Assembly (NCBI RefSeq): GCF_004364325.1
Contig: NZ_SOCP01000002.1
Location: 558,001 to 622,000 of the forward strand
Direction of reading: 5' to 3'
Source of the DNA: Actinophytocola oryzae
Lineage (GTDB): Bacteria; Actinomycetota; Actinomycetes; Mycobacteriales; Pseudonocardiaceae
Length of the DNA stretch: 64,000 nucleotides
Of the stretch, positions 1 to 64,000 are shown one piece after another. The notes under the pieces were generated by a model, which had not been told where the DNA came from, searched no databases, and worked only from the letters and a program-made list of their open reading frames with translations. Made by a program: the position numbers and the translations under genes. Numbering within the stretch: position 1 is the first letter of the stretch; every line of letters starts with the position of its first letter.

Positions 1-720
1 GAGCTGCACGTTCTGGTGGCCGACAGTCGCGGCGGCGGAGCAGAACGTCCGCAGGATGCCCTCGGCGCTGCGGCTGGCGAGGTCGAGCACGTTCTGCGTG
101 CCGGTCACGGAGAACACGGAAACGGCGCTGGTCTCGCGGTCGTAGCCGCGCTCGACGTGGAAGGGCTCCCAGGGCGACTCATCCTCGTTCTCGGCGATGC
201 ACATGCCGTACTTGCCGGGCTGGCCCTGGGTGGCCTTGTCCATGGTCTGGGGGGCGCCGCCGCCGATGTTCATCATGCAGAGCCGGACCGCGCGGCCGAC
301 GGTGGCGTTGGCGCGGAACCCCTGGCCGAGGCAGTTGCCCTTGCCGTTGAAGCCGAGTTCGTCGGCGATAGGGCCGTTGACCACGACGAGCACGGCCACG
401 GGGTTGGTGGTGGCCTGGATGCCGTAGGTGTTGAATTCGGGGTGGGCGAGCCCGCGGATGGCGGAGATGACCACGGGCAGGTACTCGGGCTTGCAGCCGG
501 CCATGACCGCGTTGACGGCCACGTTGTGCACGGTGGCCTCGGCACGGGTGGCCGGGATGCGCCCGAGGGAGGAGTGCGGATCGAGGTCGGTGTACTCGAG
601 CGCGGCGGCGACCCGCTCCTCGGTGGGCAGGACGATCGGCAGCCCGTCGGTCCAGCCGTTGTCCTCGTAGTGGGCGACGACCTCGTCGATGTCGCCCTCG
701 ATGGTGAGCAGCTCAGGCAT
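1..720 (-). CDS. UGSC-associated conserved protein, 3' end outside window
   Basis: The first 240 residues of a protein that runs off the left edge of the window. No catalytic family is recognised. It is clearly a paralogue of the gene at 54997-56067: both have a WxDGLP-V-PT segment near residues 18-26, then V-NAVxAGC, and later a GRAVRL...GG stretch followed by a Y-CI-EN motif. Its ATG lies in an ATGA overlap with the stop of the CoA-transferase upstream, so it belongs to the minus-strand operon that begins with the UGSC selenoprotein. In the other island the paralogue directly precedes the Cys-type UGSC gene. That repeated pairing suggests the two products act together; this is inference. 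Confidence 0.75.
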   Translation of the reverse strand, partial: MPELLTIEGDIDEVVAHYEDNGWTDGLPIVLPTEERVAAALEYTDLDPHSSLGRIPATRAEATVHNVAVNAVMAGCKPEYLPVVISAIRGLAHPEFNTYGIQATTNPVAVLVVVNGPIADELGFNGKGNCLGQGFRANATVGRAVRLCMMNIGGGAPQTMDKATQGQPGKYGMCIAENEDESPWEPFHVERGYDRETSAVSVFSVTGTQNVLDLASRSAEGILRTFCSAAATVGHQNVQL

Positions 721-2036
721 CAGATGACCCCGTCCTGGCGCAGTGCGGTGATCGTCGCGGCGGAGAGCCCGAACTCGGCGAAGACCGAGTCGTTGTCGGC
801 GCCACGGGCGGGTCCGGCGCGGCGGACGGTGTGCTCGCGGCTGGGGAACTTGGGGACGACGCCCTGCATGAGCACCGGGCCGAGGACGTCGTCGGGCACC
901 TCGATGAGGTCGCCTCGAGCCTGGAACTGCTCGTCGGCGACGATGTCGTCGGCGGAGAACACCTGCTGGTGCACGGCGTCGGCCTCGACGAGCCGCTTCT
1001 CGAGCGTGGCCCAGTCCCACTTGGCGGCCCAGACGTGCAGGAGGGCGTCGCACTCGTCGAGGAACTCGACCACCCCGGTCGGGTCGCTGGTCATCACGCC
1101 CTCGTCGATCCGGGCCATCTGCGCGTCACACTCGGCGGCGGCGAGAATGCGACGGATCGCGACGGGCCCGACCGCGCTGACGACGAACCACTTGCCGTCG
1201 GCGGAGCGGAACAGGTTACGCAGCACGCCGTGGCTCGTGAGCTTGTTGCCGGGCCGCAGCGGGGCGACGCCGAACTGCTGGTAGGCCGCGATCTGCGTGG
1301 GGATGATCCGGAACAGGCCCTCGAACAACGCCATGTCGACGACCTCGATGCCCGTGGGCGGCCCGTTGTTGGCGCGACCCCAGAGCGCGGCCATGATGCC
1401 GAACGCGCCGAAGGTGGCCGCCACGCCGTCGGCGAGGGTGCTCGACGGGAACGTCGGGGGACCGTCGGGCTCGCCGTTGAGGTGGGCGAACCCACTGATG
1501 GCCTCGGCGATCGTGCCGAAGCCGGGTCGGGTGCGCAGGGGCCCGGTCTGGCCGAACCCGGAGATCCGCAGCATGACCGCGTTGACCCCCGCCTCGGTCA
1601 GGTCGGCCGGCCCGAGGTGCCACCTCTCCAGCGTGCCGGGGCGGAAGTTCTCGCAGATGACGTCCGCCTCGCGGGCCATCTGGATCGCGATCTCCCGGCC
1701 GCGTTCGCTGTTGATGTCCAGCGTGACGACCCGCTTGCCGCGCTGGATGACCGACCACCACATCGACTGCTCGCCCTTGCGGGGGAGCATCGTGCGGATC
1801 GACGTCTTCGTGGGGTGCTCCACGGCGATGACGCTCGCCCCCAGGTCGGCCAGCAGGCTCGCCGACAGCGCCGCGGAGTACTGGTGCGACAGGTCGAGCA
1901 CGCGCAGGCCCTCGAGGATGGGGCCCTGGCCGGTCACGCCTCGGTCGGTCACGCCCTGGTCGGTCACGCCTTGCTTGGTCACGCCCTGGTCGGTCACGCC
2001 CTGGTCGGTCACGCCTCGGTCGGTCACGACGCCCAC
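720..2036 (-). CDS. CaiB/BaiF-family CoA-transferase with repeat-bearing N-terminus
   Basis: Family III CoA-transferase, which moves CoA between a donor thioester and a carboxylic acid. The fold signature LRVLDLSH...LLADLGASVI is near residues 44-70, the ENFRPGTLERWHLG segment near 129-142, and the expected catalytic Asp lies in LADGVAAT (about residue 203). The first 36 residues are a GVTDQ-like pentapeptide repeat encoded by a 15-bp tandem repeat. Every unit contains an in-frame GTG, so the true start could lie anywhere in it. The GTG at 2036 is the longest option and has no good Shine-Dalgarno; the conserved family core begins only near residue 38. The ATGA overlap with the next gene implies translational coupling. 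The substrate is unknown. Confidence 0.88.
   Translation of the reverse strand: MGVVTDRGVTDQGVTDQGVTKQGVTDQGVTDRGVTGQGPILEGLRVLDLSHQYSAALSASLLADLGASVIAVEHPTKTSIRTMLPRKGEQSMWWSVIQRGKRVVTLDINSERGREIAIQMAREADVICENFRPGTLERWHLGPADLTEAGVNAVMLRISGFGQTGPLRTRPGFGTIAEAISGFAHLNGEPDGPPTFPSSTLADGVAATFGAFGIMAALWGRANNGPPTGIEVVDMALFEGLFRIIPTQIAAYQQFGVAPLRPGNKLTSHGVLRNLFRSADGKWFVVSAVGPVAIRRILAAAECDAQMARIDEGVMTSDPTGVVEFLDECDALLHVWAAKWDWATLEKRLVEADAVHQQVFSADDIVADEQFQARGDLIEVPDDVLGPVLMQGVVPKFPSREHTVRRAGPARGADNDSVFAEFGLSAATITALRQDGVI
1924..2028 (-). repeat. 15-bp tandem repeat, seven units
   Basis: Seven contiguous 15-bp units of the form CCCTGGTCGGTCACG (plus-strand reading), diverged at one to four positions. 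They encode the GVTDQ/GVTDR/GVTKQ repeats at the amino end of the CoA-transferase. Because each unit supplies a GTG in frame, unit loss or gain would shift the start without breaking the frame. Confidence 0.9.
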
Positions 2037-2113
2037 CGCCCCGCCCTGCCCGACGCTACCTCACTGGCAACGAACGAATCGTCCACATTGCTCCCTGGAC
2101 CTGCACGAAAGTC

Positions 2114-2162
2114 CCACTCGTGCACCCAGGTTCTGTGAACTCTCCATTCGTGCGTCCAGGTT
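2114..2162. repeat. Two copies of a 19-bp element, 30-bp period
   Basis: CCACTCGTGCACCCAGGTT (2114-2132) and CCATTCGTGCGTCCAGGTT (2144-2162) match at 16 of 19 positions and are spaced by exactly 30 bp. They sit in the 139-bp gap between the two CoA-transferase genes. They look like a small dispersed intergenic repeat rather than a protein-coding segment. Confidence 0.5.
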
Positions 2163-2175
2163 TCGCGCGCTCTGC

Positions 2176-3426
2176 TCATCCTGCCGCCTCCACCCTGGCC
2201 TCGCGGCCGGCCCGTGCGACGACGCCGGCTTCCACCAGCGCGTCGATGCGTTCCTCGGCCAGCCCGAGCAGGCCGCCGAGCACCTCGTCGGTGTGCTCAC
2301 CCATCACCGGGGGCACCGTCGCGGGGCCCGGCCGCCACCGGTCGGACTCCACGGGCAGCTTGATCACGTCCAGGTCGGCCCCGTCGATCTTCTGCACGAT
2401 GCCGTTGTGCATGGCCTGCTCGGACACGATCGCGTCGTTCAGCTCGAGCACCGGGCTGTTGGGCACGTCCGCGAGCTCCAGCACGGCCAGCCACTCCTCC
2501 CGCGTCCGGCCGAGGAAGATCTGCTCCAGGGTGGACATCAGGACGTCGCGGTTGGCGAGCCGGTCCGCGTTGGACGTGAACCGGGGGTCGTCCTTCCACT
2601 CCGGACGCCCGACCGCGTCGCACAGCCGCCGCCAGAACCCGTTGGTGAACGCGCCGACCATCACGTACTGGCCGTCCGAGCACAGGAACGCCTGGTACGG
2701 CACGATCTGCGCGTGCCCGCGACCCAGGCGCGGGATGGTCTTGCCGAGCGTGGCCACCGACGGGATGTAGTTGGCCATCATCGCCATCGACGCGTCGAGC
2801 ATGGCGATCTCGACGTGCTGGCCCTCGGGCTGCGCCTCCCGACTGTGCAGTGCGGCCAGGATGCCGGCGAGCGCGAACAGGCCGGTGGCGTAGTCGGAGA
2901 TCGGCGCGCCGATGCGCACCGGCCCGCCGCCGACCTCCCCGGTGATGCCCATCAGGCCGGACACCGACTGCATGATGATGTCGTTGGCGGGCCGGTTGCG
3001 CCACGGCCCGCTCGACCCGAAAGCCGAGATCGAGCAGTAGACGAGCCCTTCCCGCACCTTGCGCAGGTCCTCGTAACCCAGGCCGTGGCGGTCGAGCACG
3101 CCGGGCCGGAAGTTCTGCACGACGACGTCGCACGTGCGGGCCAGGTCCTTCGCGAGCACCCGACCGTCCTCCGTGGACAGGTCGAGCAGCACGGACTTCT
3201 TGTTGCGGTTGAGCGCGAGGTAGTAGTCGGACTCGATGGGGCCGAGCATCGGTTCGCCCATGTACCGCGCGCCGTCGCCCCGTCCCGGCTTCTCGACCTT
3301 GATCACCTCGGCGCCGAGGTCGGCCATGAACATCGTCGCGAAGGGGCCGGCCGCCGCGTGCGAGAAGTCGAGTACCCGCAGGCCCGTCAGCGGTAGGGCG
3401 GCGGTCTGCGCGGATGTAGCTGCCAC
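2176..3426 (-). CDS. CaiB/BaiF-family CoA-transferase
   Basis: Full-length family III CoA-transferase (416 residues). It shows LRVLDFSHAAAGPF near residues 16-29, LGAEVIKVEKPG at 38-49, the NFRPGVLDRHGLGYEDL block at 105-121, and the likely catalytic Asp178 in ISDYATG. The start is a GTG at 3426 with a GAGGG about 11 bases upstream. The gene follows the UGSC selenoprotein by 35 bp and precedes a second, diverged CoA-transferase, so a heteromeric enzyme or two successive CoA transfers are both possible. By family it would activate a carboxylic acid for further breakdown; the actual acid is not indicated. Confidence 0.92.
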   Translation of the reverse strand: MAATSAQTAALPLTGLRVLDFSHAAAGPFATMFMADLGAEVIKVEKPGRGDGARYMGEPMLGPIESDYYLALNRNKKSVLLDLSTEDGRVLAKDLARTCDVVVQNFRPGVLDRHGLGYEDLRKVREGLVYCSISAFGSSGPWRNRPANDIIMQSVSGLMGITGEVGGGPVRIGAPISDYATGLFALAGILAALHSREAQPEGQHVEIAMLDASMAMMANYIPSVATLGKTIPRLGRGHAQIVPYQAFLCSDGQYVMVGAFTNGFWRRLCDAVGRPEWKDDPRFTSNADRLANRDVLMSTLEQIFLGRTREEWLAVLELADVPNSPVLELNDAIVSEQAMHNGIVQKIDGADLDVIKLPVESDRWRPGPATVPPVMGEHTDEVLGGLLGLAEERIDALVEAGVVARAGREARVEAAG

Positions 3427-3461
3427 GGTGGTGTGGTTCCCTCTCTGGTCGGTCGGGCCCG

Positions 3462-4058
3462 TCAGCGCGAGTAGGACGAACGCGGTGTCGCCGACTCGTG
3501 GTACGCCTCCGCCACCTCCTGAGCGGAGTGGGTCAGTGCGAAGACGACCTCGTCGAAGGCCTCGTCGGTGACGGCACGCATCTCCGCGTCGGAGATCTGT
3601 CCGATGGGGTGCGGCAGGACCTGGATCGCCAGGTCACCGAGGCCGAGAGCGGTCACCTCCATCCTGGCCTTGAACCCGAACGGCTCGGTGATGACCGCGA
3701 GCGCCGGGATGCCGAGCTTCTCGAGCGTGACTCCGTCGTGGACACTCCACGAGCTGCAGGAGCCTCAATCGCCGAACGCGGTGACGACGAGATCGCACGT
3801 GCGCATCTCGTCGAGCACCTCGGGCTCCATCGGCTTGCTGGCCGTCGGCTTCGCGGCGTGGACGAACTCGAGTCCCCTGTACTGGGTCGAGAGCAGTTCC
3901 TCGAGGCGGTGAAGGTAGATGTCCGCGTTCACCTTCGCGTTCCAGAGCAGGCCGATGCGCTTGCCGTCGAGTGACTCCGGTCGCCTGGAGAGCCCGCCCT
4001 CGCCGCGTGGGGCGGCGTCCGGGTCGGGCGTGGGTCGGAAGACACGGAACGTGGTCAC
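3462..4058 (-). CDS. UGSC-family selenoprotein; in-frame TGA at 3765-3767 read as Sec
   Basis: One 199-codon reading frame interrupted only by TGA at 3767-3765. Upstream of the TGA it reads CDLVVTAFGD and directly after it GSCSSWSVHDGVTLE, so the TGA occupies the first position of the family's U-G-S-C motif (Sec at about residue 98). The downstream frame aligns with the Cys-type paralogue at 56064-56603, where the same site reads GDCAGCCSCSVQDAIALE. The real terminator is TGA at 3464-3462. I prefer the GTG at 4058, preceded by GGGGAGGT with an 8-base spacer, over the ATG at 4079. A SECIS-like hairpin follows the TGA, and selA lies 8.4 kb away. Ordinary annotation would split this gene into two fragments. 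The chemistry of UGSC proteins is uncharacterised; a redox role through Sec and Cys is inference. Confidence 0.9.
3736..3767 (-). promoter_or_regulatory. Bacterial SECIS-like hairpin after the Sec codon
   Basis: Counting from the base after TGA, bases 13-19 (TCGTGGA, 3752-3746) pair perfectly with bases 23-29 (TCCACGA, 3742-3736), closing a 3-base loop GTG (3745-3743). An outer CTCC/GGAG helix can extend it across an internal bulge. The loop begins at base 20 after the UGA and starts with G. Both features match the known rules for bacterial SECIS elements: a loop about 16-37 bases downstream and a guanine in its first two positions. This is the expected SelB-binding element. Confidence 0.8.
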
Positions 4059-4080
4059 TTGAGCTGACCTCCCCACCATT

Positions 4081-4110
4081 GGGAAATACTATATATTCGA
4101 TCCTAGGTCG
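4081..4110 (-). promoter_or_regulatory. AT-rich promoter/operator upstream of the UGSC operon
   Basis: An isolated AT-rich stretch in very GC-rich DNA, beginning 22 bases upstream of the GTG start. It contains ACTATATATTCGATC (4088-4102). The same ACTATATAT core occurs at 9874-9882 in the divergent promoter of the dehydrogenase/ABC-transporter units, which suggests a shared operator or promoter. The bound factor is unknown. Confidence 0.45.
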
Positions 4111-4598
4111 TTGGCCGATCGGAGTCAATGCGCTCGCTGACGAGGAAAGCCCCTGGTCAGCGGATGCTTGACGGCTCGCAGGCCGCAGGACGGCCATGGG
4201 CACGAACGCGCAGTGACTGCATGACGATCAGCGGTGCGCGGGGGGCCCGCGCATGACGGCTCTGCCGTGCCCCACGGCAGGGCGCGGGTCCACGGTCGGA
4301 GCACGTTGGCCGGGTGGCATGCGGACGGCCGGTGGTGCGTTCGGGTCGGGTACGGCCCCGGAGGCGAGGTAGACGACGCGTGGGCTGGGACGCCCCGGCG
4401 GGCGGCGACGACACCACGGCTGCGACCGGTGGTGCACGGTGGCTGGGCCGCGGCACGGTGATCGGGCTCGTGCACGGTGGTGGGCCTGTGTGCTGATGGG
4501 CCGTGTGTGCGATGGCTGGGCGGGCGCGCGGTGATCCGCCGTGTGCTGTGGCCGACGCATGACCGTCGGCTGTGCGGTGTCGAGCCCGTGCGCCACGG
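4111..4598. other. Intergenic region, about 490 bp, no gene recognised
   Basis: Between two minus-strand operons. Short frames on both strands are low-complexity Arg/Gly/Ala/Pro and match nothing recognisable. The region is G+T-rich on the plus strand and holds two GTGCACGGTGG copies near 4431 and 4469. I looked for a tRNA-Sec here because of the neighbouring selenoprotein and did not find a convincing one. Confidence 0.5.
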
Positions 4599-5051
4599 TC
4601 AGCGGTGGACGATCGTCCAGCGTTCCGTGCGGCGGGGGCCGTCGGTGGCGCGGTACTCGGTGGCGGTCGTGACGAGGAGCATTGGGCCGTCGCGGCCCTG
4701 CTTCTCGACGACCGACTCGAACGTGGCTACCGCCTCGATGGTGTCGCCCGCCCGGATCGGTGCGTGGAAGTCCACCGAGCAGCCACCCATCAGCCTGCGG
4801 CGCAACGCCGGGTGGTCGATGACGACCTCGTCGGGTCGCCTGCGTCGCCCGTCGGCGCCGACCTCCCCGCCGACCGCGAACGGCGGTAGGAACAGCGGTG
4901 GCGCCACCGTCGGGTCGGCCGGCCTCGGCAGCCCGACGGCCTCGCAGTAGCGCAGGATGTCGGCCTCGTGGACCTCCACCACGACCGGTGCCCACGCCTG
5001 CCTGCCGATCAACGCCTCCACGGTCCTGCGTGCGTCCTCCCAGCCCGACAT
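4599..5051 (-). CDS. FAS1-type MaoC N-terminal dehydratase domain protein
   Basis: A 150-residue hotdog-fold protein of the FAS1-like/MaoC N-terminal dehydratase type. It starts MSGWEDARRTVEALIG, then has the YCEAVGLPRPADPTVAPPLFLPPFA segment (about residues 34-58), a GGCSVDFHAPIRAGDTIEA block and a late EYRATDG...W-IVHR strand. Such proteins form the non-catalytic or regulatory half of enoyl-CoA hydratases. The matching C-terminal half is encoded at 6079-6429, one gene away, so together they probably make a heteromeric hydratase. It is the last gene of the minus-strand operon, and its ATG overlaps the stop of the epimerase gene by ATGA. Confidence 0.8.
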   Translation of the reverse strand: MSGWEDARRTVEALIGRQAWAPVVVEVHEADILRYCEAVGLPRPADPTVAPPLFLPPFAVGGEVGADGRRRRPDEVVIDHPALRRRLMGGCSVDFHAPIRAGDTIEAVATFESVVEKQGRDGPMLLVTTATEYRATDGPRRTERWTIVHR

Positions 5052-6082
5052 CAGCCGCCCACCTCCTGAAGCGCCTTCCGGTAGACCTCGATCACGCGGT
5101 CCTCGCGGTCGTAGTCGAAGCAGTGGTCGCCCAGGGACCGCTCCTCGGGTGACCCGCGGCCGATCGGGTGCTCCGCCATCCACCGCGCGGTGCGGCGGGT
5201 GGCCTCGCGGACGTCCACGACATCGCGGTAACCCAGCGCACGCAGGGCACCGAGGTCGAACATCGTGTGCTGGCGCAGCGCGAACGGGTTCCCGCACGGG
5301 CTCGCCGCCAGCGGCACCGGCACCACGTCGAACTCGTGGCCAAGCGCCTCGGCCACCGTCGCGGCGATCGCGGCCACGCTCAGTACGTGCTCGTCGCCCA
5401 CGTTGAACGTGTGGCCCGCCGCGCCGGGATGGGTCAGCGTGAGCAGCACCGCCTCGGCCAGGTTCTCCGCGTACCCGCGCTGGGGCAGCATCAGCCCGTC
5501 GCCCTCCAGCGCCAGCTCGCGCCGCCCGTCCAGCACCCGGCGCACGAAGTACCACTCGAACGGCACGTACGCATACGGCCCGTAAACCATGGTGTAGCGC
5601 AGGATCGCCGCCGTGAACGCGCCGCGTGCCTCCGCCTCGGCCACCAGCGCCTCGCCGCGCTGCACCCCGGCCGAGAGCCTGTCGCCCGGCAGGTCGCCCA
5701 GTGGTCGTGGGGGTTTGGCGTCCTCCCTCAGCGGCATCGGCTGACCCGGGTCGCCCACCGGCACCTTCCACGCCGTGTAGCCGGGAAGCCCCGTGACCGC
5801 CACCAGGCGACCGATCCGTCCCGACAGGACGGTGACCACGTGCCGCAACCGTCCCGACGTCGACACCGCCGAATCGAAGGAACGGCCGTGCAGTGCGGAC
5901 TTCAGCTCCGCGAGCGACGTCGGGTCGGTGTGGACGTGCTCCACGTCCTCGCCGCCCGTGCCGAAGTCGACCTCGTGGGCTCCCGTGTGGAGGATCGTGA
6001 CCTTGTCGCCCTCGGCCACCAGCCGTCGCACGATCGCGTAGCCCGTGGGGCCGGTGCCGCCCACCACGAGCACGGTGCTCAC
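5051..6082 (-). CDS. NAD-dependent epimerase/dehydratase-like protein
   Basis: Extended-SDR-type protein of 343 residues. The nucleotide-binding motif GGTGPTG is at residues 8-14, followed by an acidic/hydrophobic Rossmann pattern, RYTMVYGPYAYVPFEWYFVRRVLDGR in the middle, and NLAEAVLLTLTHP...FNVGDE in the substrate-domain half. A typical YxxxK catalytic pair is not obvious, so it may be an atypical member that binds NAD(P) without classical epimerase chemistry. The start is a GTG at 6082 that overlaps the upstream stop by GTGA. It lies between the two halves of the hydratase, so it probably acts on the same CoA-linked or sugar-acid intermediate. Confidence 0.8.
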   Translation of the reverse strand: MSTVLVVGGTGPTGYAIVRRLVAEGDKVTILHTGAHEVDFGTGGEDVEHVHTDPTSLAELKSALHGRSFDSAVSTSGRLRHVVTVLSGRIGRLVAVTGLPGYTAWKVPVGDPGQPMPLREDAKPPRPLGDLPGDRLSAGVQRGEALVAEAEARGAFTAAILRYTMVYGPYAYVPFEWYFVRRVLDGRRELALEGDGLMLPQRGYAENLAEAVLLTLTHPGAAGHTFNVGDEHVLSVAAIAATVAEALGHEFDVVPVPLAASPCGNPFALRQHTMFDLGALRALGYRDVVDVREATRRTARWMAEHPIGRGSPEERSLGDHCFDYDREDRVIEVYRKALQEVGG

Positions 6083-6429
6083 GACCGCACCCGCGCCGAG
6101 CCCGTGACGACGGTCGTGCCATCGCCGTTGCGGATCCACACGTCCGCCGCGCCCGTCTCGGGGTCGACGGTGCCGCCGCACACCAGGTCCGTGCCGACCG
6201 GCACGACCGCGTGGTTGCGCCACTCCAGGTGCTCGACCTCCCCGGCGGGCGCGAGCACCCGCGCGAGGTAGGTGCCCAGCAGCGGGCCCTGCACGATCGA
6301 ACGCTCCAGCCCTTCCACCCGGGCGCGTTCGTGGTCGAAGTGCAGCAGTTGGAACTCCCACATGGCCGCCGCGTACCGCACGGTGTCGAGCAGGTCCGGC
6401 CGCAGGCGCAGCTCCGGCAGGTTCTCCAC
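6079..6429 (-). CDS. MaoC-like hydratase C-terminal domain protein
   Basis: A 116-residue single hotdog protein. RSIVQGPLLGTYLARVL (about residues 43-59) matches the IVHGPLLATLL-type helix start of FAS1-like/MaoC C-terminal hydratase halves. VDPETGAADVWIRNGDGTTVVTG fits the terminal beta strands. The usual catalytic His at the helix start is Gln here (VQG), which could weaken or alter hydratase activity. The GTG start at 6429 has a strong AAGGAGA four bases upstream. It pairs logically with the N-terminal-type protein at 4599-5051. Confidence 0.75.
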   Translation of the reverse strand: MENLPELRLRPDLLDTVRYAAAMWEFQLLHFDHERARVEGLERSIVQGPLLGTYLARVLAPAGEVEHLEWRNHAVVPVGTDLVCGGTVDPETGAADVWIRNGDGTTVVTGSARVRS

Positions 6430-6438
6430 GCGTTCTCC

Positions 6439-7320
6439 TTACTTGAGGTAGGGGTCCCAGTGGTCCTGCAGGCCGTCGCCGAGCATGTTGGCGCCCAGCA
6501 CGAGCGCGACGAGCGCGATGCCGGGGAACGCCGGGTACCACCAGGCGAGGGCGAGGTAGTTGCGGGAATCCGACAGCATCTGGCCCCACGACGGGGTGTT
6601 CGGGTCGACCCCGAGTCCCAGGAAGGACAGGGACGCCTCGGCGATGATGAACCACGCGAAGTTGAACGTGGTGATCACGATGATCGACGAGCGCACGTTG
6701 GGCAGCACGTAGCGCAGGATGATCCGCGCGTGGCTCGCCCCCAGCGCCCGCGCGCCGTCGACGAACGGACGTCTGGACACCGACATCGCCTCGCCGCGGA
6801 CCACCCTGGCGAACATGATCCAGCCGCCGATGACCAGCACCGCGACGATGTTGCCCACACCCCGCCCGATCGCGGCCACCACGACGATCGCGAGCGCGAG
6901 GAACGGGAACGACTGCTGGATCTCGGCGATCATCATGACGATCGCGTCGAACGCGCCGCGGAAGTACCCGGCCAGCAGACCGATGGCCACGCCGATGATC
7001 CCGGCGCCGAGCACGGCGAAACCGCCGACGAGCAGCGAGATGCGTGCGCCGTAGATGACCCTGCTGAGCATGTCCCGGCCCAGGTGGTCGGTGCCCAGCA
7101 CGTGGTCGCTCGTCCCGCCCGACTGCCACGCGGGCGGCGTGAGGCGGTGGATCAGGTCGATGGCGTTCGGGTCGTGCGGTGCGAGCAGCGGCGCGAGGAT
7201 CGCGACGAGCACGACCGGCACCACCAGCACCAGGCCGACGATGATCTGCGCACGCCCGGGTTTGCGGACCCGGTGGGCCCGCGTTGCCGACGCGGGCACC
7301 CGGATCGCGATCTCCGCCAT
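6439..7320 (-). CDS. Peptide/nickel-type ABC transporter permease (DppC-like)
   Basis: A 293-residue inner-membrane permease. The N-terminal OppC_N-type segment has a transmembrane helix (about residues 24-46), then HVLGTDHLGRDMLSRVIYGAR (about 73-93), which is diagnostic for DppC/OppC, and the EAA loop GARALGASHARIILRYVLPN (about 187-206). Further helices follow. Its ATG overlaps the stop of the DppB-like gene by ATGA. No ATPase gene lies in this operon, so the transporter must borrow ATPase subunits encoded elsewhere, or they have been lost. Confidence 0.93.
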   Translation of the reverse strand: MAEIAIRVPASATRAHRVRKPGRAQIIVGLVLVVPVVLVAILAPLLAPHDPNAIDLIHRLTPPAWQSGGTSDHVLGTDHLGRDMLSRVIYGARISLLVGGFAVLGAGIIGVAIGLLAGYFRGAFDAIVMMIAEIQQSFPFLALAIVVVAAIGRGVGNIVAVLVIGGWIMFARVVRGEAMSVSRRPFVDGARALGASHARIILRYVLPNVRSSIIVITTFNFAWFIIAEASLSFLGLGVDPNTPSWGQMLSDSRNYLALAWWYPAFPGIALVALVLGANMLGDGLQDHWDPYLK

Positions 7321-8237
7321 CAGGACCTCCGCAGCCGTGGGTCGAGGAAGGTGTAGGCGAGGTCGAGCAGCAGGTAGGTGACGACCACGATCAGTGCCAC
7401 CACGAACACCGCGCCCTGCACGACCGGGAAGTCGCGCTTCAGCACGCCGTCCACCATCAGCCTGCCCACGCCGGGCCACGCGAACACGACCTCGGTCACG
7501 AGCGCGCCGCCCATCAGCGTGGAGAAGGTGTAGGCGGTGAGCGTGAGGATCGAGATGCCGCTGTTCTTCAGCGCGTGCACGCCGACCACGCGCATCGTGC
7601 CCAGACCCTTGGCGTGCGCGGTCTGCGTGTACTCCGCGGACAGCGACTCGATCATGCTCGCCCGTGCGATGCGGGTCGTGTTGGCGAGTGAGAACGCGCC
7701 GAGCGTCACCGCGGGGAGCACCAGGTTGGACAGCCCGCCGCTGCCCGAGGACGGGAACCACCGCAGCGTCACCGAGAAGACCAGGATCGCGACGATGCCC
7801 AGCCAGAACGTCGGCACCGACTGGCCGATGAGCGCGCCGCCGACCACGGCCTTGTCGGGCCAGCGGCGGCGCATCCGCGCGGCGAACGCCCCGAGCAGGG
7901 TGCCGCCGACCGTCGCGATGAGGACGGCGGCACCGGCCAGCTCGAGGGTGTAGGGCAGGCGTTCGAACACGATGTCGGCCACGGGTCGGTGCTGCAGGTA
8001 GGACTGGCCGAAGTCCAGCCGGGCGAACCGGCCGATGAACAGCAGGTACTGCACCAGGACCGGCTTGTCGAGGCCGAGGTCGGCCCGCACCGCGTCCAGC
8101 TGGTCCTGAGAGGCGGTGTCCGGCAGCATGAGGTGCACCGGGTCGCCACTCAGGCGCTGCAGCAGGAAGATCACGGTCACCGCGCCCCAGACGACCACGA
8201 TCACCCGGGGGATGCGGCGCAACAGGTAGCCGGCCAT
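7320..8237 (-). CDS. Peptide/nickel-type ABC transporter permease (DppB-like)
   Basis: A 305-residue permease beginning MAGYLLRRIPRVIVVVW, the typical DppB first helix. GDPVHLMLPD follows, then LGLDKPVLVQYLLFIGRFARLDFG around residues 61-84, the hallmark periplasmic region of this family. The EAA loop TAHAKGLGTMRVVGVHALKN is near residues 203-222. It is four bases downstream of the binding-protein gene and overlaps the DppC-like gene, so binding protein and both permeases are made together. Confidence 0.93.
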   Translation of the reverse strand: MAGYLLRRIPRVIVVVWGAVTVIFLLQRLSGDPVHLMLPDTASQDQLDAVRADLGLDKPVLVQYLLFIGRFARLDFGQSYLQHRPVADIVFERLPYTLELAGAAVLIATVGGTLLGAFAARMRRRWPDKAVVGGALIGQSVPTFWLGIVAILVFSVTLRWFPSSGSGGLSNLVLPAVTLGAFSLANTTRIARASMIESLSAEYTQTAHAKGLGTMRVVGVHALKNSGISILTLTAYTFSTLMGGALVTEVVFAWPGVGRLMVDGVLKRDFPVVQGAVFVVALIVVVTYLLLDLAYTFLDPRLRRS

Positions 8238-8241
8238 CGGG

Positions 8242-9807
8242 TCAGACCCGCTTCGCGTCGAACAGGTTGATGTAGGTCGACGGCAGGAACTGCACCCCCT
8301 GCACGCTCGGGTCCATCGCGTAGAGCCCCGGGTCGGCGTGGAACGGCACGAAGTAGGCCTGGTCCTGCGCGTACTTCGACAGCTGCGCCAGGTACTCGCC
8401 GCGCTGCTTGGTGTCGGTGATCGTGAAGCTCTTGTCGAGCATCTGGTCCAGCTTCGGGTCCGCGTCGATCTTGCGGATGTTGTTGCTGCGGAAGATCTCC
8501 AGCGTCCACGACACGTCGTAGGCCGGCGCGTCCTGGATGGACCAGTAGTTGATCGGACCCCAGCTGCCCGAGTAGAGCCGGTCGAGCCAGGCGCCACCCT
8601 CCATCGGGTTCTGCTTGACCGTGATGCCGACCGCCTGGAGGTAGCCAGAGACCGCCTGTCCGACCTCCTTGTCCCGGAAATACCGGCCGAGGGAGTAGTC
8701 GAAGGCCAGTGTCAGCCCGTTCCCGTAGCCGGCTTCCTTGAGCAGCTGCTTGGCCTTGTCCGGGTCGTAGGGCCGGTCCTTCAGGTCGGCGTTGTAGCCG
8801 ACCGACTTCTTGCCGACGAGCTGGCCCGCGAGATCCGTGCCGTAGCTCTGCGTGATCGACTTGCGCAGGGCGTTCTTGTCGATGGCGTAGTCGATCGCCT
8901 GCCGCACCCGTTTGTCCTTGAGTGGGGTGTCGGTCGTCGTCTGGAAGAAGATGTTCGCGCTCTGTCCCGACGGGACGGAGACGAGCTTCTTCCCGCCGCT
9001 CTTCACCTGGTCGGCGAAGTCGGGCAGCACGCGGTAGGCCACGTCGACGTCACCGGCGAGCAGTGCCGAGATCCGGGTGGAGTCCTCGGGGATCGAGCGC
9101 AGCTCCACCGACGTCAGCTTGGGGACCGTGCCCCAGAAGTCCTTGTTGGGGGAGAGCTTGACGTCCTCGCCGGGGGAGAAGCTGTCGACCTTGAACGGAC
9201 CGGTGCCGATGGGCTTCGTGACGAGGGCGTTCGCGTTCTCCTGGGTGTACTTCGGCGGCACGAGCCACACGACCGAGGTGCGGGTGGGCCAGTTGCCGAC
9301 CGGGGTCGACAGGTAGAAGTCGATCGTCAGGGGGTCGACGATCTCCATCCGCTGCAGGGCCTCGATGCGCACCCGCCACGGCGTCTTCTTGTCGTCGAGC
9401 GCGCGCTGGAACGTGTAGCGCACGGCCTCGGCGTCGAGCGGCTCGCCGTTGGTGAACTTGATGCCCTTGCGCAGCTTGAAGCGCCAGTGCTGTGCGTCGA
9501 TCGCCGTGAACGACTCGGCGGCCCACGGCTTGGGTGTGCCGTCGTCGGTGCTGACGAGCGTGTCGTAGACGAAACGCCAGTAGGTGTAGTCGGCGGTGGC
9601 CGTGGCGCTGATCGGGTCGTAGTTCTGGGTGACGTAGTCCATGCCGATGGTCAGCGACTGGTCCTTCGCGCTGCCGCCGCCACTGCCGCCACCTCCGCCC
9701 GAACTGTCGGGTCCCGCGCCACACGCGGCCGCGACAAGCGCGACAACGGTGGCGAGCACGGCCAGGACCGGACGGGTCTTCGGCCGCCGCACATGTGGAA
9801 GATGCAC
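8242..9807 (-). CDS. ABC transporter substrate-binding lipoprotein (SBP_bac_5, DppA-like)
   Basis: Extracytoplasmic solute-binding protein, about 521 residues. The signal peptide ends in the lipobox LVAAAC and is followed by a Ser/Gly linker. Family-5 features include the WRFKLRKGIKFTNGEPLDAEAVRYT block, PIGTGPFKVDSF, and VRQAIDYAIDKNAL. I chose the GTG at 9807, with AAGGAGG five bases upstream, over the ATG at 9840. Family-5 proteins bind peptides, metals or glycosides; the ligand is probably the nutrient processed by the adjacent CoA-dependent pathway. It heads a five-gene downstream run (DppB, DppC, hydratase halves, epimerase). Confidence 0.92.
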   Translation of the reverse strand: MHLPHVRRPKTRPVLAVLATVVALVAAACGAGPDSSGGGGGSGGGSAKDQSLTIGMDYVTQNYDPISATATADYTYWRFVYDTLVSTDDGTPKPWAAESFTAIDAQHWRFKLRKGIKFTNGEPLDAEAVRYTFQRALDDKKTPWRVRIEALQRMEIVDPLTIDFYLSTPVGNWPTRTSVVWLVPPKYTQENANALVTKPIGTGPFKVDSFSPGEDVKLSPNKDFWGTVPKLTSVELRSIPEDSTRISALLAGDVDVAYRVLPDFADQVKSGGKKLVSVPSGQSANIFFQTTTDTPLKDKRVRQAIDYAIDKNALRKSITQSYGTDLAGQLVGKKSVGYNADLKDRPYDPDKAKQLLKEAGYGNGLTLAFDYSLGRYFRDKEVGQAVSGYLQAVGITVKQNPMEGGAWLDRLYSGSWGPINYWSIQDAPAYDVSWTLEIFRSNNIRKIDADPKLDQMLDKSFTITDTKQRGEYLAQLSKYAQDQAYFVPFHADPGLYAMDPSVQGVQFLPSTYINLFDAKRV

Positions 9808-9870
9808 CGCTGCCTCCTTTGCCAGCGAAGGGTTCGGCATCGCGTGCCCCTGCGCGCTACCCGATGTCAG

Positions 9871-9900
9871 GAGACTATATATCGTCTATCATAGTGTCCA
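9871..9900. promoter_or_regulatory. Divergent promoter/operator with ACTAT...ATAGT dyad
   Basis: ACTATATATCG (9874-9884) and the outer inverted ACTAT/ATAGT pair (9874-9878 and 9891-9895) form an AT-rich dyad between the solute-binding-protein gene and the divergent dehydrogenase gene. The left half repeats the ACTATATAT seen at 4088-4096 upstream of the UGSC operon. Confidence 0.5.
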
Positions 9901-9927
9901 GTCCTCTCCTGGAAGGGAGACGCGCGT

Positions 9928-10935
9928 ATGGCGCACACCGTGGTGCACGTTCCCGGCGACGGCATCGGTCCCGAGGTCACGTGGGCAGCCCGCAGGGTGA
10001 TCGACGCGGCTGGTGTCGAGGTCGACTGGGTGCTCGCCGAGGCGGGCGAGGTCCCGTTCGAGCGGACCGGCGCGACCGTGCCACCCGAGACGGTCGCCGC
10101 GATCCGCGAGGTCGGCGTCGTGCTCAAGGGGCCGATGGCCAACCCCGTCGGGCACGGTTACAAGAGCCCCAACATCGCGCTGCGGCAGGCCGCGGGCGTC
10201 CACACCAACGTGCGGCTCGCGTGGGCGCTGCCCGGTGCGCGCACCCACTTCCCCGGCGCGGACCTCGTGGTCGTGCGGGAGGTGACCGAGGACGTGTTCA
10301 CCGGGGCGACCCAGTACGTCGGCCCGGACGCCGCGATCACCGTGAAATGGGTGACCCGCGCGGCCACCCACCGCGTGGCGCGGTTCGCCCTCGAGTACGC
10401 GCGCACGCACGGGCGCAAGAAGGTCACGGTGGCGCACAAGGCGGCCACGCTCAAGGAGACCGACGGGCTGTTCCTCGCCGCGGCGCGGGAGGTCGCGCCC
10501 GAGTACCCCGACATCGAGCTGGACGACTGTCTCGTGGACGCGCTCACCATGCACCTGGTGCGTGACCCGTTCGCCTACGACGTGCTGCTCGCGCCCTTCC
10601 AGTACGGCGACATCCTGGCCGACCTGTCCGCCGGGCTGATCGGTGGGCTGGGGCTCGTGCCCGGGGCGTCCTTCGGTCCGGACGCCGCGTTGTTCGAGGC
10701 GGCGCACGGCAGCGCGCCCAGGTACGCGGGCCAGGACAAGGTGAACCCGACGGCGCTCGTGCTGTCGGGTGCGCTGCTGCTCGACCACCTCGGCGAGACC
10801 GAGGCGGCGACGCGGGTGCGCGCGGCCGTCGCGGCGACGGTTGCCGGCCCGATCACCACCTACGACCTGGGCGGCACGGCCACCACGACGGAGATGACGG
10901 ACGCGATCATCGCGGCGTTGCCCGGTGGTGCGTGA
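9928..10935 (+). CDS. Isocitrate/isopropylmalate dehydrogenase family protein
   Basis: Beta-decarboxylating NAD(P)-dependent dehydrogenase of 335 residues, slightly short but complete. It shows GDGIGPEVTWAARRVIDAAG (residues 10-29), the NVRLAWALPG arginine region (about 93-102), the catalytic Lys in VAHKAATLKETDGLF, the metal-binding Asp region DALTMHLVRDPFAYDVLLAP, and EAAHGSAP. The family oxidises and decarboxylates 2-hydroxy acids such as isocitrate, isopropylmalate, tartrate or homoisocitrate. The context of ABC uptake and CoA-transferases argues for a catabolic 3-substituted malate rather than the TCA enzyme; that is inference. It is divergent from the transporter operon. Confidence 0.88.
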   Translation: MAHTVVHVPGDGIGPEVTWAARRVIDAAGVEVDWVLAEAGEVPFERTGATVPPETVAAIREVGVVLKGPMANPVGHGYKSPNIALRQAAGVHTNVRLAWALPGARTHFPGADLVVVREVTEDVFTGATQYVGPDAAITVKWVTRAATHRVARFALEYARTHGRKKVTVAHKAATLKETDGLFLAAAREVAPEYPDIELDDCLVDALTMHLVRDPFAYDVLLAPFQYGDILADLSAGLIGGLGLVPGASFGPDAALFEAAHGSAPRYAGQDKVNPTALVLSGALLLDHLGETEAATRVRAAVAATVAGPITTYDLGGTATTTEMTDAIIAALPGGA

Positions 10936-11024
10936 GTGGACCGAAGTCCTGCGCGGCCACGTGCTTGTGGCTGGTTCACGTCACGGCGCAATCAACGCAG
11001 TGAATCTCGGAGAGGCGGAAGAGT

Positions 11025-12059
11025 ATGACGAAGTTCGGTTTCGGCGTCAGTCTTGTCTGTGACGACCTCGAGGCGTTTCCCGGCTGGGTCCGGACGGTCG
11101 ACGAGTGCGGGTTCGACGTCATCGGGCTCACCGACTCGCCCGCCCTGTACCCGGAGACGTACGTGACCGGGGTGATCGCCGCGCAGAACACCAGCAGGGT
11201 CCGCTTCGGACCGAGGGTGACCAACCCGCTGACCCGTCACCCGATCGTGGCGGCGCAGGCGATCGGCTCACTCGACGTGCTCTCCGGTGGGCGCGCGTTG
11301 TTCGGCATCGGTGCGGGGGACAGCGCCGCGCACACGGCAGCCGCGCGGCCCGCGAAGGTGGCCGACATCGAGGAGTACCTGCTTACGGTCCGTGGCCTGC
11401 TGCGTGGCGAGCCGGTGACCTACCGGGGGTCCGAGCTGCGGATGTTCTCCGAGCCGCGCAACGTGCCCATCTACGTGGCGGCCGCCGGGCCGAAGATGCT
11501 GCGGATGGCGGGCCGGGTCGCCGATGGCGTGATCATCGGGTCGGGGGTGATCCCGGAGGTCATCGAGCACACGCTCGGGTTCATCCGGGAGGGTGCCGAG
11601 TCGGTCGGCCGGTCACTCTCCGATCTGGACCTGTGGTGGCTGTGCGGGGCGCGGGTGGCCGACAGCCGGGCCGAGGCCGAGGAGCAGATGCTGAGCCTGT
11701 CGGCCGCGTTGATCAACGCGCACGGGCAGATCACGCTGGGTGGCAAGCTCATCCCGACGGACGTCCTGGAGGAGGCGCAGTACCTCGTCGACCACTACGA
11801 CTTCGACGCGCACATCAAGCACGGGACCGCGCCGAACGTCGAGTTGTTGCGGTCGCTGCCGAAGCTGCGGGAACACGCGTCGCGGCGGTACGTTGTGGGT
11901 GGGACGCCCGACGAGTGTGTCGAGCAGCTGAAGACGGCCGCGGAGGCAGGCGCGAACCAGTTCTGGTGGACAGTGTCCTTTCCGGACAAGATGGAGTTCG
12001 TGAAGAAGTTCTCCTCGGAGGTGATCTCCCGCCTCAACCCCGTGGCCACGGGGAGTTGA
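11025..12059 (+). CDS. LLM-class F420/flavin-dependent oxidoreductase
   Basis: Luciferase-like (beta/alpha)8 oxidoreductase, 344 residues. It has FGVSLVCDDLEAFPGWVRTVDECGFDVIGLTDS at the start, the TNPLTRHPIVAAQAIGSLDVLSGGRALFGIGAGDSA cofactor segment (about residues 66-101), and VPIYVAAAGPKMLRMAGRVADGVIIGSG (about 147-174). The pattern resembles methylene-H4MPT reductase-like, F420-dependent members that are common in actinomycetes. ATG with GGAGAGG upstream. It probably catalyses a redox step in the same pathway as the upstream dehydrogenase, 89 bp away. The second island also begins with an LLM gene. Confidence 0.9.
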   Translation: MTKFGFGVSLVCDDLEAFPGWVRTVDECGFDVIGLTDSPALYPETYVTGVIAAQNTSRVRFGPRVTNPLTRHPIVAAQAIGSLDVLSGGRALFGIGAGDSAAHTAAARPAKVADIEEYLLTVRGLLRGEPVTYRGSELRMFSEPRNVPIYVAAAGPKMLRMAGRVADGVIIGSGVIPEVIEHTLGFIREGAESVGRSLSDLDLWWLCGARVADSRAEAEEQMLSLSAALINAHGQITLGGKLIPTDVLEEAQYLVDHYDFDAHIKHGTAPNVELLRSLPKLREHASRRYVVGGTPDECVEQLKTAAEAGANQFWWTVSFPDKMEFVKKFSSEVISRLNPVATGS

Positions 12060-12065
12060 TGAAAG

Positions 12066-12236
12066 ATGAGGACCACGCGTTCCTCGGCACGCAAGCCGTT
12101 GCGGAACGTCGGCGTCGTCGCGGCGGTCCTCGCCGCGGGCGTGCTGGCCGCCACCGGCATGGAGGCGTTGCTCTCCGTGCTGGGGCTGCGACGGGCGTTC
12201 AACAAGCGGACCCGGTTCGGGCAGCCCGCGCACTGA
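12066..12236 (+). CDS. Small single-helix membrane or secreted protein
   Basis: Fifty-six residues: a basic N-terminus (MRTTRSSARKPLRN), one hydrophobic stretch VGVVAAVLAAGVLAATG (about residues 15-31) and a basic tail. It starts six bases after the LLM stop with a GGGGAG about ten bases upstream, so it would be co-translated. Its stop codon is the TGA inside the first repeat palindrome. No family is recognised. Confidence 0.45.
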   Translation: MRTTRSSARKPLRNVGVVAAVLAAGVLAATGMEALLSVLGLRRAFNKRTRFGQPAH

Positions 12237-12420
12237 AGGACGCCTTCCTAACGCTGGGCGTACTGAAGGACGCCTTCGTTACGCTGGGCGTACTGAAGGA
12301 CGCCTTCGTTACGCTGGGCGTACTGAAGGCGTCCTTCAGTGCGTCGGGAGTGGCGCGTGGTGGGGGCCGAGTGTACTGAAGGCGTCCTTCGTGTCGCTGG
12401 GCGTTAGGAAGGCGTCCTTC
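12235..12420. repeat. Array of six GAAGG-ACG/CGT-CCTTC palindromes
   Basis: Copies at 12235, 12265, 12295 (GAAGGACGCCTTC) and at 12325, 12378, 12408 (the reverse-complement form GAAGGCGTCCTTC). The first four are spaced exactly 30 bp with near-identical spacers. Each can form a 5-8 bp stem with a 3-base loop. The array fills the gap between the convergent LLM/small-protein and selA genes, so a bidirectional terminator role is plausible. A second array is at 57360-57495. Confidence 0.85.
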
Positions 12421-12472
12421 AGTACGGAGCCAGTACGGGGCCGGTACCGGGACCAGTACGGGGCGGCGGGCT

Positions 12473-13786
12473 TCAGCAGGCTGTGACCGCATCGACTATG
12501 CGGGTGTCGGCGGTCGGCGGGACCGCGAGCAGGTCCACTAGGCACGCGCCGTTCGTCACTCTCGTCATCACCGGGTGGGGTGCGTGGCGCAGGCGTTCGG
12601 CGTAGGACTCGGGGAGCCGGACCGCGGCGCTCGCGATCGGCACTCCCGGTGCACCCCCGCCACCCACCGTGGCCTCGCTGTCGACCGCCTGTGCCTCGAC
12701 GCCCTGTGCACGCAGTGTCGCGGCGAGCGCCTCGGCGCGAGCACGCAGCTCCGCCCGGCCCGTCGCCAGTGCACGGGCGGTCGGGGTGGGCGGCACACGC
12801 AGGGTCGCCTCCAGCGCGGCGATCGTGAGCTTGCCGACCCGCAGCGCACGGGCCAGCGGGTGCCGCCGCAGCCGGTGCACGAGGTCCGCCCGCCCCGCGA
12901 TGATGCCGCACTGCGGGCCCCCCAACAGCTTGTCGCCGCTCGCGATGACGAGGTCCGCGCCCGCGCGCAGCGTGCCGGCCGCGTCCGGTTCGTCCGGTAG
13001 GAGCGGGTGTGGGGTGAGCAGGCCGGAGCCGATGTCAGCCACCACCGGCGCCTGCAGCGTCGCCAGCTCCTCGATCGGCACGTCGGCCGTGAAGCCCGTG
13101 ACCACGAAGTTCGACGGGTGCACCTTCAGCACGAAACCCGTCTCCGGCCCGACTGCCGCCGTGTAGTCCGCGAGCGCCGTCCGGTTGGTGGTGCCGACCT
13201 CACGCAGCGTGGCGCCGGTGCTCGTCAGCAGGTCCGGCAGGCGGAACCCGTCACCGATCTCCACCAGCTCGCCCCGGCTGATGACGATCTCCCTGCCCAT
13301 CGCCAACGCGGTCGCGGCCAGGACCAGCGCCGCGGCGCCGTTGTTCACGACGTGCACCGCCTCGGCGTCCGGCACCGCCGCGGCCAGTGCCTCGACCATC
13401 CCCAGGCCTCGTCCCGTGCGCCTGCCCGACGTCAGGTCCAGCTCGACATCCGTGGGCCCCGCCGCCGCCACCACCGCCTCGACCGCCGCAGCCGACAGCG
13501 GCGCTCGGCCCAGGTTCGTGTGCAGGAGGACACCCGTGGCGTTGACTACCGGGTTCAGCGACGACCCGCGGGCCGGCAGTGCGGCTACGGCCGTGTCGGC
13601 CACCGCTTCCGGGGCGATCTCGCCTGCCCGCGCCCGCTGCTGGGCCGCCGCTACCGCCGCCTTGACCGCGGGCCGTCCCACCCGCGTGACCGCCTCGACG
13701 AGCCTGGGGTCGGCCAGCACCTCGTCGGTCCTGGGCACCAGCCGCCTGCGATCCACACTGGACGAACGACCGGACGCACTCACCAC
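12473..13786 (-). CDS. selA: L-seryl-tRNA(Sec) selenium transferase (selenocysteine synthase)
   Basis: PLP enzyme that converts seryl-tRNA(Sec) to selenocysteyl-tRNA(Sec) using selenophosphate. At 437 residues it is slightly short for SelA. Motifs: NPVVNATGVLLHTNLGRAPL (about residues 78-97), ELVEIGDGFRLPDLLTSTGA, EVGTTNRT, VLKVHPSNF, and the PLP lysine in SGDKLLGGPQCGII (about 280-293). The start is GTG (13786 or 13783) without a strong Shine-Dalgarno. No selB, selD or selC is in the window. Its presence 8 kb from the UGSC TGA gene is the main independent support that this organism makes selenoproteins. Confidence 0.95.
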   Translation of the reverse strand: MVSASGRSSSVDRRRLVPRTDEVLADPRLVEAVTRVGRPAVKAAVAAAQQRARAGEIAPEAVADTAVAALPARGSSLNPVVNATGVLLHTNLGRAPLSAAAVEAVVAAAGPTDVELDLTSGRRTGRGLGMVEALAAAVPDAEAVHVVNNGAAALVLAATALAMGREIVISRGELVEIGDGFRLPDLLTSTGATLREVGTTNRTALADYTAAVGPETGFVLKVHPSNFVVTGFTADVPIEELATLQAPVVADIGSGLLTPHPLLPDEPDAAGTLRAGADLVIASGDKLLGGPQCGIIAGRADLVHRLRRHPLARALRVGKLTIAALEATLRVPPTPTARALATGRAELRARAEALAATLRAQGVEAQAVDSEATVGGGGAPGVPIASAAVRLPESYAERLRHAPHPVMTRVTNGACLVDLLAVPPTADTRIVDAVTAC

Positions 13787-13792
13787 AGGAGC

Positions 13793-14683
13793 CTAACCCG
13801 CCGGGGACTCCAGCGTCGCCGCGGTGTTGGCGCACCACCGCAGCGTCCGCCGGTCCGACTCCTGGTACAGGCGCCCGATCGCGGAGAAGTCGAGGTCGCC
13901 GTAGCCGGCGTCGGCGGCGAAGTCCAGCAGGCGGCGGAAGACGCGGGTGCTCACCAGCGGGAAGTCGTGGCTGTCCGCCAGGCGGAGCACCATGTCCATC
14001 TCCTCCTTCATCCACTCGACCGGGAAGCCGCGCCAGTCGTTGCTCGCGGGGGAGTCCGGCACCACGCCCGTGACCGGCACCCGCTGGCGCACGGCGGTAC
14101 AGTCGCCGGTCGAGCCGAGCACGACCTCGTGCAGTGCACGCGGATCGAGGCCGGCACGTGCCGCCAGGCCGAACGCCTCGGCGACGGCGAGGTTCTGCGC
14201 GGCGTGGACGAGGTTGTTGCACAGCCTCATCGTCTGCCCCGAACCCGTCGGTCCGGTGTGGACGACCCGGGCCGAGTACGCCGCGAGCACCTCGTGGACC
14301 GCCTCGATGTCGGCCACCTCGCCGCCCGCGTAGATCGCCAGTGCGCCTGCCCGCGCGGCGGCCGGCCCACCGGACACCGGGGCCTCCACGTACCGGCCGC
14401 CCGCGGCGACGACCAGGTCGCGGTGGCCCGGCTCGGCGGCCGCGTCGATGGTCGAGTGGTCGACGACCACGGTTCCGGACCGCAGACCGGGAGCGAGGTC
14501 GGTCAGCACCCGGGTCACGTCGGGGGTGAACGGCACACACAGCAGCACGATCTCGCTGTGTGCCGCCACGAACGCCGGGTCGCCGTCGTCGATCGCACCC
14601 GCGGCCAGGGCGGCGTCGATCGGGCCGCGTCCGCGGGAGCCGACGTGCAGCCGGTGCCCCGCGCTGATCAGGTGTCGTGTCAT
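13793..14683 (-). pseudogene. 3-hydroxyisobutyrate dehydrogenase family, N-terminus deleted
   Basis: Beta-hydroxyacid dehydrogenase family. Visible motifs: VDHSTIDAAA, the substrate motif EAPVSGGPAAARAGALAIYAG, GSGQTMRLCNN with the lysine position changed, and a long C-terminal helical domain. The reading frame opens at MTRHLISAGHRL, which in intact relatives follows the GxGxMGxP nucleotide-binding loop. That loop is absent here, and the frame upstream reads low-complexity Arg. The codon for its first Met lies 1-4 bases from the end of a peptidase fragment, so a deletion seems to have joined the two. It lacks the NAD(P)-binding glycines, so activity is doubtful. Confidence 0.6.
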
Positions 14684-14967
14684 GGGCAGGCGGTGTCGGT
14701 GGTCGCCCGGTGTGGTGCGTCCGCACCGTCGACGTCGGCGAGCCACACCTCCGTGTCGAGGCGGTCGCCAGCCCGGCTGGTGGGCGCCAGTACGTAGCTG
14801 AGCAGCCGCCCGTTCGGGGCGAGGACCGGCGTCCGTGGTTCGCGGCCATCGACCACGAGTTCCGCGGTCAGACCCGTCGTCCGCCTGGTTCCCGAGCCGG
14901 TCGTGATCGTGCTCCACCACCCTTCCTGGTTGCGTGCCGTAGTACTGCGACTACTTCCAGTGTCCAT
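14680..14967 (-). pseudogene. N-terminal remnant of an S9-type (prolyl oligopeptidase) peptidase
   Basis: A 95-codon frame whose core, LTAELVVDGREPRTPVLAP then NGRLLSYVLAPTSRAGD and TEVWLADVDG, looks like the first beta-propeller blades of a family S9 peptidase. It ends after ATTDTACP, immediately at the broken start of the hydroxyacid dehydrogenase. The remaining propeller and the catalytic hydrolase domain (several hundred residues) are missing from the window. The family assignment is from pattern memory only. It starts two bases after the MFS exporter gene. Confidence 0.5.
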
Positions 14968-14969
14968 CT

Positions 14970-16115
14970 TTATGTCAACTGGACGCCGTCGTGCACCGGT
15001 GTTCGCCTGCGGGACGCCACGGTGAACATGGCTCCGCCCAGTGCGGACACCACCGCGCAGAGGAGCAGCGTCGTGCCGTAGCCGAAGTGCTCGATCACGA
15101 GGCCGGACAGGATGCCGGACACCAACAGGCCCGCCGTGGTCGCGTTGGCGAAGAGGGTGGTGGCGCGGCCGGTCGCCGGGGCGAGGAGGTCCTGGAAGTA
15201 CCGGATGCCGGCGCCCGCGACGATCGCGATCCCCACCCCGCGGAAGACCTGCCCGATCACCAGCATCAGCATGTCCGACGCCACGACCGTCAGGGCGTAG
15301 TACACGACGAAGGAGCCGAAGCCGCCGAGGATCAGGGCCCGCTGGCTGACCCGGGCCGGAACGGCGGCCAACCCGAGCGTGGCCACGACCTCGACCGCGG
15401 CGCAGACGCTGAAGAGCACGCCGACCGACGCGGGCTGCTGGTGCAGTGCGCGGGTGACGAACAGGGGCACCGCGAGGCTGCCCGCGAACATCGCGGCGAA
15501 GAACAGCGTGACGCTCACCGTCAGCAGTACAGGGGTGCCGCCGGGGGAGGCGTCCGCGACCTCGACGGCCCGTGGCGGGCGCGGCACGACGAGAACTGTC
15601 AGTGCGGACGCGAGGAAGACCCCGGCGGCCGTCCACATCAGCCAGGTGTAGCCGCCCCTGGACAGCACGAGCGCCCCCAGCAACGGCCCGACGGCCCACG
15701 CCAGTGACCACGCCGCACGCAGCAGCGGCGCGGACCGCTGCCCGGCGGCGCCCTCGCCGAGCACCGAGCGGGCCAGGGCGAACAGCTGCGGAAAGGCCGC
15801 TCCCATGGCCCCGAGCACCGTCGCCGCCATCAGCAGCAGCACCAGGAAGCTCGACACCCGGGGCAGCAGCACGTAACCCGCCGAGCCGAGGAGGATCACG
15901 ACGATCGCGTACGTCCGCGTGGGCCTGCGGTCGAACCGTCGTCCCAGCCACCAGCCGATCGTGATCCCCGCGACGGCGAACACCGAGGACCACACGCCGA
16001 TCTGCAGCGGCGTCAGCCCGACCGCGTCGGCGCCGAAGAGGACGATGTAGGAGTTGACCATCGAGTCCGCGATGCCGAGCAGCAGGACGGCAGCGAAGAG
16101 CACAAGGAACGGCAC
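14970..16115 (-). CDS. MFS exporter, sugar-efflux (SET) type
   Basis: A 381-residue major facilitator with about 12 hydrophobic helices. The LGRRFDRRPTR loop after helix 2 (about residues 63-73) is the MFS motif-A region. The LFALARSVL...RAAWSLAWAVGPLLGALVL stretch (about 112-160) is characteristic of SET-family sugar/drug exporters (SetA/SetB relatives). It probably exports sugars or glycosylated compounds. Start GTG at 16115. It is followed directly by two damaged genes, so its former operon has been disrupted. Confidence 0.8.
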   Translation of the reverse strand: MPFLVLFAAVLLLGIADSMVNSYIVLFGADAVGLTPLQIGVWSSVFAVAGITIGWWLGRRFDRRPTRTYAIVVILLGSAGYVLLPRVSSFLVLLLMAATVLGAMGAAFPQLFALARSVLGEGAAGQRSAPLLRAAWSLAWAVGPLLGALVLSRGGYTWLMWTAAGVFLASALTVLVVPRPPRAVEVADASPGGTPVLLTVSVTLFFAAMFAGSLAVPLFVTRALHQQPASVGVLFSVCAAVEVVATLGLAAVPARVSQRALILGGFGSFVVYYALTVVASDMLMLVIGQVFRGVGIAIVAGAGIRYFQDLLAPATGRATTLFANATTAGLLVSGILSGLVIEHFGYGTTLLLCAVVSALGGAMFTVASRRRTPVHDGVQLT

Positions 16116-16154
16116 GTGATGTTAGTACCGGGCCGATCTCTCCGGCGACACCGA

Positions 16155-16748
16155 TTAAAGTCGGCCCTGTGGGGCGGTGATCGCGATCCCGTGTTGGCTC
16201 GCGGTCGCGATGACGCTGGTGGCGACCGGTGGCAGGCAGAGCACGGCCGACGAGACCAGCCCCGGTGACAGCACGGTCGACTTCCAGCGCCCCCGACAAC
16301 CGATCCGCCAGGGCACCTGGGCGTGCTCGCGGTGTTCACGCAGCGCCGTCCGCAGCATCCCGGTGACGAGGTCGCTGACGGCGTCCACGATGCGGGACGT
16401 GACCGCGCGGGTCGCGAAGCCCGCGCCGGGAATCGGTACCAGGCGGGCGATCTGGCCGGCGAGGTCCTCCGTCAGCGCGGCGGCGATCTCCCCGACCGGG
16501 CGCGTGTGGACCTCCGTCACCTGAGTCCACGGCACGGCGCGTGCGTTGTCGATGCCGATCGTCGACGGGGCCAGTCGGACGGCGCCGAAGCGGTCGAGCA
16601 GGCCCGGTAGTCTCCTGAGCTTCGCGGGTAGCAGCGGGTTGACCAGCGCGGCGGCGGAGAAGTCCCACGGCTCGGTGACCGGCGCACCCGGCATCCTCCG
16701 CTGCCACCACGGCAGTACCTCGTGCACCGGTTCACCACCGTCCGGCAT
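16155..16748 (-). CDS. Conserved hypothetical protein, 197 residues
   Basis: Not recognised. It begins MPDGGEPVHEVLPWWQRRMPG, has a STIGIDNARAVPW-TQV strand-like segment, an amphipathic Ala/Leu-rich middle (EIAAALTEDLAGQIARLVPIPG), and a VSSAVLCLPPVATSVIATA hydrophobic tail near residues 165-183. The start overlaps the end of the membrane-protein gene upstream by 17 bp, so the two are probably translated together and functionally linked. Confidence 0.6.
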   Translation of the reverse strand: MPDGGEPVHEVLPWWQRRMPGAPVTEPWDFSAAALVNPLLPAKLRRLPGLLDRFGAVRLAPSTIGIDNARAVPWTQVTEVHTRPVGEIAAALTEDLAGQIARLVPIPGAGFATRAVTSRIVDAVSDLVTGMLRTALREHREHAQVPWRIGCRGRWKSTVLSPGLVSSAVLCLPPVATSVIATASQHGIAITAPQGRL

Positions 16749-17481
16749 GGGCCTGCCTTTCCCACAGCGGGTTCTTCACGGCCTCGTACCACTGCAGGGC
16801 GGCGAGGACTCCCGCGAGGACGTCGAGCGGCTCGAACGTCAGCGAGAGCCCGGAGAAGCCGATCGAGACCACGGCCTCCAGCAGACAGGCGATCCCCGCG
16901 ACGGCGGCGAGCCAGCGACGCCTCACGACGAGAGCGACCAGGCACAGCAAGGCCACGATCGTGCTGTCGACGGCGAACATCGCCATCGCCGCCATCCACA
17001 GCCGGACCAGCAGCACGCGGTACATGGCGCACTGGTCTCGCACCTCGGCGGGCAGCGTCCGGTTCCTCGCGTCCGGTGGGTAGGCCGAGAGCTGGAACCG
17101 CTCGTCGAGCTTGTCCAGCATGGTCGGGTACGCGGTCACCCAGATCAGGAAGACCAGGAACCCGACCAGCACCAGGCCGCCGGGTGTCTCCTCCGACGCC
17201 TGGTAGCGGCCGAGGAAGAACGCGGGCACGAACGACATCACCGCGGCGAAGGCGAGCAGCAGCGGGTGGACCCTGCCGAGCCCTTGGTGGCGGGTCGCCG
17301 CGAGCAGCAGCAGCGGACCACCCATCACCAGCGTCCCGTAGACCAGGCCGCTCATGAGGAACCACAGGCTCAGCACACCGGTGACCGTCCAGAAGGTCAC
17401 GTACAACGCGCCTCGCGAGAGCCTCTTCTCGATCACCGACGGCAGGACGTTCTCGATGATTTTGCGGAAGGTGTCCGACAC
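16732..17481 (-). CDS. Multi-pass membrane protein of unknown function
   Basis: A 249-residue protein with about six hydrophobic segments: WTVTGVLSLWFLMSGLVYGT, GPLLLLAA, PLLLAFAAVMSFVPAFFLG, GGLVLVGFLVFLIWVTAYP, a central pair, and WLAAVAGIACLLEAVVSIGF. A soluble loop (DKLDERFQLSAYPPDARNRTLPAE) sits mid-protein. No family is recognised. It overlaps the downstream 197-residue gene. The AT-richer 230-bp gap upstream probably carries its promoter. Confidence 0.65.
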   Translation of the reverse strand: MSDTFRKIIENVLPSVIEKRLSRGALYVTFWTVTGVLSLWFLMSGLVYGTLVMGGPLLLLAATRHQGLGRVHPLLLAFAAVMSFVPAFFLGRYQASEETPGGLVLVGFLVFLIWVTAYPTMLDKLDERFQLSAYPPDARNRTLPAEVRDQCAMYRVLLVRLWMAAMAMFAVDSTIVALLCLVALVVRRRWLAAVAGIACLLEAVVSIGFSGLSLTFEPLDVLAGVLAALQWYEAVKNPLWERQAHAGRW

Positions 17482-17754
17482 TGAATTACCCCCCGAATGC
17501 GCTTGCCGCAGTATGCACGCACCGTACTTCAGGGTCGATGGCTCCGCAAATCATCAAGCGACGCAAGGGAAGTGCCGTTGCCGCGTAGTAGCGGGAGCCG
17601 GAATGTCCACCGATTTCGAACTGCGTCACCCTATTGAGTGATGCCGTATTGATGACGTGAACTGTGAAGGACCGGAATTCAGGCATCCGGGTCCGCGGGA
17701 CCGAGTCGGGTGTCGGCCGACGTCGGGAGCGACGGGTGTGCTAATCACCTCACC
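17482..17754. promoter_or_regulatory. Divergent intergenic region, about 270 bp
   Basis: A relatively AT-rich region between the divergent membrane-protein gene and the methylenetetrahydrofolate dehydrogenase. No open frame on either strand looks coding. It is likely to hold both promoters; a lower-GC stretch lies at 17630-17690. No clear dyad was found. Confidence 0.4.
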
Positions 17755-18663
17755 GTGACCGCTCGCATCCTCGACCCCGCCGTCCTGGCCGAGTCGTTCC
17801 GCACGCAGATCCGTGCGGACGTGGCCGCCGTCCCGGAACCGCTGACGCTCGCCGGCTTCCTCGCCGAGGATGCCGACCGGGCTTCGCGGACCTACGCCGA
17901 GTACACGCGGCGCGCCTGCGACTCCGTCGGTGTCCACTTCGACCTGCGGGTCGTGCCGCCGGGCGACGTCGAGCGGGCGGTGCGCGACGCGGGTGGCGAC
18001 GACCGCGTGCACGGCATGCTGGTCTACTACCCGGTGCGGGGCGGGGAGCCGGACCGGTGGCTGCGTGAGCTGGTCGACCCGCGCAAGGACGTCGAGGGGC
18101 TGCATTCGTTCTGGAGCCGCAGCCTCTACGAGAACCGGCGGTTCGTCGACGCCGCGCGGACGAAGCGGACCGTGCTGCCGTGCACGCCGCTCGCGATCCT
18201 GAAGCTACTGGACAGCGCGGGTGTCACCCGCCCCGGCACGCCGGCACCGCTCGCCGGTCTGCGGGCCTGTGTGTTCAACCGCAGCGAGATCGTCGGCAGA
18301 CCGCTCGCCGCGATGATGGCCAACGACGGCGCGGAGGTGACCTCGTTCGACGTGGACGGGCCGCTGCGGTTCGTGCCGGACCCCGACAACGAGTCCTACC
18401 GCGTCCGGCCGGTGGCGGTCGACCGGGCCACCGCCCTTGCCGGCGCCGACGTCGTCGTCACCGGGGTGCCGACACGGGAGTTCGAACTGGTCCGCGCGGA
18501 GGAGGTCAGGCCGGGTGCCGTGTGCGTGAACTTCTCGATGCTGAGGAACTTCACCGACGACGTCGTCGACACAGCAGGGGTGTTCGTCCCCCGCATCGGC
18601 CCGATGACTGTCACCATGGCCCTGCGCAACGCCGTCCGCCTCTACCGGAACACGCACGCCTGA
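17755..18663 (+). CDS. Methylenetetrahydrofolate dehydrogenase, yeast MTD1-like type
   Basis: FolD-superfamily protein, 302 residues from the GTG at 17755; a GTG at 17710 would add 15 residues, and neither start has a good Shine-Dalgarno. It carries VDPRKDVEGLHSFWSRSLYENRRF, PCTPLAILKLL, the NAD-domain loop CVFNRSEIVGRPLAAMMAND, VVVTGVPTREFELVRAEEV, AVCVNFSMLRNF and a terminal PRIGPMTVTMALRNAVRLY. These match my memory of the monofunctional NAD-dependent MTD1 enzyme of yeast better than the bifunctional bacterial FolD, with GxxVFxxS replaced by the FNRSEIVGRP form. It would oxidise 5,10-methylene-THF for formate or purine metabolism. Confidence 0.85.
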   Translation: MTARILDPAVLAESFRTQIRADVAAVPEPLTLAGFLAEDADRASRTYAEYTRRACDSVGVHFDLRVVPPGDVERAVRDAGGDDRVHGMLVYYPVRGGEPDRWLRELVDPRKDVEGLHSFWSRSLYENRRFVDAARTKRTVLPCTPLAILKLLDSAGVTRPGTPAPLAGLRACVFNRSEIVGRPLAAMMANDGAEVTSFDVDGPLRFVPDPDNESYRVRPVAVDRATALAGADVVVTGVPTREFELVRAEEVRPGAVCVNFSMLRNFTDDVVDTAGVFVPRIGPMTVTMALRNAVRLYRNTHA

Positions 18664-18696
18664 CCGTGGCCCGTGCCGCACAGCAAGGAGAACCCC

Positions 18697-19011
18697 GTGT
18701 ACTTCCGGATCACCGGTGACTCGGTCGACCTGGTCGACCCGCAGGACGTGACGGCCTTCCACGTGCTCTGCCCGCCCGGCCTCGACGGCGACGAGCTTGC
18801 CGGCCGCCTACGCGACGCTGGGCTCGGCGAGCTGCTGGCGGACGGCCACGTCATGGTGCCGGTGGACGCGGTGCGCCGCCACGCCGCCGGTCGCGTCGGC
18901 CCGACGTGGGAGCAGGATCTCGCGGGCATGATCGCCTACGCGACCCGCGAGGGCTGGACCGACGAGACCGGCACCCGGCTCCGCGCGCACCTCGAGCGTG
19001 CCACGGACTGA
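18697..19011 (+). CDS. Small conserved hypothetical protein, 104 residues
   Basis: Starts at GTG 18697 with AAGGAG six bases upstream; the frame is open from 18673. It is soluble and acidic, beginning VYFRITGDSVDLVDPQDVTAFHV, with a GDELAGRLRDAGLGELLADGHVMVPVDAVRRHA helical middle and a W-EQDLAGMIAYA-REGW segment. No domain is recognised. It is 33 bp downstream of the MTD1-like gene and is probably in the same transcript. Confidence 0.7.
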   Translation: MYFRITGDSVDLVDPQDVTAFHVLCPPGLDGDELAGRLRDAGLGELLADGHVMVPVDAVRRHAAGRVGPTWEQDLAGMIAYATREGWTDETGTRLRAHLERATD

Positions 19012-19032
19012 ACGGCGTCGGCCTGCGGCAGA

Positions 19033-19066
19033 GCCGTGCGGACCAGTCGACACCGGCCCGCACGGC
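19033..19066. terminator. Candidate bidirectional terminator
   Basis: GCCGTGCGG (19033-19041) and its inverse CCGCACGGC (19058-19066) form a 9-bp stem around a 16-base loop in the 74-bp gap between convergent genes. There is no U-tract, which is usual for actinomycetes. Confidence 0.4.
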
Positions 19067-19085
19067 CCGCTGCTGCACGGTCGAG

Positions 19086-20624
19086 TCAGCCCGCGCCACA
19101 GCGTGCGCCACTCGCCGGGAGCTTCAGGTCGACGAGGTAGTCGGCGACGATGTCGTTGACACACGGTGACTTCCCGGACAGGGCCACGGTGTGCTGTTCA
19201 CCCTCCACGGTGAGCAGCACACCCCCGAGGGTGTCGGCGAGGCTCTGTCCCGCCTCGAACGGGGTGCTGGGGTCGCCGGTGACGGAGATCGTCAGCGTCC
19301 CGGGCAGGTTCTCGACCCCGGTGGCGTAGGGGTAGTCGAGGGTCGGGCGGGCCGGCCAGAACTCGCAGCCGTCGCGGGCGCCCTTCAGCTCCTGCCCAGG
19401 GTCGCCGAACGGCGCGGTCTCGTGGAGACGGCGCTGCAGGTCGGCCTCCTGCCCCGGCGTGCGGCGCTGCTCGTCCATGCAGTTGATCGCGAAGTTGGCC
19501 TCGAGGTAGTTGCTCCACCGCCCGTCGGCCGCGCGCCCGCCGAAGCTGTCGTCGAGGGCGGTGAGGATGTCGCCGCGTCCTGCCAGCACCTCCGTGAGCC
19601 CCTGGGTGATCGTCTGCCACGCGCTCGAGTCGTAGAGGCCCGCGGTGACCGCGTTGATGGCGCCGCTGTAGGTGAGCTCCCTCCCGTCGCTCACCGGGAC
19701 CGGCTTGTCGATCAGCGGCCGGACGATGCCCTGGAAGGTCCCGGTCGCGCCCGCCGGATCGGTGCCGAGTGGACAGCCGGGCCGGGTGGCGCAGTCGGCG
19801 GCCATCTTGTCGAAGGCACGCTGGAACCCCTCGAACTGGGTGAGCCGCCGCTCCACCGTCCCCAGCTTCGGGTCGACCGCGCCGTCGAGCACCATGGCAC
19901 GCACCTTCTCCGGGAACTCCTCGGCGTAGACCGCGCCGAGGCGCGTGCCGTAGCTCTGGCCCAGGAAGGACACCTTCTCGTCACCGAGGACCGCACGCAG
20001 GACGTCCATGTCCCGCACGGCGTCGCGGGTACCGACATGGGCGAGCACGTCGGCGCCGCCGGAACGCTCGGCACACGTCCGCACCAGCTCGCGGCCGTCC
20101 TCCGCGCTCCACTCCCCGACAGCGGGGACGAGTGCGTCACCCCGGTCCCGTTCGTCGTCGGTGGCGCAGTCCAGCGCCGGGGTGGACGCCCCGACGCCCC
20201 GGGGGTCGAACCCGACCAGGTCGAACCGTTCGGTGACCGCGCTCGTCGCGAGCGTCCGGGACATCGCGACCGCCATGGCCAGCCCCGGCCCACCCGGCCC
20301 GCCGGGGTTGAGCAGCAGGGACCCGATCGGCTCGCCGCGTGCGGGCACCCGCAGCACGGCGATGCGTGCGGTCCTGCCGCCCGGGTCGTCGTAGTCCAGG
20401 GGAACTTCCAGCCGCGCGCACTGGAACGCGTCACTCGCGTACGCCTTCTCCTCGGCGACGTTGGTGGCGTAGTCCGCGCACGGCCCGAAGGACAGCTCCT
20501 GGTCGTAGAAGCGGGCCAGGTCGGCGCCGGGCTCCTCTCGCTGAGCCGGCTGGCCGCAGGCCCCGAGCACCGCCAGGGGCAGTATCGACGCCGTCATGCG
20601 GACGAGGGCGGAGCGGAACGGCAT
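19086..20624 (-). CDS. Secreted alpha/beta-hydrolase lipoprotein (TAP-like tripeptidyl aminopeptidase)
   Basis: 512 residues from the ATG at 20624 (GAGGAGA upstream). The signal peptide ends in the lipobox LGAC. Hydrolase motifs: LLLNPGGPGGPGLAMAVAM (oxyanion region), DPRGVGAS, the nucleophile elbow GQSYGT, and a C-terminal TAP-like domain with ITGDPSTPFE and a GEQHTVAL His segment. Relatives are the SlpD/SlpE-type mycelial proteases of Streptomyces. Diverged from a MerR regulator; the same hydrolase-MerR arrangement recurs at 25507-27716. Confidence 0.88.
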   Translation of the reverse strand: MPFRSALVRMTASILPLAVLGACGQPAQREEPGADLARFYDQELSFGPCADYATNVAEEKAYASDAFQCARLEVPLDYDDPGGRTARIAVLRVPARGEPIGSLLLNPGGPGGPGLAMAVAMSRTLATSAVTERFDLVGFDPRGVGASTPALDCATDDERDRGDALVPAVGEWSAEDGRELVRTCAERSGGADVLAHVGTRDAVRDMDVLRAVLGDEKVSFLGQSYGTRLGAVYAEEFPEKVRAMVLDGAVDPKLGTVERRLTQFEGFQRAFDKMAADCATRPGCPLGTDPAGATGTFQGIVRPLIDKPVPVSDGRELTYSGAINAVTAGLYDSSAWQTITQGLTEVLAGRGDILTALDDSFGGRAADGRWSNYLEANFAINCMDEQRRTPGQEADLQRRLHETAPFGDPGQELKGARDGCEFWPARPTLDYPYATGVENLPGTLTISVTGDPSTPFEAGQSLADTLGGVLLTVEGEQHTVALSGKSPCVNDIVADYLVDLKLPASGARCGAG

Positions 20625-20739
20625 GGGTCTCCTCGGGTTGCCATCATGGGTGGGTGCTCGTGCAGCAGACACCCGGCCGTCGCGGCACACTCAAGTCACG
20701 ACGCTGTGATCCACCGCATAGCCACCGAGGAGACGAGCA

Positions 20740-21480
20740 TTGACGTGGAGTACTCGGGAGATCGCGGAGCTCGCGGGCACGAGCCTGCGGGCCGTGCGGT
20801 ATTACCACGAGGTGGGGCTGCTCGACGAACCCGCGCGGGGAGCCAACGGCTACAAGCGGTACGGGGTGGCGCACCTGGTGCGGCTGCTGCGCATCACGCG
20901 GCTGACCGACCTCGGGCTCCCGGCGTCGCGGATCGCCGACCTGGGTGAGATCGGCGAGCGCCCCGAGGAGGCGCTGCGGATCGTCGACGCCGAGCTGGCC
21001 GCGACCATCGAACACCTCCAGCGGGCCCGGGCCGAGATCGCGCTGCGGCTGCGGCAGCGGTCGCCCATCGACCTGCCGCCCGAGATGGCGCCTGCCGTGA
21101 CCGGCCTGTCGGACGCCGACCGCGCGTTCGTCGTCGTCCTGACCCGGATCCTCAACCCCACCGCGCTCGCCGCGTTCCGGGAGATGCTGCCGTCGCTGCA
21201 CGACGACCCCGCGGTCGGCGAGTTCGACCGCCTGCCCGCGGACGCCGACGCCGAGGCCGTGCGGTCGCTGACCGAGCGCCTGCTCCCGCACGTGCGGGAC
21301 ATCCGCGACTCACACCCGGGGATGCGCGACACCGGCCCCGGCGCGCGGCACGGGGCCCGGTTCGTCAACCGAACGATGGGCCTGGCCATCGCCGACCTCT
21401 ACAACCCCGCTCAGCGCGATGTCCTGGTCCACCTCGACAGGGCCCTGTCCCGGTCCTCCGCCCGGGGCGCCACCTCCTGA
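20740..21480 (+). CDS. MerR-family transcriptional regulator
   Basis: 246 residues from a TTG start with GAGGAG about eight bases upstream. N-terminal winged HTH: TREIAELAGTSLRAVRYYHEVGLLDEP (about residues 5-31), then GYKRYG and LVRLLRITRLTDLGL. A coiled-coil linker and a long effector domain rich in Asp/Arg follow. No cysteine metal-binding cluster is seen, so it is not a metal sensor. It is divergent from the secreted hydrolase and probably controls it. It is paralogous to the regulator at 27003-27716 across its whole length. Confidence 0.9.
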   Translation: MTWSTREIAELAGTSLRAVRYYHEVGLLDEPARGANGYKRYGVAHLVRLLRITRLTDLGLPASRIADLGEIGERPEEALRIVDAELAATIEHLQRARAEIALRLRQRSPIDLPPEMAPAVTGLSDADRAFVVVLTRILNPTALAAFREMLPSLHDDPAVGEFDRLPADADAEAVRSLTERLLPHVRDIRDSHPGMRDTGPGARHGARFVNRTMGLAIADLYNPAQRDVLVHLDRALSRSSARGATS

Positions 21481-21487
21481 CGCGTCG

Positions 21488-24400
21488 TCAGCCGGTCGGT
21501 GCGTCGGGGACGCTGACGGGCCTGCGGCGGTGCTGTTGCTGGTGGTCGGGGAACATCGCCACGAAGAACTCCGCCCAGCCGCCCATCCTGACGCGGAGGA
21601 GGTCGTACTTCTCCGGGTCCTCGCAGGCCCCGGAGAACGTGTCGGGGTCGGCGCAGGTGATCGTGAGGATGTTCGAGCCCCTGCCCGCCGCGAAGGCGCG
21701 GATCACCTCGACCAGTGCCGGGGCGGGGAAGTCCTCGCGGACGTTGTACTCGGTGGGGGCGGCGTTCCACATGGCCGCGCTGCCCGGACCCGAGAACCCG
21801 TCGAGCGTGGCCAGGAACGGGGTCGTCTCGTTCCCGACCGGCTGGTCGGCACAGCTCGGGCTCGGGCTCAGGTCCGAGGCCATGGGCTGGCCGCCCAGGC
21901 GCCCGTCCGCGGAGGCCCCGCACATCGCGCCGAACTCAAGGTAGTTCTCGAACGTGCCGACGCCCGGTTGGATCTGCAGGCCGAACGGGTGCTCGGCCGT
22001 GCCGCAGCGTTCGGCCAGCGCCACCATCTTCCGCGCGGTCGGTTCCGCGGGCTCCGTGTAGACCTCCACGGCCGTGCGTGCCACCCTGGCCACCAGCGCG
22101 TCGCCGAACTCGTCGATCTCCCGGTGACCGCGGCCGTACTTGGGCAGGTCCATGGCCACCTTGCGGAGCCTGCGGAAGCGGTCGGCGCGGGCCGCCGTCC
22201 TCGCCGGCCCGGCCAGTGTGGGGGCGAACGGCTCGCTCATCGACTCGCCCCAGTCGCAGATCAGGGCCTCCACCAGCTCCGGCAGCGAGGTCACCGCGGT
22301 CTCCCTGGTGAAGACCATGTGCCTGATCGCCCACAGCGAGTTGATCGTGTTGGCCAGCGCGGTGAAGCACGGGCCCGCCACGTTGTACCGGGCGCCACCC
22401 GCGTAGAAGTCCAGGCCCTTGTCGACGCAGTCGTCCACGAAGCACGACAGCAGCGGCGACGGGCACACGGCGCTCATCTGGCCGAACACGCCCAGCATCT
22501 GGTCGGTCTGCCTGGCGAACATCCATCGGAAGTGCTGGAAGAACAGCTCCTCGACGCGTTCGTAGGAGGTGATCTCCCTGGGCGCCTCGGACATGAACGA
22601 GACCTTCTGGCCGCGGAAGTACATCGGCCCCGCGGTCGCCCACGACTTGCCCCGGTTGAGCGCGGCCTCCAACGCCTGCAACGTGATCACCATGCCGAGG
22701 GTGAACCAGTTGCGGCCGGTGAACTGCGGCTCGTAGCAGCCGTCACAGGCGTAGTCGCGGGCCGCGACCAGGTCCACCGTGCTGTGCCACGCGGCACCCG
22801 CCTTGTCCGCCACGGGTGTGCTGGCGGTCGGCGAGGTGCCGGCACCGACGTTGTCGCCGCTGGCGAGCAGGCCCGGGATGATCTTCTCGTCGTTCACCAG
22901 GATCGGGTGCGCGCCGCCGGACAGCAGTGCGAGCGCGGCCTCCTCGGCGAACTCGGCGGGCATGTCCTGGCGGGTGCGCAGCGACAGGCACGGCGCGTTC
23001 AGCGGCAGCCTGCGCGCGGCCCGCAGGCACAGCATCGTGACCTCGTTGTACGCGGGCGTGCCGGCCCCCGGCCGGTCGTCCGCGACCGTGCCGCCGACCG
23101 TGACCTGCTGGACCCACTGGTTGTTCGAGCCGCCCTGCGGGTAGTTGCCCGCGATCCCGCCCATGGCCAGGTTGCCCCACGGCTGGTGGTCGTCGAGGAA
23201 CATGCGGTTGGGCTGGACCTTCTCGCCGAGCTTGATCCAGAAGCAGTCGATGATCTCCTGCGCCCGGTCCCGGTCGAGCCTGCCCGCGTCCACGTCGGCG
23301 CGGTAGAACGGGTACAGCATCTGGTCGAGGCGGCCGACCGCGGTCGGTTCGCCGACCAGGTGCAGGCACGAGTGCAGGGTGAACAGCAGCTGCGCGGCCT
23401 CGAGCATCGTCGCGGGCGGTTCGGTGGCCAACCGGTCCATCCGGTCCGCGATGGCCAGCAGGTTCTCGCGGCCCGCGGGGTCTGGTCCGTCGAGCAGCTC
23501 GCGCGCCAGCTCGGCGTAGGAGCGGCAGTGCGCGGACACGCCATCCAGCGCGAGCAGCACCCCTCGGTAGAACGACGCCTTCTGCTCGTCGTCGCCGTGC
23601 TCGTCCAGCTTCGTCCGGACGTTGGCGACCAGCCCGCCGATCCCCACCTCCAGCGCCCGCTGGAAACCCGGCACGACGTGGCCGACGCCGGAGGCGGAGC
23701 TGAGACCGCTGAAGAAGTTCGGCAGCTGCTCGTCGTCACGCACGTAGTCGATGACGTAGCGGCCCTCGCCGAGGCTCAGGTTCGGCATGGCGCCGACGAT
23801 CAGCTCCAGTGGGGCCATGCGGTAGGTGTCGGCGCCGGTGACCCAGTTGCCCGCGCAGTCACGGCGTCGGCCACGGAAGCCGTAGTCGTGTCCGGCGAAC
23901 ACGTCGCCGAGGCCGATCCTGACGGCCCAGCCCATGCGCTCGACCACCGGCAGCGCCATGATGCGGGCGGCCTCGGTCTCGCCGAACCGGTCGCGCAGGT
24001 AGTACTCGAGGTGGTGCAGCTCCTGCTGCGTGCGGTCGAGGTACCAGTTGTCCTCCCAGCGGGAGAACGCGGTGGCCAGCAGCCCGAGCACGCGACGCGA
24101 CGGGGGCAGGTACTTCTCCCGGTCCTCGCCCGTCATCGTCGACATGCGGTACAGGTAGTCCCTGTGGTTGTAGTACATGTACCCGTTGGCCGACCGCTGG
24201 TCGAAGTGCCGGTCCAGCCTGGACCAGTCCACGCCGGGGAAGCGGCGCCAGTCGGTGTCGGCCAGCGCCCCGATCTCCAGCGGGTCCATGCCCAGCTCGT
24301 CCTGGCTGGGGATGTAGAAGAAGCCGCCGACGTCGGCGTGCACGTTCATGAGCAGGCGGTCGGCGATGAACCCCGGCTGTTCCCCGATCTGCCGGTCCAT

Positions 24401-25399
24401 GATCTTCTCGAGCACGGGCGTGCTGCGGCTGTACGCGGCGAAGTAGAAGCCCTCCTCGTCACGCACGCTCGCGCCCTTCTCACGCAACACCTCGTCGTGC
24501 ACTGCGGCCGACTGTCCGAAGGGGAGCGAGAGCCGCAGCACCGGCGTGGTGTTGCCGAGGTCGTCCTGCACGCGTGACCGCTTGATGTGGCTGCGGTCCT
24601 CTCGCGACGGGATCAGGACGTCCTCGTCGGTGCGGCCGACCATGTCCTCGATGCCCTGTGCCGACAGGTCGAGCACCCGCGCCCAGTTGATGACGAAACG
24701 CTGGGCGAGCACGAAGGAAGCGCCGAGGTGGTCGGGGTCCTCGCCGCCGACGACCGCGCTTCGCCGCACGGTCACCGGGTCCGTGGGGTTGTTGAGGTTC
24801 TCGGAGAACCGGCAGCCGAGGACCTTGCCGCCGCGCTTGTCCGGCCGCTCGGACCTGGTCGCCGCCTCCTGCGCCGCGGTGCGTGCCGGGTCGACGCACT
24901 CACCCAGCAGTTCCGCCAGGTACTCGAACACCGCGCGACAGTGCGTCGGGCAGTCGGACTTGATGTGGAACCACAGGTCACCCGCCGAGTCGGCGAACGT
25001 GCCCGCCGACCGCTCGAACACGTTCGACACCACCGGGTCGTCCTGCGACGCAGGGAACGACACCCGCATCCCCATGGGCAACGGGCGGTCCTCCTCGGCG
25101 CACCACTGTGCCCAGCGCCGGAACCCCACGCCTGCCACCGCCGTCGTGTGGCTGCTGCCGAACTCGTCGTGGATGCGGTGGCGCACCTGCGCGGTGACCC
25201 GCCGCAGCACGTCGAGCGTCAGCGGCGAGCCCTCCGGCGCGGCCCAGAAGGTGGCGAACAGCGCGTACGGCGCCGGATAGACCAGACCGCGCTGGACGTG
25301 AGACCAGATGTCGTGGTTGCGCTCGTCAGCCGCCGCGACGGTCGATGGCCCGCCGGCCGGTCCGGATTCGAGACCCTGCCGTACAAGTGAGTCCGTCAT
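21488..25399 (-). CDS. DyP-type peroxidase / glycyl radical enzyme fusion protein, 1303 residues
   Basis: Two enzyme families in one uninterrupted frame. Residues about 80-370 resemble a dye-decolourising peroxidase: VGFRRWAQWC, a GCRFSENLNNPTDP version of the GxxDGxxNP motif, the likely haem ligand His271 in SHIKRS, the following RLSLPFGQS, and EGFYFAAYSRS. Residues about 460-1303 are a pyruvate-formate-lyase-like glycyl radical enzyme: DCFWIKLGEKVQPNR, GCYEP with Cys888 and Glu890 in the thiyl/acid positions, NVAGPCF, and a C-terminal glycyl loop LRVRMGGWAEFF (Gly1273/1274). The distal Asp of the DyP motif looks replaced. No radical-SAM activase gene is in the window. The ATG has GGAGG only one base upstream, so the start could be slightly different. 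The substrate is unknown. Confidence 0.85.
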   Translation of the reverse strand: MTDSLVRQGLESGPAGGPSTVAAADERNHDIWSHVQRGLVYPAPYALFATFWAAPEGSPLTLDVLRRVTAQVRHRIHDEFGSSHTTAVAGVGFRRWAQWCAEEDRPLPMGMRVSFPASQDDPVVSNVFERSAGTFADSAGDLWFHIKSDCPTHCRAVFEYLAELLGECVDPARTAAQEAATRSERPDKRGGKVLGCRFSENLNNPTDPVTVRRSAVVGGEDPDHLGASFVLAQRFVINWARVLDLSAQGIEDMVGRTDEDVLIPSREDRSHIKRSRVQDDLGNTTPVLRLSLPFGQSAAVHDEVLREKGASVRDEEGFYFAAYSRSTPVLEKIMDRQIGEQPGFIADRLLMNVHADVGGFFYIPSQDELGMDPLEIGALADTDWRRFPGVDWSRLDRHFDQRSANGYMYYNHRDYLYRMSTMTGEDREKYLPPSRRVLGLLATAFSRWEDNWYLDRTQQELHHLEYYLRDRFGETEAARIMALPVVERMGWAVRIGLGDVFAGHDYGFRGRRRDCAGNWVTGADTYRMAPLELIVGAMPNLSLGEGRYVIDYVRDDEQLPNFFSGLSSASGVGHVVPGFQRALEVGIGGLVANVRTKLDEHGDDEQKASFYRGVLLALDGVSAHCRSYAELARELLDGPDPAGRENLLAIADRMDRLATEPPATMLEAAQLLFTLHSCLHLVGEPTAVGRLDQMLYPFYRADVDAGRLDRDRAQEIIDCFWIKLGEKVQPNRMFLDDHQPWGNLAMGGIAGNYPQGGSNNQWVQQVTVGGTVADDRPGAGTPAYNEVTMLCLRAARRLPLNAPCLSLRTRQDMPAEFAEEAALALLSGGAHPILVNDEKIIPGLLASGDNVGAGTSPTASTPVADKAGAAWHSTVDLVAARDYACDGCYEPQFTGRNWFTLGMVITLQALEAALNRGKSWATAGPMYFRGQKVSFMSEAPREITSYERVEELFFQHFRWMFARQTDQMLGVFGQMSAVCPSPLLSCFVDDCVDKGLDFYAGGARYNVAGPCFTALANTINSLWAIRHMVFTRETAVTSLPELVEALICDWGESMSEPFAPTLAGPARTAARADRFRRLRKVAMDLPKYGRGHREIDEFGDALVARVARTAVEVYTEPAEPTARKMVALAERCGTAEHPFGLQIQPGVGTFENYLEFGAMCGASADGRLGGQPMASDLSPSPSCADQPVGNETTPFLATLDGFSGPGSAAMWNAAPTEYNVREDFPAPALVEVIRAFAAGRGSNILTITCADPDTFSGACEDPEKYDLLRVRMGGWAEFFVAMFPDHQQQHRRRPVSVPDAPTG

Positions 25400-25506
25400 A
25401 CCTCCATACGAACACCCGGGGCCGCGTGTTACGCCAAACACCACACCACCGGGCGACCCCCACCCGCCGAACGGGAACCGGGCCCGGAAGCGACTACCGC
25501 ACGCTT

Positions 25507-26967
25507 TCAGAACACCGCGCAGGAAAGGTCGTCCTCGGGCAGTTTCCCGTCCACCAGGAAGCTCGTCGTGGTGTTCAGTGCGCACGCGTTGTCGCCGACG
25601 ACGTAGACGCCGTGGCCGCTGCCGTCGACGCTCACCAGCCGCGACCTGTCGCCGAACTTCCCGTCGAGCAGTTCCCCGCCGAGGTGCGGGGTGACCGGGT
25701 CGTGCCGGTTCTGCACCACCAACACGTTCGCCGGGCCGTCGTCGTCGATCGCGACCGGCGGTTCCTCGGGCTCGTACGGCCAGTACGCGCACGGCAGGAC
25801 GTTCGCGCTCGCCGCACCGTAGAGCGGGTACCGCTCGCGGTCCTCGGCCACGGCACGCCGGTAGGTCCGCACGTCCGAAGGCCAGTCGACGTCGTTGCAC
25901 GTCACCGCGAGGAACACCGACCACGCGTTGTCCGTCGGCGCGGGTGTCGCCGCCGACAGCTCGGCCGTCGCCTCGCCGCCGTCGAGCAGCGACTGCCAAC
26001 CCTGCGCGGTCAGCCCGTACTTCGTCCTCCCGAACAGCCCCGCGAACGTGGCCAACCGGAACACGCGCCCGTCGACGCCGTTCACCGGGGTCTCGTCGAG
26101 CCGCTCCGCGAGCGTGAAGTACGTCTGCCGCACCTCTTCCGGCGTGCGGCCGAGCCCGTAGGTCTCGTACCGTGCCGCGGCCCACCGCGCGAAGTCGGGG
26201 AACGTCTCCTCGGCGCCCAGGGCGTACCGGCGGATCCCGTCCTGGTCGAGGTGGGTGTCACCGACGTTGCTGTCGAGCACGATCCGGTCGGACCGCTCGG
26301 GGAACATCGACGCGTACGCCGCCCCGAGCGCCGACCCGTACGAGTACCCGAGGAAGCTCGCCTTCTCCTCACCGAGCGCGGCCCGGATCCGGTCGAGGTC
26401 CCGGGCCATGTTCGCCGTCGACACGTGCCGCAGCCGGCCGTCGTCGTCGTTGGCGGCACACCGCTCGGCCACGGCTTTCGCGTTCCTCGCCTGCTCGGCG
26501 ACCGCCGCCTCGTCGACGGCGTAGGGCGGGATGTTGCCCAGGTAGCCATCGTCGGTGGTGAAGCCGCAGCTCACCGGTGCCGAATGCCCGATCCCACGGG
26601 TGTCCATGCCGATCACGTCGTAGCTGTCCAGGACACTCGCCGGAATGCCGAGCCACACCAGGTCGTCCGCGAACGACAGCCCGGAGCCACCCGGGCCGCC
26701 GGGGTTGAGCATCAGCACGCCCCGGCGCCGGTCCGGTTTCGTGCTGGCCAGCCGGGACACCATGATCCCGATCTGCTCGCCGTCGGGTTCGTCGTAGTCC
26801 AGCGGCACCGGCACCGTGGCACACTGCAGGACGGTCACCCTGGTCACCACGTCCTCGGGGCAGGCGCCCCACACCGGCCCGGCGGGGGGCACGTCGGCGG
26901 CCGCGACCGCCCCTCCCGCCAGACAGATCATCACCGCGAGAGCCGTTCCCCGGCCTGTGCGCCTCAT
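25507..26967 (-). CDS. Secreted alpha/beta-hydrolase (TAP-like), second paralogue
   Basis: 486 residues with a Sec signal peptide (MRRTGRGTALAVMICLAGGAVAAA) but no lipobox Cys. Motifs: VLMLNPGGPGGSGLSF, GMDTRGIGHSAPVSC, the nucleophile elbow GYSYGSALG, and the C-terminal TAP-like domain with VVQNRHDPVTP and SGHGVYV carrying the catalytic Asp and His. Likely an extracellular aminopeptidase or esterase. GGGGAG lies three bases before the ATG. It is divergent from the second MerR gene with only 35 bp between, so one operator could control both. Confidence 0.88.
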   Translation of the reverse strand: MRRTGRGTALAVMICLAGGAVAAADVPPAGPVWGACPEDVVTRVTVLQCATVPVPLDYDEPDGEQIGIMVSRLASTKPDRRRGVLMLNPGGPGGSGLSFADDLVWLGIPASVLDSYDVIGMDTRGIGHSAPVSCGFTTDDGYLGNIPPYAVDEAAVAEQARNAKAVAERCAANDDDGRLRHVSTANMARDLDRIRAALGEEKASFLGYSYGSALGAAYASMFPERSDRIVLDSNVGDTHLDQDGIRRYALGAEETFPDFARWAAARYETYGLGRTPEEVRQTYFTLAERLDETPVNGVDGRVFRLATFAGLFGRTKYGLTAQGWQSLLDGGEATAELSAATPAPTDNAWSVFLAVTCNDVDWPSDVRTYRRAVAEDRERYPLYGAASANVLPCAYWPYEPEEPPVAIDDDGPANVLVVQNRHDPVTPHLGGELLDGKFGDRSRLVSVDGSGHGVYVVGDNACALNTTTSFLVDGKLPEDDLSCAVF

Positions 26968-27002
26968 CTTCTCCCCGATCTCCGACCGTCCACTGGCGTC
27001 AT

Positions 27003-27716
27003 ATGGCTTGGAGCACACGTGAACTGGCGGAGCTGGCAGGCACGACGCTGAAGACCGTCCGTCACTACCACCGGATCGGACTGCTCGACGTCCCCGAACG
27101 TGCCGCCAACGGGTACAAGCGGTACGGCGTCGGGCACCTGGTGCGGTTGCTGCGCATCCGCAGGCTCGTCGACCTGGGGGTGCCGCTGTCCGACATCCCG
27201 GCCATGGAGGGGTCGGACGAGAACGCGGAGCGGACGCTGCGTGCGCTGGACGCCGAACTGAAGGCGAGCATCGAACGGCAGCAGCGGATGCGGGAGGAGC
27301 TGGCGTCGATCCTTCGGCGCCGCAGCCTCGTCGACCTGCCCCCGGGCTTCGACGGGAACGCGACCGAACTGTCCGATGTGGAGCGTTCACTGCTGCTGAT
27401 CTACTCGACCGTCCTGGACCCGGCGGCGATGACGACGCTGCTGGAGCTGCACTCGACGGACCCGCCCCCGGCGCGAGCGGAGTTCGACACACTGCCGCCG
27501 GACGCCGACGAGGTCACGAGACAGCGACTGGCAGAGCACTACGCACCTCTGGTGCGTCACCAGTACGAGCAACACCCGTCCCTGAAGGACATGGCGACGG
27601 GTGAGGCCCTCACGCGGCCCGTCGTCGCCGAGGGTCTGGCGGCGCTCTACAACCCGGCGCAACTGGACGTCCTGCGGCGCCTGAACATCCTCCTCGGGGA
27701 GGAGGAACCACGGTGA
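27003..27716 (+). CDS. MerR-family transcriptional regulator, second paralogue
   Basis: 237 residues. The N-terminal HTH TRELAELAGTTLKTVRHYHRIGLLDVP and the GYKRYG wing are nearly identical in pattern to the regulator at 20740-21480, and the C-terminal domains also correspond (LYNPAQxDVL near both ends). No metal-ligand cysteines. Its 35-bp divergent gap with the secreted hydrolase suggests direct control of that gene and of itself. Confidence 0.9.
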   Translation: MAWSTRELAELAGTTLKTVRHYHRIGLLDVPERAANGYKRYGVGHLVRLLRIRRLVDLGVPLSDIPAMEGSDENAERTLRALDAELKASIERQQRMREELASILRRRSLVDLPPGFDGNATELSDVERSLLLIYSTVLDPAAMTTLLELHSTDPPPARAEFDTLPPDADEVTRQRLAEHYAPLVRHQYEQHPSLKDMATGEALTRPVVAEGLAALYNPAQLDVLRRLNILLGEEEPR

Positions 27717-27803
27717 CACCCGGCTGACGGGGACGCCCGTGTATCGCGAGCGTATGGAGAACCGCATACGCCGCCGCGACGGCTCGTCGTGTTCGATGGG
27801 CGG

Positions 27804-28490
27804 ATGACCCAGAGTGCGTCCCTGTCCGCACCGCCTCGCCGTGTGCGCAGGGCGGTGCTCGTCACCCTGGCTGTCCTGGGGCTCGCGACCGTGGCGTACC
27901 TCGTGCGGCGGCCGCTCATGATGTCGGCTCCGGCCTGTGTGGCCGGGCGGTGGCGCTTCTGCCTCGGCACGGCGAACGGTGTGCTGTTCATGATGCTCGT
28001 CGGGCTGCCGCCTGCCGGGCTGGTGGTGTGGGCGTTGGCGCACCTCCGACGACGTGCCACGGACACCGCGTCGGCGTGGCGGCTGTCGTCGGCCGAGGTG
28101 GGCATGGTCTACGGGACGGTGCCGATCCTGTGGATGACCCTCATGCCGGGCTCGGGAGCAGGCGTCGTGCCCGGTCGGGTGAGCCTGGTCCCGCTGCGCG
28201 ACCTGGTCACGATGGGCGCCCTGGGGATCGTCGCCAACCTGCTGGTCTTCGCGGCGCTCGGGTTCTTCGCCCCGATGCGGTTCGCGGCCCTGGCGTCCCT
28301 GCCGCGCGTCCTCGCGCTCGGGGCCGCCTGCTCGGTCCTGGTCGAGACGGCACAGTACGTCTTCCAGCTGGACCGGGTGTCCTCCGTGGACGACGTGCTG
28401 GTCAACGCCGTCGGTGCCATGCTCGCCGCCCTCGCGTCGCGCCGCTGGTGGCGCACCACGCGCGGTCGTGCGGGGCTCGTGCGGCAGTGA
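27804..28490 (+). CDS. VanZ-like membrane protein
   Basis: 228 residues with about five hydrophobic helices. The diagnostic end of the VanZ domain is present: VETAQYVFQLDRVSSVDDVLVN then AVGAMLAAL (about residues 183-215), with SLVPLRDL upstream. VanZ-like proteins give low-level glycopeptide resistance in some bacteria, but most genomic copies have no known role. I chose the ATG at 27804; the frame is open from a GTG at 27789. Confidence 0.85.
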   Translation: MTQSASLSAPPRRVRRAVLVTLAVLGLATVAYLVRRPLMMSAPACVAGRWRFCLGTANGVLFMMLVGLPPAGLVVWALAHLRRRATDTASAWRLSSAEVGMVYGTVPILWMTLMPGSGAGVVPGRVSLVPLRDLVTMGALGIVANLLVFAALGFFAPMRFAALASLPRVLALGAACSVLVETAQYVFQLDRVSSVDDVLVNAVGAMLAALASRRWWRTTRGRAGLVRQ

Positions 28491-28517
28491 GGACCCCGGA
28501 TCGGGGAGGATGAGGCC

Positions 28518-28745
28518 GTGCCACGATCACCGATCCAGGACGTTCCCGTCGCCGAGCTGCCGATCCGGCTGGGTCAGTTCCTCAAGCTGGCCGATCTCGC
28601 CGAACACGGGGCGCACGCACGCGAGCTGGTCGAGACCGAGCAGGTGGAGGTGAACGGCCGGGTCGAGGTGCGCAGGGGAGCGCAGCTGCGTCCCGGGGAC
28701 GTGGTCACGGTCGCGGGTCGGCGGGCCCGCCCGGTGGAGCGGTAG
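28518..28745 (+). CDS. S4-domain RNA-binding protein
   Basis: 75 residues that are almost entirely an S4 domain: IRLGQFLKLADLAEHGAHARELVETEQVEVNGRVEVRRGAQLRPGDVVTV, split by the usual G-rich turn. Small free-standing S4 proteins (YaaA/RlbA or RqcP-like) bind rRNA or stalled ribosome complexes. GTG start. Its last 41 bp overlap the convergent methyltransferase gene. Confidence 0.85.
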   Translation: MPRSPIQDVPVAELPIRLGQFLKLADLAEHGAHARELVETEQVEVNGRVEVRRGAQLRPGDVVTVAGRRARPVER

Positions 28746-29478
28746 CCCGGACGGCCAACGCGCGGGCGGTGAGCCGCAGGTCGCGGGCGGGTAGCCGCGC
28801 ACTCAGCCGCACCCGCAACTCCTCCCGCTCCTCGGGCGGGCGGGACAGCAGGTACGCGGGTGCCGCGCCCTGACCGCCGAGGAACGGGCGCCAGTAGGCG
28901 TCGAAGTCCGCGAAGACGGTCGGGATCTCGATGCCCGTGACCTCGACGTCGGTCATGCCGGTGGCACGCCACAGCTCCGCGAGCGCCTCGGGGTGGCACA
29001 GCGGGAACCGCTCGCCCTCGTCCGGGGCCTCGGGGTTCACCTCGCGCGCCGCCTGCCAGAAGTGCCGCATCATCGCCATGCCGTCGGCGTAGTCCCAGAC
29101 GTAGGCGGCGACCGTGCCCCCGGGCGTGACCACGCGCGCCATCTCGGCCAGCGCCCGGTCCGGTGCCGGCACGAAGTTCAGCGCCAGGCCGCTCACCACG
29201 ATGTCGAACCGCCCCGCCGCGAAGGGGAGCGCCCGGGCGTCCCCGACGACCACGTCGGGCAGCCCCGCCACGAACCCGCGTGAGGGGTCCAGGCCGACCA
29301 CCGCTCCTCCCGCGGCCCGCACGGCCGAGGTCAGCGCGCCGGTCCCGCAGCCGACGTCCAGCCAGCGCCGACCCGCCCGCACCCCCAGCCACGGCACGAA
29401 CCGCGCCGCGACCTGCCTGCTCCACCGTCCCACGTACGCCTCGTACGCGTCGCCCGCCTGCCAGACCTCCTGAGCCAC
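28705..29478 (-). CDS. Class I SAM-dependent methyltransferase
   Basis: 257 residues. Motif I is WLDVGCGTGALT (about residues 39-50), then VVGLDPSRGFV, VGDARALPFA and FDIVVSGLALNFV. This resembles the UbiE/COQ5-like Methyltransf_11/25 group acting on small molecules. The acceptor cannot be inferred. The gene converges on, and overlaps, the S4-domain gene. Confidence 0.88.
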   Translation of the reverse strand: MAQEVWQAGDAYEAYVGRWSRQVAARFVPWLGVRAGRRWLDVGCGTGALTSAVRAAGGAVVGLDPSRGFVAGLPDVVVGDARALPFAAGRFDIVVSGLALNFVPAPDRALAEMARVVTPGGTVAAYVWDYADGMAMMRHFWQAAREVNPEAPDEGERFPLCHPEALAELWRATGMTDVEVTGIEIPTVFADFDAYWRPFLGGQGAAPAYLLSRPPEEREELRVRLSARLPARDLRLTARALAVRATAPPGGPADPRP

Positions 29479-29503
29479 GCGACCACGGTAGCCGGGCCTC
29501 CCG

Positions 29504-30613
29504 CTACTCGGCTCCGCTCAGCATCGTGACCATGCTGTGGGGTGCCTCGTCGCCGAACATGATCGTGTAGATGTCGTCGTCCGCCTCGGCGGCCGCGCGG
29601 GTGAACATGGCCTGTTCGTACTCGGCGAGCGCGGCGTCGGGGTCCCCGGGGTGCGCGGCGATGGCCTGACCCAGCTCGGCGCCGTCCAGCATGGCCAGGT
29701 TCGCGCCCTCACCGTTCGGCGGCATGAGGTGGGCGGCGTCGCCGAGCAGCGTCACGCCCGCGACGCGGTCCCAGTGGTGTCCAGGCGGCAGCGTGAAGAG
29801 GCGGCGCAGGACCGGCGGGGTGTCGCTGTCGGTGATCAGGGCGGTCAACTCCGGGGCCCAGCCGTCGAACTCCTCGACCACCCGCGCGGTCATGGTCGCG
29901 GCGTCGGTGTCGGCGAGCCAGCTCCTCGGCTTCACCAGCTGCGCGTAGGTGTGCAGGGTGCCGCCGCTCTCGCGGTGGGCCAGAATGCCCTTGCCCGGCG
30001 CGAGTGCGAAGAGCGATCCGCCGCCGACGGCCTCCGTGGCGGCCGGGTGGCGGGTGTCGCCGTCGAACAGGAACGTCTCGACGACCGCGACGCCGACGTA
30101 CTCGGGGATGGCGTCGGACAGCAGCGGGCGGACCCGCGACCAGGCGCCGTCCGCGCCGACCAGCAGGCTCGTGCCGACGGTGGTGCCGTCGGCGAAGCCC
30201 ACCTCGTGGCGGCCCTCCCCGAGCGCCCGCACACCGGTGACCTTGTGCCCCCACTGGACGGTGCCGGCCGGGAGCGCGTCGAGCAGCAGCGCCCGCAGCT
30301 CGCCGCGCTGCACCTCGGGACGATCGCCCGTGCCGTCGTCGGGCCGGTCGAGCAGGACGGTCCCCGTCCGGTCGAGGACCCGGTAGGACTCGCGGCCCCG
30401 CAGGACCAGCCCGAGGAAGCCCTCGGTCAGGCCGGCCACCTCCAGCGCGAGCTGACCGTTCCACGGGTGGATGTCGAGCATCCCGCCCTGGTGGCGCGCG
30501 GCGGGGGAGGGCTCCGCCTCGTACACCGTGGCCGCGACGCCGTGTACGTGCAGGACGCGGGCCAGTACGAGACCGCCGAGGCCCGCTCCGATGATCGTGA
30601 CCGGTGTCGTCAT
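29504..30613 (-). CDS. FAD-dependent monooxygenase, TetX-like
   Basis: 369 residues with GGGAGGAG before the ATG. FAD-binding motif GAGLGG at residues 8-13, the second-domain motif LLVGADGAWSRVRPLLSD (about 151-168), and the FAD-ribityl motif GDAAHLMPPNGEGANLAM (about 292-309). The pattern is closest to the TetX/MhqA-like group, which hydroxylates and inactivates aromatic drugs. It is divergent from a TetR gene with two strong operators in between, the usual layout for an inducible resistance or degradation gene. Tetracycline as substrate is possible but unproven. Confidence 0.87.
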   Translation of the reverse strand: MTTPVTIIGAGLGGLVLARVLHVHGVAATVYEAEPSPAARHQGGMLDIHPWNGQLALEVAGLTEGFLGLVLRGRESYRVLDRTGTVLLDRPDDGTGDRPEVQRGELRALLLDALPAGTVQWGHKVTGVRALGEGRHEVGFADGTTVGTSLLVGADGAWSRVRPLLSDAIPEYVGVAVVETFLFDGDTRHPAATEAVGGGSLFALAPGKGILAHRESGGTLHTYAQLVKPRSWLADTDAATMTARVVEEFDGWAPELTALITDSDTPPVLRRLFTLPPGHHWDRVAGVTLLGDAAHLMPPNGEGANLAMLDGAELGQAIAAHPGDPDAALAEYEQAMFTRAAAEADDDIYTIMFGDEAPHSMVTMLSGAE

Positions 30614-30634
30614 GGTGCTCCTCCCGGAGACTTG

Positions 30635-30685
30635 TTGGATCGCCGCTCCAAACAAGCTAGCACGACTTTGGATCGGCGATCCAAA
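30635..30685. promoter_or_regulatory. Two palindromic TetR operators
   Basis: TTGGATCGCCGCTCCAAA (30635-30652) and TTTGGATCGGCGATCCAAA (30667-30685) are 32-bp-spaced copies of one palindrome, the second with perfect 9-bp arms (TTTGGATCG/CGATCCAAA). They fill the divergent promoter between the FAD monooxygenase and the TetR gene. Confidence 0.85.
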
Positions 30686-30694
30686 CGTGACACA

Positions 30695-31369
30695 ATGGCG
30701 CCTGTGACGAAGAGGACCCAGCGGCGTACGGACGGGCTGTCCAAGGAGCTGATCGTCAGGGCCGCCGCCGACCTCCTCGACGCGGGTGGTGAGTCCGCGC
30801 TGACGCTCCGTGCTCTCGTCACCCGGCTGAGCACCGGCTACGGGGCGATCTACCACCATGTGGCGAACAAGGACGACCTGCTCGCGGCGGCCACCGACGA
30901 CATCGTCGCCGGCGTGATGACCGGGGTGGTCGTCGAGGGGGACCCGGCGGAGGGTCTGCGTGCCGTCGCGCTGGGGCTGTTCGACGCGATCGACGCACAC
31001 CCCTGGGTCGGCGCCCAGCTCTCCCGGGAGCCGTGGCGACCCGCGCTGCTCGACGTCTACGAGAGCGTCGGCAGCCTCCTCGACGCGCTCGGCGTGCCAG
31101 AGGGGGCGCTCTTCGACGCGGCGGGCGCGCTGGTGAACTACATCCTCGGCGTCGCGGGGCAGAACACGGCGAACACCCGCCACCTCGCCGAGGGCGACGC
31201 CGACCGCTCGGCCTTCCTCGGCGCCGTCGCGGCACGGTGGTCGCGACTGGACCCCGCCAGGTACCCGTTCGTGCACAGAGCGGCGACGCACCTGCGCGAG
31301 CACGACGACCGCGAGCAGTTCCTGTCCGGCATCGACATCTTCCTGGCCGGTATCGCCACGCTGCGGTAG
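30695..31369 (+). CDS. TetR-family transcriptional regulator
   Basis: 224 residues from the ATG at 30695 (a GTG at 30704 is also possible). The HTH comprises SKELIVRAAADLLDAGGESALTLRALVTRL and YGAIYHHVANKDDLLAAA (about residues 16-64). The C-terminal domain is all-helical and ligand-binding. It almost certainly represses the divergent TetX-like gene and itself through the two palindromes immediately upstream; the second ends ten bases before the start codon. Confidence 0.92.
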   Translation: MAPVTKRTQRRTDGLSKELIVRAAADLLDAGGESALTLRALVTRLSTGYGAIYHHVANKDDLLAAATDDIVAGVMTGVVVEGDPAEGLRAVALGLFDAIDAHPWVGAQLSREPWRPALLDVYESVGSLLDALGVPEGALFDAAGALVNYILGVAGQNTANTRHLAEGDADRSAFLGAVAARWSRLDPARYPFVHRAATHLREHDDREQFLSGIDIFLAGIATLR

Positions 31370-31483
31370 CCGTCGCCGGGGCCCCCGTGCCCGCAGCAGC
31401 CTCGTATATGCGTGTATCGAGCACATGATTCAGTAGAGTTGTCGGCATGTTCGCTGTTGACAGCGGCAAAAACGCGGCCTTAA

Positions 31484-31502
31484 TGTGTGCAATATGCACA
31501 CA
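31484..31502 (+). promoter_or_regulatory. 19-bp palindromic operator before the hydroxylase gene
   Basis: TGTGTGC and GCACACA arms (7 bp each) around AATAT form a perfect palindrome ending 12 bases before the ATG at 31515, overlapping the leader. A repressor bound there would block transcription or initiation. The cognate regulator is not obvious; the adjacent TetR uses a different sequence. Confidence 0.6.
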
Positions 31503-31514
31503 ACTGGAGGGGCA

Positions 31515-32981
31515 ATGGAGACTGCGGTGTTGGTCAGCGGGGCCGGTGCGGCCGGGTTGACGCTGGGGATCGACCTCGCGCGCCGGGGCGTGCCGTTCGT
31601 GTTGGTGGACAAGGCGGCGCACCCGTTCGCGGGGTCGCGGGGCAAGGGGATCCAGCCGAGGAGCCAGGAGGTGTTCGAGGACCTCGGTGTGATCGACCGG
31701 ATCGTGGCGGCCGGTGGCGAGTACCCGCCGCAGCGCTACTACACCGAGGACGGCACGGTGGACCGCCCGACCGTGGAGCTGTCGGCGCCGACACCGGCCG
31801 AGCCGTTCATGATCCCGTTGCTGGTGCCGCAGTTCCTGACCGAGCGCGTCCTGCGTGACCGGCTCGCCGAGTTGGGTCACACCCCGCGCTACGCCCACGA
31901 GCTGGTGGGGTTCGAACAGGACGACGACGGGGTGACCGCGCGGGTCGCGACCCAGGACGGTGAACACGTCGTGCGGGCGGCGTACCTGGTCGGCACCGAC
32001 GGCGGGTCGAGCTTCGTGCGCAAGAGCCTGGGGATCGGGTTCGAGGGCAGGACCCTCGGGGTGCGGGCGATCGTGGCCGACGTGTACGTCGACGGGGTCA
32101 GCGCGGACGTGTGGCACCGGTTCGCCGAGGACACGCCCACCCAGGTGTCGCTGTGCCCGCTCTACGGCACGCCGATGTTCCAGCTCCAGGCCCCGGTCCC
32201 GTTCGACGTGGAGATCGACCTGTCCTCGGCGGGGCTCACCGCGTTCCTGCGTGAGCGTGCCGGCCGCGACGACCTGACGATCACGTCCGTGTCGTGGGCG
32301 TCGGTGTTCTCCATGAACGCGCGGTTGGCCGACTCCTACCGGCAGGGTCGGGTCCTCCTGGCGGGCGACGCCGCGCACGTGCACCCGCCCACGGGCGGGC
32401 AGGGCCTGAACACCAGCCTGCAGGACACCTACAACCTGGGGTGGAAGCTCGCCGCCGTGCTCGGTGGCGCCGACGAGTCGCTGCTCGCCACCTACGAGGA
32501 GGAACGCCGTCCGGTCGCGGAGGAGGTGCTGGGCCTGTCGACCCGGCTGCTGGGCACCCGGCTGGTGCGGGGCCGGGAGGGCAGCCAGCTCGACCTCGGC
32601 TACGGGTACTCGTCGCTCGCGGCGGCCGACCCGGACCGCGACAAGGGCGTGCTGGCGGGCGACCGCGCCCCGGACGCTCCCGTCACCGGCGCTGGTGGCC
32701 TGCCGACCCGACTGTTCACCCTGTTCCAGGGCCCGCACTGGACCCTGCTCGGCTACGAGACCGACCGCGACGAGACACCCCCGGCGCGTGCCGGTCTGCA
32801 CATCCACCTGATCGGTGCCCGCGGCGACCTCCGCGACACCGGCGGCCACGTCCGCGACACCTACGGACTCGAACCCGGCCACTGGGTGCTCGTCCGCCCG
32901 GACGGTTACGTCGCGGGCATCACGGACCGCCCTCGGGCGGTCGAGAACTACCTGCGGCGCGTCGGCGTTCGGACTTCCTGA
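31515..32981 (+). CDS. FAD-dependent aromatic hydroxylase (class A flavoprotein monooxygenase)
   Basis: 488 residues. Chosen start: ATG at 31515, with CTGGAGGGG upstream. The FAD motif GAGAAG is near residues 8-13, GTDGGSSFVRKSLG near 157-170, and GDAAHVHPPTGGQGLNTSLQD near 282-302. A thioredoxin-like C-terminal domain follows, ending VLVRPDGYVAGI. This is the PheA/TfdB and polyketide-hydroxylase group (MhpA/RdmE-like). It probably hydroxylates a phenol or polyketide, or detoxifies an aromatic drug. It stands alone behind its own palindromic operator. Confidence 0.9.
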   Translation: METAVLVSGAGAAGLTLGIDLARRGVPFVLVDKAAHPFAGSRGKGIQPRSQEVFEDLGVIDRIVAAGGEYPPQRYYTEDGTVDRPTVELSAPTPAEPFMIPLLVPQFLTERVLRDRLAELGHTPRYAHELVGFEQDDDGVTARVATQDGEHVVRAAYLVGTDGGSSFVRKSLGIGFEGRTLGVRAIVADVYVDGVSADVWHRFAEDTPTQVSLCPLYGTPMFQLQAPVPFDVEIDLSSAGLTAFLRERAGRDDLTITSVSWASVFSMNARLADSYRQGRVLLAGDAAHVHPPTGGQGLNTSLQDTYNLGWKLAAVLGGADESLLATYEEERRPVAEEVLGLSTRLLGTRLVRGREGSQLDLGYGYSSLAAADPDRDKGVLAGDRAPDAPVTGAGGLPTRLFTLFQGPHWTLLGYETDRDETPPARAGLHIHLIGARGDLRDTGGHVRDTYGLEPGHWVLVRPDGYVAGITDRPRAVENYLRRVGVRTS

Positions 32982-33190
32982 CCGCACCGCGGAATCGCCG
33001 TCGGCACGGCGGTGTTCGACAAACCGCCGAATTCCGGAATGCCGACCGCGTGGCCGACGGGTGCCAAATCCCGCACCACGCGGGTATACTTCCCGTGATG
33101 ATCGAATAAAACCGGGATGTCGGCTTCCGTGCCGTCGGCCACAATGTGGTCGAGAATGTTCTGGCCCGCTGCTCCGAGGTATTGGTCGGG
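32948..33190 (-). other. Coding-like segment without a clear gene, possible remnant
   Basis: One minus-strand frame reads YLGAAGQNILDHIVADG then TEADIPVLFDHHGKYTRVVR and VGHAVGIPEFGG, with mixed composition that looks more protein-like than the neighbouring shadows. It is less GC-rich than its surroundings and includes a TTA codon. It has no convincing start, and its end overlaps the 3' end of the hydroxylase gene on the other strand. It may be a decayed gene or chance. Confidence 0.25.
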
Positions 33191-33266
33191 TGAAGCACGC
33201 GAGCCACTGGGGGTGACGACGACGACCTCGCCGCCGCGTGACCGACCCTATCTTCCCGGTCTGTCC

Positions 33267-34235
33267 ATGATGGAGTATGCCGACCTGGCGCGGAACAGGT
33301 TTCCCTGGCTCGCGGAGACCCTCTGGCTGGACCGTCCCGGTGCCGAGGCGGCCTGGCGACTGCTCGCGGACGCGGTCAACGAGTTCGAGGACGACACCGA
33401 CCTCGGCAGGGGTGCCTCCTACCGCCGCGCCCAGCGCAACGCCATGGTCCGGGCCAGGGGGATCCGGTCGCTGTTCACCCTCGCCGCGGGGGTCGCCACC
33501 CCCGCGCGCATCCCACGCGACTGGCGCCTGCTGGACGTGCTCGGCGGGGACGGCCTGCTCGCACGTGTGCTCAGAACCGTGGCGCCCCAGGTGGTTTCGC
33601 CGGCCGTCACCAGCGACATGGCCGGCCACATGGTGCTCGAGGCGTTGCGTGGCGGCCTGCCCGCCATCCGCCAGCTCGCCCAGTTCCTGTTCGTCCGCGA
33701 CGAGACCATGGACGCGGTCATCATCGCCTACGGCACCCACCACATCGGACCGGAGGAGCGGGCGGCGGCCTGCCGGGAGGCGGCTCGGGTGCTGCGTCCC
33801 GGCGGCAGGCTCGTCCTGCACGACTTCGAGGAGGGCGCGCCGGTCGCCAGGTGGTTCACCGAGGTGGTGCACCGCCATTCCCGTTCCGGCCACCCCTACA
33901 AGCATTTCAGCGCCGCCGAGATGGAACGGCTCATCGCGGCGGCGGACCTGCGTCCCGTGGGGGTGCGTCCCGTCTACGACCCGCTCGTCGTCGAGGGCGA
34001 CGACCCGCGCGAGGTGCGTGCGGCGCTGGCCGACTACCTGCTCGACATGTACGGCCTGGTCGGTCTGAACGGCCGGGCCCGCGCGGAGACCCGCGACGCC
34101 GTGTGGGCCCTGGCACGCAGGTACTTCACGTATCCGGACGGCGCAGGCCCGGACAGGCCGGTCGTCTACCGGCGACGTTCGACCTGGCTCGCCGAGGTGC
34201 CGAGGGTGGCCCTGGTCGCCGTCGGCGAGAAGTGA
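33267..34235 (+). CDS. SAM-dependent methyltransferase-like protein
   Basis: 322 residues from the tandem ATGATG at 33267/33270. The Rossmann core is LLDVLGGDGLLARVLR (motif I, with LGGDG in place of GCGTG), later AVIIAYGTHHIGPEE, and ARVLRPGGRLVLHDFEEGAPVARW, the classic post-motif-III strand. The altered motif I may still bind SAM. The N-terminal 70 residues are helical and carry RNAMVRARG. It is 13 bp upstream of the asparagine-synthetase gene, so the two likely act in one small-molecule pathway. Confidence 0.8.
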   Translation: MMEYADLARNRFPWLAETLWLDRPGAEAAWRLLADAVNEFEDDTDLGRGASYRRAQRNAMVRARGIRSLFTLAAGVATPARIPRDWRLLDVLGGDGLLARVLRTVAPQVVSPAVTSDMAGHMVLEALRGGLPAIRQLAQFLFVRDETMDAVIIAYGTHHIGPEERAAACREAARVLRPGGRLVLHDFEEGAPVARWFTEVVHRHSRSGHPYKHFSAAEMERLIAAADLRPVGVRPVYDPLVVEGDDPREVRAALADYLLDMYGLVGLNGRARAETRDAVWALARRYFTYPDGAGPDRPVVYRRRSTWLAEVPRVALVAVGEK

Positions 34236-34248
34236 CTGGGGGAGTGGT

Positions 34249-35778
34249 ATGTGCGGTATCGCCGTCGAGCTGTCCGCCGACGCTGGGCGACCCGGCGCGG
34301 ACCGGGTGTCCGCCATGCTGGCGGCCATCCGCCACCGGGGCGACTCTGTCCACTATGGACGGACGCGGTCGGTGCCCGGTGCCGTGCTCGGCAGCAACCG
34401 GCTGGCCATCGTGGCCAGGGACGAGGCGGACCAACCGATGCCGGACGCCGACGGTGGCCTCTGGGTGGTGTTCAACGGCGAGATCTACAACCACCCGGAG
34501 CTGCGGCGTGAGCTGACGGGGCTCGGCCACGGCTTTCGCACCGGGTCGGACACCGAGGTCCTGCTGCGTGGCTACCGCGAGTGGGGCGAGGACCTGCCGA
34601 GCCGTCTGGACGGCGTCTTCGCCTTCCTGATCTACGATCCGGCGACCAGGGACTACCTGTGCGCCCGCGACCGGTTCGGCGTCAAGCCGCTGTACCGGGC
34701 CGGGGACGGCGAGACGACGCTGTTCGCCTCGGAGCTCAAGGCCTTCGGCACGACGGGATGCCCGCCGCTGGAGTTCCCGCCGGGGCACACCGAGTCCCGT
34801 GCCGGGCGCCGCCGCTACGACGAGCGCCGAGCAGTGCCGGTGCCCGAGGAGGAGGACGAGGTCGTCGCGGAGCTGTTCGGCAGGCTCGACGACGCGGTCG
34901 CCAAGCGCGTCCGGACCGATCTGCCCGTCGGCGTGATCTACAGCGGGGGAGTGGACAGTGCCGCCGTGCTCGGCCTCGCGATCCGCCACCACCCGGACGT
35001 CACGGCGATCAGCGTCGGCTTTCCCGGTGCCCCCGACCTGGAGTTCGCCATCCGCTCGTGCGCCGACCTCGGTGTGCGGCACGTGGTCCACCACCTCGAC
35101 CACGACGTGCTGGCCGCGCGCCTGCCCGAGACGGTCCGCCAGATCGAGACGTTCGAGGTCATCGACATCATGGACGCGAGCGTGATGACGCCCGCCTTCG
35201 CGGTCGCCCGCGAGCTGGGCCTCAAGGTGGTGCTGGTCGGCGACGGCAGCGACGAGCTCTTCGCGGGCTACGAGCTGTTCCGCGACCATCCCGACCCGGT
35301 GGCGATGTCGCGGTACCGGGTGATGAACCTGTACCGCACCGACCTGCAGCGGGTGGACCGCACCTCGATGCTGCACTCGGTGGAGGCCAGGGTCCCGTTC
35401 CTGGACCCCTCGGTGGTCGACCTCGCCTGGCACCTGCCGATGAGCTGGAAGTTCCGCGACGGCATCGAGAAATGGGTGCTGCGCAGGGCGATCGAGGGCG
35501 TCGTCCCGGACTACCTGGCCTGGCGGCCCAAGATCCGGATGCCGCAGGGCACCGGGCTGCTGTTCCAGCTCATCGAGTACGCCCGAGGACAGGCCGGACA
35601 GTCCGGCTCGGCCGGGTCGGAGCTCGCCGACCGGATCGGCCTCGACCGTCCCGAGGCGAGGTACTTCCTCCGGCAGTACCTGGACCACGGCTATCCGACC
35701 CCCACGGCCGCGTACCGCCGGGCCGGATGGGACTTCGCGCCGAACGGCTACTTCGTGTTCGGGGACCCGTCGAGCTAG
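34249..35778 (+). CDS. asnB: Asparagine synthase (glutamine-hydrolysing) family protein
   Basis: 509 residues. N-terminal class II glutaminase with Cys2 (MCGIAVEL), IRHRGDS, FNGEIYNHPELRREL and GSDTEVLL. C-terminal synthetase with the PPi loop VIYSGGVDSAAVLG (about residues 228-241), LVGDGSDELFAGYE and SVEARVPFLD. It is shorter than housekeeping AsnB (about 550-640), having lost much of the linker after the glutaminase domain. The gene order methyltransferase-asnB suggests a secondary-metabolite amidotransferase as well as asparagine supply. Its TAG stop codon lies within the terminal repeat of the adjacent MITE. Confidence 0.88.
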   Translation: MCGIAVELSADAGRPGADRVSAMLAAIRHRGDSVHYGRTRSVPGAVLGSNRLAIVARDEADQPMPDADGGLWVVFNGEIYNHPELRRELTGLGHGFRTGSDTEVLLRGYREWGEDLPSRLDGVFAFLIYDPATRDYLCARDRFGVKPLYRAGDGETTLFASELKAFGTTGCPPLEFPPGHTESRAGRRRYDERRAVPVPEEEDEVVAELFGRLDDAVAKRVRTDLPVGVIYSGGVDSAAVLGLAIRHHPDVTAISVGFPGAPDLEFAIRSCADLGVRHVVHHLDHDVLAARLPETVRQIETFEVIDIMDASVMTPAFAVARELGLKVVLVGDGSDELFAGYELFRDHPDPVAMSRYRVMNLYRTDLQRVDRTSMLHSVEARVPFLDPSVVDLAWHLPMSWKFRDGIEKWVLRRAIEGVVPDYLAWRPKIRMPQGTGLLFQLIEYARGQAGQSGSAGSELADRIGLDRPEARYFLRQYLDHGYPTPTAAYRRAGWDFAPNGYFVFGDPSS

Positions 35779-35944
35779 TGCCGTGTCCAGGTGGGGAGGG
35801 TCGTTTATCCGTGGATCCAGGTGGTCGCTGGCAAGGCGCCGGGAAGCCGCTCGTACCGGGTTGTACTCGGGCTTTCCGGCAACGCCGCCAGCGGCCGCCT
35901 GGGCCGCGGAGAAACGTGCCCTCCTCGCCTGGACGCGGCACTAG
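35775..35944. mobile_element. 170-bp MITE with 26-bp terminal inverted repeats
   Basis: The left end begins CTAGTGCCGTGTCCAGG and the right end is its near-exact inverse (CCTGGACGCGGCACTAG). The pairing continues through GGGGAGGG/CCCTCCTC, giving about 23 of 26 matches. The TA at each outer edge looks like a target duplication of the IS630/Tc1-mariner kind. Inside there is a smaller hairpin (GCCGGGAAGCC/GGCTTTCCGGC) and no reading frame, so movement would need a transposase elsewhere. The left end supplies the asnB stop codon. Confidence 0.7.
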
Positions 35945-36087
35945 GCCGACGAATCATCTCCTCCGGCGGCGTCGCGGGGTTGTTCCCGCCAACCGGGTCG
36001 GCACGTAATTCACTGCCATCTCGAAAGGATATCTTTCGGGTCGTTGTCCTGGTTGTGTCAACCGCGGACTGGTTGGACCACTGCTAC

Positions 36088-36110
36088 AATGATCGTGAAT
36101 TACGATCATT
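36088..36110. promoter_or_regulatory. 23-bp palindromic operator upstream of the NTPase gene
   Basis: Perfect 9-bp arms AATGATCGT and ACGATCATT around GAATT, 21-43 bases before the chosen ATG. It includes an alternative ATG (36089), but a perfect palindrome there is better explained as a regulator site in the leader. Confidence 0.6.
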
Positions 36111-36130
36111 CGTTCACCGGCGGGAACCCA

Positions 36131-38014
36131 ATGGCCGCGACTCTACCGCTTCTCGGGAGATCGAAACTCATCTCGCTCTTCGAGGAACTCCTGCGGACAA
36201 AAGACCAGGATCTCCCGCTGACCGTGCTGATCGGACCGCCCGGCAGTGGCAAAAGCTGGGTTCTGCAGTACATCGAGGGCGCCTGCCGCGGATCCGCCGC
36301 CATTCCCTACGCGCTTGTGGACTGTGCCGAACGGAACTACACCCCGTGGCAGTTGGTGTGCAGGCTGGCCGAGGAGCTGAGCGGTTCGTGGCCGGAGTTC
36401 GGCGCCATCAGGTTTCGCCGGGTCTGGCTCGCGCAGGTCGCGGCGAGCATCCACGACCTGTCCGACGACCCGGCCGACACCACGAGGAACTGCGCCAGGG
36501 TCCGCGACGAGCTCCGGCGGCTCGTCCGGGTCCGGGAACGGGTGGGCGCGGTCGCCAGGACGCTGGAGGACGTGGGCCTGACCCTGGACGCCCGCCAGGC
36601 CCTGGACATCTCCTCCGCGGAGGTGCGGTTGGTCGGCCAGCTGCTCCAGTCGGCCGTCAGCTCCCGCTACGCCGTCGACGCACTGTTCCGCACCGGCCTG
36701 AGCTGGTACGGCGCGCGTGGCAAGCGCAACGAGGACGGTGTGCACGAGCTGGTCCGGCTCAACCTGTCCTTCCACGACGCGGCCCGGCGCCGGGAGGCCG
36801 AGCGCACGCTCGTCGCCGCGTTCCTCGCCGACATCGAGGCCGCGTACACGCGCCGGAACCGGCCGTTCAACTGCGTGGTGCTGCTGGACAACTGCCACCG
36901 GGAGGCCGGGAGCACCGTCCTCGACCTCGTCGCGCAGGCGCGGGCCACGTCGGAGACCTGTGAACCGGTCGTCGTCGTGGCCGCCGCGGGCGCGCTGCCC
37001 GAACTGACCGGCCTGCGGACCCGGTGGCGGCTGCCCTGGGAGCCCGAGAGGGCCGGGTCGGCGCAGGAACCCACCAGGCGCGAGGTCCCGACGGCACGGT
37101 CGGTGACCCATGGGGCGTGGTCGGGAGCCCGCGACCGGGAGGCGACCGGTTCCTGGTGGCTGCCGGTGTGGCTGTGCGACCTGACCTCGACCGAGATCGG
37201 CGAGTCGGTTCCCGCCGAGCACGTCAGGTTCGTGGACGACCTGACGCACGGGCATCCGTGGAGTGTGCAGGAACTCGCGCCGACCCTGACCGAGCCGCGC
37301 TCCAGACGTGCCGTCCTCGACGGCTTCCGGTACGAGCACCTGCTCGCCGGTCTGCCGGACCGGTCCCGGGAGAAGCTGATCCTCTGGTCCGCCGCGCGCG
37401 ACCTCGACGCGGCGCAGGGGGCACTCGGCGCACGACACTCCGACCTGCCGGACTGGTTGGAGAAGTCGCTGTGGTTGACCGCCGGACCGCGCAGGCTGCC
37501 CCGGCTCCACCCGTGGCTGCGCCGGGTTCTGTTGTGGCAGCTGGCAGGCATGGGGAAGAACCAGTGGAACGACGTGCACGGCACGTTGGAGACCTGGGCC
37601 CGTGCCGTCGGCAACCGCAAGAAGACCAACGACATCTGGTATCACAGCCTCGCCCGCGGCGAGCTCGGTCCGGTCGTCGACTACCTCATCGACCTGCAGC
37701 TGGACGCCGACGCGGAGAGCTGGATCGACGAGTTCGACGAGATCACCGAGGCGCCGGGACTGCACCGTTACGCGGAGAGCGCCGACGCGCGCTACGACGA
37801 GCTGTTGAGCCTCTGCCCCAACGAGACCGGCCCGCGACGGGTGGTGTGGTCGCTGGTGGCCGCCCGGTGGATCTGGCGTGATCCGCTCGGCGACCCCGAG
37901 TTCACGCTCACCGGTGCGATCGCCCACGAGTTCGACCTGCTCGCCGACGTCTTCCAGACCGGACGGAACAGGTTTCACCGGGAAGCCGAAGCATACCGAA
38001 AGAAGACATCGTGA
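36131..38014 (+). CDS. P-loop NTPase (STAND/AAA-like) of unknown function
   Basis: 627 residues from the ATG at 36131; an in-frame ATG at 36089 would add 14 residues but lies in a palindrome. Walker A IGPPGSGKSW is at about residues 34-43, and a Walker-B-like NCVVLLDNC near 246-254 has Asn in place of the usual second acid. LVDCAERNYTPWQLVCRLAEEL, DDLTHGHPWSVQELAP and a helical C-terminus follow. It has the general plan of orphan STAND-type signalling or effector NTPases, but no recognisable effector domain. Its stop overlaps the start of the membrane-anchored protein downstream, which it may regulate or sense through. Confidence 0.75.
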   Translation: MAATLPLLGRSKLISLFEELLRTKDQDLPLTVLIGPPGSGKSWVLQYIEGACRGSAAIPYALVDCAERNYTPWQLVCRLAEELSGSWPEFGAIRFRRVWLAQVAASIHDLSDDPADTTRNCARVRDELRRLVRVRERVGAVARTLEDVGLTLDARQALDISSAEVRLVGQLLQSAVSSRYAVDALFRTGLSWYGARGKRNEDGVHELVRLNLSFHDAARRREAERTLVAAFLADIEAAYTRRNRPFNCVVLLDNCHREAGSTVLDLVAQARATSETCEPVVVVAAAGALPELTGLRTRWRLPWEPERAGSAQEPTRREVPTARSVTHGAWSGARDREATGSWWLPVWLCDLTSTEIGESVPAEHVRFVDDLTHGHPWSVQELAPTLTEPRSRRAVLDGFRYEHLLAGLPDRSREKLILWSAARDLDAAQGALGARHSDLPDWLEKSLWLTAGPRRLPRLHPWLRRVLLWQLAGMGKNQWNDVHGTLETWARAVGNRKKTNDIWYHSLARGELGPVVDYLIDLQLDADAESWIDEFDEITEAPGLHRYAESADARYDELLSLCPNETGPRRVVWSLVAARWIWRDPLGDPEFTLTGAIAHEFDLLADVFQTGRNRFHREAEAYRKKTS

Positions 38015-39555
38015 TGGCGGAGCGAACGCGGGGAGCCCGCAAGCTGTCCGAGCCGAAACCGTTCAACCCGCCGACCCCGTGGTACCGCCGAACCCACACC
38101 AGGATCATCGCGATCGTGGTGACGCTCGCCGTCATCGTCTGGATGGGATTCTGGCGGCCGTGGGAGACCGTGCGGGTCACCGACGGCTCCGACGACCTGT
38201 TCGGCGGCCTCGGCGAGGTCGAGCGGCTGATCCGCGCGGAGAACCGGGCGGTCGGGGAAAGCGGCCAGGACTACGCCACGATCGCGTTCATGATGCCGAT
38301 CCGGACCGGCGACAAGGACCCGAACTCCCGGACGTCGATCCAGCACGAGCTGGAGGGCGCCTACCTGGCGCAGTGGTGGTCCAACCACGAGGAGGGGGAC
38401 CCGGTTCGCTTCAGCAGCAGCAGGCCTCTGGTGCGTCTCCTGCTGGCGGACACCGGCGACGGGGGAGTGGACTGGAACGACACCGTCACCGACCTGGTGG
38501 CCCGCGCCGAGAGCGACGAGCACCTGGTCGCCGTGGCCGGTCTCGGGTCCAGTGTGGACACCACGCAGCGGGCCGTCAGCGCGTTGAACGACCACGGCAT
38601 CCCGACGTTCGGGTCGGTGATCACCTCGTCTGCGCTGTCCGCGCCCAGGCTGGCGAGGGTCGCGCCGACGAACGCGGACGAGGCCGCCGCGGCCGTCGCG
38701 TACCTGACGACGACCCCCGAATGGCTGGCCGCGACGCCCGAGGCGCCGTACAAGATCCACATGGTCCGCGACACCGATCCCAACGACAGGTACGCGACCG
38801 ACCTCGCCAACCGCTACCGCAACGCGTTCCCCCGTGACAACCCGGCGTACCCGCGACCGACCGAGGGCGGCTTCAACGCCGCGGTGGGCGCCGTCGGCAA
38901 CGTGCTCGCCCTCGAGGCCCAGCGGATCTGCGGGATCGACCCGGACGTCGTGTTCTTCGCCGGTTTCAGCGCGGACCTGAGGACGTTCCTCGGCAAGCTG
39001 GCCGCGCGGGACTGCGCTGCCGACGGACCGATCACCGTCATCTGCGGCGACGACGTCAACCGGGTGACCGGCGTGCACGGCCTGTGGACCGGCGGCAGTG
39101 TGCGGGTCCTGTACACCACGTTGGCCACTCCCCAGGCGTGGGACTCACCGGTCGCGGAACGGGACAAGCTGTTCTCCCCGGTGCCGATCGCCCGGTTCAG
39201 GGACGGTCCCCACAGCTATCACGCGGTGTTCGGCGACGACCTCGAGGACGGCCACGCCATCATGAGCTACGACTCGGTGGTCACCGCGGTCGAGGCGACC
39301 CGCAGGGCACGCACCGAGAAGGCGAAGGTCCCCCAGCCGGTCGACCTGGTGAACGGGCTCAACCAGATCAACGGCACCGCCCGGGTGCCGGGCGCGAGCG
39401 GCTGGATCTACTTCCAGATCCCGAGGAACGCCTCGCAGCAGTGGCTGCCCTTCAACAAGCTGATCCCGGTGATGAGCCTCGACGCCAACGGCAAGGCGAC
39501 ACTCGAGGCACTGTCCTCGAACAACGGCCGGCCACCGGGACCACCACCACGCTGA
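38011..39555 (+). CDS. Membrane-anchored periplasmic-binding-fold protein
   Basis: 514 residues. A cytoplasmic N-terminal tail (about 30 residues), one transmembrane helix TRIIAIVVTLAVIVWMGFW, then a large extracellular domain like a type 1 periplasmic binding protein (leucine-binding or receptor fold): VAGLGSSVDTTQRAVSALNDHGIPTFGSV, VRDTDPNDRYATDLANRY and VFFAGFSADLRTFLGKLA. There is no lipobox and no transporter permease next to it, so it looks like a sensor rather than a transport component. GTG at 38011 overlaps the NTPase stop. The pair likely forms an outside-to-inside signalling unit; this is inference. Confidence 0.78.
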   Translation: MMAERTRGARKLSEPKPFNPPTPWYRRTHTRIIAIVVTLAVIVWMGFWRPWETVRVTDGSDDLFGGLGEVERLIRAENRAVGESGQDYATIAFMMPIRTGDKDPNSRTSIQHELEGAYLAQWWSNHEEGDPVRFSSSRPLVRLLLADTGDGGVDWNDTVTDLVARAESDEHLVAVAGLGSSVDTTQRAVSALNDHGIPTFGSVITSSALSAPRLARVAPTNADEAAAAVAYLTTTPEWLAATPEAPYKIHMVRDTDPNDRYATDLANRYRNAFPRDNPAYPRPTEGGFNAAVGAVGNVLALEAQRICGIDPDVVFFAGFSADLRTFLGKLAARDCAADGPITVICGDDVNRVTGVHGLWTGGSVRVLYTTLATPQAWDSPVAERDKLFSPVPIARFRDGPHSYHAVFGDDLEDGHAIMSYDSVVTAVEATRRARTEKAKVPQPVDLVNGLNQINGTARVPGASGWIYFQIPRNASQQWLPFNKLIPVMSLDANGKATLEALSSNNGRPPGPPPR

Positions 39556-39573
39556 CGGTCCCAGGAGGTGGGG

Positions 39574-40107
39574 TCAGCGGCCTCGGCCGAGGCGCAGCGC
39601 CGAGACGAGGAAGAACACGCCGCCGAGCACCGCATACCCGGCGAGGGTGCCCAGTGACGCGCCTTCCCCGGCGGCCTGCAGGACGAACGACGTCCCCGCC
39701 GCGACGGAGATCGCGCCGCTGATGATCATCGGCCAGTGACCGTCCAGCCTGCGGCGGATCACGCCGACGGCGAGCTGCACGAGGCCGGCCCCGATGGCCC
39801 AGGCGCCCCAGACCCGCAGCACGGCCGGCACCCCGGACGACGCGGCGACGGCCAGGCCCACGGCGGCCGCCACGCTGATCACGATGTTCACGTACAGGCT
39901 CGGTGCCTTCGACGAGCGGAGGTCCGTGACCGCGGCGGCCGCGTCGAACAGGGCGTAGAGCACCAGCAGGGTGCCGCTCACCGGCCCGAGGTCCGAGCCG
40001 GTCGCGAACAGCAGACCCGCCCAGACGATCGCGAACCCGAACCGGACGAAGTACAGCCGTCGCAGGGAGGGGGCGATGGTGACGGGGGAGGCGGTGACGG
40101 TGGCCAT
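39574..40107 (-). CDS. Small multi-pass membrane protein (DUF308/HdeD-like)
   Basis: 177 residues, about six short hydrophobic helices (VRFGFAIVWAGLLFATG, GTLLVLYALFDAAAAVTDL, NIVISVAAAVGLAVAASSG, WGAWAIGAGLVQLAVGVI, IISGAISVAAGTSFVLQAAG, AGYAVLGGVFFLVSALRLG). Each pair of helices repeats a small pattern as in HdeD/DUF308 proteins. Role unknown. It is divergent from a TetR gene with a matched operator pair between, so it is probably TetR-repressed. ATG with AGAAGGA upstream. Confidence 0.8.
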   Translation of the reverse strand: MATVTASPVTIAPSLRRLYFVRFGFAIVWAGLLFATGSDLGPVSGTLLVLYALFDAAAAVTDLRSSKAPSLYVNIVISVAAAVGLAVAASSGVPAVLRVWGAWAIGAGLVQLAVGVIRRRLDGHWPMIISGAISVAAGTSFVLQAAGEGASLGTLAGYAVLGGVFFLVSALRLGRGR

Positions 40108-40126
40108 GGCGACATCCTTCTGAAGG

Positions 40127-40196
40127 AGATAGAACGTTCGGTCTTGTCGAAGCGTGCCAGGTGCTGGACGGAAACGCAAGACCGAACGTTCTATCT
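40127..40196. promoter_or_regulatory. Paired TetR operator sites as a 20-bp inverted repeat
   Basis: AGATAGAACGTTCGGTCTTG (40127-40146) is repeated in exact inverse at 40177-40196. Each copy carries the 8-bp palindrome GAACGTTC. The pair covers the divergent promoters of the membrane protein and the TetR gene. Confidence 0.85.
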
Positions 40197-40235
40197 GCTA
40201 TTGTTCTGGCAACAGTGCGGCACACGGGAGGACAG

Positions 40236-40826
40236 GTGTCCGAAGCACGGTCACGGCTGCTCGGCACGGCCACCCGGCTCTTCTACGCAGAGGGGCTGCA
40301 CTCCGTGGGGATCGACCGGATCGTCGCGGAGGCGAAGGTGACCCGCGCGACCCTGTACCGGCACTTCCCCGGCAAGGACGACCTCGTCGTCGCGTACCTG
40401 CGGGGAGCCGACCAGGCCATCCGCGACCGGGCCGGGGAGGCGCTCGGCAGCGGCCGACCGGCGGCGGAGGTCCTGCTCGCCATCGCCAGGTCGATCGCCG
40501 AGGACATCGCGTCGCGGGGGTTTCGCGGCTGCGCCTTCCTCAACGCCGCCGCGGAGTACCCGGACCCGGCGCATCCCGTGCACAAGGCGGTACTCGCGCA
40601 CCGCGAGTGGTTCCTGCGCACCGTCACCGACCTGCTCGCGCAGACCGGCGAGTCGCCACCCGAGCCCGCGGGCAGGCACTTCGTCATGCTGCGTGACGGC
40701 GCGATGGCGGCGGGCTGCCTGACCGACCCGACGGCGGTCTGCGAGACGTTCCTCCAGGGAGTCGAGGGACTGCTGCGGTTCCGCGCCGCCCCGATGGTCC
40801 CCGGGGCCCGAGCGCGGTCAGGGTGA
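40236..40826 (+). CDS. TetR-family transcriptional regulator
   Basis: 196 residues from a GTG with GGGAGGA three bases upstream. The HTH is ATRLFYAEGLHSVGIDRIVAEAKVTRATLYRHFPGKDDLVVAYL (about residues 11-54, split by the usual turn). The C-terminal domain resembles the TetR_C group with GCAFLNAAAEYPD. It probably represses the divergent HdeD-like gene and itself through the perfect inverted operator pair. The 3' end overlaps the convergent AsnC gene by nine bases. Confidence 0.92.
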   Translation: MSEARSRLLGTATRLFYAEGLHSVGIDRIVAEAKVTRATLYRHFPGKDDLVVAYLRGADQAIRDRAGEALGSGRPAAEVLLAIARSIAEDIASRGFRGCAFLNAAAEYPDPAHPVHKAVLAHREWFLRTVTDLLAQTGESPPEPAGRHFVMLRDGAMAAGCLTDPTAVCETFLQGVEGLLRFRAAPMVPGARARSG

Positions 40827-41831
40827 CGCCCAGGGGTCGATCGGCACGACGCCGGTGATCCGGTCGTCGTCCAGCAGGCAACCCATGCGCTTCACCGCCC
40901 GCAGTGCCACGGCGCGGTCGGTGAGGGTCAGCGCGGGAAGTCGTCGGGCCAGCTCGGTCTCCAGGCGTTGGATGTCGCCGAGCGAGCGCAGCCAGAGGAC
41001 CATCATCAGGTTGTCCGCTCCGGTGACGGCCGCGCACATCCGGACCTCGGGCAGTTCCGTCAACGCGGACGCCGTGCGGTCCAGCTCGTCCGGCGGGACC
41101 CGCGCCCAGAACGTCGCGGCGACCGGCCAGCCCGTGATCGACTGGGCGACCTCGCAGCGCAGGGACAGCAGTCCACCGTGGATCATCTCGTTGAGCCTGC
41201 GCCGGACGGTGGACCCGCTCCTCGCCGTCGAGGACGCGATCTCCGCCGCGGAGCTGCGCCCGTCGGTGAGCGCGCGCAGCACCTCCCGGTGGTGGCCCCG
41301 CCAGACGGGGCGGTGGTCGGGGAGCGGCGTCCGCCCGACGGTTCGGCCACCCCGTGGCGGTTCGAGCGCGTCGAGCCGCCAGTGGTTGCCCTCGCCGTAG
41401 ACGGTGGTGACCACGTGCGTGCGGGTCCCGCGCAGGCCGGGGAGCTGGTGGAGCTGTTCGAGCACGACGCGGGACAGCGTCGCGAGGTCCGGGGCCAGCA
41501 CGGTCAGGAACAGGTCCCGGCCGCTGCTGATGATCGAGATCGAGACGATCTGCGGGACGGTCGAGAGCACCCGCACCGCGTGGTCGCGGGCGGTCGGTTC
41601 GAGATCCAGCTCGATGAACGCGTTGCAGTGGTCGCGGGCCCACGGCCGAAGGGACGGATAGGCGGTGACGCGAGCGGCTCCCGTCTCGACGAGTGCCTGC
41701 CAGCGCCGCGCGGCGGTCGCGGGGTCGACGCCCAGCCGCCTGCCGACCTCGTGCCACGTCGCGCGGGGTGCCGTCTGCAACGCGTGCACGATTCTGAGGT
41801 CGGTCTCGTCTGGTGTGCGCGAATCCTGCAC
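40818..41831 (-). CDS. Lrp/AsnC-family regulator with two HTH/RAM units
   Basis: About 337 residues, twice the usual AsnC length. A first HTH (DETDLRIVHALQ...VGRRLGVDPATAARRW) is followed by an RAM ligand domain (FIELDLEPTARDHAVRVLSTVPQIVSI). A second HTH (REVLRALTDG...IASSTARSGSTVRRRLNEM) and a second RAM domain come after. Such double proteins are common in actinomycetes. Starts at GTG 41831 or 41834. Divergent from an M20 amidohydrolase, which it probably controls in response to an amino acid or amide. Confidence 0.9.
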   Translation of the reverse strand: MQDSRTPDETDLRIVHALQTAPRATWHEVGRRLGVDPATAARRWQALVETGAARVTAYPSLRPWARDHCNAFIELDLEPTARDHAVRVLSTVPQIVSISIISSGRDLFLTVLAPDLATLSRVVLEQLHQLPGLRGTRTHVVTTVYGEGNHWRLDALEPPRGGRTVGRTPLPDHRPVWRGHHREVLRALTDGRSSAAEIASSTARSGSTVRRRLNEMIHGGLLSLRCEVAQSITGWPVAATFWARVPPDELDRTASALTELPEVRMCAAVTGADNLMMVLWLRSLGDIQRLETELARRLPALTLTDRAVALRAVKRMGCLLDDDRITGVVPIDPWASP

Positions 41832-41933
41832 CACAGGCCGTTCTGCTGAGCGATACCGGGAGTTCCGGGACTCAGCGTGGCACCGGTCGCGATCCTTCGG
41901 CAAGGGTTCCACCGAAGACCGAGGAGACTTCCG

Positions 41934-43112
41934 ATGTCCGTGCACGAGGACGCCAACGCATTGCGCGAGAACCTGGTCCGGCTGCGGCGAGCGCTGCATG
42001 CCGAGCCCGAGATCGGCCTGGACCTGCCACGCACGCAGGAGAAGGTGCTCGCCGCGCTCGACGGGCTGCCGCTGGAGGTGTCGGTCGGGCACGCGCTCAC
42101 CTCCGTGACGGCCGTGCTGCGGGGCGCCAGGCCGGGTCCGGTCGTGCTGTTGCGTGCGGACATGGACGCATTGCCCGTGTCGGAACGCACCCGGCTCGAC
42201 TACGCGTCCCGCGTCGACGGCGCCATGCACGCCTGCGGACACGACCTGCACACGGCCATGCTGGTCGGCGCAGCGCACCTGCTCGCGGCGCGGCGGGACT
42301 CGCTGGCGGGTGAGGTGATCTTCATGTTCCAGCCGGGCGAGGAGGGCTTCGACGGCGCCGCGGCCATGATCGCCGAGGGTGTGCTCGCCGCGGCGGGCAG
42401 AGCGCCGGAGGCGGCGTACGCACTGCACGTGTTCAGCGCCGCCGTGCCGCACGAGCTGTTCGCCGCCCGCCCCGGCACGACGATGGCGGCCTCCGACGGG
42501 CTCGAGGTCACCGTCCGGGGAGCCGGTGGGCACGGCGCCAGACCGCACCGCGCGAAGGACCCGATCCCCGTGGCGTGCGAGATCGTCACCGCGCTGCAGA
42601 CCCTGGTCACCCGCCAGTCCGACATCTTCGACCCCGTCGTGCTGACCGTCGGGTCACTGCACGCGGGCACGCGACGCAACGTCATCCCCGACACGGCCAG
42701 GTTCGAGGCGACTGTGCGCACGTTCTCCGCGCCTGCCAAGGCCCGCATCAGAAAGGCGGCTACCACGCTCGTGGAGTCCGTCGCGGCGGCGCACGGGCTG
42801 CACGCCGAGGTGACCTATGTGGACGGATACCCCATGACCGTCAACGATACCGACGAGGTCGCGTTCGTGGCCGACACCGTGGCCGACGTGTTGGGCGAAC
42901 ACCGGTTCCGGCTCCTGGCCGACTCGCTGCCGGGTGGTGAGGACTTCTCCCGGGTCCTGGAACGGGTGCCCGGCGCCTTCGTGTTGCTGGGTGCGGGCGA
43001 CGGCACCACCGACAACCACTCGCCGCTCGCCGAGTTCGACGACACCGTGCTGCCGGACGGCGCCGCCGTTCTCGCGGAACTCGCGCTGCGCAGGGGGCGG
43101 ACGTCGCCGTGA
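41934..43112 (+). CDS. M20-family amidohydrolase (hippurate/IAA-amino-acid hydrolase type)
   Basis: 392 residues; ATG with GAGGAG nine bases upstream. Metal and catalytic motifs: LLRADMDALPV (Asp), MHACGHDLHTAMLVG (His/Cys), FQPGEEGFDGAAAMI (general-base Glu), and late LPGGEDFS...HSP. The dimerisation domain contains GAGGHGARPH. It hydrolyses an N-acyl amino acid or amide in the cytoplasm. The divergent AsnC regulator fits a product-amino-acid-responsive control. Confidence 0.92.
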   Translation: MSVHEDANALRENLVRLRRALHAEPEIGLDLPRTQEKVLAALDGLPLEVSVGHALTSVTAVLRGARPGPVVLLRADMDALPVSERTRLDYASRVDGAMHACGHDLHTAMLVGAAHLLAARRDSLAGEVIFMFQPGEEGFDGAAAMIAEGVLAAAGRAPEAAYALHVFSAAVPHELFAARPGTTMAASDGLEVTVRGAGGHGARPHRAKDPIPVACEIVTALQTLVTRQSDIFDPVVLTVGSLHAGTRRNVIPDTARFEATVRTFSAPAKARIRKAATTLVESVAAAHGLHAEVTYVDGYPMTVNDTDEVAFVADTVADVLGEHRFRLLADSLPGGEDFSRVLERVPGAFVLLGAGDGTTDNHSPLAEFDDTVLPDGAAVLAELALRRGRTSP

Positions 43113-43152
43113 ACGCCGCTCACCCACTGGCCGTCGGTTTCGGAGGGCCGTC

Positions 43153-43428
43153 GTGGTCGTCATCGCTCGGATAGTGGCCGGTGCCGTCATCGTGTTGGTG
43201 CTGGCCGGATTCACCGCCATGTTCGTGACCGGTCTCGACCGGGGCGAGACCGGGAGGGCGGTCGCCGGTGCCGTGCTCCTCGCCGTGACCGTGTCGGCGC
43301 TCGTCAGCGGCTTCCTGCCGGAGCGGCGCGGCCGTGGCGGCCGGTGGAGCGTCGCTGTCGGCGGTGATGCGGAGGACGCCGACGACGGCGCCGACGACGG
43401 CGGGGACGGAGACGGCGGCGACGCCTGA
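43153..43428 (+). CDS. Small two-helix membrane protein with acidic tail
   Basis: 91 residues from a GTG with GGAGGG five bases upstream. Two hydrophobic helices (IVAGAVIVLVLAGFTAMFVTG and AVAGAVLLAVTVSALVSGF) are followed by a very acidic Asp/Gly C-terminal tail (DAEDADDGADDGGDGDGG). No family is recognised. It follows the M20 gene by 40 bp and may be co-transcribed. Confidence 0.6.
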   Translation: MVVIARIVAGAVIVLVLAGFTAMFVTGLDRGETGRAVAGAVLLAVTVSALVSGFLPERRGRGGRWSVAVGGDAEDADDGADDGGDGDGGDA

Positions 43429-43984
43429 CCGCCGTGATGTCCTGTCCTGAAGCGAATGCCGAAGAGACCTGGTGCTCAGGCGCCTGGTGTCACGGCACGG
43501 GCACGCGGGAACTCCTGTCGAGACAAGGGGCGAATCCCGGTCAGGTCGGCGAACGGCCGAGTCACGGGAACGACGTCGGTGGAACCGAACCGGCTCCAGT
43601 GCGAAGTGGACCACCAAAAAGCCCGTATACCATGAAAGGCGCCCGAACGTGTCGAATCGCGGGGCAGTGGCCGCGCGACGGGCGCCGCCGGCACGCTCAG
43701 TCACGTCACCGCTGGCGGCGACGGGCGCCCTCTCCTGACCCGGATGGCCGATCCTGTTGCGCCACATGGCTTTTCGGGATTTGGGAACGGCGAAGCGGCA
43801 CTGCGGGACAAAGCGGTCATTTTGATTATCTGTTTATACGTTGATGGACGACAGTCCTTGTGCGACGGCTGGGCCACGCAGATTCTTAATCCGGTTCACG
43901 CGAACCAGCTCACCTCTTGAAACGCACGTGACCCCCGATCGAGGGCTCGGGGGCGCTGCGCCCTGCGCAGAGGAGTTCAGTTCG
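43429..43984. other. Intergenic region, about 555 bp, no gene recognised
   Basis: Frames on both strands are low-complexity and start-poor. The last part (43790-43850) is AT-rich (GATTATCTGTTTATACG), the probable promoter region of the secreted metallopeptidase; the long leader before its ATG at 43985 has no recognisable riboswitch fold. No tRNA or IS was seen. Confidence 0.45.
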
Positions 43985-46246
43985 ATGTTACTGAGACGTG
44001 TTGTCGTGCTGGCCTCGGCCGGCGTGCTGGCCGCGGGTGTCGCGGTCGTCGCGACACCGACCGCACTGGCACAACCCACCCCGACCCCAGCGCCGAACGC
44101 GCAGTCGCTCGCCGCGAACGCCGCGTCGGACTTCCTCGCGTCGAGGCCCGCCGCGCTGCACGCGAGCGCGAGCGACGCGTTCACCCAGCACCCCGTGATC
44201 AGCTTCGACGGCACGCAGTTCGTGCCGTACGACCGTTCCTACAAGGGTCTTCCCGTGGTGGGCGGCGACTTCGTCGTCATGACCAACTCCTCGGGCCAGG
44301 TCATGGACACCTCGGTCGCCCAGGACCAGACCATCGACCTCGCCTCGACCACCCCGAAGGTCACCGTCAAGGAGGCGGAGGCGACCGCCGGTGCGGCGCT
44401 CCAGTCCGTTACCTCGGCGACCACCCCCCGGCTCGTCGTCTACGCGCACGGCTCGCCCGCGCTCGCGTACGAGTCCACGGTCACCGGCACCGGTGCCGAG
44501 GGCTCCAGCAAGCTGTCCGTCGTCGTCGACGCGCAGACCGGCAAGGTGCTCGAGACCACCGAGCACGTGATGCACGGCACCGGCACGAGTGCGTGGAACG
44601 CCAACCCGGTCACCATCAACACCACGCACTCCGGGTCCACCTACACCATGCGTGACCCGAGCATCACCAACCTCAGCTGCCAGAACCTGTCCGGCAACCA
44701 GGTCTTCTCCGGCCCCGACGACGTCTGGGGCAACGGCAACGCGACCGACCGGGAGACCGGCTGCGTCGACGCGCTCTTCGGTTCGCAGACCGAGAACAGG
44801 ATGATCGCCGACTGGCTCGGCCGCAACGGCCCGAACGGCAGCGGTGGGGCGTGGCCGATCCGCGTCGGCCTCAACGACCTCAACGCGGGCTACGACGGCA
44901 GCCAGATCCAGATCGGCCACAACCAGGCGGGTGGCTGGATCGGCGCCATCGACGTGATCGCGCACGAGCAGGGTCACGGCATCGACGACTACACCCCCGG
45001 CAGCATCTCCCGCGGCGGCACCCAGGAGTTCGTCGCCGACACCTTCGGCGCGGCCAGCGAGTGGTACGCCAACGAGTCCACGAAGGACACCCCGGACTTC
45101 CTCGTCGGCGAGCAGATCAACCTGACCGGCAACGGCCCGATCCGCAACATGTACAACCCGTCGGCCGTCGGCCACGCGAACTGCTACTCGAGCTCGATCC
45201 CGAACACCGAGGTGCACGCGGCGGCCGGTCCCGGCAACCACTGGTTCTACCTGCTGGCCGAGGGCACCAGCCCCACCAACGGCCAGCCGACGAGCCCCAC
45301 GTGCAACAGCAGCAGCGTCACGGGCGTCGGCATCCAGAACGCCATCAAGATCATGTACGGCGCGATGCTGATGAAGACGTCGAGCAGCTCGTACCTGAAG
45401 TACCGCACCTGGACGCTGACCGCGGCGAAGAACCTCGACGCGACCTGCGGCCTGTTCAACACCACGAAGAAGGCGTGGGACGCGGTGAGCGTGCCGGCGC
45501 AGTCCGCCGACCCGACCTGCTCGGCCAGCGGCGGCATCACCGTCGGCAACCCGGGCAACAGGAGCGGCACGGTCGGCACCGCGATCACGGCGTTCACCGT
45601 CACCGCGAGCGGCGGCACCTCGCCGTACCACTTCTCCGCGACCGGACTGCCCCCGGGCGTCTCGATCAACGCGACGAGCGGCCAGGTGTCGGGCACCCCG
45701 ACCGCCGGTGGCACGTTCGCCGCCACGGTGACCGTGACCGACAGCTCGAGCCCGGCGAAGAGCGGCTCGGTCCAGTTCACGTTCACGGTCAGCGGCGGCG
45801 GTGGCGGCACCTGCGGCCAGAACCTGATCACCAACGGCACCTTCGAGAGCGGCACGACGGGCTGGACGGCGACCTCCGGCGTGCTCACCTCCGGCGCCAA
45901 CGCACACGCGGGCACCCGCTTCGCGTGGCTGGACGGCTACGGCCGCACCCACACCGACACGCTGCAGCAGGTCCTCACGGTGCCCGCGGGCTGCAGCGCG
46001 ACGCTGAGCTACTACCTGTGGATCGACACGGAGGACGAGCCGTCGTCGGCCTTCGACAGGTTGACCCTGACCGCCAACAACCAGACCCTGGCGACCTTCT
46101 CCAACCTGGACGCCGGTTCCGGGTACGTCCTGCGCACGGCCAGCCTGGCCGCCTTCGCGGGGCAGTCGGTCACGCTGAAGTGGACCGGCACCGAGGACGC
46201 CGGTCTCGCGACCAACTTCCTGATCGACGACGTCTCGACCAGCTGA
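43985..46246 (+). CDS. Secreted M4 (thermolysin-like) zinc metallopeptidase with Ig-like and C-terminal domains
   Basis: 753 residues. Sec signal peptide (MLLRRVVVLASAGVLAAGVA) with cleavage near ALAQP, an FTP/PepSY-type propeptide to about residue 200, then the M4 catalytic domain. Zinc ligands: HEQGH (about 327-331) and the downstream Glu in GGTQEFVADTFG (about 348). The catalytic His region is VHAAAGPGNHWFYLLA. After it come a putative-Ig (He_PIG) domain (GTAITAFTVTASGG...GLPPGVSINATSGQVSGTPTAGG) and a C-terminal beta-sandwich starting CGQNLITNGTFESGTTGW. Exported for extracellular protein digestion. The frame is open upstream but the ATG at 43985 fits the signal peptide. Confidence 0.93.
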   Translation: MLLRRVVVLASAGVLAAGVAVVATPTALAQPTPTPAPNAQSLAANAASDFLASRPAALHASASDAFTQHPVISFDGTQFVPYDRSYKGLPVVGGDFVVMTNSSGQVMDTSVAQDQTIDLASTTPKVTVKEAEATAGAALQSVTSATTPRLVVYAHGSPALAYESTVTGTGAEGSSKLSVVVDAQTGKVLETTEHVMHGTGTSAWNANPVTINTTHSGSTYTMRDPSITNLSCQNLSGNQVFSGPDDVWGNGNATDRETGCVDALFGSQTENRMIADWLGRNGPNGSGGAWPIRVGLNDLNAGYDGSQIQIGHNQAGGWIGAIDVIAHEQGHGIDDYTPGSISRGGTQEFVADTFGAASEWYANESTKDTPDFLVGEQINLTGNGPIRNMYNPSAVGHANCYSSSIPNTEVHAAAGPGNHWFYLLAEGTSPTNGQPTSPTCNSSSVTGVGIQNAIKIMYGAMLMKTSSSSYLKYRTWTLTAAKNLDATCGLFNTTKKAWDAVSVPAQSADPTCSASGGITVGNPGNRSGTVGTAITAFTVTASGGTSPYHFSATGLPPGVSINATSGQVSGTPTAGGTFAATVTVTDSSSPAKSGSVQFTFTVSGGGGGTCGQNLITNGTFESGTTGWTATSGVLTSGANAHAGTRFAWLDGYGRTHTDTLQQVLTVPAGCSATLSYYLWIDTEDEPSSAFDRLTLTANNQTLATFSNLDAGSGYVLRTASLAAFAGQSVTLKWTGTEDAGLATNFLIDDVSTS

Positions 46247-46262
46247 CCCCCTGAGTGAGAGC

Positions 46263-46300
46263 CGACGGTGGCCGGGTGCCTGCGCACCCGGCCACCGTCG
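46263..46300 (+). terminator. Strong hairpin terminator after the metallopeptidase
   Basis: Seventeen-base arms (CGACGGTGGCCGGGTGC and its perfect inverse) with a 4-base loop CTGC, beginning 17 bases after the stop codon. No U-tract, as is normal in this GC range. Confidence 0.85.
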
Positions 46301-46406
46301 TCCCGTCGAGGTCGTTTCCGCGGGATGCGGAGGTACAGTGTCGGCGGGGGACCCGGTCTCGCGCGCGTGGCGGGGTCGGCAGCGAGTTCCGGGAGGTCCT
46401 GGCCGG

Positions 46407-47435
46407 ATGAGGCAGGTCGTGCGGTTCGCGGGCACACCGCGCGGGCGGGTGGCCTACTCCGTGACGGGTAGCGGGCCGCCGCTGGTGTGCATGTTCGGCT
46501 GGGTGTCGCACCTCGGTCTGATGTGGGAGACACCGGACCACCGCCGGTTCGTCGAGGCCCTGTCCAGGACCCACACCGTGATCCGGTACGACAAGGTCGG
46601 TTGTGGACTGTCCGACCGGGACCGGACGGACTTCTCGATGGAGTCCGAGCTCGCGGTGCTGGCGGCACTGGTCGGGCAGCTCGGGCTCGGGCGGTTCGCG
46701 TTGTTCGGCTCGTGCGAGAGCGGGCAGGTGGCCGCGGCGTACGCGGCGGCGCACCCGGACGAGTTGTCGTCGCTGATCGTCTACGGCTCCTGCGTCCGTG
46801 GCCGCGACCTCGCTCCCGACGACGTCCGGGAGTCCGTGCTCTCGCTGGTCCGGGCGCACTGGGGCCTCGGGTCGCGGGTGCTGGCCGACATGTGGCTCCC
46901 CGACGCGCCCCCCGAGGTGGCCGCGATCTTCGCCCGCCACCAGCGCGGCTCGGCGACCGCCGACATGGCCGCGTCCCTTCTGGACATGTTCTACCGGTTC
47001 GACGTCACCGACCTGCTGTCCGCGATCCGGGTGCCGACGCTCGTGGCGCACCGCCGGGGCAGCCGGGCGGTCCGGTTCGACCTCGGCAGGGAGCTGGCGG
47101 CACAGATCCCCGGTGCGCAGTTCGCGGAGCTGGCCGGTCGCATGCAGCCGATCTACGCCGAGGACGCGGACGCCGCCGCGGCGGTGCTCCTGTCGTTCCT
47201 GCGGGACCAGACCGCGCCGAAGGAGGCGACCGGCGGCCCGCTGACCTCCCGGGAGCTGCAGGTCGCCGACCTCATCGCCGACGGCCTGTCCAACCCCGAG
47301 ATCGCGCGGACCCTCGGCGTGTCGGTCCGGACGGTCGACTCGCACGTCGAGCACGTCCGCACGAAGCTCGGCGTCCGCGCCAGGGCGCAGATCGCGGTGT
47401 GGGCCCGGCTCACCCCGAGCGGGCAGCCTAGGTAG
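46407..47435 (+). CDS. LuxR-type regulator with N-terminal alpha/beta-hydrolase domain
   Basis: 342 residues; ATG with GGGAGGT about nine bases upstream. The N-terminal 260 residues are an alpha/beta-hydrolase (GSGPPLVCMFGWVSHLG, VIRYDKVGCGLSD, and the elbow FGSCESGQVAAAYA). The nucleophile position is Cys, not Ser. The C-terminal HTH is the LuxR/GerE type (LTSRELQVADLIADGLSNPE then VRTVDSHVEHVRTKLGV, about residues 280-330). It probably senses a small ester or lactone by binding or covalent capture; this is inference. It lacks an adjacent obvious target. Confidence 0.88.
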   Translation: MRQVVRFAGTPRGRVAYSVTGSGPPLVCMFGWVSHLGLMWETPDHRRFVEALSRTHTVIRYDKVGCGLSDRDRTDFSMESELAVLAALVGQLGLGRFALFGSCESGQVAAAYAAAHPDELSSLIVYGSCVRGRDLAPDDVRESVLSLVRAHWGLGSRVLADMWLPDAPPEVAAIFARHQRGSATADMAASLLDMFYRFDVTDLLSAIRVPTLVAHRRGSRAVRFDLGRELAAQIPGAQFAELAGRMQPIYAEDADAAAAVLLSFLRDQTAPKEATGGPLTSRELQVADLIADGLSNPEIARTLGVSVRTVDSHVEHVRTKLGVRARAQIAVWARLTPSGQPR

Positions 47436-47522
47436 TTCCACCGACGTCTGCCCGCCACGTCGCCGGTCTTCTCGGTGAGTCGACCGATTCGGGCGGGCGG
47501 TTCCCGTCGTTAGCGTCGGGGC

Positions 47523-48227
47523 ATGTCGAAACAGAAGATCATCATCGACCCGGTGTTCGAGGGTCCGCCGGCGTGGGCCCACGGCGGCTACGCCTGCGGC
47601 GTCGTCGCGCGGCACGTGGCGGGCGACGCCGAGGTCACGCTGCGCAGACCGGTGCCGCTCGGGTCCGCCCTGCGCCTGTCGCCACAGGACGGGGGAGTGG
47701 CGCTCCACGACGGGAACACGCTCGTCGCCGAGGGCGCCACCACCACGCTGACCGACGACGTGCCGCCACCGCCGAGCTTCGCCGAGGCACTGGCGGCGAC
47801 CGCGTCCTTCCCGGGACTGCGTGCGCACCCGTACCCGCGCTGCGTCGGGTGTGGCACCGACCGGACGGACGCGGTGGCGCTGCGGGTCTTCCCGGGTCCG
47901 CTGGTCGGGCGCGACCTCGTCGCCGCCGTCTGGTATCCGGGCGAGGACGCGACGGCGGACGGGCTGATCTCACGCGCGTTCGCCTGGGCCGCGCTGGACT
48001 GTCCGGGCGGCTGGGCCGCGACCCACTTCGGGAAGGTCGACCGGCCCGCCGTGCTCGGCCGGATGGCGGCCCGGCTGGCACCTGCGATCGAGGCCCGGGA
48101 GGCGCACCTCGTCGTGGGCTGGCTGGAAGGGGTGTCCGGGCGGAAACTGACCGCCGGATCGGCTCTCTTCAGCCGTGACGGGGTCGTACAGGGCGTCTCC
48201 CGGCAGACCTGGGTCGTGTCCCGATGA
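47523..48227 (+). CDS. Hotdog-fold thioesterase-like protein
   Basis: 234 residues with two probable hotdog repeats. EGPPAWAHGGYACGVVARHV (about residues 14-33), where a His-Gly-Gly acyl-binding turn is expected, is followed by VTLRRPVPLGSALRL. A CVGCGTDR Cys pair lies in the linker (about 107-114), then a second repeat (VAAVWYPGEDATADGLISRAFAWAALDCPGGWAA). It resembles acyl-CoA thioesterase/dehydratase-like proteins but has no named match. It overlaps the LLM gene downstream by ATGA, so they are co-translated. Confidence 0.65.
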   Translation: MSKQKIIIDPVFEGPPAWAHGGYACGVVARHVAGDAEVTLRRPVPLGSALRLSPQDGGVALHDGNTLVAEGATTTLTDDVPPPPSFAEALAATASFPGLRAHPYPRCVGCGTDRTDAVALRVFPGPLVGRDLVAAVWYPGEDATADGLISRAFAWAALDCPGGWAATHFGKVDRPAVLGRMAARLAPAIEAREAHLVVGWLEGVSGRKLTAGSALFSRDGVVQGVSRQTWVVSR

Positions 48228-49174
48228 GGCGCGGCATCGCGCTGACCCCGCTGGAGACGCGGCGGGACGTCGTCCTCCGCGCGGCAGCGCTCGCCGACGA
48301 GCTGGGCTACGAGGTGTTCTCCGTCGCGGAGGGCTGGGGCCTCGACTCGACCGTCATGCTGGCCGAGCTGGCCGCCGCCACGCGCCGGATCACGCTCGTC
48401 GCCGGTGTCCTCTCGGTGTGGACCAGGACCCCGGCCGCCATCGCGATGACCGCGGCGACGCTGCACCAGCTCTCGGGCGGGCGGTTCGTCCTCGGACTCG
48501 GCGCGAGTTCGCGTCAGCTCGTCGAGGGCTGGCACGACGTCGGCTACGAGCATCCCGCGGCTCGCCTGCGGGAGGTCACGACCCGGGTGCGTGCGCTCCT
48601 GTCGGGTGAGCGGGCGACGCTCTCGGCCGCGCCGGGGGCCAGGGCGCTGCGCCTCGGCCAGCCGCCGGTGCCGGACCTGCCGATCTGGCTCGCCGCCACC
48701 GGCGAACGGACCATCGGCATCGCGGCGGACCTGGCCGACGGCTGGTTCCCGCTGTACCTGCGCCGCGAGCGGTTGAACGAGCTGGCAGCAGGTATCGCGG
48801 CGCGGCGCGGCAGCCCGATCACCGTGGCGGCCGGCCCGCTCACGGTGGTCGACGACGACCTCGCGGCAGCACGCGCGGCAGCGGCGGCCTGCACCACGGT
48901 GTACCTGGCGGCAATGGGCGACATCTACCCGCGCCTGGTCGCCGGTCAGGGCCTCGCCGAGGAGGTCGACCTCGTCGCGACCACCAGGACCGTCCCCGAC
49001 GAGGCACAGGTCCTCCTCGACGAGTTCACCGCCTACGGCGACGCCGCCACGGTCCGGGACCGGCTCGAGAGCTGGGACTCCGCGACCGACCTCACCATGG
49101 TCGGCCTACCACCGGGCCTGCCGTGGCCCCAGCTCGAGGCGACCATCCGCGCCGCCGCGCCCGCCACCACCTGA
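48224..49174 (+). CDS. LLM-class F420/flavin-dependent oxidoreductase
   Basis: 316 residues. LLM signature: GIALTPLETRRDVVLRAAALADELGYEVFSVAEGWG at the start, RITLVAGVLSVWTRTPAAIAMTAATLHQLSGGRFVLGLGASS (about residues 60-100), and DLPIWLAATGERTIGIAADLADGWFP (about 150-176). This is the typical F420-dependent subgroup. ATGA overlap with the thioesterase-like gene suggests an acyl-CoA or acyl-ester substrate, but nothing more specific. Confidence 0.9.
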   Translation: MRRGIALTPLETRRDVVLRAAALADELGYEVFSVAEGWGLDSTVMLAELAAATRRITLVAGVLSVWTRTPAAIAMTAATLHQLSGGRFVLGLGASSRQLVEGWHDVGYEHPAARLREVTTRVRALLSGERATLSAAPGARALRLGQPPVPDLPIWLAATGERTIGIAADLADGWFPLYLRRERLNELAAGIAARRGSPITVAAGPLTVVDDDLAAARAAAAACTTVYLAAMGDIYPRLVAGQGLAEEVDLVATTRTVPDEAQVLLDEFTAYGDAATVRDRLESWDSATDLTMVGLPPGLPWPQLEATIRAAAPATT

Positions 49175-49319
49175 CCGCCACCACGGCGTTCGGCGTCGCG
49201 CCGACGCAACACGCGTGTGACGCTGACCTGGGCGGCTCGTGCCGGGGGACGGAGGTTCTGCCATGAGTTCGGTGGCTCGGACGAACGCGGGCGAGAACCG
49301 GCGCCCTAGTTTTGGCGGT

Positions 49320-50795
49320 ATGCGGACACTTCTGCGTGGCGGCCGGGTCGTCGATCCGGCGGGCGGCTTCGACGGTGTCGCCGACGTCCTGGTGACCGGC
49401 GGCGAGGTCAGCGCGGTCGGCCCCGGGCTCACACCCGAGCCGGGAACCGTGGTCCTCGACGTCACCGGGCTCGTCGTCGGGCCGGGGTTCGTCGATCTGC
49501 ACAGCCACGCGCAGTCGGTCGCCGGGCAGCGGCTGCAGGCTATGGACGGGGTCACCACGGCACTCGAGCTGGAGGCCGGGGCGATGCCGTTGGAGCGGGC
49601 GTATGCCGACGCGGCCGAGGCGGGGCGACCGTTGAACTACGGCTTCTCCGCGTCGTGGGGTGCGGCACGGGCCAAGGTGCTCGCCGGGATCGAGCCGGAC
49701 TCGCGGATCGAGAGCGCTCTGGCCGTGCTGGGCAACCCGCAGTGGCAGCGGTCGTCCTCGCGCAAGGAGCTGGCCGCCTGGCTGTCCCTGCTGGACGGTG
49801 AGCTGGCCGAGGGAGCCCTGGGCATCGGGGTGCTGATGGGCTACGCGCCGTTCTCCGACCCCGCCGAGTTCCTCGCCGTCGCCCGGCTCGCCGCGAACGC
49901 CGGCGTGCCGACCTACACGCACGTGCGGGAGCTGGTCGAGGTCGATCCGGCCATCCCGGTCGACGGATCGGAGGAGATCGCGGTGGCCGCGGCCGAGACC
50001 GGGGCCGCGATGCACCACTGCCACGTCAACAGCACGTCCGGGCGGCACATCGAGCGGGTGCTCGGCACCCTGGACCGGTCGCGACGGGAAGGCTCGCGGG
50101 TGACCGTGGAGGCCTACCCCTACGGCGCGGGCAGCACCGCGGTCGGGGCCGCGTTCATCGAGCCGGAACGGTTGCGGATGAAGGGGCTCGGCCCGTCGAG
50201 CGTGGTGATGCTCGAGTCGGGTGAGCGCGTCGCGGACGAGGCCCGGCTGCGTGAGCTGCGGAGTGCCGACCCCGGCGCGCCGTGTGTCCTGGAGTTCTTC
50301 GACGAGCGGGTGCCCGCCGACCGCGCGATGTTGCTCGAGTCACTGGCCTACCCGGACGCGATCGTGGCCAGTGACGCCATGCCGGTGTTCTGGGCCGACG
50401 GCAGGCGTGAGAGCACGGAATGGCCGCTCCCGCCCGGTGGGTCGACCCATCCCCGTACGGCGGGGACGTTCGCCCGCGCGCTGCGGCTGATGGTGCGTGA
50501 GACGGGGACCTGGACCTGGCTGGAGGCGTTCCGCCGTTGTTCCTACCTGCCCGCGCGGGTACTGGACGACGTCGCCCCGGCCGCGCGGCGCAAGGGACGA
50601 CTCGACGTCGGCGCGGACGCCGACCTCGTGGTGCTCGATCCCGCGACCATCACCGACACGGCCACCTACACCGATCCCACCCGGCCGTCGGTCGGGGTCC
50701 GGCACCTGTTCGTCGCCGGCGTTCCCGTGGTCGGGGACGGAGAACTGCGTGTGGACGCGTTTCCGGGGCGGCCGGTGCGCGGCGAGCCGCGGTGA
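49320..50795 (+). CDS. N-acyl-D-amino-acid deacylase/amidohydrolase family protein
   Basis: 491 residues from the ATG at 49320. Amidohydrolase-superfamily barrel with the HxH metal motif GFVDLHSHAQS (about residues 57-67), a THVREL His region (about 200-205), HHCHVNSTSGRHIE, and ASDAMPVFWADG near 356. The N- and C-terminal beta-sandwich strands (GGRVVDPAGG, GADADLVVLDPATI) frame the barrel. Family members cleave N-acyl-D-amino acids or dihydropyrimidine-like amides. There is no adjacent regulator; a terminator hairpin follows. Confidence 0.88.
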   Translation: MRTLLRGGRVVDPAGGFDGVADVLVTGGEVSAVGPGLTPEPGTVVLDVTGLVVGPGFVDLHSHAQSVAGQRLQAMDGVTTALELEAGAMPLERAYADAAEAGRPLNYGFSASWGAARAKVLAGIEPDSRIESALAVLGNPQWQRSSSRKELAAWLSLLDGELAEGALGIGVLMGYAPFSDPAEFLAVARLAANAGVPTYTHVRELVEVDPAIPVDGSEEIAVAAAETGAAMHHCHVNSTSGRHIERVLGTLDRSRREGSRVTVEAYPYGAGSTAVGAAFIEPERLRMKGLGPSSVVMLESGERVADEARLRELRSADPGAPCVLEFFDERVPADRAMLLESLAYPDAIVASDAMPVFWADGRRESTEWPLPPGGSTHPRTAGTFARALRLMVRETGTWTWLEAFRRCSYLPARVLDDVAPAARRKGRLDVGADADLVVLDPATITDTATYTDPTRPSVGVRHLFVAGVPVVGDGELRVDAFPGRPVRGEPR

Positions 50796-50807
50796 CGACC
50801 CTGGTAG

Positions 50808-50842
50808 GGCGCGCGTGCCGGTAAGGGGCCGGCACGCGCGCC
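50808..50842. terminator. Bidirectional hairpin terminator
   Basis: GGCGCGCGTGCCGG (50808-50821) and its perfect inverse (50829-50842) around the loop TAAGGGG, between the convergent deacylase and M15-peptidase genes. Confidence 0.8.
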
Positions 50843-50863
50843 GTGGTCAGGTGACGGTTGCGC

Positions 50864-51592
<729 letters not shown>

Positions 51593-51683
51593 CGGAAACT
51601 TGTCGCGTACTGGATCAACAGCAGGTGAATCGCTCACCTAGTGGACGGTTGTGCCGGGCGGGACCGTCTGCTTGTGTCTTGCC

Positions 51684-52475
51684 ATGAACCGCTTGATCAT
51701 CTTGTTGGCGGCGCTCGTGCTCGCGGCGTGCTCCGGGCAGGCCCCTGACGCGGCGCCGCCGAGTGCCGCGACGACGAGCGCCGGTACGACGACGATCACC
51801 GTGCTCCAGCTGAACATCTGTCACGGCGGCATGGCCGGCTGCTACCGGGGTGACGCGGTGCTGGCGAAGGCGTCCGAGGTGATCAGGTCGAGCAGGCCGC
51901 AGGTGTTGTCGGTGAACGAGACGTGTGCTGCCGACGTCGAGCGGCTGCGGCCCGCCATGGGTGACGCGCGGGCGTTGTTCGTCGCGGCGCGCAACCTCGA
52001 CGGCACGCCGACGCAGTGCCGCGACGGCGACCAGTACGGCAACATCCTGATGGTCGCGGACGGCTTCGCGGGCACGACGGAGGAGACCGGCACCTACGAC
52101 GCCCAGTACCGGGCGCTGGACGGTCACCTGGAGCTGCGGTCGTGGGCGTGCCTGCCTGCGGGCGAGATCAGCGCCTGCACGACGCACCTGTCCTCGGACG
52201 ACGCGCCGACCGCGCTCGCGCAGTGCCGGGACCTGATGCGCCGCGCGGCGGGCTATCCCCGGCCCGCCGTCGTGCTCGGCGACTTCAACCTGAAGGACCA
52301 GGGTTCCCCGAGCATGGCCGAGTGCGACCCGCCCGGGTTCTCCCGCCGGGGCGACGGCGGCGTCCAGCACATCTACGCGGGCGAGGACCTGTCGTTCGCC
52401 CGGACCACGGTGATCGACATGGCGGGCACCACGGACCACCCCGGACTGCTCGCCTCGCTGAGCACCGGCCACTGA
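51684..52475 (+). CDS. Lipoprotein of the endonuclease/exonuclease/phosphatase fold
   Basis: 263 residues; ATG 51684. Lipobox LAAC at residues 13-16 after a short signal. Fold motifs: VLQLNICHGG (metal Asn), VLSVNETCA (Glu), a mid THLSSDD (His), VVLGDFNLKD (Asp-Asn) and a terminal MAGTTDHPGLLASL (Asp-His). All catalytic positions of the DNase I-like fold seem present. Extracellular phosphodiesterase or nuclease activity at the membrane is likely. It is divergent from the M15 peptidase with about 90 bp between the starts. Confidence 0.87.
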   Translation: MNRLIILLAALVLAACSGQAPDAAPPSAATTSAGTTTITVLQLNICHGGMAGCYRGDAVLAKASEVIRSSRPQVLSVNETCAADVERLRPAMGDARALFVAARNLDGTPTQCRDGDQYGNILMVADGFAGTTEETGTYDAQYRALDGHLELRSWACLPAGEISACTTHLSSDDAPTALAQCRDLMRRAAGYPRPAVVLGDFNLKDQGSPSMAECDPPGFSRRGDGGVQHIYAGEDLSFARTTVIDMAGTTDHPGLLASLSTGH

Positions 52476-52506
52476 ACGTAGCCGAACCGTCAAAACGGGC
52501 GACTTC

Positions 52507-52575
52507 GTATACATTTTGCTGGACATCACTACTGTCGTGCGACAGGATCGGTGTTCAGGAGTCAAAAATGTATAC
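52507..52575. promoter_or_regulatory. Inverted GTATACATTTT sites
   Basis: GTATACATTTT (52507-52517) recurs in inverse as AAAATGTATAC (52565-52575), 47 bp apart, upstream of the small monooxygenase-like gene. Each contains the palindrome GTATAC. AT content is far above the surroundings; likely an operator pair. Confidence 0.55.
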
Positions 52576-52625
52576 CTTTTCTCGGCTCGCTGACCGGTTG
52601 GCCGGGTTTGGGCGGGAGGCCTGGG

Positions 52626-52946
52626 ATGCACTACCTGAACACCACGCGGCACCTGATCACGCCGCCCACGGACGCCACCATCGACGAGCTGATGACGCTG
52701 CTGACCGAGCGCATCGCGCCGAGCGCCGCGACGCTGTCCGGCCTGCGGTCGATCTCGTGGATGCTGTCGCACGACCGCATGACCCTGCAGGCCTTCAGTG
52801 GCTGGGAGTCCGCGGAGGACCTGCCCAGGGCCGAGAACAGCGACCAGCACGTCAACAACGGCAAGATCATCAACGAGCTGCTCGGCGGTCTGGCCCAGCC
52901 GCAGGGCCACTCCTACTACCGGCTGCTCGGCGAGCGGTCCTTCTAG
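52626..52946 (+). CDS. Small protein, possibly ABM-like (dimeric alpha+beta barrel)
   Basis: 106 residues; ATG with GGCGGGAGG eight bases upstream. It begins MHYLNTTRHLITPPTDATIDELMTLL and continues LSGLRSISWMLSHDRMTLQAFSGWESAEDLPRAE, the beta-alpha-beta pattern of antibiotic-biosynthesis-monooxygenase-like proteins, but without clear catalytic residues. Preceded by an inverted GTATAC operator pair. Function unknown. Confidence 0.6.
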   Translation: MHYLNTTRHLITPPTDATIDELMTLLTERIAPSAATLSGLRSISWMLSHDRMTLQAFSGWESAEDLPRAENSDQHVNNGKIINELLGGLAQPQGHSYYRLLGERSF

Positions 52947-52971
52947 TCCCATGCGGCGTCGGGGTGGCGGA

Positions 52972-53403
52972 TCAACGCAACGCGTACAGCTCGTACACGA
53001 GCACGTTGCCGTTCCGCTGCCCCCTGCCGACCGCCTGCACGGTGTTGAGCCAGGCGTAGCGCTCGTCGTCGGTCTCGAAGGTCGGCGCCGTCCACACGAC
53101 ACCGCCCTCGGCGGGCGGGCGGTCCGCCTTGCCGGTGTAGGTCATCGCGATGGTCGCGCCGTCGTCGGTCCGCAGCACCAGGCGAGCGTCCACAGTGACC
53201 GTCCCATCGGGATGGAGCCGGACCCAGTCGCCGGAGCTGGCCCCGAGCTGTGTCGCGTTGACACGCTCGCTCTTCCAGGTCAGCTCGCCGGCCTCGCCGA
53301 TCAGCCTGCCGCCCCTGCCCGTCCCCGGCAGCAGGAACTGCCTGGCGATGATCACCGTGAGCGTGCCGAGGGACTCCAGTTCGATGCTCAACCCGACCTC
53401 CAT
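52972..53403 (-). CDS. DUF3237-type protein
   Basis: 143 residues starting MEVGLSIELESLGTLTVII. The repeated GxxxxGxL and DWVRLHPDGTVTVDARLVLRTDDGATIAMTYTGK features are typical of the DUF3237 beta-barrel. No catalytic function is known. It is divergent from the second-island LLM gene and shares its promoter region, so it may be part of the same regulon. Confidence 0.8.
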   Translation of the reverse strand: MEVGLSIELESLGTLTVIIARQFLLPGTGRGGRLIGEAGELTWKSERVNATQLGASSGDWVRLHPDGTVTVDARLVLRTDDGATIAMTYTGKADRPPAEGGVVWTAPTFETDDERYAWLNTVQAVGRGQRNGNVLVYELYALR

Positions 53404-53436
53404 GCGTGCTTTTCCTTGCGCGGAGTGCCACCGGGG

Positions 53437-53467
53437 TTGACACCGCGCTCAACAGAACATCATTCTG
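53437..53467 (+). promoter_or_regulatory. Promoter -35 box with 15-bp CAGA...TCTG operator
   Basis: A TTGACA box (53437-53442) is followed by CAGAACATCATTCTG (53453-53467), a dyad with 5-bp arms CAGAA/TTCTG at the -10 side. A very similar 15-mer (CAGATACTAATTCTG, 60948-60962) lies upstream of the branched-chain-type transporter operon, suggesting one regulator for both units. Confidence 0.5.
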
Positions 53468-53498
53468 CATAGGAGAAGTCAACGAAGCGAGGTGGGCG

Positions 53499-54488
53499 AT
53501 GCCGCTCGGACTCTCGGTGGCCAGTCGCAGCGGTCTGCCCGCGCGACGCTTCGCCGAGCTCGCCTCCGACGCCGAGCACGCGGGTTTCGACGTCTTCCTG
53601 GTGGCGGAACGGGTCGCGGACGCCTTCGCCCTGTGCCAGGCCGCACTCGCCGCCACCGAGCGCATCACCGTCGGCACCGCGATCGCCAACGCGCGCCTGC
53701 GCCACCCCGCGCTCACCGCGATGACCGCGGCCACGATGGACGAGCTGTACGGCGGCCGTGTCCTCCTTGGACTCGGCGTGGCCAACACGGTGCTCAACGA
53801 GGTGACCTTCGGCCTCCCGCCCGCCAACCCGGTGCCCTACGTCCGTGACTACGTCGACGTGGTGCGCCGGGTGCTCGCCGGCGAGCGCGACGCGGGCACC
53901 CAGGTCCGCGGCCTCCAGCTCGACCGCCCGCCTGCCCGGCAGGACATCCCGATCCTCGTCGCCGCCCTGCAGCCGAGGATGCTGCGCCTGGCGGGCGAGA
54001 TCGGCGACGGCGTCCTGCTCAACCTCACCACCCCGGCGACGCTGCCCGGCGCGCTCGCCGAGGTCGCGAAGGCGGGCCGCGACGTGACCGTCGCCTGCGT
54101 ACTGCCGTGCGCGCTCGGCGTGGACGACGAGGAGTCCCGCCAGGCGGGCCGCGAGCTGGTCGTCGGCTACGCACTGCACCCGGCCGCCACCCAGCTCTTC
54201 GGCGCGAGCGGTTACGTCGACGAACTGGCCGCGATCGCGGCGCTCCTGCGTGACGGGCACCGCGCCGAGGCGCTCGAGCTGGTGAGCGACGCGCTCGTGG
54301 ACGAGTTCCTGCTGCGTGGCGACGAGCGCCAGGTCGTCGACCGCGTCAACGCCTACCAGGCCGCAGGGGTCGACCTGCCGGTCCTGTTCCCCGTGGCGGC
54401 GGAGGGCGGCTGGGACGCCGCCGTGCGCCGCACCATCGAGTTCACCGCAAACATCCGTCCGTCGATCACGAAAGAAGTCCCGGTATGA
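53499..54488 (+). CDS. LLM-class F420/flavin-dependent oxidoreductase
   Basis: 329 residues from the ATG at 53499 (GAGGT six bases upstream). LLM features: PLGLSVASRSGLPARRFAELASDAEHAGFDVFLVAERV, RITVGTAIANARLRHPALTAMTAATMDELYGGRVLLGLG (about residues 55-93), and DIPILVAALQPRMLRLAGEIGDGVLLNL (about 150-177). First gene of the second catabolic island's operon, ATGA-coupled to a VOC protein. It probably performs an F420- or FMN-dependent redox step on the island's substrate. Confidence 0.9.
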   Translation: MPLGLSVASRSGLPARRFAELASDAEHAGFDVFLVAERVADAFALCQAALAATERITVGTAIANARLRHPALTAMTAATMDELYGGRVLLGLGVANTVLNEVTFGLPPANPVPYVRDYVDVVRRVLAGERDAGTQVRGLQLDRPPARQDIPILVAALQPRMLRLAGEIGDGVLLNLTTPATLPGALAEVAKAGRDVTVACVLPCALGVDDEESRQAGRELVVGYALHPAATQLFGASGYVDELAAIAALLRDGHRAEALELVSDALVDEFLLRGDERQVVDRVNAYQAAGVDLPVLFPVAAEGGWDAAVRRTIEFTANIRPSITKEVPV

Positions 54489-55000
54489 CCCCACCCATGA
54501 CGCGACCGAAGGGTCTCAACCACGTCGCGTACGTCACCCTGAACACCGGTGAGACCAAGCGCTTCTACACCGAGGTCCTCGGCATGAAGCTCGTCGGCCA
54601 CGCGCAGGAGGACACCGTCGGCAGCACCGGCGAGTCGATGAAGTTCCTGCACACCTTCTTCGAGATGGACGACGGCAGCTGCATCGCCTTCTTCGAGATC
54701 GAGGGCCTCGACAAGGACCACCACGACACCCCGCTGCCGCGCTGGGCCGCGCACTTCGCCATGTCGGTGGAGAGCATGGAGGAGCTGGAGGCCGCCCACA
54801 AGCGGCTGCTCGACGAGGGTATCGAGGTGCGTGGCGTCATCGACCACGAGGGCACCTGGAACTCCATCTACTTCTTCGACCCCAACGGCGTGCGGCTCGA
54901 GCTGACCTACCAGAGCCGGGAGCTGGACGAGAACGACGCGAAGTCGGCCAGGGCCGCGGTCGACGAATGGGTGAAGGAGCACCCGAAGACGCGCCGATGA
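54485..55000 (+). CDS. VOC-family (glyoxalase/extradiol dioxygenase fold) protein
   Basis: 171 residues. LNHVAYVTLNTGETKRFYTEVLGMKLVG (about residues 11-38) gives the first metal His and the VOC fold. The second half is WAAHFAMSVESMEELEAAHKRLLDEGIEV then SIYFFDPNGVRLELTY, with the terminal Glu. Both metal positions look intact. It could be an epimerase, lyase or dioxygenase for the pathway. Coupled to both neighbours by ATGA overlaps. Confidence 0.9.
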   Translation: MTPPMTRPKGLNHVAYVTLNTGETKRFYTEVLGMKLVGHAQEDTVGSTGESMKFLHTFFEMDDGSCIAFFEIEGLDKDHHDTPLPRWAAHFAMSVESMEELEAAHKRLLDEGIEVRGVIDHEGTWNSIYFFDPNGVRLELTYQSRELDENDAKSARAAVDEWVKEHPKTRR

Positions 55001-56067
55001 CGGCCACCCTGTCCTCCGCCGCCGTCCCGGTCGCCGACGAGCAGGCCGTGCAGGACCTGTTCACCCAGCGCGGCTGGGGCGACGGCCTGCCGGTCGTGCC
55101 ACCAACGCCCGACCGGGTGGCCGCGTTCGTCGAGGCGTCCGGGATCGCGCCGGACACCGTGATCGGCACGCTGCCCGAGCAGGGCCGCGAGCTGACGTGC
55201 GAGAAGATCGCGGTCAACGCCGTCGCGGCGGGCTGTCGCGAGGAGTACATGTCGGTGCTGGTGGCGATCGTGCGTGCGCTCACCAACCCGTCGTTCTGCC
55301 TGCACAGCACCACGATCAGCGGCGCGACCACGCCACTGGTGATCGTCAGCGGGTCGGTGGTCAACCAGATCGCGCTGAACTCCGGCTACAGCGTGTTCGG
55401 CCCAGGACACCAGGCCAACGCCACGATCGGCCGCGCGGTCCGGCTCATCCTGCAGAACCTGTGCGGCGGGATCCCCGGCGTGATCGACAAGTCCACGTTC
55501 GGCCACCCCGGCAAGTACAGCTACTGCATCGGCGAGAACGCGGCGGCGAACCCGTGGCCGCCGATCCACGCCGACCGAGGCGTGGCCGCCGACGACAGCG
55601 CGGTGACGGTGTTCGCGGGCGAGGCGCCGATCTACGCACGCAACGACTGGTCGAGCGAACCCGGCCCGATCCTCGCCACCATCGCCGACGCGATGCTGCC
55701 GTCGCACTACGCGGGCGGCTGTTTCGTGGTCGCGATCGGGCCGCTGCACGCGGCGATCCTGTCGGGGGCGGGCTACGACCGCGCTGCCGTCCAGGCCGAG
55801 CTCTTCCAGCGGGCCCGGCGCAGCGTCGCGAGCATGAAGGTCGCGGGCCGGATGCCCGGCGAGGTCGAGCCGGGCGACGACGACGAGTTCCGGACGGTCG
55901 TGAACCGCCCGGAGGACATCCTGATCACCGTCGCGGGCGGCGACCTGTACGGCTACTCGGCGGTGATCCCGTACTGGATCGGCGGCAGCGACTCGCAGCC
56001 GGTCACCGAGGCGCTCACCCCGGCGGAGGCGGAGCGCTGCCAGATCCCCTCGGAGGAGGAGAAATGA
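54997..56067 (+). CDS. UGSC-associated conserved protein (full length)
   Basis: 356 residues; ATG overlaps the VOC stop by ATGA, and its stop overlaps the next ATG. It is the complete paralogue of the partial gene at 1-720. Shared pattern: RGWGDGLPVVPPTPDRVAAF (residues 22-41), EKIAVNAVAAGCREEY, TTPLVIVSG, NATIGRAVRLILQNLCGG, and YSYCIGENAAANPW. The part missing at the window edge in the paralogue includes YAGGCFVVAIGPLHAAILSGAGYDR and the DDEFRTVVNRPEDILITVAGGD segment. No cofactor motif is certain. Strict coupling to a UGSC gene in both islands suggests a two-component enzyme. Confidence 0.8.
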   Translation: MTATLSSAAVPVADEQAVQDLFTQRGWGDGLPVVPPTPDRVAAFVEASGIAPDTVIGTLPEQGRELTCEKIAVNAVAAGCREEYMSVLVAIVRALTNPSFCLHSTTISGATTPLVIVSGSVVNQIALNSGYSVFGPGHQANATIGRAVRLILQNLCGGIPGVIDKSTFGHPGKYSYCIGENAAANPWPPIHADRGVAADDSAVTVFAGEAPIYARNDWSSEPGPILATIADAMLPSHYAGGCFVVAIGPLHAAILSGAGYDRAAVQAELFQRARRSVASMKVAGRMPGEVEPGDDDEFRTVVNRPEDILITVAGGDLYGYSAVIPYWIGGSDSQPVTEALTPAEAERCQIPSEEEK

Positions 56068-56603
56068 CCGAACTACTGGTTCTCGATCCCACCAACGCGG
56101 TCAGCGAGAGCACGGCGGAGCTGGTCGCCCGGCCCGCGTCGTTCGAGGGCCTCGTGGTCGGCTACCTCGACAACACCAAACCCAACAGCGACCGCTTCCT
56201 CGACATCCTCACCTCGACGCTCGCGACCGAGGGTGTGCGGGAGTCGGTGCGGGCCCGCAAGAACTACGTCGGGCGCCTCGCCGACCCCGAGATGCTCGAC
56301 GACCTCGCCGCCAGGTGCGACGTGGTGGTCACCGGCGTCGGCGACTGCGCGGGCTGCTGCTCGTGCAGCGTGCAGGACGCGATCGCCCTGGAACGCAGGG
56401 GAGTCCCGACGTTCATGGTGTGCACGTCCGAACTGCTGACGACGGCCACGATCGCCGCGTCGACCGTGGGCGTGCCGGACTACCCGTTCGTCGTGATCGA
56501 CCACCCGTTCGGCGCGCTCGGCATACCGGAGCTGACCGAGCGGGCGGGTGAGGCGCACCGGCAGATCCTCGCGCAGCGGATGGATGTCCGGCGCGCAGGC
56601 TGA
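56064..56603 (+). CDS. UGSC-family protein, Cys form
   Basis: 179 residues; ATGA-coupled to its partner. RCDVVVTGVGDCAGCCSCSV (about residues 81-100) matches the selenoprotein at 3462-4058, with Cys in place of Sec (CAGC for UGSC), so the redox pair C-x-x-C is kept and a further C-S-C follows. The C-terminal half is FVVIDHPFGALGIPELTERAGEAHRQIL, like the paralogue. The family has no assigned reaction. A thiol/selenol redox or C-halogen/C-S chemistry role is speculation. Confidence 0.85.
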   Translation: MTELLVLDPTNAVSESTAELVARPASFEGLVVGYLDNTKPNSDRFLDILTSTLATEGVRESVRARKNYVGRLADPEMLDDLAARCDVVVTGVGDCAGCCSCSVQDAIALERRGVPTFMVCTSELLTTATIAASTVGVPDYPFVVIDHPFGALGIPELTERAGEAHRQILAQRMDVRRAG

Positions 56604-57339
56604 CCGGCTCGCCGGTCGGGTCGTGATCGTCACCGGCGGGGCCCAGGGCCTCGGCCTCGCCTACGCGACCCGGCTGGCGGCGGCCGGTGCCGTGGTGTCC
56701 GTCGTGGACGTCGCGGCGGCACCCGAGGCGCTGGCCCCGGGCGCCCACCGCGCGGACGTCACCGACGAGGCGCAGGTGGGTGCGGCGGTCGCCGCCGTGC
56801 TGGCCGAGCACGGCCGCGTCGACGGGCTGGTCAACAATGCCGGGGGAGCGCTGCTGCCGAGCGCCCCGTTCGAGTCGTTCAGCCGCGCCGAGTGGACCCG
56901 CGTGCTGGACGTGAACCTCACCGGCCAGTGGGTGTGCGCGGCGGCCGTCGTGCCACACATGCGGGCGGCCGGCTACGGCAAGATCGTCAACGTCAGCTCG
57001 ACGACCGTGTCCCGCGGCGGGCCGCCCGGTCTCGCGCCCTACATCGCGGCGAAGGCCGGGGTCGTCGGGCTCACCCGTGCGCTCGCGCGGGAGCTGGGTC
57101 CGGACGGCATCAGGGTCAACGCGATCGCGCCAGGCTACATCCCGGTCGCCACACCGAAGGCCGTGCACTCGGCCGACGCGGCCTCGGCCCTGCTGGCACG
57201 CATGGCGGCCGAGCAGTGCCTCCCGTCGGTCGGCACGCCCGAGGATCTCGCGCCGACGGTCGAGTTCCTGCTCTCCTCGGACTCCGACTTCGTCACCGGC
57301 CAGGTGTTCAACGTGGACGGTGGCTGGGCGCACGGCTGA
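56584..57339 (+). CDS. Short-chain dehydrogenase/reductase
   Basis: 251 residues from the ATG at 56584, overlapping the UGSC 3' end by 20 bp. Classical SDR: TGGAQGLGLA (about residues 18-27), VVDVA, LVNNAGG (about 85), the catalytic Ser in NVSSTT, Tyr-x3-Lys in PYIAAKAGV, and NAIAPGYIPVA. C-terminal VTGQVFNVDGGW. Probably oxidises or reduces a hydroxy or oxo intermediate in the second island's pathway. It ends just before a palindromic repeat array. Confidence 0.92.
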   Translation: MSGAQADRLAGRVVIVTGGAQGLGLAYATRLAAAGAVVSVVDVAAAPEALAPGAHRADVTDEAQVGAAVAAVLAEHGRVDGLVNNAGGALLPSAPFESFSRAEWTRVLDVNLTGQWVCAAAVVPHMRAAGYGKIVNVSSTTVSRGGPPGLAPYIAAKAGVVGLTRALARELGPDGIRVNAIAPGYIPVATPKAVHSADAASALLARMAAEQCLPSVGTPEDLAPTVEFLLSSDSDFVTGQVFNVDGGWAHG

Positions 57340-57359
57340 CCCGCCGACTCGAATGCACT

Positions 57360-57495
57360 GAAGGCGTCCTTCGGTGCGTCCAGCCGGCGGTGGTGCTCTG
57401 GCGTGGGTCCGGTGGTTGTTAGGAAGGCGTCCTTCGGTGCGCTGGGCGTTACGAAGGACGCCTTCGGTGCGTTCGGCGTTAGGAAGGCGTCCTTC
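57360..57495. repeat. Array of four GAAGG-CGT/ACG-CCTTC palindromes
   Basis: Copies at 57360, 57423, 57453 and 57483, three in the GAAGGCGTCCTTC form and one inverse. The last three are 30 bp apart, as in the array at 12235. It lies between the convergent SDR and the unknown Cys-containing protein, whose TGA stop is inside the last copy. Likely terminator-like at convergent ends. Confidence 0.85.
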
Positions 57496-58450
57496 AGTGC
57501 GTGGTTGGGCGGGGAGTCAGCCCGACCTGCTCGTAGTACTCGGGGCCTGCGGTGTGCGGGTCGCGGTAGATCGCCAGCTCGCACGGTGTGGCGGCGAGGC
57601 CAGCGCAGCGCATCGCTGGCCATGGCGCGCCGACTCGCTCGATCGGCACGATCGTGTGGGCCATCGCCACGTGTGCCTGGTACACCGTGATGTCCTCGCG
57701 CAGGAAGCCCACCGGGTGCCTGCCCCGCACCACGCCGAAGCGCCACGGGTCGCGGTAGCGGCCGTCGAGGATCTGCCGTCCGCACGAGCCGCACGGGTCC
57801 AGGGTGAACACCCAGCGGTCCGGCTCCTCGACGACGGTCACCCCGCCGTTGTGGCCGACCGACATCTTCTCCGCCCACGACCGCAGCCGGTCCTCCGGCG
57901 CACGCGCCAGGTCGGCGCCCATGCGCGGTGCCCAGATGACGTCCGTCGCGTACCGCAGGCAGTCCTCGAGACCCTCGGTGCCGTAGGTGTCGTTCACCAG
58001 CGTCAGCAACGCCGTCACGGTGTCGCGGCGCAGCGTCTCGGCCGTGTAGCTCGCGGCGTGGATCTCCTGCCAGCGCAGCACGATCGCGTCCTCGTCCCCG
58101 GTGTCGGCGAGCGTGGCGAAGTCGGCCGCCGTGGCACTGTCCGGGCCGCGCAACACGTCCCGCGCCATCACGGCCTCGGTACCGGTCAGGTGCGGCACAC
58201 CGTCCGAGGGCCACAGCTCGTGCACGGGGAACGCGCGGGCGGCGCCGTCGTAGCCGTGCCGGTCGATCAGCCAGCCCACGGTGACCGCGGACCAGCGTGC
58301 GTACAGGTCGGTGATGTCGCGGATCAAGTTCTCCATGAGGCGGTAGACCGCCTTGACCTCCGCCGGGCCGCCCTCGCGCAACGCGTCGCTCAGGCGCTGC
58401 CCCGGCGGGCGGCACATCCGGTCCAGCTCTGCCTGCGAGAAGGTCGTCAT
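57494..58450 (-). CDS. Unknown protein with C-terminal CxxC motif
   Basis: 318 residues; ATG at 58450. It starts MTTFSQAELDRMCRPPGQRLSDAL, a helical N-terminal half (about 1-190) with many His/Trp/Arg, then VFTLDPCGSCGRQI near 217-230. A later H-TIVPIERVGAPWP segment and MRCAGLAATPCELAIYRDP follow. The cysteine pair and later cysteines could bind metal or a cluster, but no family is recognised. It is divergent from the CoA-transferase and sits in the UGSC island, so it is a candidate pathway enzyme or sensor. Confidence 0.6.
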   Translation of the reverse strand: MTTFSQAELDRMCRPPGQRLSDALREGGPAEVKAVYRLMENLIRDITDLYARWSAVTVGWLIDRHGYDGAARAFPVHELWPSDGVPHLTGTEAVMARDVLRGPDSATAADFATLADTGDEDAIVLRWQEIHAASYTAETLRRDTVTALLTLVNDTYGTEGLEDCLRYATDVIWAPRMGADLARAPEDRLRSWAEKMSVGHNGGVTVVEEPDRWVFTLDPCGSCGRQILDGRYRDPWRFGVVRGRHPVGFLREDITVYQAHVAMAHTIVPIERVGAPWPAMRCAGLAATPCELAIYRDPHTAGPEYYEQVGLTPRPTTH

Positions 58451-58534
58451 CCCGCGATTATGTATCCAATCACGCCGCTTGGGTACGGTTCTTTGCTTGA
58501 CAGCGCCGCGATCCTGCCGGGATTGTATTCAAAT
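58451..58534. promoter_or_regulatory. Divergent promoter with two TTGTATnCAA-type sites
   Basis: TGTATCCAA (58461-58469) and TTGTATTCAA (58523-58532) lie between the CxxC protein and the CoA-transferase. Related sites are at 60522-60531 (TTGGATACAA, the reverse complement of TTGTATCCAA) at the end of the GntR gene and 60732-60741 (TTGCGTACAA). They are plausible operators for the adjacent FCD-GntR protein. Confidence 0.5.
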
Positions 58535-59722
58535 ATGGAGAGTTCGACTTCTGGGTCCCCACGTGAGAGCGCCCCGCCACTGGCCGGCGTGAAGGTCATC
58601 GAGCTGGGGCAGCTGATCGCGGGGCCGTTCTGCGGGCAGCTGCTCGCCGACTTCGGCGCCGACGTGATCAAGGTCGAGCAGCCGGGAGAGGGCGACCCGA
58701 TGCGTCGCTGGGGCTTCTCGCGCGACGGCAAGTCGCTCTCCTGGAGCGTGATCGCCCGGGGCAAGCGGTGCGTCACCGCGGACCTGCGCACGCCGGAGGG
58801 CGTCGAGCTGGTCACGGCGCTCGCCCGCGAGGCCGACGTGCTCGTCGAGAACTTCCGTCCGGGCACCCTGGAGCGCTTCGGGCTCGGCCCGGACACCCTC
58901 GCCGCGCTCAACCCCGGCCTGATCGTCGTCCGGGTCAGCGGCTACGGGCAGACCGGCCCGTACGCGCACCGCGCGGGCTACGGCTCCATCGGCGAGGCGA
59001 TGGGCGGCCTGCGTTACCTGGTCGGCGAGCCGGACCGGCCGCCGAGCCGGATGGGCGTCTCCCTCGGGGACATGCTGGCAGGCATGCATGCCGCCATGGG
59101 CGCGCTCCTGGCCCTGCAGGCCCGGCACCGCGACGGTCTCGGCCAGCAGGTCGACGTCTCCATCTACGAGTCGGTGCTGGCGATGACCGAGGCGCTGGTG
59201 GCCGACCAGGCCATCGCCGGGGTGCGGCGGGAACGCAGCGGCGCGGTCCTGCCCGGCGTCGCGCCGAGCAACGTCTACCCGACGAGCGACGGCGAGTACG
59301 TCCTCGTCGCCGCCAACCAGGACACCGTCTTCCGCAGGCTCGCCGTCGCCATGGGCGCCCCGGAGCTGGGCACCTCGCCCGAGTACGGCACCCACCACGC
59401 ACGCGGTGAGCGACAGGCCGAGCTGGACGACCTGATCGCCGGGTGGACCGTGCGGCACACCGCGGCCGACGTGCTGGAGATCCTCGAGGCCAACGGCGTC
59501 CCGGCGGGCCGGGTCTACACGGCGGCGGACATGCTCGCCGACCCGCACTTCGCGGCCCGCCAGAGCATCGTGCGCGTGCCGGACGAGAAGCTCGGCGAGG
59601 TGCCCATGCAGGGCGTCGCGCCGCGCCTGTCCGCCACGCCCGGCACGATCCGCTGGACCGGCGCCGAGCTGGGCAGGCACGACACCGAGGTGCGGGGCGA
59701 GATCGGCCAGCGGACGGGCTGA
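58535..59722 (+). CDS. CaiB/BaiF-family CoA-transferase
   Basis: 395 residues. PLAGVKVIELGQLIAGPF (about 15-32), FGADVIKVEQPGEGDPM, VENFRPGTLERFGLG (about 106-120), the Asp of LGDMLAGMHAAMGALLALQ (about 178) as catalytic residue, and DVSIYESVLAM. Its ATG has no Shine-Dalgarno and lies only two bases from the TTGTATTCAA site, so it may be translated from a leaderless message. It probably activates the island's substrate as a CoA thioester. The same family is doubled in the first island. Confidence 0.9.
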   Translation: MESSTSGSPRESAPPLAGVKVIELGQLIAGPFCGQLLADFGADVIKVEQPGEGDPMRRWGFSRDGKSLSWSVIARGKRCVTADLRTPEGVELVTALAREADVLVENFRPGTLERFGLGPDTLAALNPGLIVVRVSGYGQTGPYAHRAGYGSIGEAMGGLRYLVGEPDRPPSRMGVSLGDMLAGMHAAMGALLALQARHRDGLGQQVDVSIYESVLAMTEALVADQAIAGVRRERSGAVLPGVAPSNVYPTSDGEYVLVAANQDTVFRRLAVAMGAPELGTSPEYGTHHARGERQAELDDLIAGWTVRHTAADVLEILEANGVPAGRVYTAADMLADPHFAARQSIVRVPDEKLGEVPMQGVAPRLSATPGTIRWTGAELGRHDTEVRGEIGQRTG

Positions 59723-59843
59723 CCCCGGGGTCGGCGTCCCCTTTCGCCGGGTTGCCGGTCCGGGCCGGAAGCGCTCCGTGGGAGAGTGGTCGCCGGCTGT
59801 GGTGCGGGGGCACCGGGGTGGACGAGGTGAGGGAAGAGGAGCG

Positions 59844-60542
59844 ATGGCCAAGGCAGCGGAGACCGCCTACGACGTCATCCGCAGGGGAGTGCTGTCCGGG
59901 GAGTTCGCCCGGGGCCAGCGACTGCGCGAGGAGGAGCTGGCCGTCCGCGTCGGGGTCTCCAGGACACCGGTGCGCGAGGCCCTGCGCAGGCTCAACGCCG
60001 AGGGGCTCGTCAACTTCACGCCGAACCGCGGCGCGCGGGTCACCGCGTGGTCCGAACGGGAGCTGGAGGACCTCTACGAGGCCCGCGCCCTGCTCGAGGG
60101 CTTCGGCGCCCGGCTCGCGGCCAGCCGGATCACCGCGGACGAGCTTGCCGAGCTGCACGAGATCGCCGAGGAGATGGCCGAGGTCGCCGAGCGCGGCAAG
60201 GACGTGGCCGACCGGCTGACCGACCTCAATGGACGGTTCCACCGGGCGATCGTGCACGCCTCCCGCAACACCCAGCTCGACACCCTGGTACGCGGCGTGA
60301 TGGACGTGCCCCTCATCTACCGCACGTTCCAGCGTTACTCACCGCATCGGTTGCAGGCGAGCCAGGCACACCACCGCGAGCTGGTCGAGGCGTTCCGCGC
60401 CGGTGACGGTGAGTGGGCCGAGTCGGTCATGCGGGCGCATATCCTGGCCGCCCGCACCACGGTGCTCCAGTCGCTGCGGCGCGATGTGGACGGACTGTTG
60501 CCGGCTGACCACAACGCGAAGTTGGATACAAACGACGCATAG
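59844..60542 (+). CDS. FCD-type GntR-family transcriptional regulator
   Basis: 232 residues; ATG with AAGAGGAG three bases upstream. N-terminal winged HTH: AYDVIRRGVLSGEFARGQRL then EEELAVRVGVSRTPVREALRRL and GLVNFTPNRGARVTAW (about residues 8-68). The all-helical FCD domain has DLYEARALLEGFGARLA and metal/ligand positions DLNGRFHRAI...HHRELVEAF. FCD regulators sense carboxylic acids. The TTGTATnCAA sites around it suggest control of the CoA-transferase and of itself. It stands between the CoA-transferase and the transporter operon. Confidence 0.92.
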   Translation: MAKAAETAYDVIRRGVLSGEFARGQRLREEELAVRVGVSRTPVREALRRLNAEGLVNFTPNRGARVTAWSERELEDLYEARALLEGFGARLAASRITADELAELHEIAEEMAEVAERGKDVADRLTDLNGRFHRAIVHASRNTQLDTLVRGVMDVPLIYRTFQRYSPHRLQASQAHHRELVEAFRAGDGEWAESVMRAHILAARTTVLQSLRRDVDGLLPADHNAKLDTNDA

Positions 60543-60917
60543 CGCCACCCTCCGAAGAGAGTCTTTCTGTCCTGCGGAGTCGCCCCGCGTGCTGCTCCGC
60601 CAGGCTCCCAATCCGCTGTGGACCTGCTTGAACACTGCTTTCGGCGGCGTTGACCAGCTGCTTCCGGTCGGATAACGATGTGCGCAGGCCGCCGACCGAT
60701 TGCCTGCCGAGGGGTTGATTTGCGCGCGAGATTGCGTACAAACTGAGTTCAACTGTCTCGGTTGGTGCGTCTACCGGAGGGAGTGGGACCATGCGTGTCG
60801 CGTCGTCGCCCCGTCGCCGGGCGTCCGCTGTCCCGTCCATTTCGGACAGCGCGCGAGTGCGGACCGTGGTCTTTGGTCCTCAGTACGCACAGGTTTCCCC
60901 CAGCTGTGCCAGAAGCC
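60543..60917. other. Intergenic region, no gene recognised
   Basis: The first part of a 774-bp non-coding stretch between the GntR gene and the transporter operon. Frames here are Arg/Pro/Gly-rich shadows. It contains TTGCGTACAA (60732-60741), similar to the TTGTATnCAA sites. No tRNA or hairpin terminator was convincing. Confidence 0.4.
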
Positions 60918-60964
60918 TTTACGGGGTCACAGTCGGTTGCTAGTGTCCAGATACTAATTCTGGA
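60918..60964 (+). promoter_or_regulatory. Predicted promoter and dyad operator of the transporter operon
   Basis: A TTTACG (-35, 60918-60923) and TAGTGT (-10, 60941-60946) pair with a 17-bp spacer, followed by TCCAGA (60946-60951) and its inverse TCTGGA (60959-60964). The core CAGATACTAATTCTG matches the element at 53453-53467 in 11 of 15 positions. A leader of about 350 bases would precede the ATG at 61317. Confidence 0.5.
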
Positions 60965-61316
60965 GAGAAGAGAACACTTCCGGGTCTGCGGCAGGCGCCG
61001 CGACCCATCCCCGGGCAGCACGGCACCAGCCCCTGCCCCAGTCTCCGGCGGCGTGGTCGGCGCACCGGTTGTCCCACAACGAGGTGGCGGGAATGCGGTT
61101 CGGACGGGTCAGCTCATGGCTGCCGCTCTGCGGCGGCGCGACCTGGTCGCCGACCACGCCGACCGGCCCTCGGATCTCCACAGTGGACAAGCCCGACGAC
61201 TCCGTCGCGCCCTACTCGGCCGGGCGGCGTCGGACGGCTGTCAACGCCATCGGAACGTCCTCCTGAACCACCACCTGGCCGGTGTAGGACCCGGCCATGA
61301 CGAAAGGGAGCCATCC
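60965..61316 (+). other. Long leader region, about 350 bp
   Basis: Between the predicted promoter and the substrate-binding-protein start. A short frame at 61093-61266 (MRFGRVSSWLPLCGG...) exists but has no supporting features. The region could hold a leader RNA; I see no known riboswitch. Confidence 0.35.
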
Positions 61317-62531
61317 ATGAAACGAACCGGGTTCGCCGGTCTGGCGGTGGTCGGGGTGGCGGCCGCGTTGGTTCTCTCCGCCTGCGGCAGCTCCGACTCG
61401 AACGACAGCGGCGGCAGTGGTGGCGGCGGTGGAGGCAAGACGGGCGGGACCTTCAAGCTCGGTCTCGTCACCAGCTCCTCCGGTCCGTTCGCCAGCAACG
61501 CCAAGGTGATGCAGGATGGCGCCGAGTACGCCGTCAAGGTCTTCAACAAGGCGGCGGGTGCGAACGGCAACAAGGTCGAGCTGGTCACTGTGGACGGTCA
61601 GAACAACCCGACCACTCTTGCCACCCTGATCCCGCAGCTGGTCACGAAGGACCAGGTGTACGCGATCGTCGGCCCGGTCGACAGCGCGGGCTGCGACATC
61701 GCGTGTGCCGCGTCGAACAAGCTCAAGGTGCCGCTGGTGAGCCCGGGTGCGGGGCGGCCCGGCGTGCTCGCGAACGCCCGCCCCTACGCGTTCACCCTCG
61801 CCCAGCCGGACGCCGACAACAGCACGCCGGTGCTCACGAAGATCGTCAAGGACGAGAAGGTGAAGACGGCGGCGATCATCACCGACGACGCGAACTCCAC
61901 CACCAAGGCGCAGGCGGACCTGTTCAGCAAGGTCTTCAGCTCGACCGGTGTGCGGGTGGTCAAGACGGTGACCTTCAAGACCGGTGACTCGAGCTTCGCC
62001 TCGCAGATCACCTCGGTGGCCGGTGACCACCCGGACATGCTGGCGCTCGCCGCCGGTCCGGACGACGCAGGCCGCATCGCCAAGGAGGTCAAGAGCCAGA
62101 ACCTCGACGTCCTCCTGGCAGGCACGGGTTCGCTGCAGTCCGGTGGTGCCGCCTACGTCGCCGCGGGTGGCGAGGCGACCGAGGGCACAGTGGCCGCCGC
62201 GCAGTACGACCCGCACAGCACCAACGCCACCGCGGACAAGCTGTTGAAGGCGGCGCAGAAGGACTCCGGCCTGTCGGACATCCCGCTGAACTACGCCTAC
62301 GCCTACGACGCGGTCAACATGATCATGCAGGTGATCAAGGACAAGGGCATCAGCGCGGGCGGGAACATCACCCAGGACCGGGTGACCATCCAGGAGGGGC
62401 TGAACGACCTCAAGGACTTCACCGGCATGGCCGACAAGACCACGTTCAGCTCCGACGGCACCGCCGTCCGGCCAGAGCTGCGTGCGGTGGTCAAGGGCGG
62501 CAAGTTCGTCATCGACCAGGGCACCAGCTGA
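61317..62531 (+). CDS. Branched-chain-amino-acid-type ABC transporter substrate-binding lipoprotein
   Basis: 404 residues; ATG with AAAGGGAG seven bases upstream. Lipobox LSAC at about residues 18-21, then a Ser/Gly linker. Type 1 periplasmic-binding fold: GGTFKLGLVTSSSGPFASNAKVMQDGAEYAVKVFN, VYAIVGPVDSAGCDIACAASNKLKVPLVSPGAG, and PYAFTLAQPDADNSTPV. Members bind leucine-type amino acids, amides or aromatic acids. In this island it probably captures the pathway substrate and passes it to the permeases downstream. Confidence 0.92.
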   Translation: MKRTGFAGLAVVGVAAALVLSACGSSDSNDSGGSGGGGGGKTGGTFKLGLVTSSSGPFASNAKVMQDGAEYAVKVFNKAAGANGNKVELVTVDGQNNPTTLATLIPQLVTKDQVYAIVGPVDSAGCDIACAASNKLKVPLVSPGAGRPGVLANARPYAFTLAQPDADNSTPVLTKIVKDEKVKTAAIITDDANSTTKAQADLFSKVFSSTGVRVVKTVTFKTGDSSFASQITSVAGDHPDMLALAAGPDDAGRIAKEVKSQNLDVLLAGTGSLQSGGAAYVAAGGEATEGTVAAAQYDPHSTNATADKLLKAAQKDSGLSDIPLNYAYAYDAVNMIMQVIKDKGISAGGNITQDRVTIQEGLNDLKDFTGMADKTTFSSDGTAVRPELRAVVKGGKFVIDQGTS

Positions 62532-62544
62532 CCAGGCCAGGGCG

Positions 62545-63423
62545 ATGCTGACCCAGCAGCTGTTCAACGGGTTGTTGCTCGGGGCCACCTACTGCCTGGT
62601 GGCCCTGGGCTTCAACCTCGTGGTCGGAGCGATGGACCGGCTCAACTTCGCGCTCGGCGAGACCGCCATGCTGAGCGCGGTCCTCGGTGCGGTCCTGATG
62701 GACGTGACCGGCTGGCCGTTCGTGCTGGCCTTCCTCGCGTCGTTGGTGATCGGCGGGGTGGTCGCGGTGGTCGTGTACTTCGCGTCCTTCCGCTTCGTGC
62801 CCCAGCAGTACCCGACGGCCTCGATCCTCTCCAGTCTCGGGTTCGGGCTGATGATCACCGCACTGGTGACCAAGTTCTTCGGGAGCAACCAGCGGTCGGT
62901 GCCGGACGTGCTGCCGAACGTCCGGCTGGACCTCGGCATCTTCGAGGTCTCCGGCGCACAGCTGGTGATCCTCGGGCTCGCCGTCGTGATGACCGTCGCG
63001 CTGTACGTGTTCCTGGAGAAGACCGTGTGGGGCACGGCGATCCGCGGGGTGTCCGACGACGCCACCGTGACCGGGCTCCTCGGTGTGCCGGTGCGGCGGG
63101 TGATCCTGCTGACCTTCGCGCTGTCCGGGGTGCTCGCCGGCGCCGCGGGGCTGCTCACCGGCATCGCCTACCACACGGTGAGCCCCTTCGACGGCTTCAA
63201 CACCACCCTGACCGCACTCATGATCATCGTGATCGGCGGGCTGGGCAGCGTCACCGGTGGCGTGGTCGCGGCGGTGGCGATCGGCGTCATCCAGACGCTG
63301 ACCGTCGCCTACCTGTCCGCGACGCTGCGCGACCTGATCGTGTTCATCCTGGTCGGTGTGGTGCTGCTGGTCCGGCCCCAGGGTTTGTTCGGGCGCAACG
63401 CAGGCGTACTGGAGCGGGTCTGA
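62545..63423 (+). CDS. Branched-chain-type ABC transporter permease (LivH-like)
   Basis: 292 residues. About eight helices, starting LTQQLFNGLLLGATYCLVALGFNLVVGAMDRLNFA. The conserved GLLGVPVRRVILLTFALSGVLAGAAGLLTGI segment (about residues 180-211) and GGLGSVTGGVVAAVAIGVIQTL (about 230-251) identify LivH. It lies 13 bp after the binding protein and overlaps the LivM-like gene (TGATG). Confidence 0.93.
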   Translation: MLTQQLFNGLLLGATYCLVALGFNLVVGAMDRLNFALGETAMLSAVLGAVLMDVTGWPFVLAFLASLVIGGVVAVVVYFASFRFVPQQYPTASILSSLGFGLMITALVTKFFGSNQRSVPDVLPNVRLDLGIFEVSGAQLVILGLAVVMTVALYVFLEKTVWGTAIRGVSDDATVTGLLGVPVRRVILLTFALSGVLAGAAGLLTGIAYHTVSPFDGFNTTLTALMIIVIGGLGSVTGGVVAAVAIGVIQTLTVAYLSATLRDLIVFILVGVVLLVRPQGLFGRNAGVLERV

Positions 63424-64000
63424 TGTCCCCCTACATCGAGTCGGTCCTCCTGCAGGTCGGCATCAACGTGTTGCTGGCACTGGGTTACTGGATCGCCGTG
63501 TCCACCGGGAAGTACTCCTTCGGGCACGCCGCGTTCATGGCGATCGGCGCCTACTCGGCGTCCATCCTCACGCTGAACTTCGGCTGGCCGCTGCCGCTCG
63601 CGATGCTCGTCGCCGCGCTGGTGTCCGCCGTGGCCGGTGCGGTCATCGGCTGGATGGCGCTGCGGCTCTCGTTGCTGTACCTCGCGATCATCACCTTCGT
63701 CTTCGCGCAGCTGGTCGACATCCTCATCTCCGAGTGGGACTACGTCGGCGGCGCGGCGGGCATGCTCGGCATGAGCGGCACCACGCTCGGGCTGGTGTAC
63801 GGCAGCATCGCGGTCGTCGTCGTGTTCCTGCTGCTGCTCACCAGGTCGCGGCTCGGCCTCGCCTACGCGGCGATCCGGGAGGACGAGCAGGCGGCGATGG
63901 CCTCGGGGCTGCGGATCACGCTGATCGCGGTCGGCGCGTTCGCCCTGTCCGCGGCGGTGACCGGGGTGGCGGGCGCGCTCGCCGCGCACCAGCTGCTGAT
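63423..64000 (+). CDS. Branched-chain-type ABC transporter permease (LivM-like), 3' end outside window
   Basis: The first 192 residues, running off the right edge. It begins MSPYIESVLLQVGINVLLALGYWIAVSTGKYSFGHAAFMAIGAYSASIL, the typical LivM opening with G-x-x-S-x-GHA. YLAIITFVFAQL (about residues 80-91) and AIREDEQAAMASGLRI follow. The ATG overlaps the LivH-like stop. The ATPase genes (LivG/LivF) are expected further right. Confidence 0.92.
   Translation, partial: MSPYIESVLLQVGINVLLALGYWIAVSTGKYSFGHAAFMAIGAYSASILTLNFGWPLPLAMLVAALVSAVAGAVIGWMALRLSLLYLAIITFVFAQLVDILISEWDYVGGAAGMLGMSGTTLGLVYGSIAVVVVFLLLLTRSRLGLAYAAIREDEQAAMASGLRITLIAVGAFALSAAVTGVAGALAAHQLL

Follow-up and report, generated by a model that had tools for sequence, protein, structure and literature searches.

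A predicted UGSC-family selenoprotein of Actinophytocola oryzae, its partner protein and the selenoproteins GrdB and PrdB

Proteins of the UGSC family, with either selenocysteine (Sec) or cysteine at the first position of their motif, are already named and catalogued (NF041046 in NCBIfam, PF24696 in Pfam), and their function is uncharacterised. The Global Ocean Sampling (GOS) study, in the passages dealing with the family, called UGSC likely thioredoxin-like in fold and reported its fusion to a second domain (PMC2398784). For other actinomycetes, UGSC proteins encoded with Sec have been published in the relevant part of a later paper which, citing earlier work, also includes UGSC selenoproteins of Geodermatophilaceae accompanied by tRNA-Sec with the anticodon CUA (PMC5330540). 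Kinship with the selenoproteins of glycine and D-proline reductases is not named in these particular passages, nor is any partner family besides the fusion with 'Unknown_1'. Among those selenoproteins, GrdB is described in a section of PMC13188914 as the substrate-binding subunit responsible for ammonia release, and its homologue PrdB as carrying out reductive ring cleavage.

The gene at 3462-4058 and the machinery for selenocysteine

The window analysed here is a stretch of 64,000 nucleotides (C2:558001-622000) from the 10.7-Mb draft genome of Actinophytocola oryzae. On its minus strand, positions 3462-4058 hold a UGSC-family gene of 198 residues, running from a GTG start at 4058 to a TGA stop at 3462-3464. 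The stretch GGGGAGGT lies eight bases upstream of the GTG, and a sigma-70-like promoter match (TTGACT-17-TAGGAT; minus strand, 4128-4100) is found further upstream, this being a consensus match only, with one found against 0.1 expected by shuffling. The sole internal stop of the frame is the TGA at 3765-3767 (residue 98, the predicted Sec codon), in the context FGD-U-GSCSSWSVHDG, and the U/C-G-S-C motif is present as FGD-U98-G-S-C101. The initial annotation had described a frame broken only by a TGA at the U of UGSC; this observation holds when the minus strand is read, a strand which that annotation had not given, and translation of the plus strand in the same interval yields no meaningful product. 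With the TGA read as Cys or Sec, the joined translation scores 164.9 bits against PF24696 (cut-off 25) and 143.6 bits against NF041046 (cut-off 125, all 147 profile positions), in matches that span the TGA, and its suggested membership of the UGSC family is borne out. The protein-level match is beyond chance. With high probability the gene encodes a real selenoprotein, a further member of a known family and hence not new as a kind.

The conservation of the codon was followed in 249 genomes of the host's family, 43 of which matched PF24696, 39 above its cut-off. The 84 rows listed comprise, by our count, 50 with one in-frame stop and 34 without any; among the former the stop is TGA in 50 of 50 and occupies the U of UGSC in every one of them, including L114, in which the motif is UGAC. 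Twenty-two genomes contributed these 50 rows, G202 and G220 among them looking near-identical. The orthologue from the same genus (L072) keeps the TGA and shows about 61 synonymous differences from the gene studied here, with a dN/dS of 0.14 before the TGA (97 codons) and of 0.22 after it (100 codons). The sequence 3' of the TGA is under purifying selection, and the possibility that relatives end at this TGA, with nothing conserved beyond it, has failed. A sequencing error at 3765-3767 is very unlikely, because L072 and four UGSC paralogues of the same genome keep a TGA at the same place. In the Cys forms, the codon aligned with this TGA is TGC (the paralogue at 56064-56603) or TGC/TGT (17 Cys loci). 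The proposal of a true selenoprotein has come through the tests that might have overturned it, and the selenoprotein reading is well supported, with Sec predicted at residue 98.

The genes that the initial annotation had suggested looking for, selB, selC and selD, are all present in the genome, together with selA. The tRNA-Sec gene selC lies at C2:517161-517252 (Rfam tRNA-Sec, 71.8 bits, cut-off 47) and is recognised by ARAGORN as tRNA-SeC with the anticodon tca; selB scores 281.2 bits (cut-off 242.25) and selD 395.2 bits (cut-off 125). These three genes sit together some 40 kb left of the window, and selA, encoding L-seryl-tRNA(Sec) selenium transferase, is located inside it, on the minus strand at 12473-13786 (TIGR00474, 417.8 bits, cut-off 267.9). 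A tRNA-Sec above cut-off was found in all 22 genomes with a TGA-containing UGSC gene (21 relatives and the genome itself) and in 38 of the 40 genomes scanned; it was missing in G191, the UGSC rows of which have no in-frame stop, and in G001, which has no UGSC row. The association is consistent and not very discriminating, since both selC and selB are common in the host's family anyway (selB in 203 of 249 genomes at 1e-60).

The SECIS-like hairpin downstream of the UGA

Downstream of the TGA, a SECIS-like hairpin (TCGTGGA-GTG-TCCACGA; minus strand, 3736-3752) can be drawn with seven base pairs and a GUG loop, or with six base pairs and an AGUGU loop. Of the bases following the TGA, the 13th opens the hairpin and the 20th opens its three-nucleotide loop, as first described. 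According to the part of PMC13188914 that deals with bacterial SECIS (bSECIS) elements, including a figure legend, such elements have a loop of 3-9 nt, a stem of 4-16 bp, a G in the first two loop positions, a spacing of 16-37 nt and an MFE of at most -7.5. The present hairpin agrees with four bSECIS constraints from that part of the paper, its values being a GUG loop, 7 bp, G in first place, 19 nt from TGA to loop and an MFE of -17 (45 nt). Taken alone, its folding is not exceptional (z = -0.55, with 50 of 200 shuffles as stable), and synonymous recoding that preserved the residues produced a stem of at least six pairs in 3801 of 20000 random draws.

The case for the hairpin is carried by comparative evidence, not by 3736-3752 alone. 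Two registers were considered, counted from the T of the TGA: bases 16-21 pairing with 27-32 (five-base loop) and bases 15-20 pairing with 27-32 (six-base loop). One or other register has four or more contiguous pairs in 120 of 120 Sec sequences, 50 from the family set and 70 from the cross-phylum set considered below, the latter giving no independent evidence on the hairpin because one of the two scan patterns sits in it. The first register is used by 108 of these sequences and the second by 12, and the loop is N-G-T in all of them. Such pairing was seen in none of 17 Cys genes, namely those among the 34 stop-free rows that had a locus sequence. Within the family set, at least five pairs in the same register are present in 50 of 50 TGA-bearing genes. 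In the 19 distinct sequences of this set, 96.5% of the hairpin cells pair, and the covariation score is 0.425, compared with 0.111 (sd 0.032) after shuffling and at most 0.078 after sliding. In three of the pairs both bases vary, a number attained by 45 of 500 shuffles; the remaining covariation measures are equalled by 0 to 8 of the 500. The encoded residues vary along with the hairpin, reading SSWSVHD in the gene under study, ATRSCRD in L067 and SAASLAD in L070.

A constant partner and variable neighbours

To a wider scan of named genomes we owe at least 79 distinct UGSC loci. Seventy-three were kept and six (L126, L127, L143, L160, L164 and L190) were dropped by record title, these being metagenome bins titled Bordetella parapertussis, titles which look doubtful; they are outside all counts given here. 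Among the matches listed, the 73 kept loci have TGA in 68 cases, TGC in three and TAG in two, and their record titles point to Chloroflexi/SAR202, Beta-, Alpha- and Deltaproteobacteria, Nitrospinota, Rokubacteria, Acidobacteriaceae, Entotheonella, actinomycetes and others. The two TAG loci belong to Geodermatophilus (L176:6217 and L187:6223) and have TAG at the Sec place of UGSC with a hairpin in the same position; both genomes possess a tRNA-Sec with the anticodon cta, labelled tRNA-Pyl by ARAGORN. A 2016 study on natural Sec recoding is reportedly the source behind this UAG case.

UGSC is accompanied by a protein of about 350 residues, hereafter called the partner, which belongs to no Pfam or NCBIfam family (46 members searched, best stray matches at E 0.011 or worse). 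Among the matches listed, 70 of the 73 loci, drawn from many phyla, have the partner either close to UGSC or fused to it; in 69 it is encoded on the same strand, no more than 1.5 kb from the Sec/Cys codon, and in 26 it is fused in frame with UGSC. The loci in which it is missing are L120, L136 and L154, the last two of which extend less than 0.5 kb beyond the Sec codon. Such constant pairing suggests a dedicated enzyme. One apparent fusion in reverse order was also observed, P0181 (300 aa), in which the C-terminal part of the partner precedes UGSC.

Besides the Cys form, five UGSC loci of the A. oryzae genome, all with an in-frame TGA (C2:561465, C2:520488, C2:536128, C2:526680 and C1:699413), match both the protein of 3462-4058 and NF041046. 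The sole Cys copy of the six (GDCAGC; plus strand, 56064-56603) is a real paralogue, as the initial annotation had it, with 34% identity to the protein of 3462-4058 over the aligned part. All six pass the PF24696 cut-off, and only the gene at 3462-4058 passes the 125-bit cut-off of NF041046. A seventh, weak copy (C2:544164, 33.7 bits) reads GDWGVS, with Trp and Ser replacing U and C, and is probably catalytically dead, judging from its sequence. This seventh domain is fused to the partner (L018:7654-9771, C2:543.7-545.8 kb), and a 705-residue stop-free frame resembling the fusion occurs in a genome of the same genus, at G132:C43:31671. Eight copies of the partner were found in the genome, a same-strand one near each of the seven UGSC copies, at a distance of up to 115 bases for six of them and of 2772 bases for the gene at 3462-4058. 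The eighth (L017, C2:530453-531394) has no UGSC domain detected beside it. The roughly 100 kb of C2:516-615 kb, which include window positions 1-56603, constitute a selenium-related island: they contain selA, selB, selC and selD together with four UGSC genes of the TGA type, the Cys form and the copy that is probably dead.

The genes next to the UGSC gene are likewise on the minus strand. After a gap of 35 nt, the UGSC gene is followed by a family III (CaiB/BaiF-type) CoA-transferase at 2176-3426 (Pfam CoA_transf_3, 409.8 bits), then by a second family III CoA-transferase at 720-2036 (280.7 bits), likely in the same operon, and finally by the partner gene, the first part of which occupies positions 1-720. 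The ATG of the latter at 720 overlaps the preceding stop, and its 361 codons extend beyond the window (profile match C2:557713-558693; no Pfam family). The four genes likely form one operon. The partner gene paired with the Cys paralogue lies on the plus strand at 54967-56067 and is likewise without a Pfam or NCBIfam family. Another family III CoA-transferase (247.4 bits) is found with an amidohydrolase in the cluster at C2:524-529 kb. Neighbours differ between UGSC loci, by eye including TctC-like receptors, luciferase-like oxidoreductases, CoA-transferases and acyl-CoA dehydrogenases, and therefore indicate no single substrate; such variety would be in keeping with a catabolic enzyme that has adapted to many substrates. 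The CoA-transferases and ABC transporters among the neighbours point towards organic acids.

Predicted fold, proposed function and comparison with known systems

The predicted model of the protein (pLDDT 92.3, pTM 0.87) consists of five beta-alpha units, with strands at residues 34-39, 64-69, 90-94, 119-124 and 144-148 and a helix after each. The beta-alpha-beta-alpha-beta-beta-alpha order of a thioredoxin fold is not present in the model. Comparison of UGSC with the GrdB/PrdB profile gives an hhalign probability of 93.8 and an E value of 1.8e-7 (single comparison) over 108 columns, with Sec on Sec, compared with at most 0.3 for 40 shuffled controls; the probability falls to 75.5 when only the nine full-length GrdB-like sequences are used. 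TIGR01917 is touched by 39 of 53 UGSC members at E up to 0.1, in matches far below its 602-bit cut-off, and PF07355 by none of the 53 at that threshold; the curated cut-offs for GrdB/PrdB (TIGR01917, TIGR04483 and PF07355) are not reached. From these alignments, the Sec region of UGSC is probably a distant, remote relative of that of GrdB/PrdB. As a separate observation, 27 GrdB/PrdB-like genes of actinobacterial genomes (within L199-L227) without exception carry TGA as the Sec codon, and their PF07355 match ends at that codon or no more than two codons away; the PF07355 model therefore seems to stop at the Sec codon. The partner shows a profile probability of 0.1% with eight GrdE-like sequences and, having no profile similarity to a GrdE-type subunit, does not, on this comparison with GrdE, recognisably form the known pyruvoyl arrangement.

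On this basis, we consider it reasonably likely that the UGA is read through with Sec and that UGSC is the selenol-bearing subunit of a two-part enzyme with its operon partner; among possible functions, such a GrdB/PrdB-like selenol enzyme is the best-supported. SelD, SelA, tRNA-Sec and SelB would very probably deliver Sec at the UGA, with the hairpin acting as its SECIS. In the predicted fold, strand 3 would lead into a helix that begins with Sec98, and Cys101, at +3, would be the resolving thiol. By analogy with GrdB and PrdB, and because of the kinship to these substrate-attacking selenoproteins, the selenolate might act on a small carboxylic substrate that UGSC holds jointly with the partner, attacking one of its carbon-heteroatom bonds; the ensuing selenenylsulphide with Cys101 would then be reduced by a thiol donor, a sequence of steps that we put forward tentatively. 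UGSC and the partner would share a joint active site, and the two CoA-transferases of the operon could conceivably activate an organic acid as its CoA thioester.

The Sec protein might instead be real and its likeness to GrdB/PrdB a mere shared pattern of strand, U/CxxC and helix, the pair performing other chemistry such as hydrolysis or transfer. This reading accommodates the unreached curated cut-offs, the common alpha/beta folds that make up the rows listed by Foldseek and VIA-align, and the partner's lack of profile relation to GrdE; the 108-column match, Sec on Sec and far above its shuffled controls, makes it rather unlikely. Still less probable is the 2008 guess for UGSC, a thioredoxin-like thiol/selenol oxidoreductase with general redox or antioxidant functions, which draws on the UxxC motif and on the likely Trx-like fold proposed in the GOS passages (PMC2398784). 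The strand and helix order of the model differs from that of thioredoxin and the constant single partner suggests a dedicated enzyme; no thioredoxin appears among the 50 + 50 rows listed by Foldseek and VIA-align, an absence that excludes nothing. That the TGA is a true stop, the gene being a pseudogene or encoding a short protein of 97 residues as the ordinary table 11 reading has it, is extremely improbable given the dN/dS downstream relative to the TGA-retaining L072, the exclusive use of TGA in the 50 stop-bearing rows listed, the covarying hairpin and the full sel gene set.

The surroundings of the gene are of more interest than the selenoprotein itself. Together with the fold prediction and the GrdB/PrdB kinship, the constant partner above all turns an 'unknown redox protein' into a concrete, testable two-protein hypothesis, and the seven paired copies, one of which no longer has either catalytic residue, allow Sec, Cys and probably inactive forms to be compared within a single genome. 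More speculatively, UGSC and the partner may be a two-part selenoenzyme not yet described, branching off far from the other selenoproteins of the glycine and D-proline reductase group. It would have left anaerobic amino-acid fermentation, replaced the pyruvoyl subunit by a new partner and spread among Chloroflexi (SAR202), Proteobacteria, Nitrospinota and actinomycetes, where it would serve in catabolism and would have been duplicated to deal with several substrates, seven copies being present in this genome.

Among known systems, GrdB (TIGR01917, PF07355) aligns with UGSC by profile, Sec on Sec, whereas UGSC is without its long N-terminal part, has the second residue, Cys, at +3 where eight of nine full-length GrdB-like sequences have Gly (their Cys being at +6), and is paired with a partner that, unlike the GrdB arrangement, is not GrdE-like by profile. 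PrdB (TIGR04483) and its actinobacterial look-alikes have, as UGSC does, a U/CxxC Sec site in the equivalent stretch followed by an E..GIPT-like segment, although the similarity is only remote and the UGSC hosts would, from their taxonomy, be oxygen-tolerant. The fusion of UGSC to Unknown_1 from the Global Ocean Sampling work resembles the locus at C2:525-527 kb in joining UGSC to a conserved domain. The UAG-coded UGSC selenoproteins of Geodermatophilaceae have the family and the hairpin position in common with the gene at 3462-4058, and use TAG with a tRNA-Sec of anticodon CUA whereas the latter uses TGA with UCA. With the UGSC family itself (NF041046/PF24696) the protein shares the motif, the occurrence of Sec and Cys forms and scores over both cut-offs; no difference sets it outside this family, to which it adds an actinomycete representative whose genome holds four more TGA copies.
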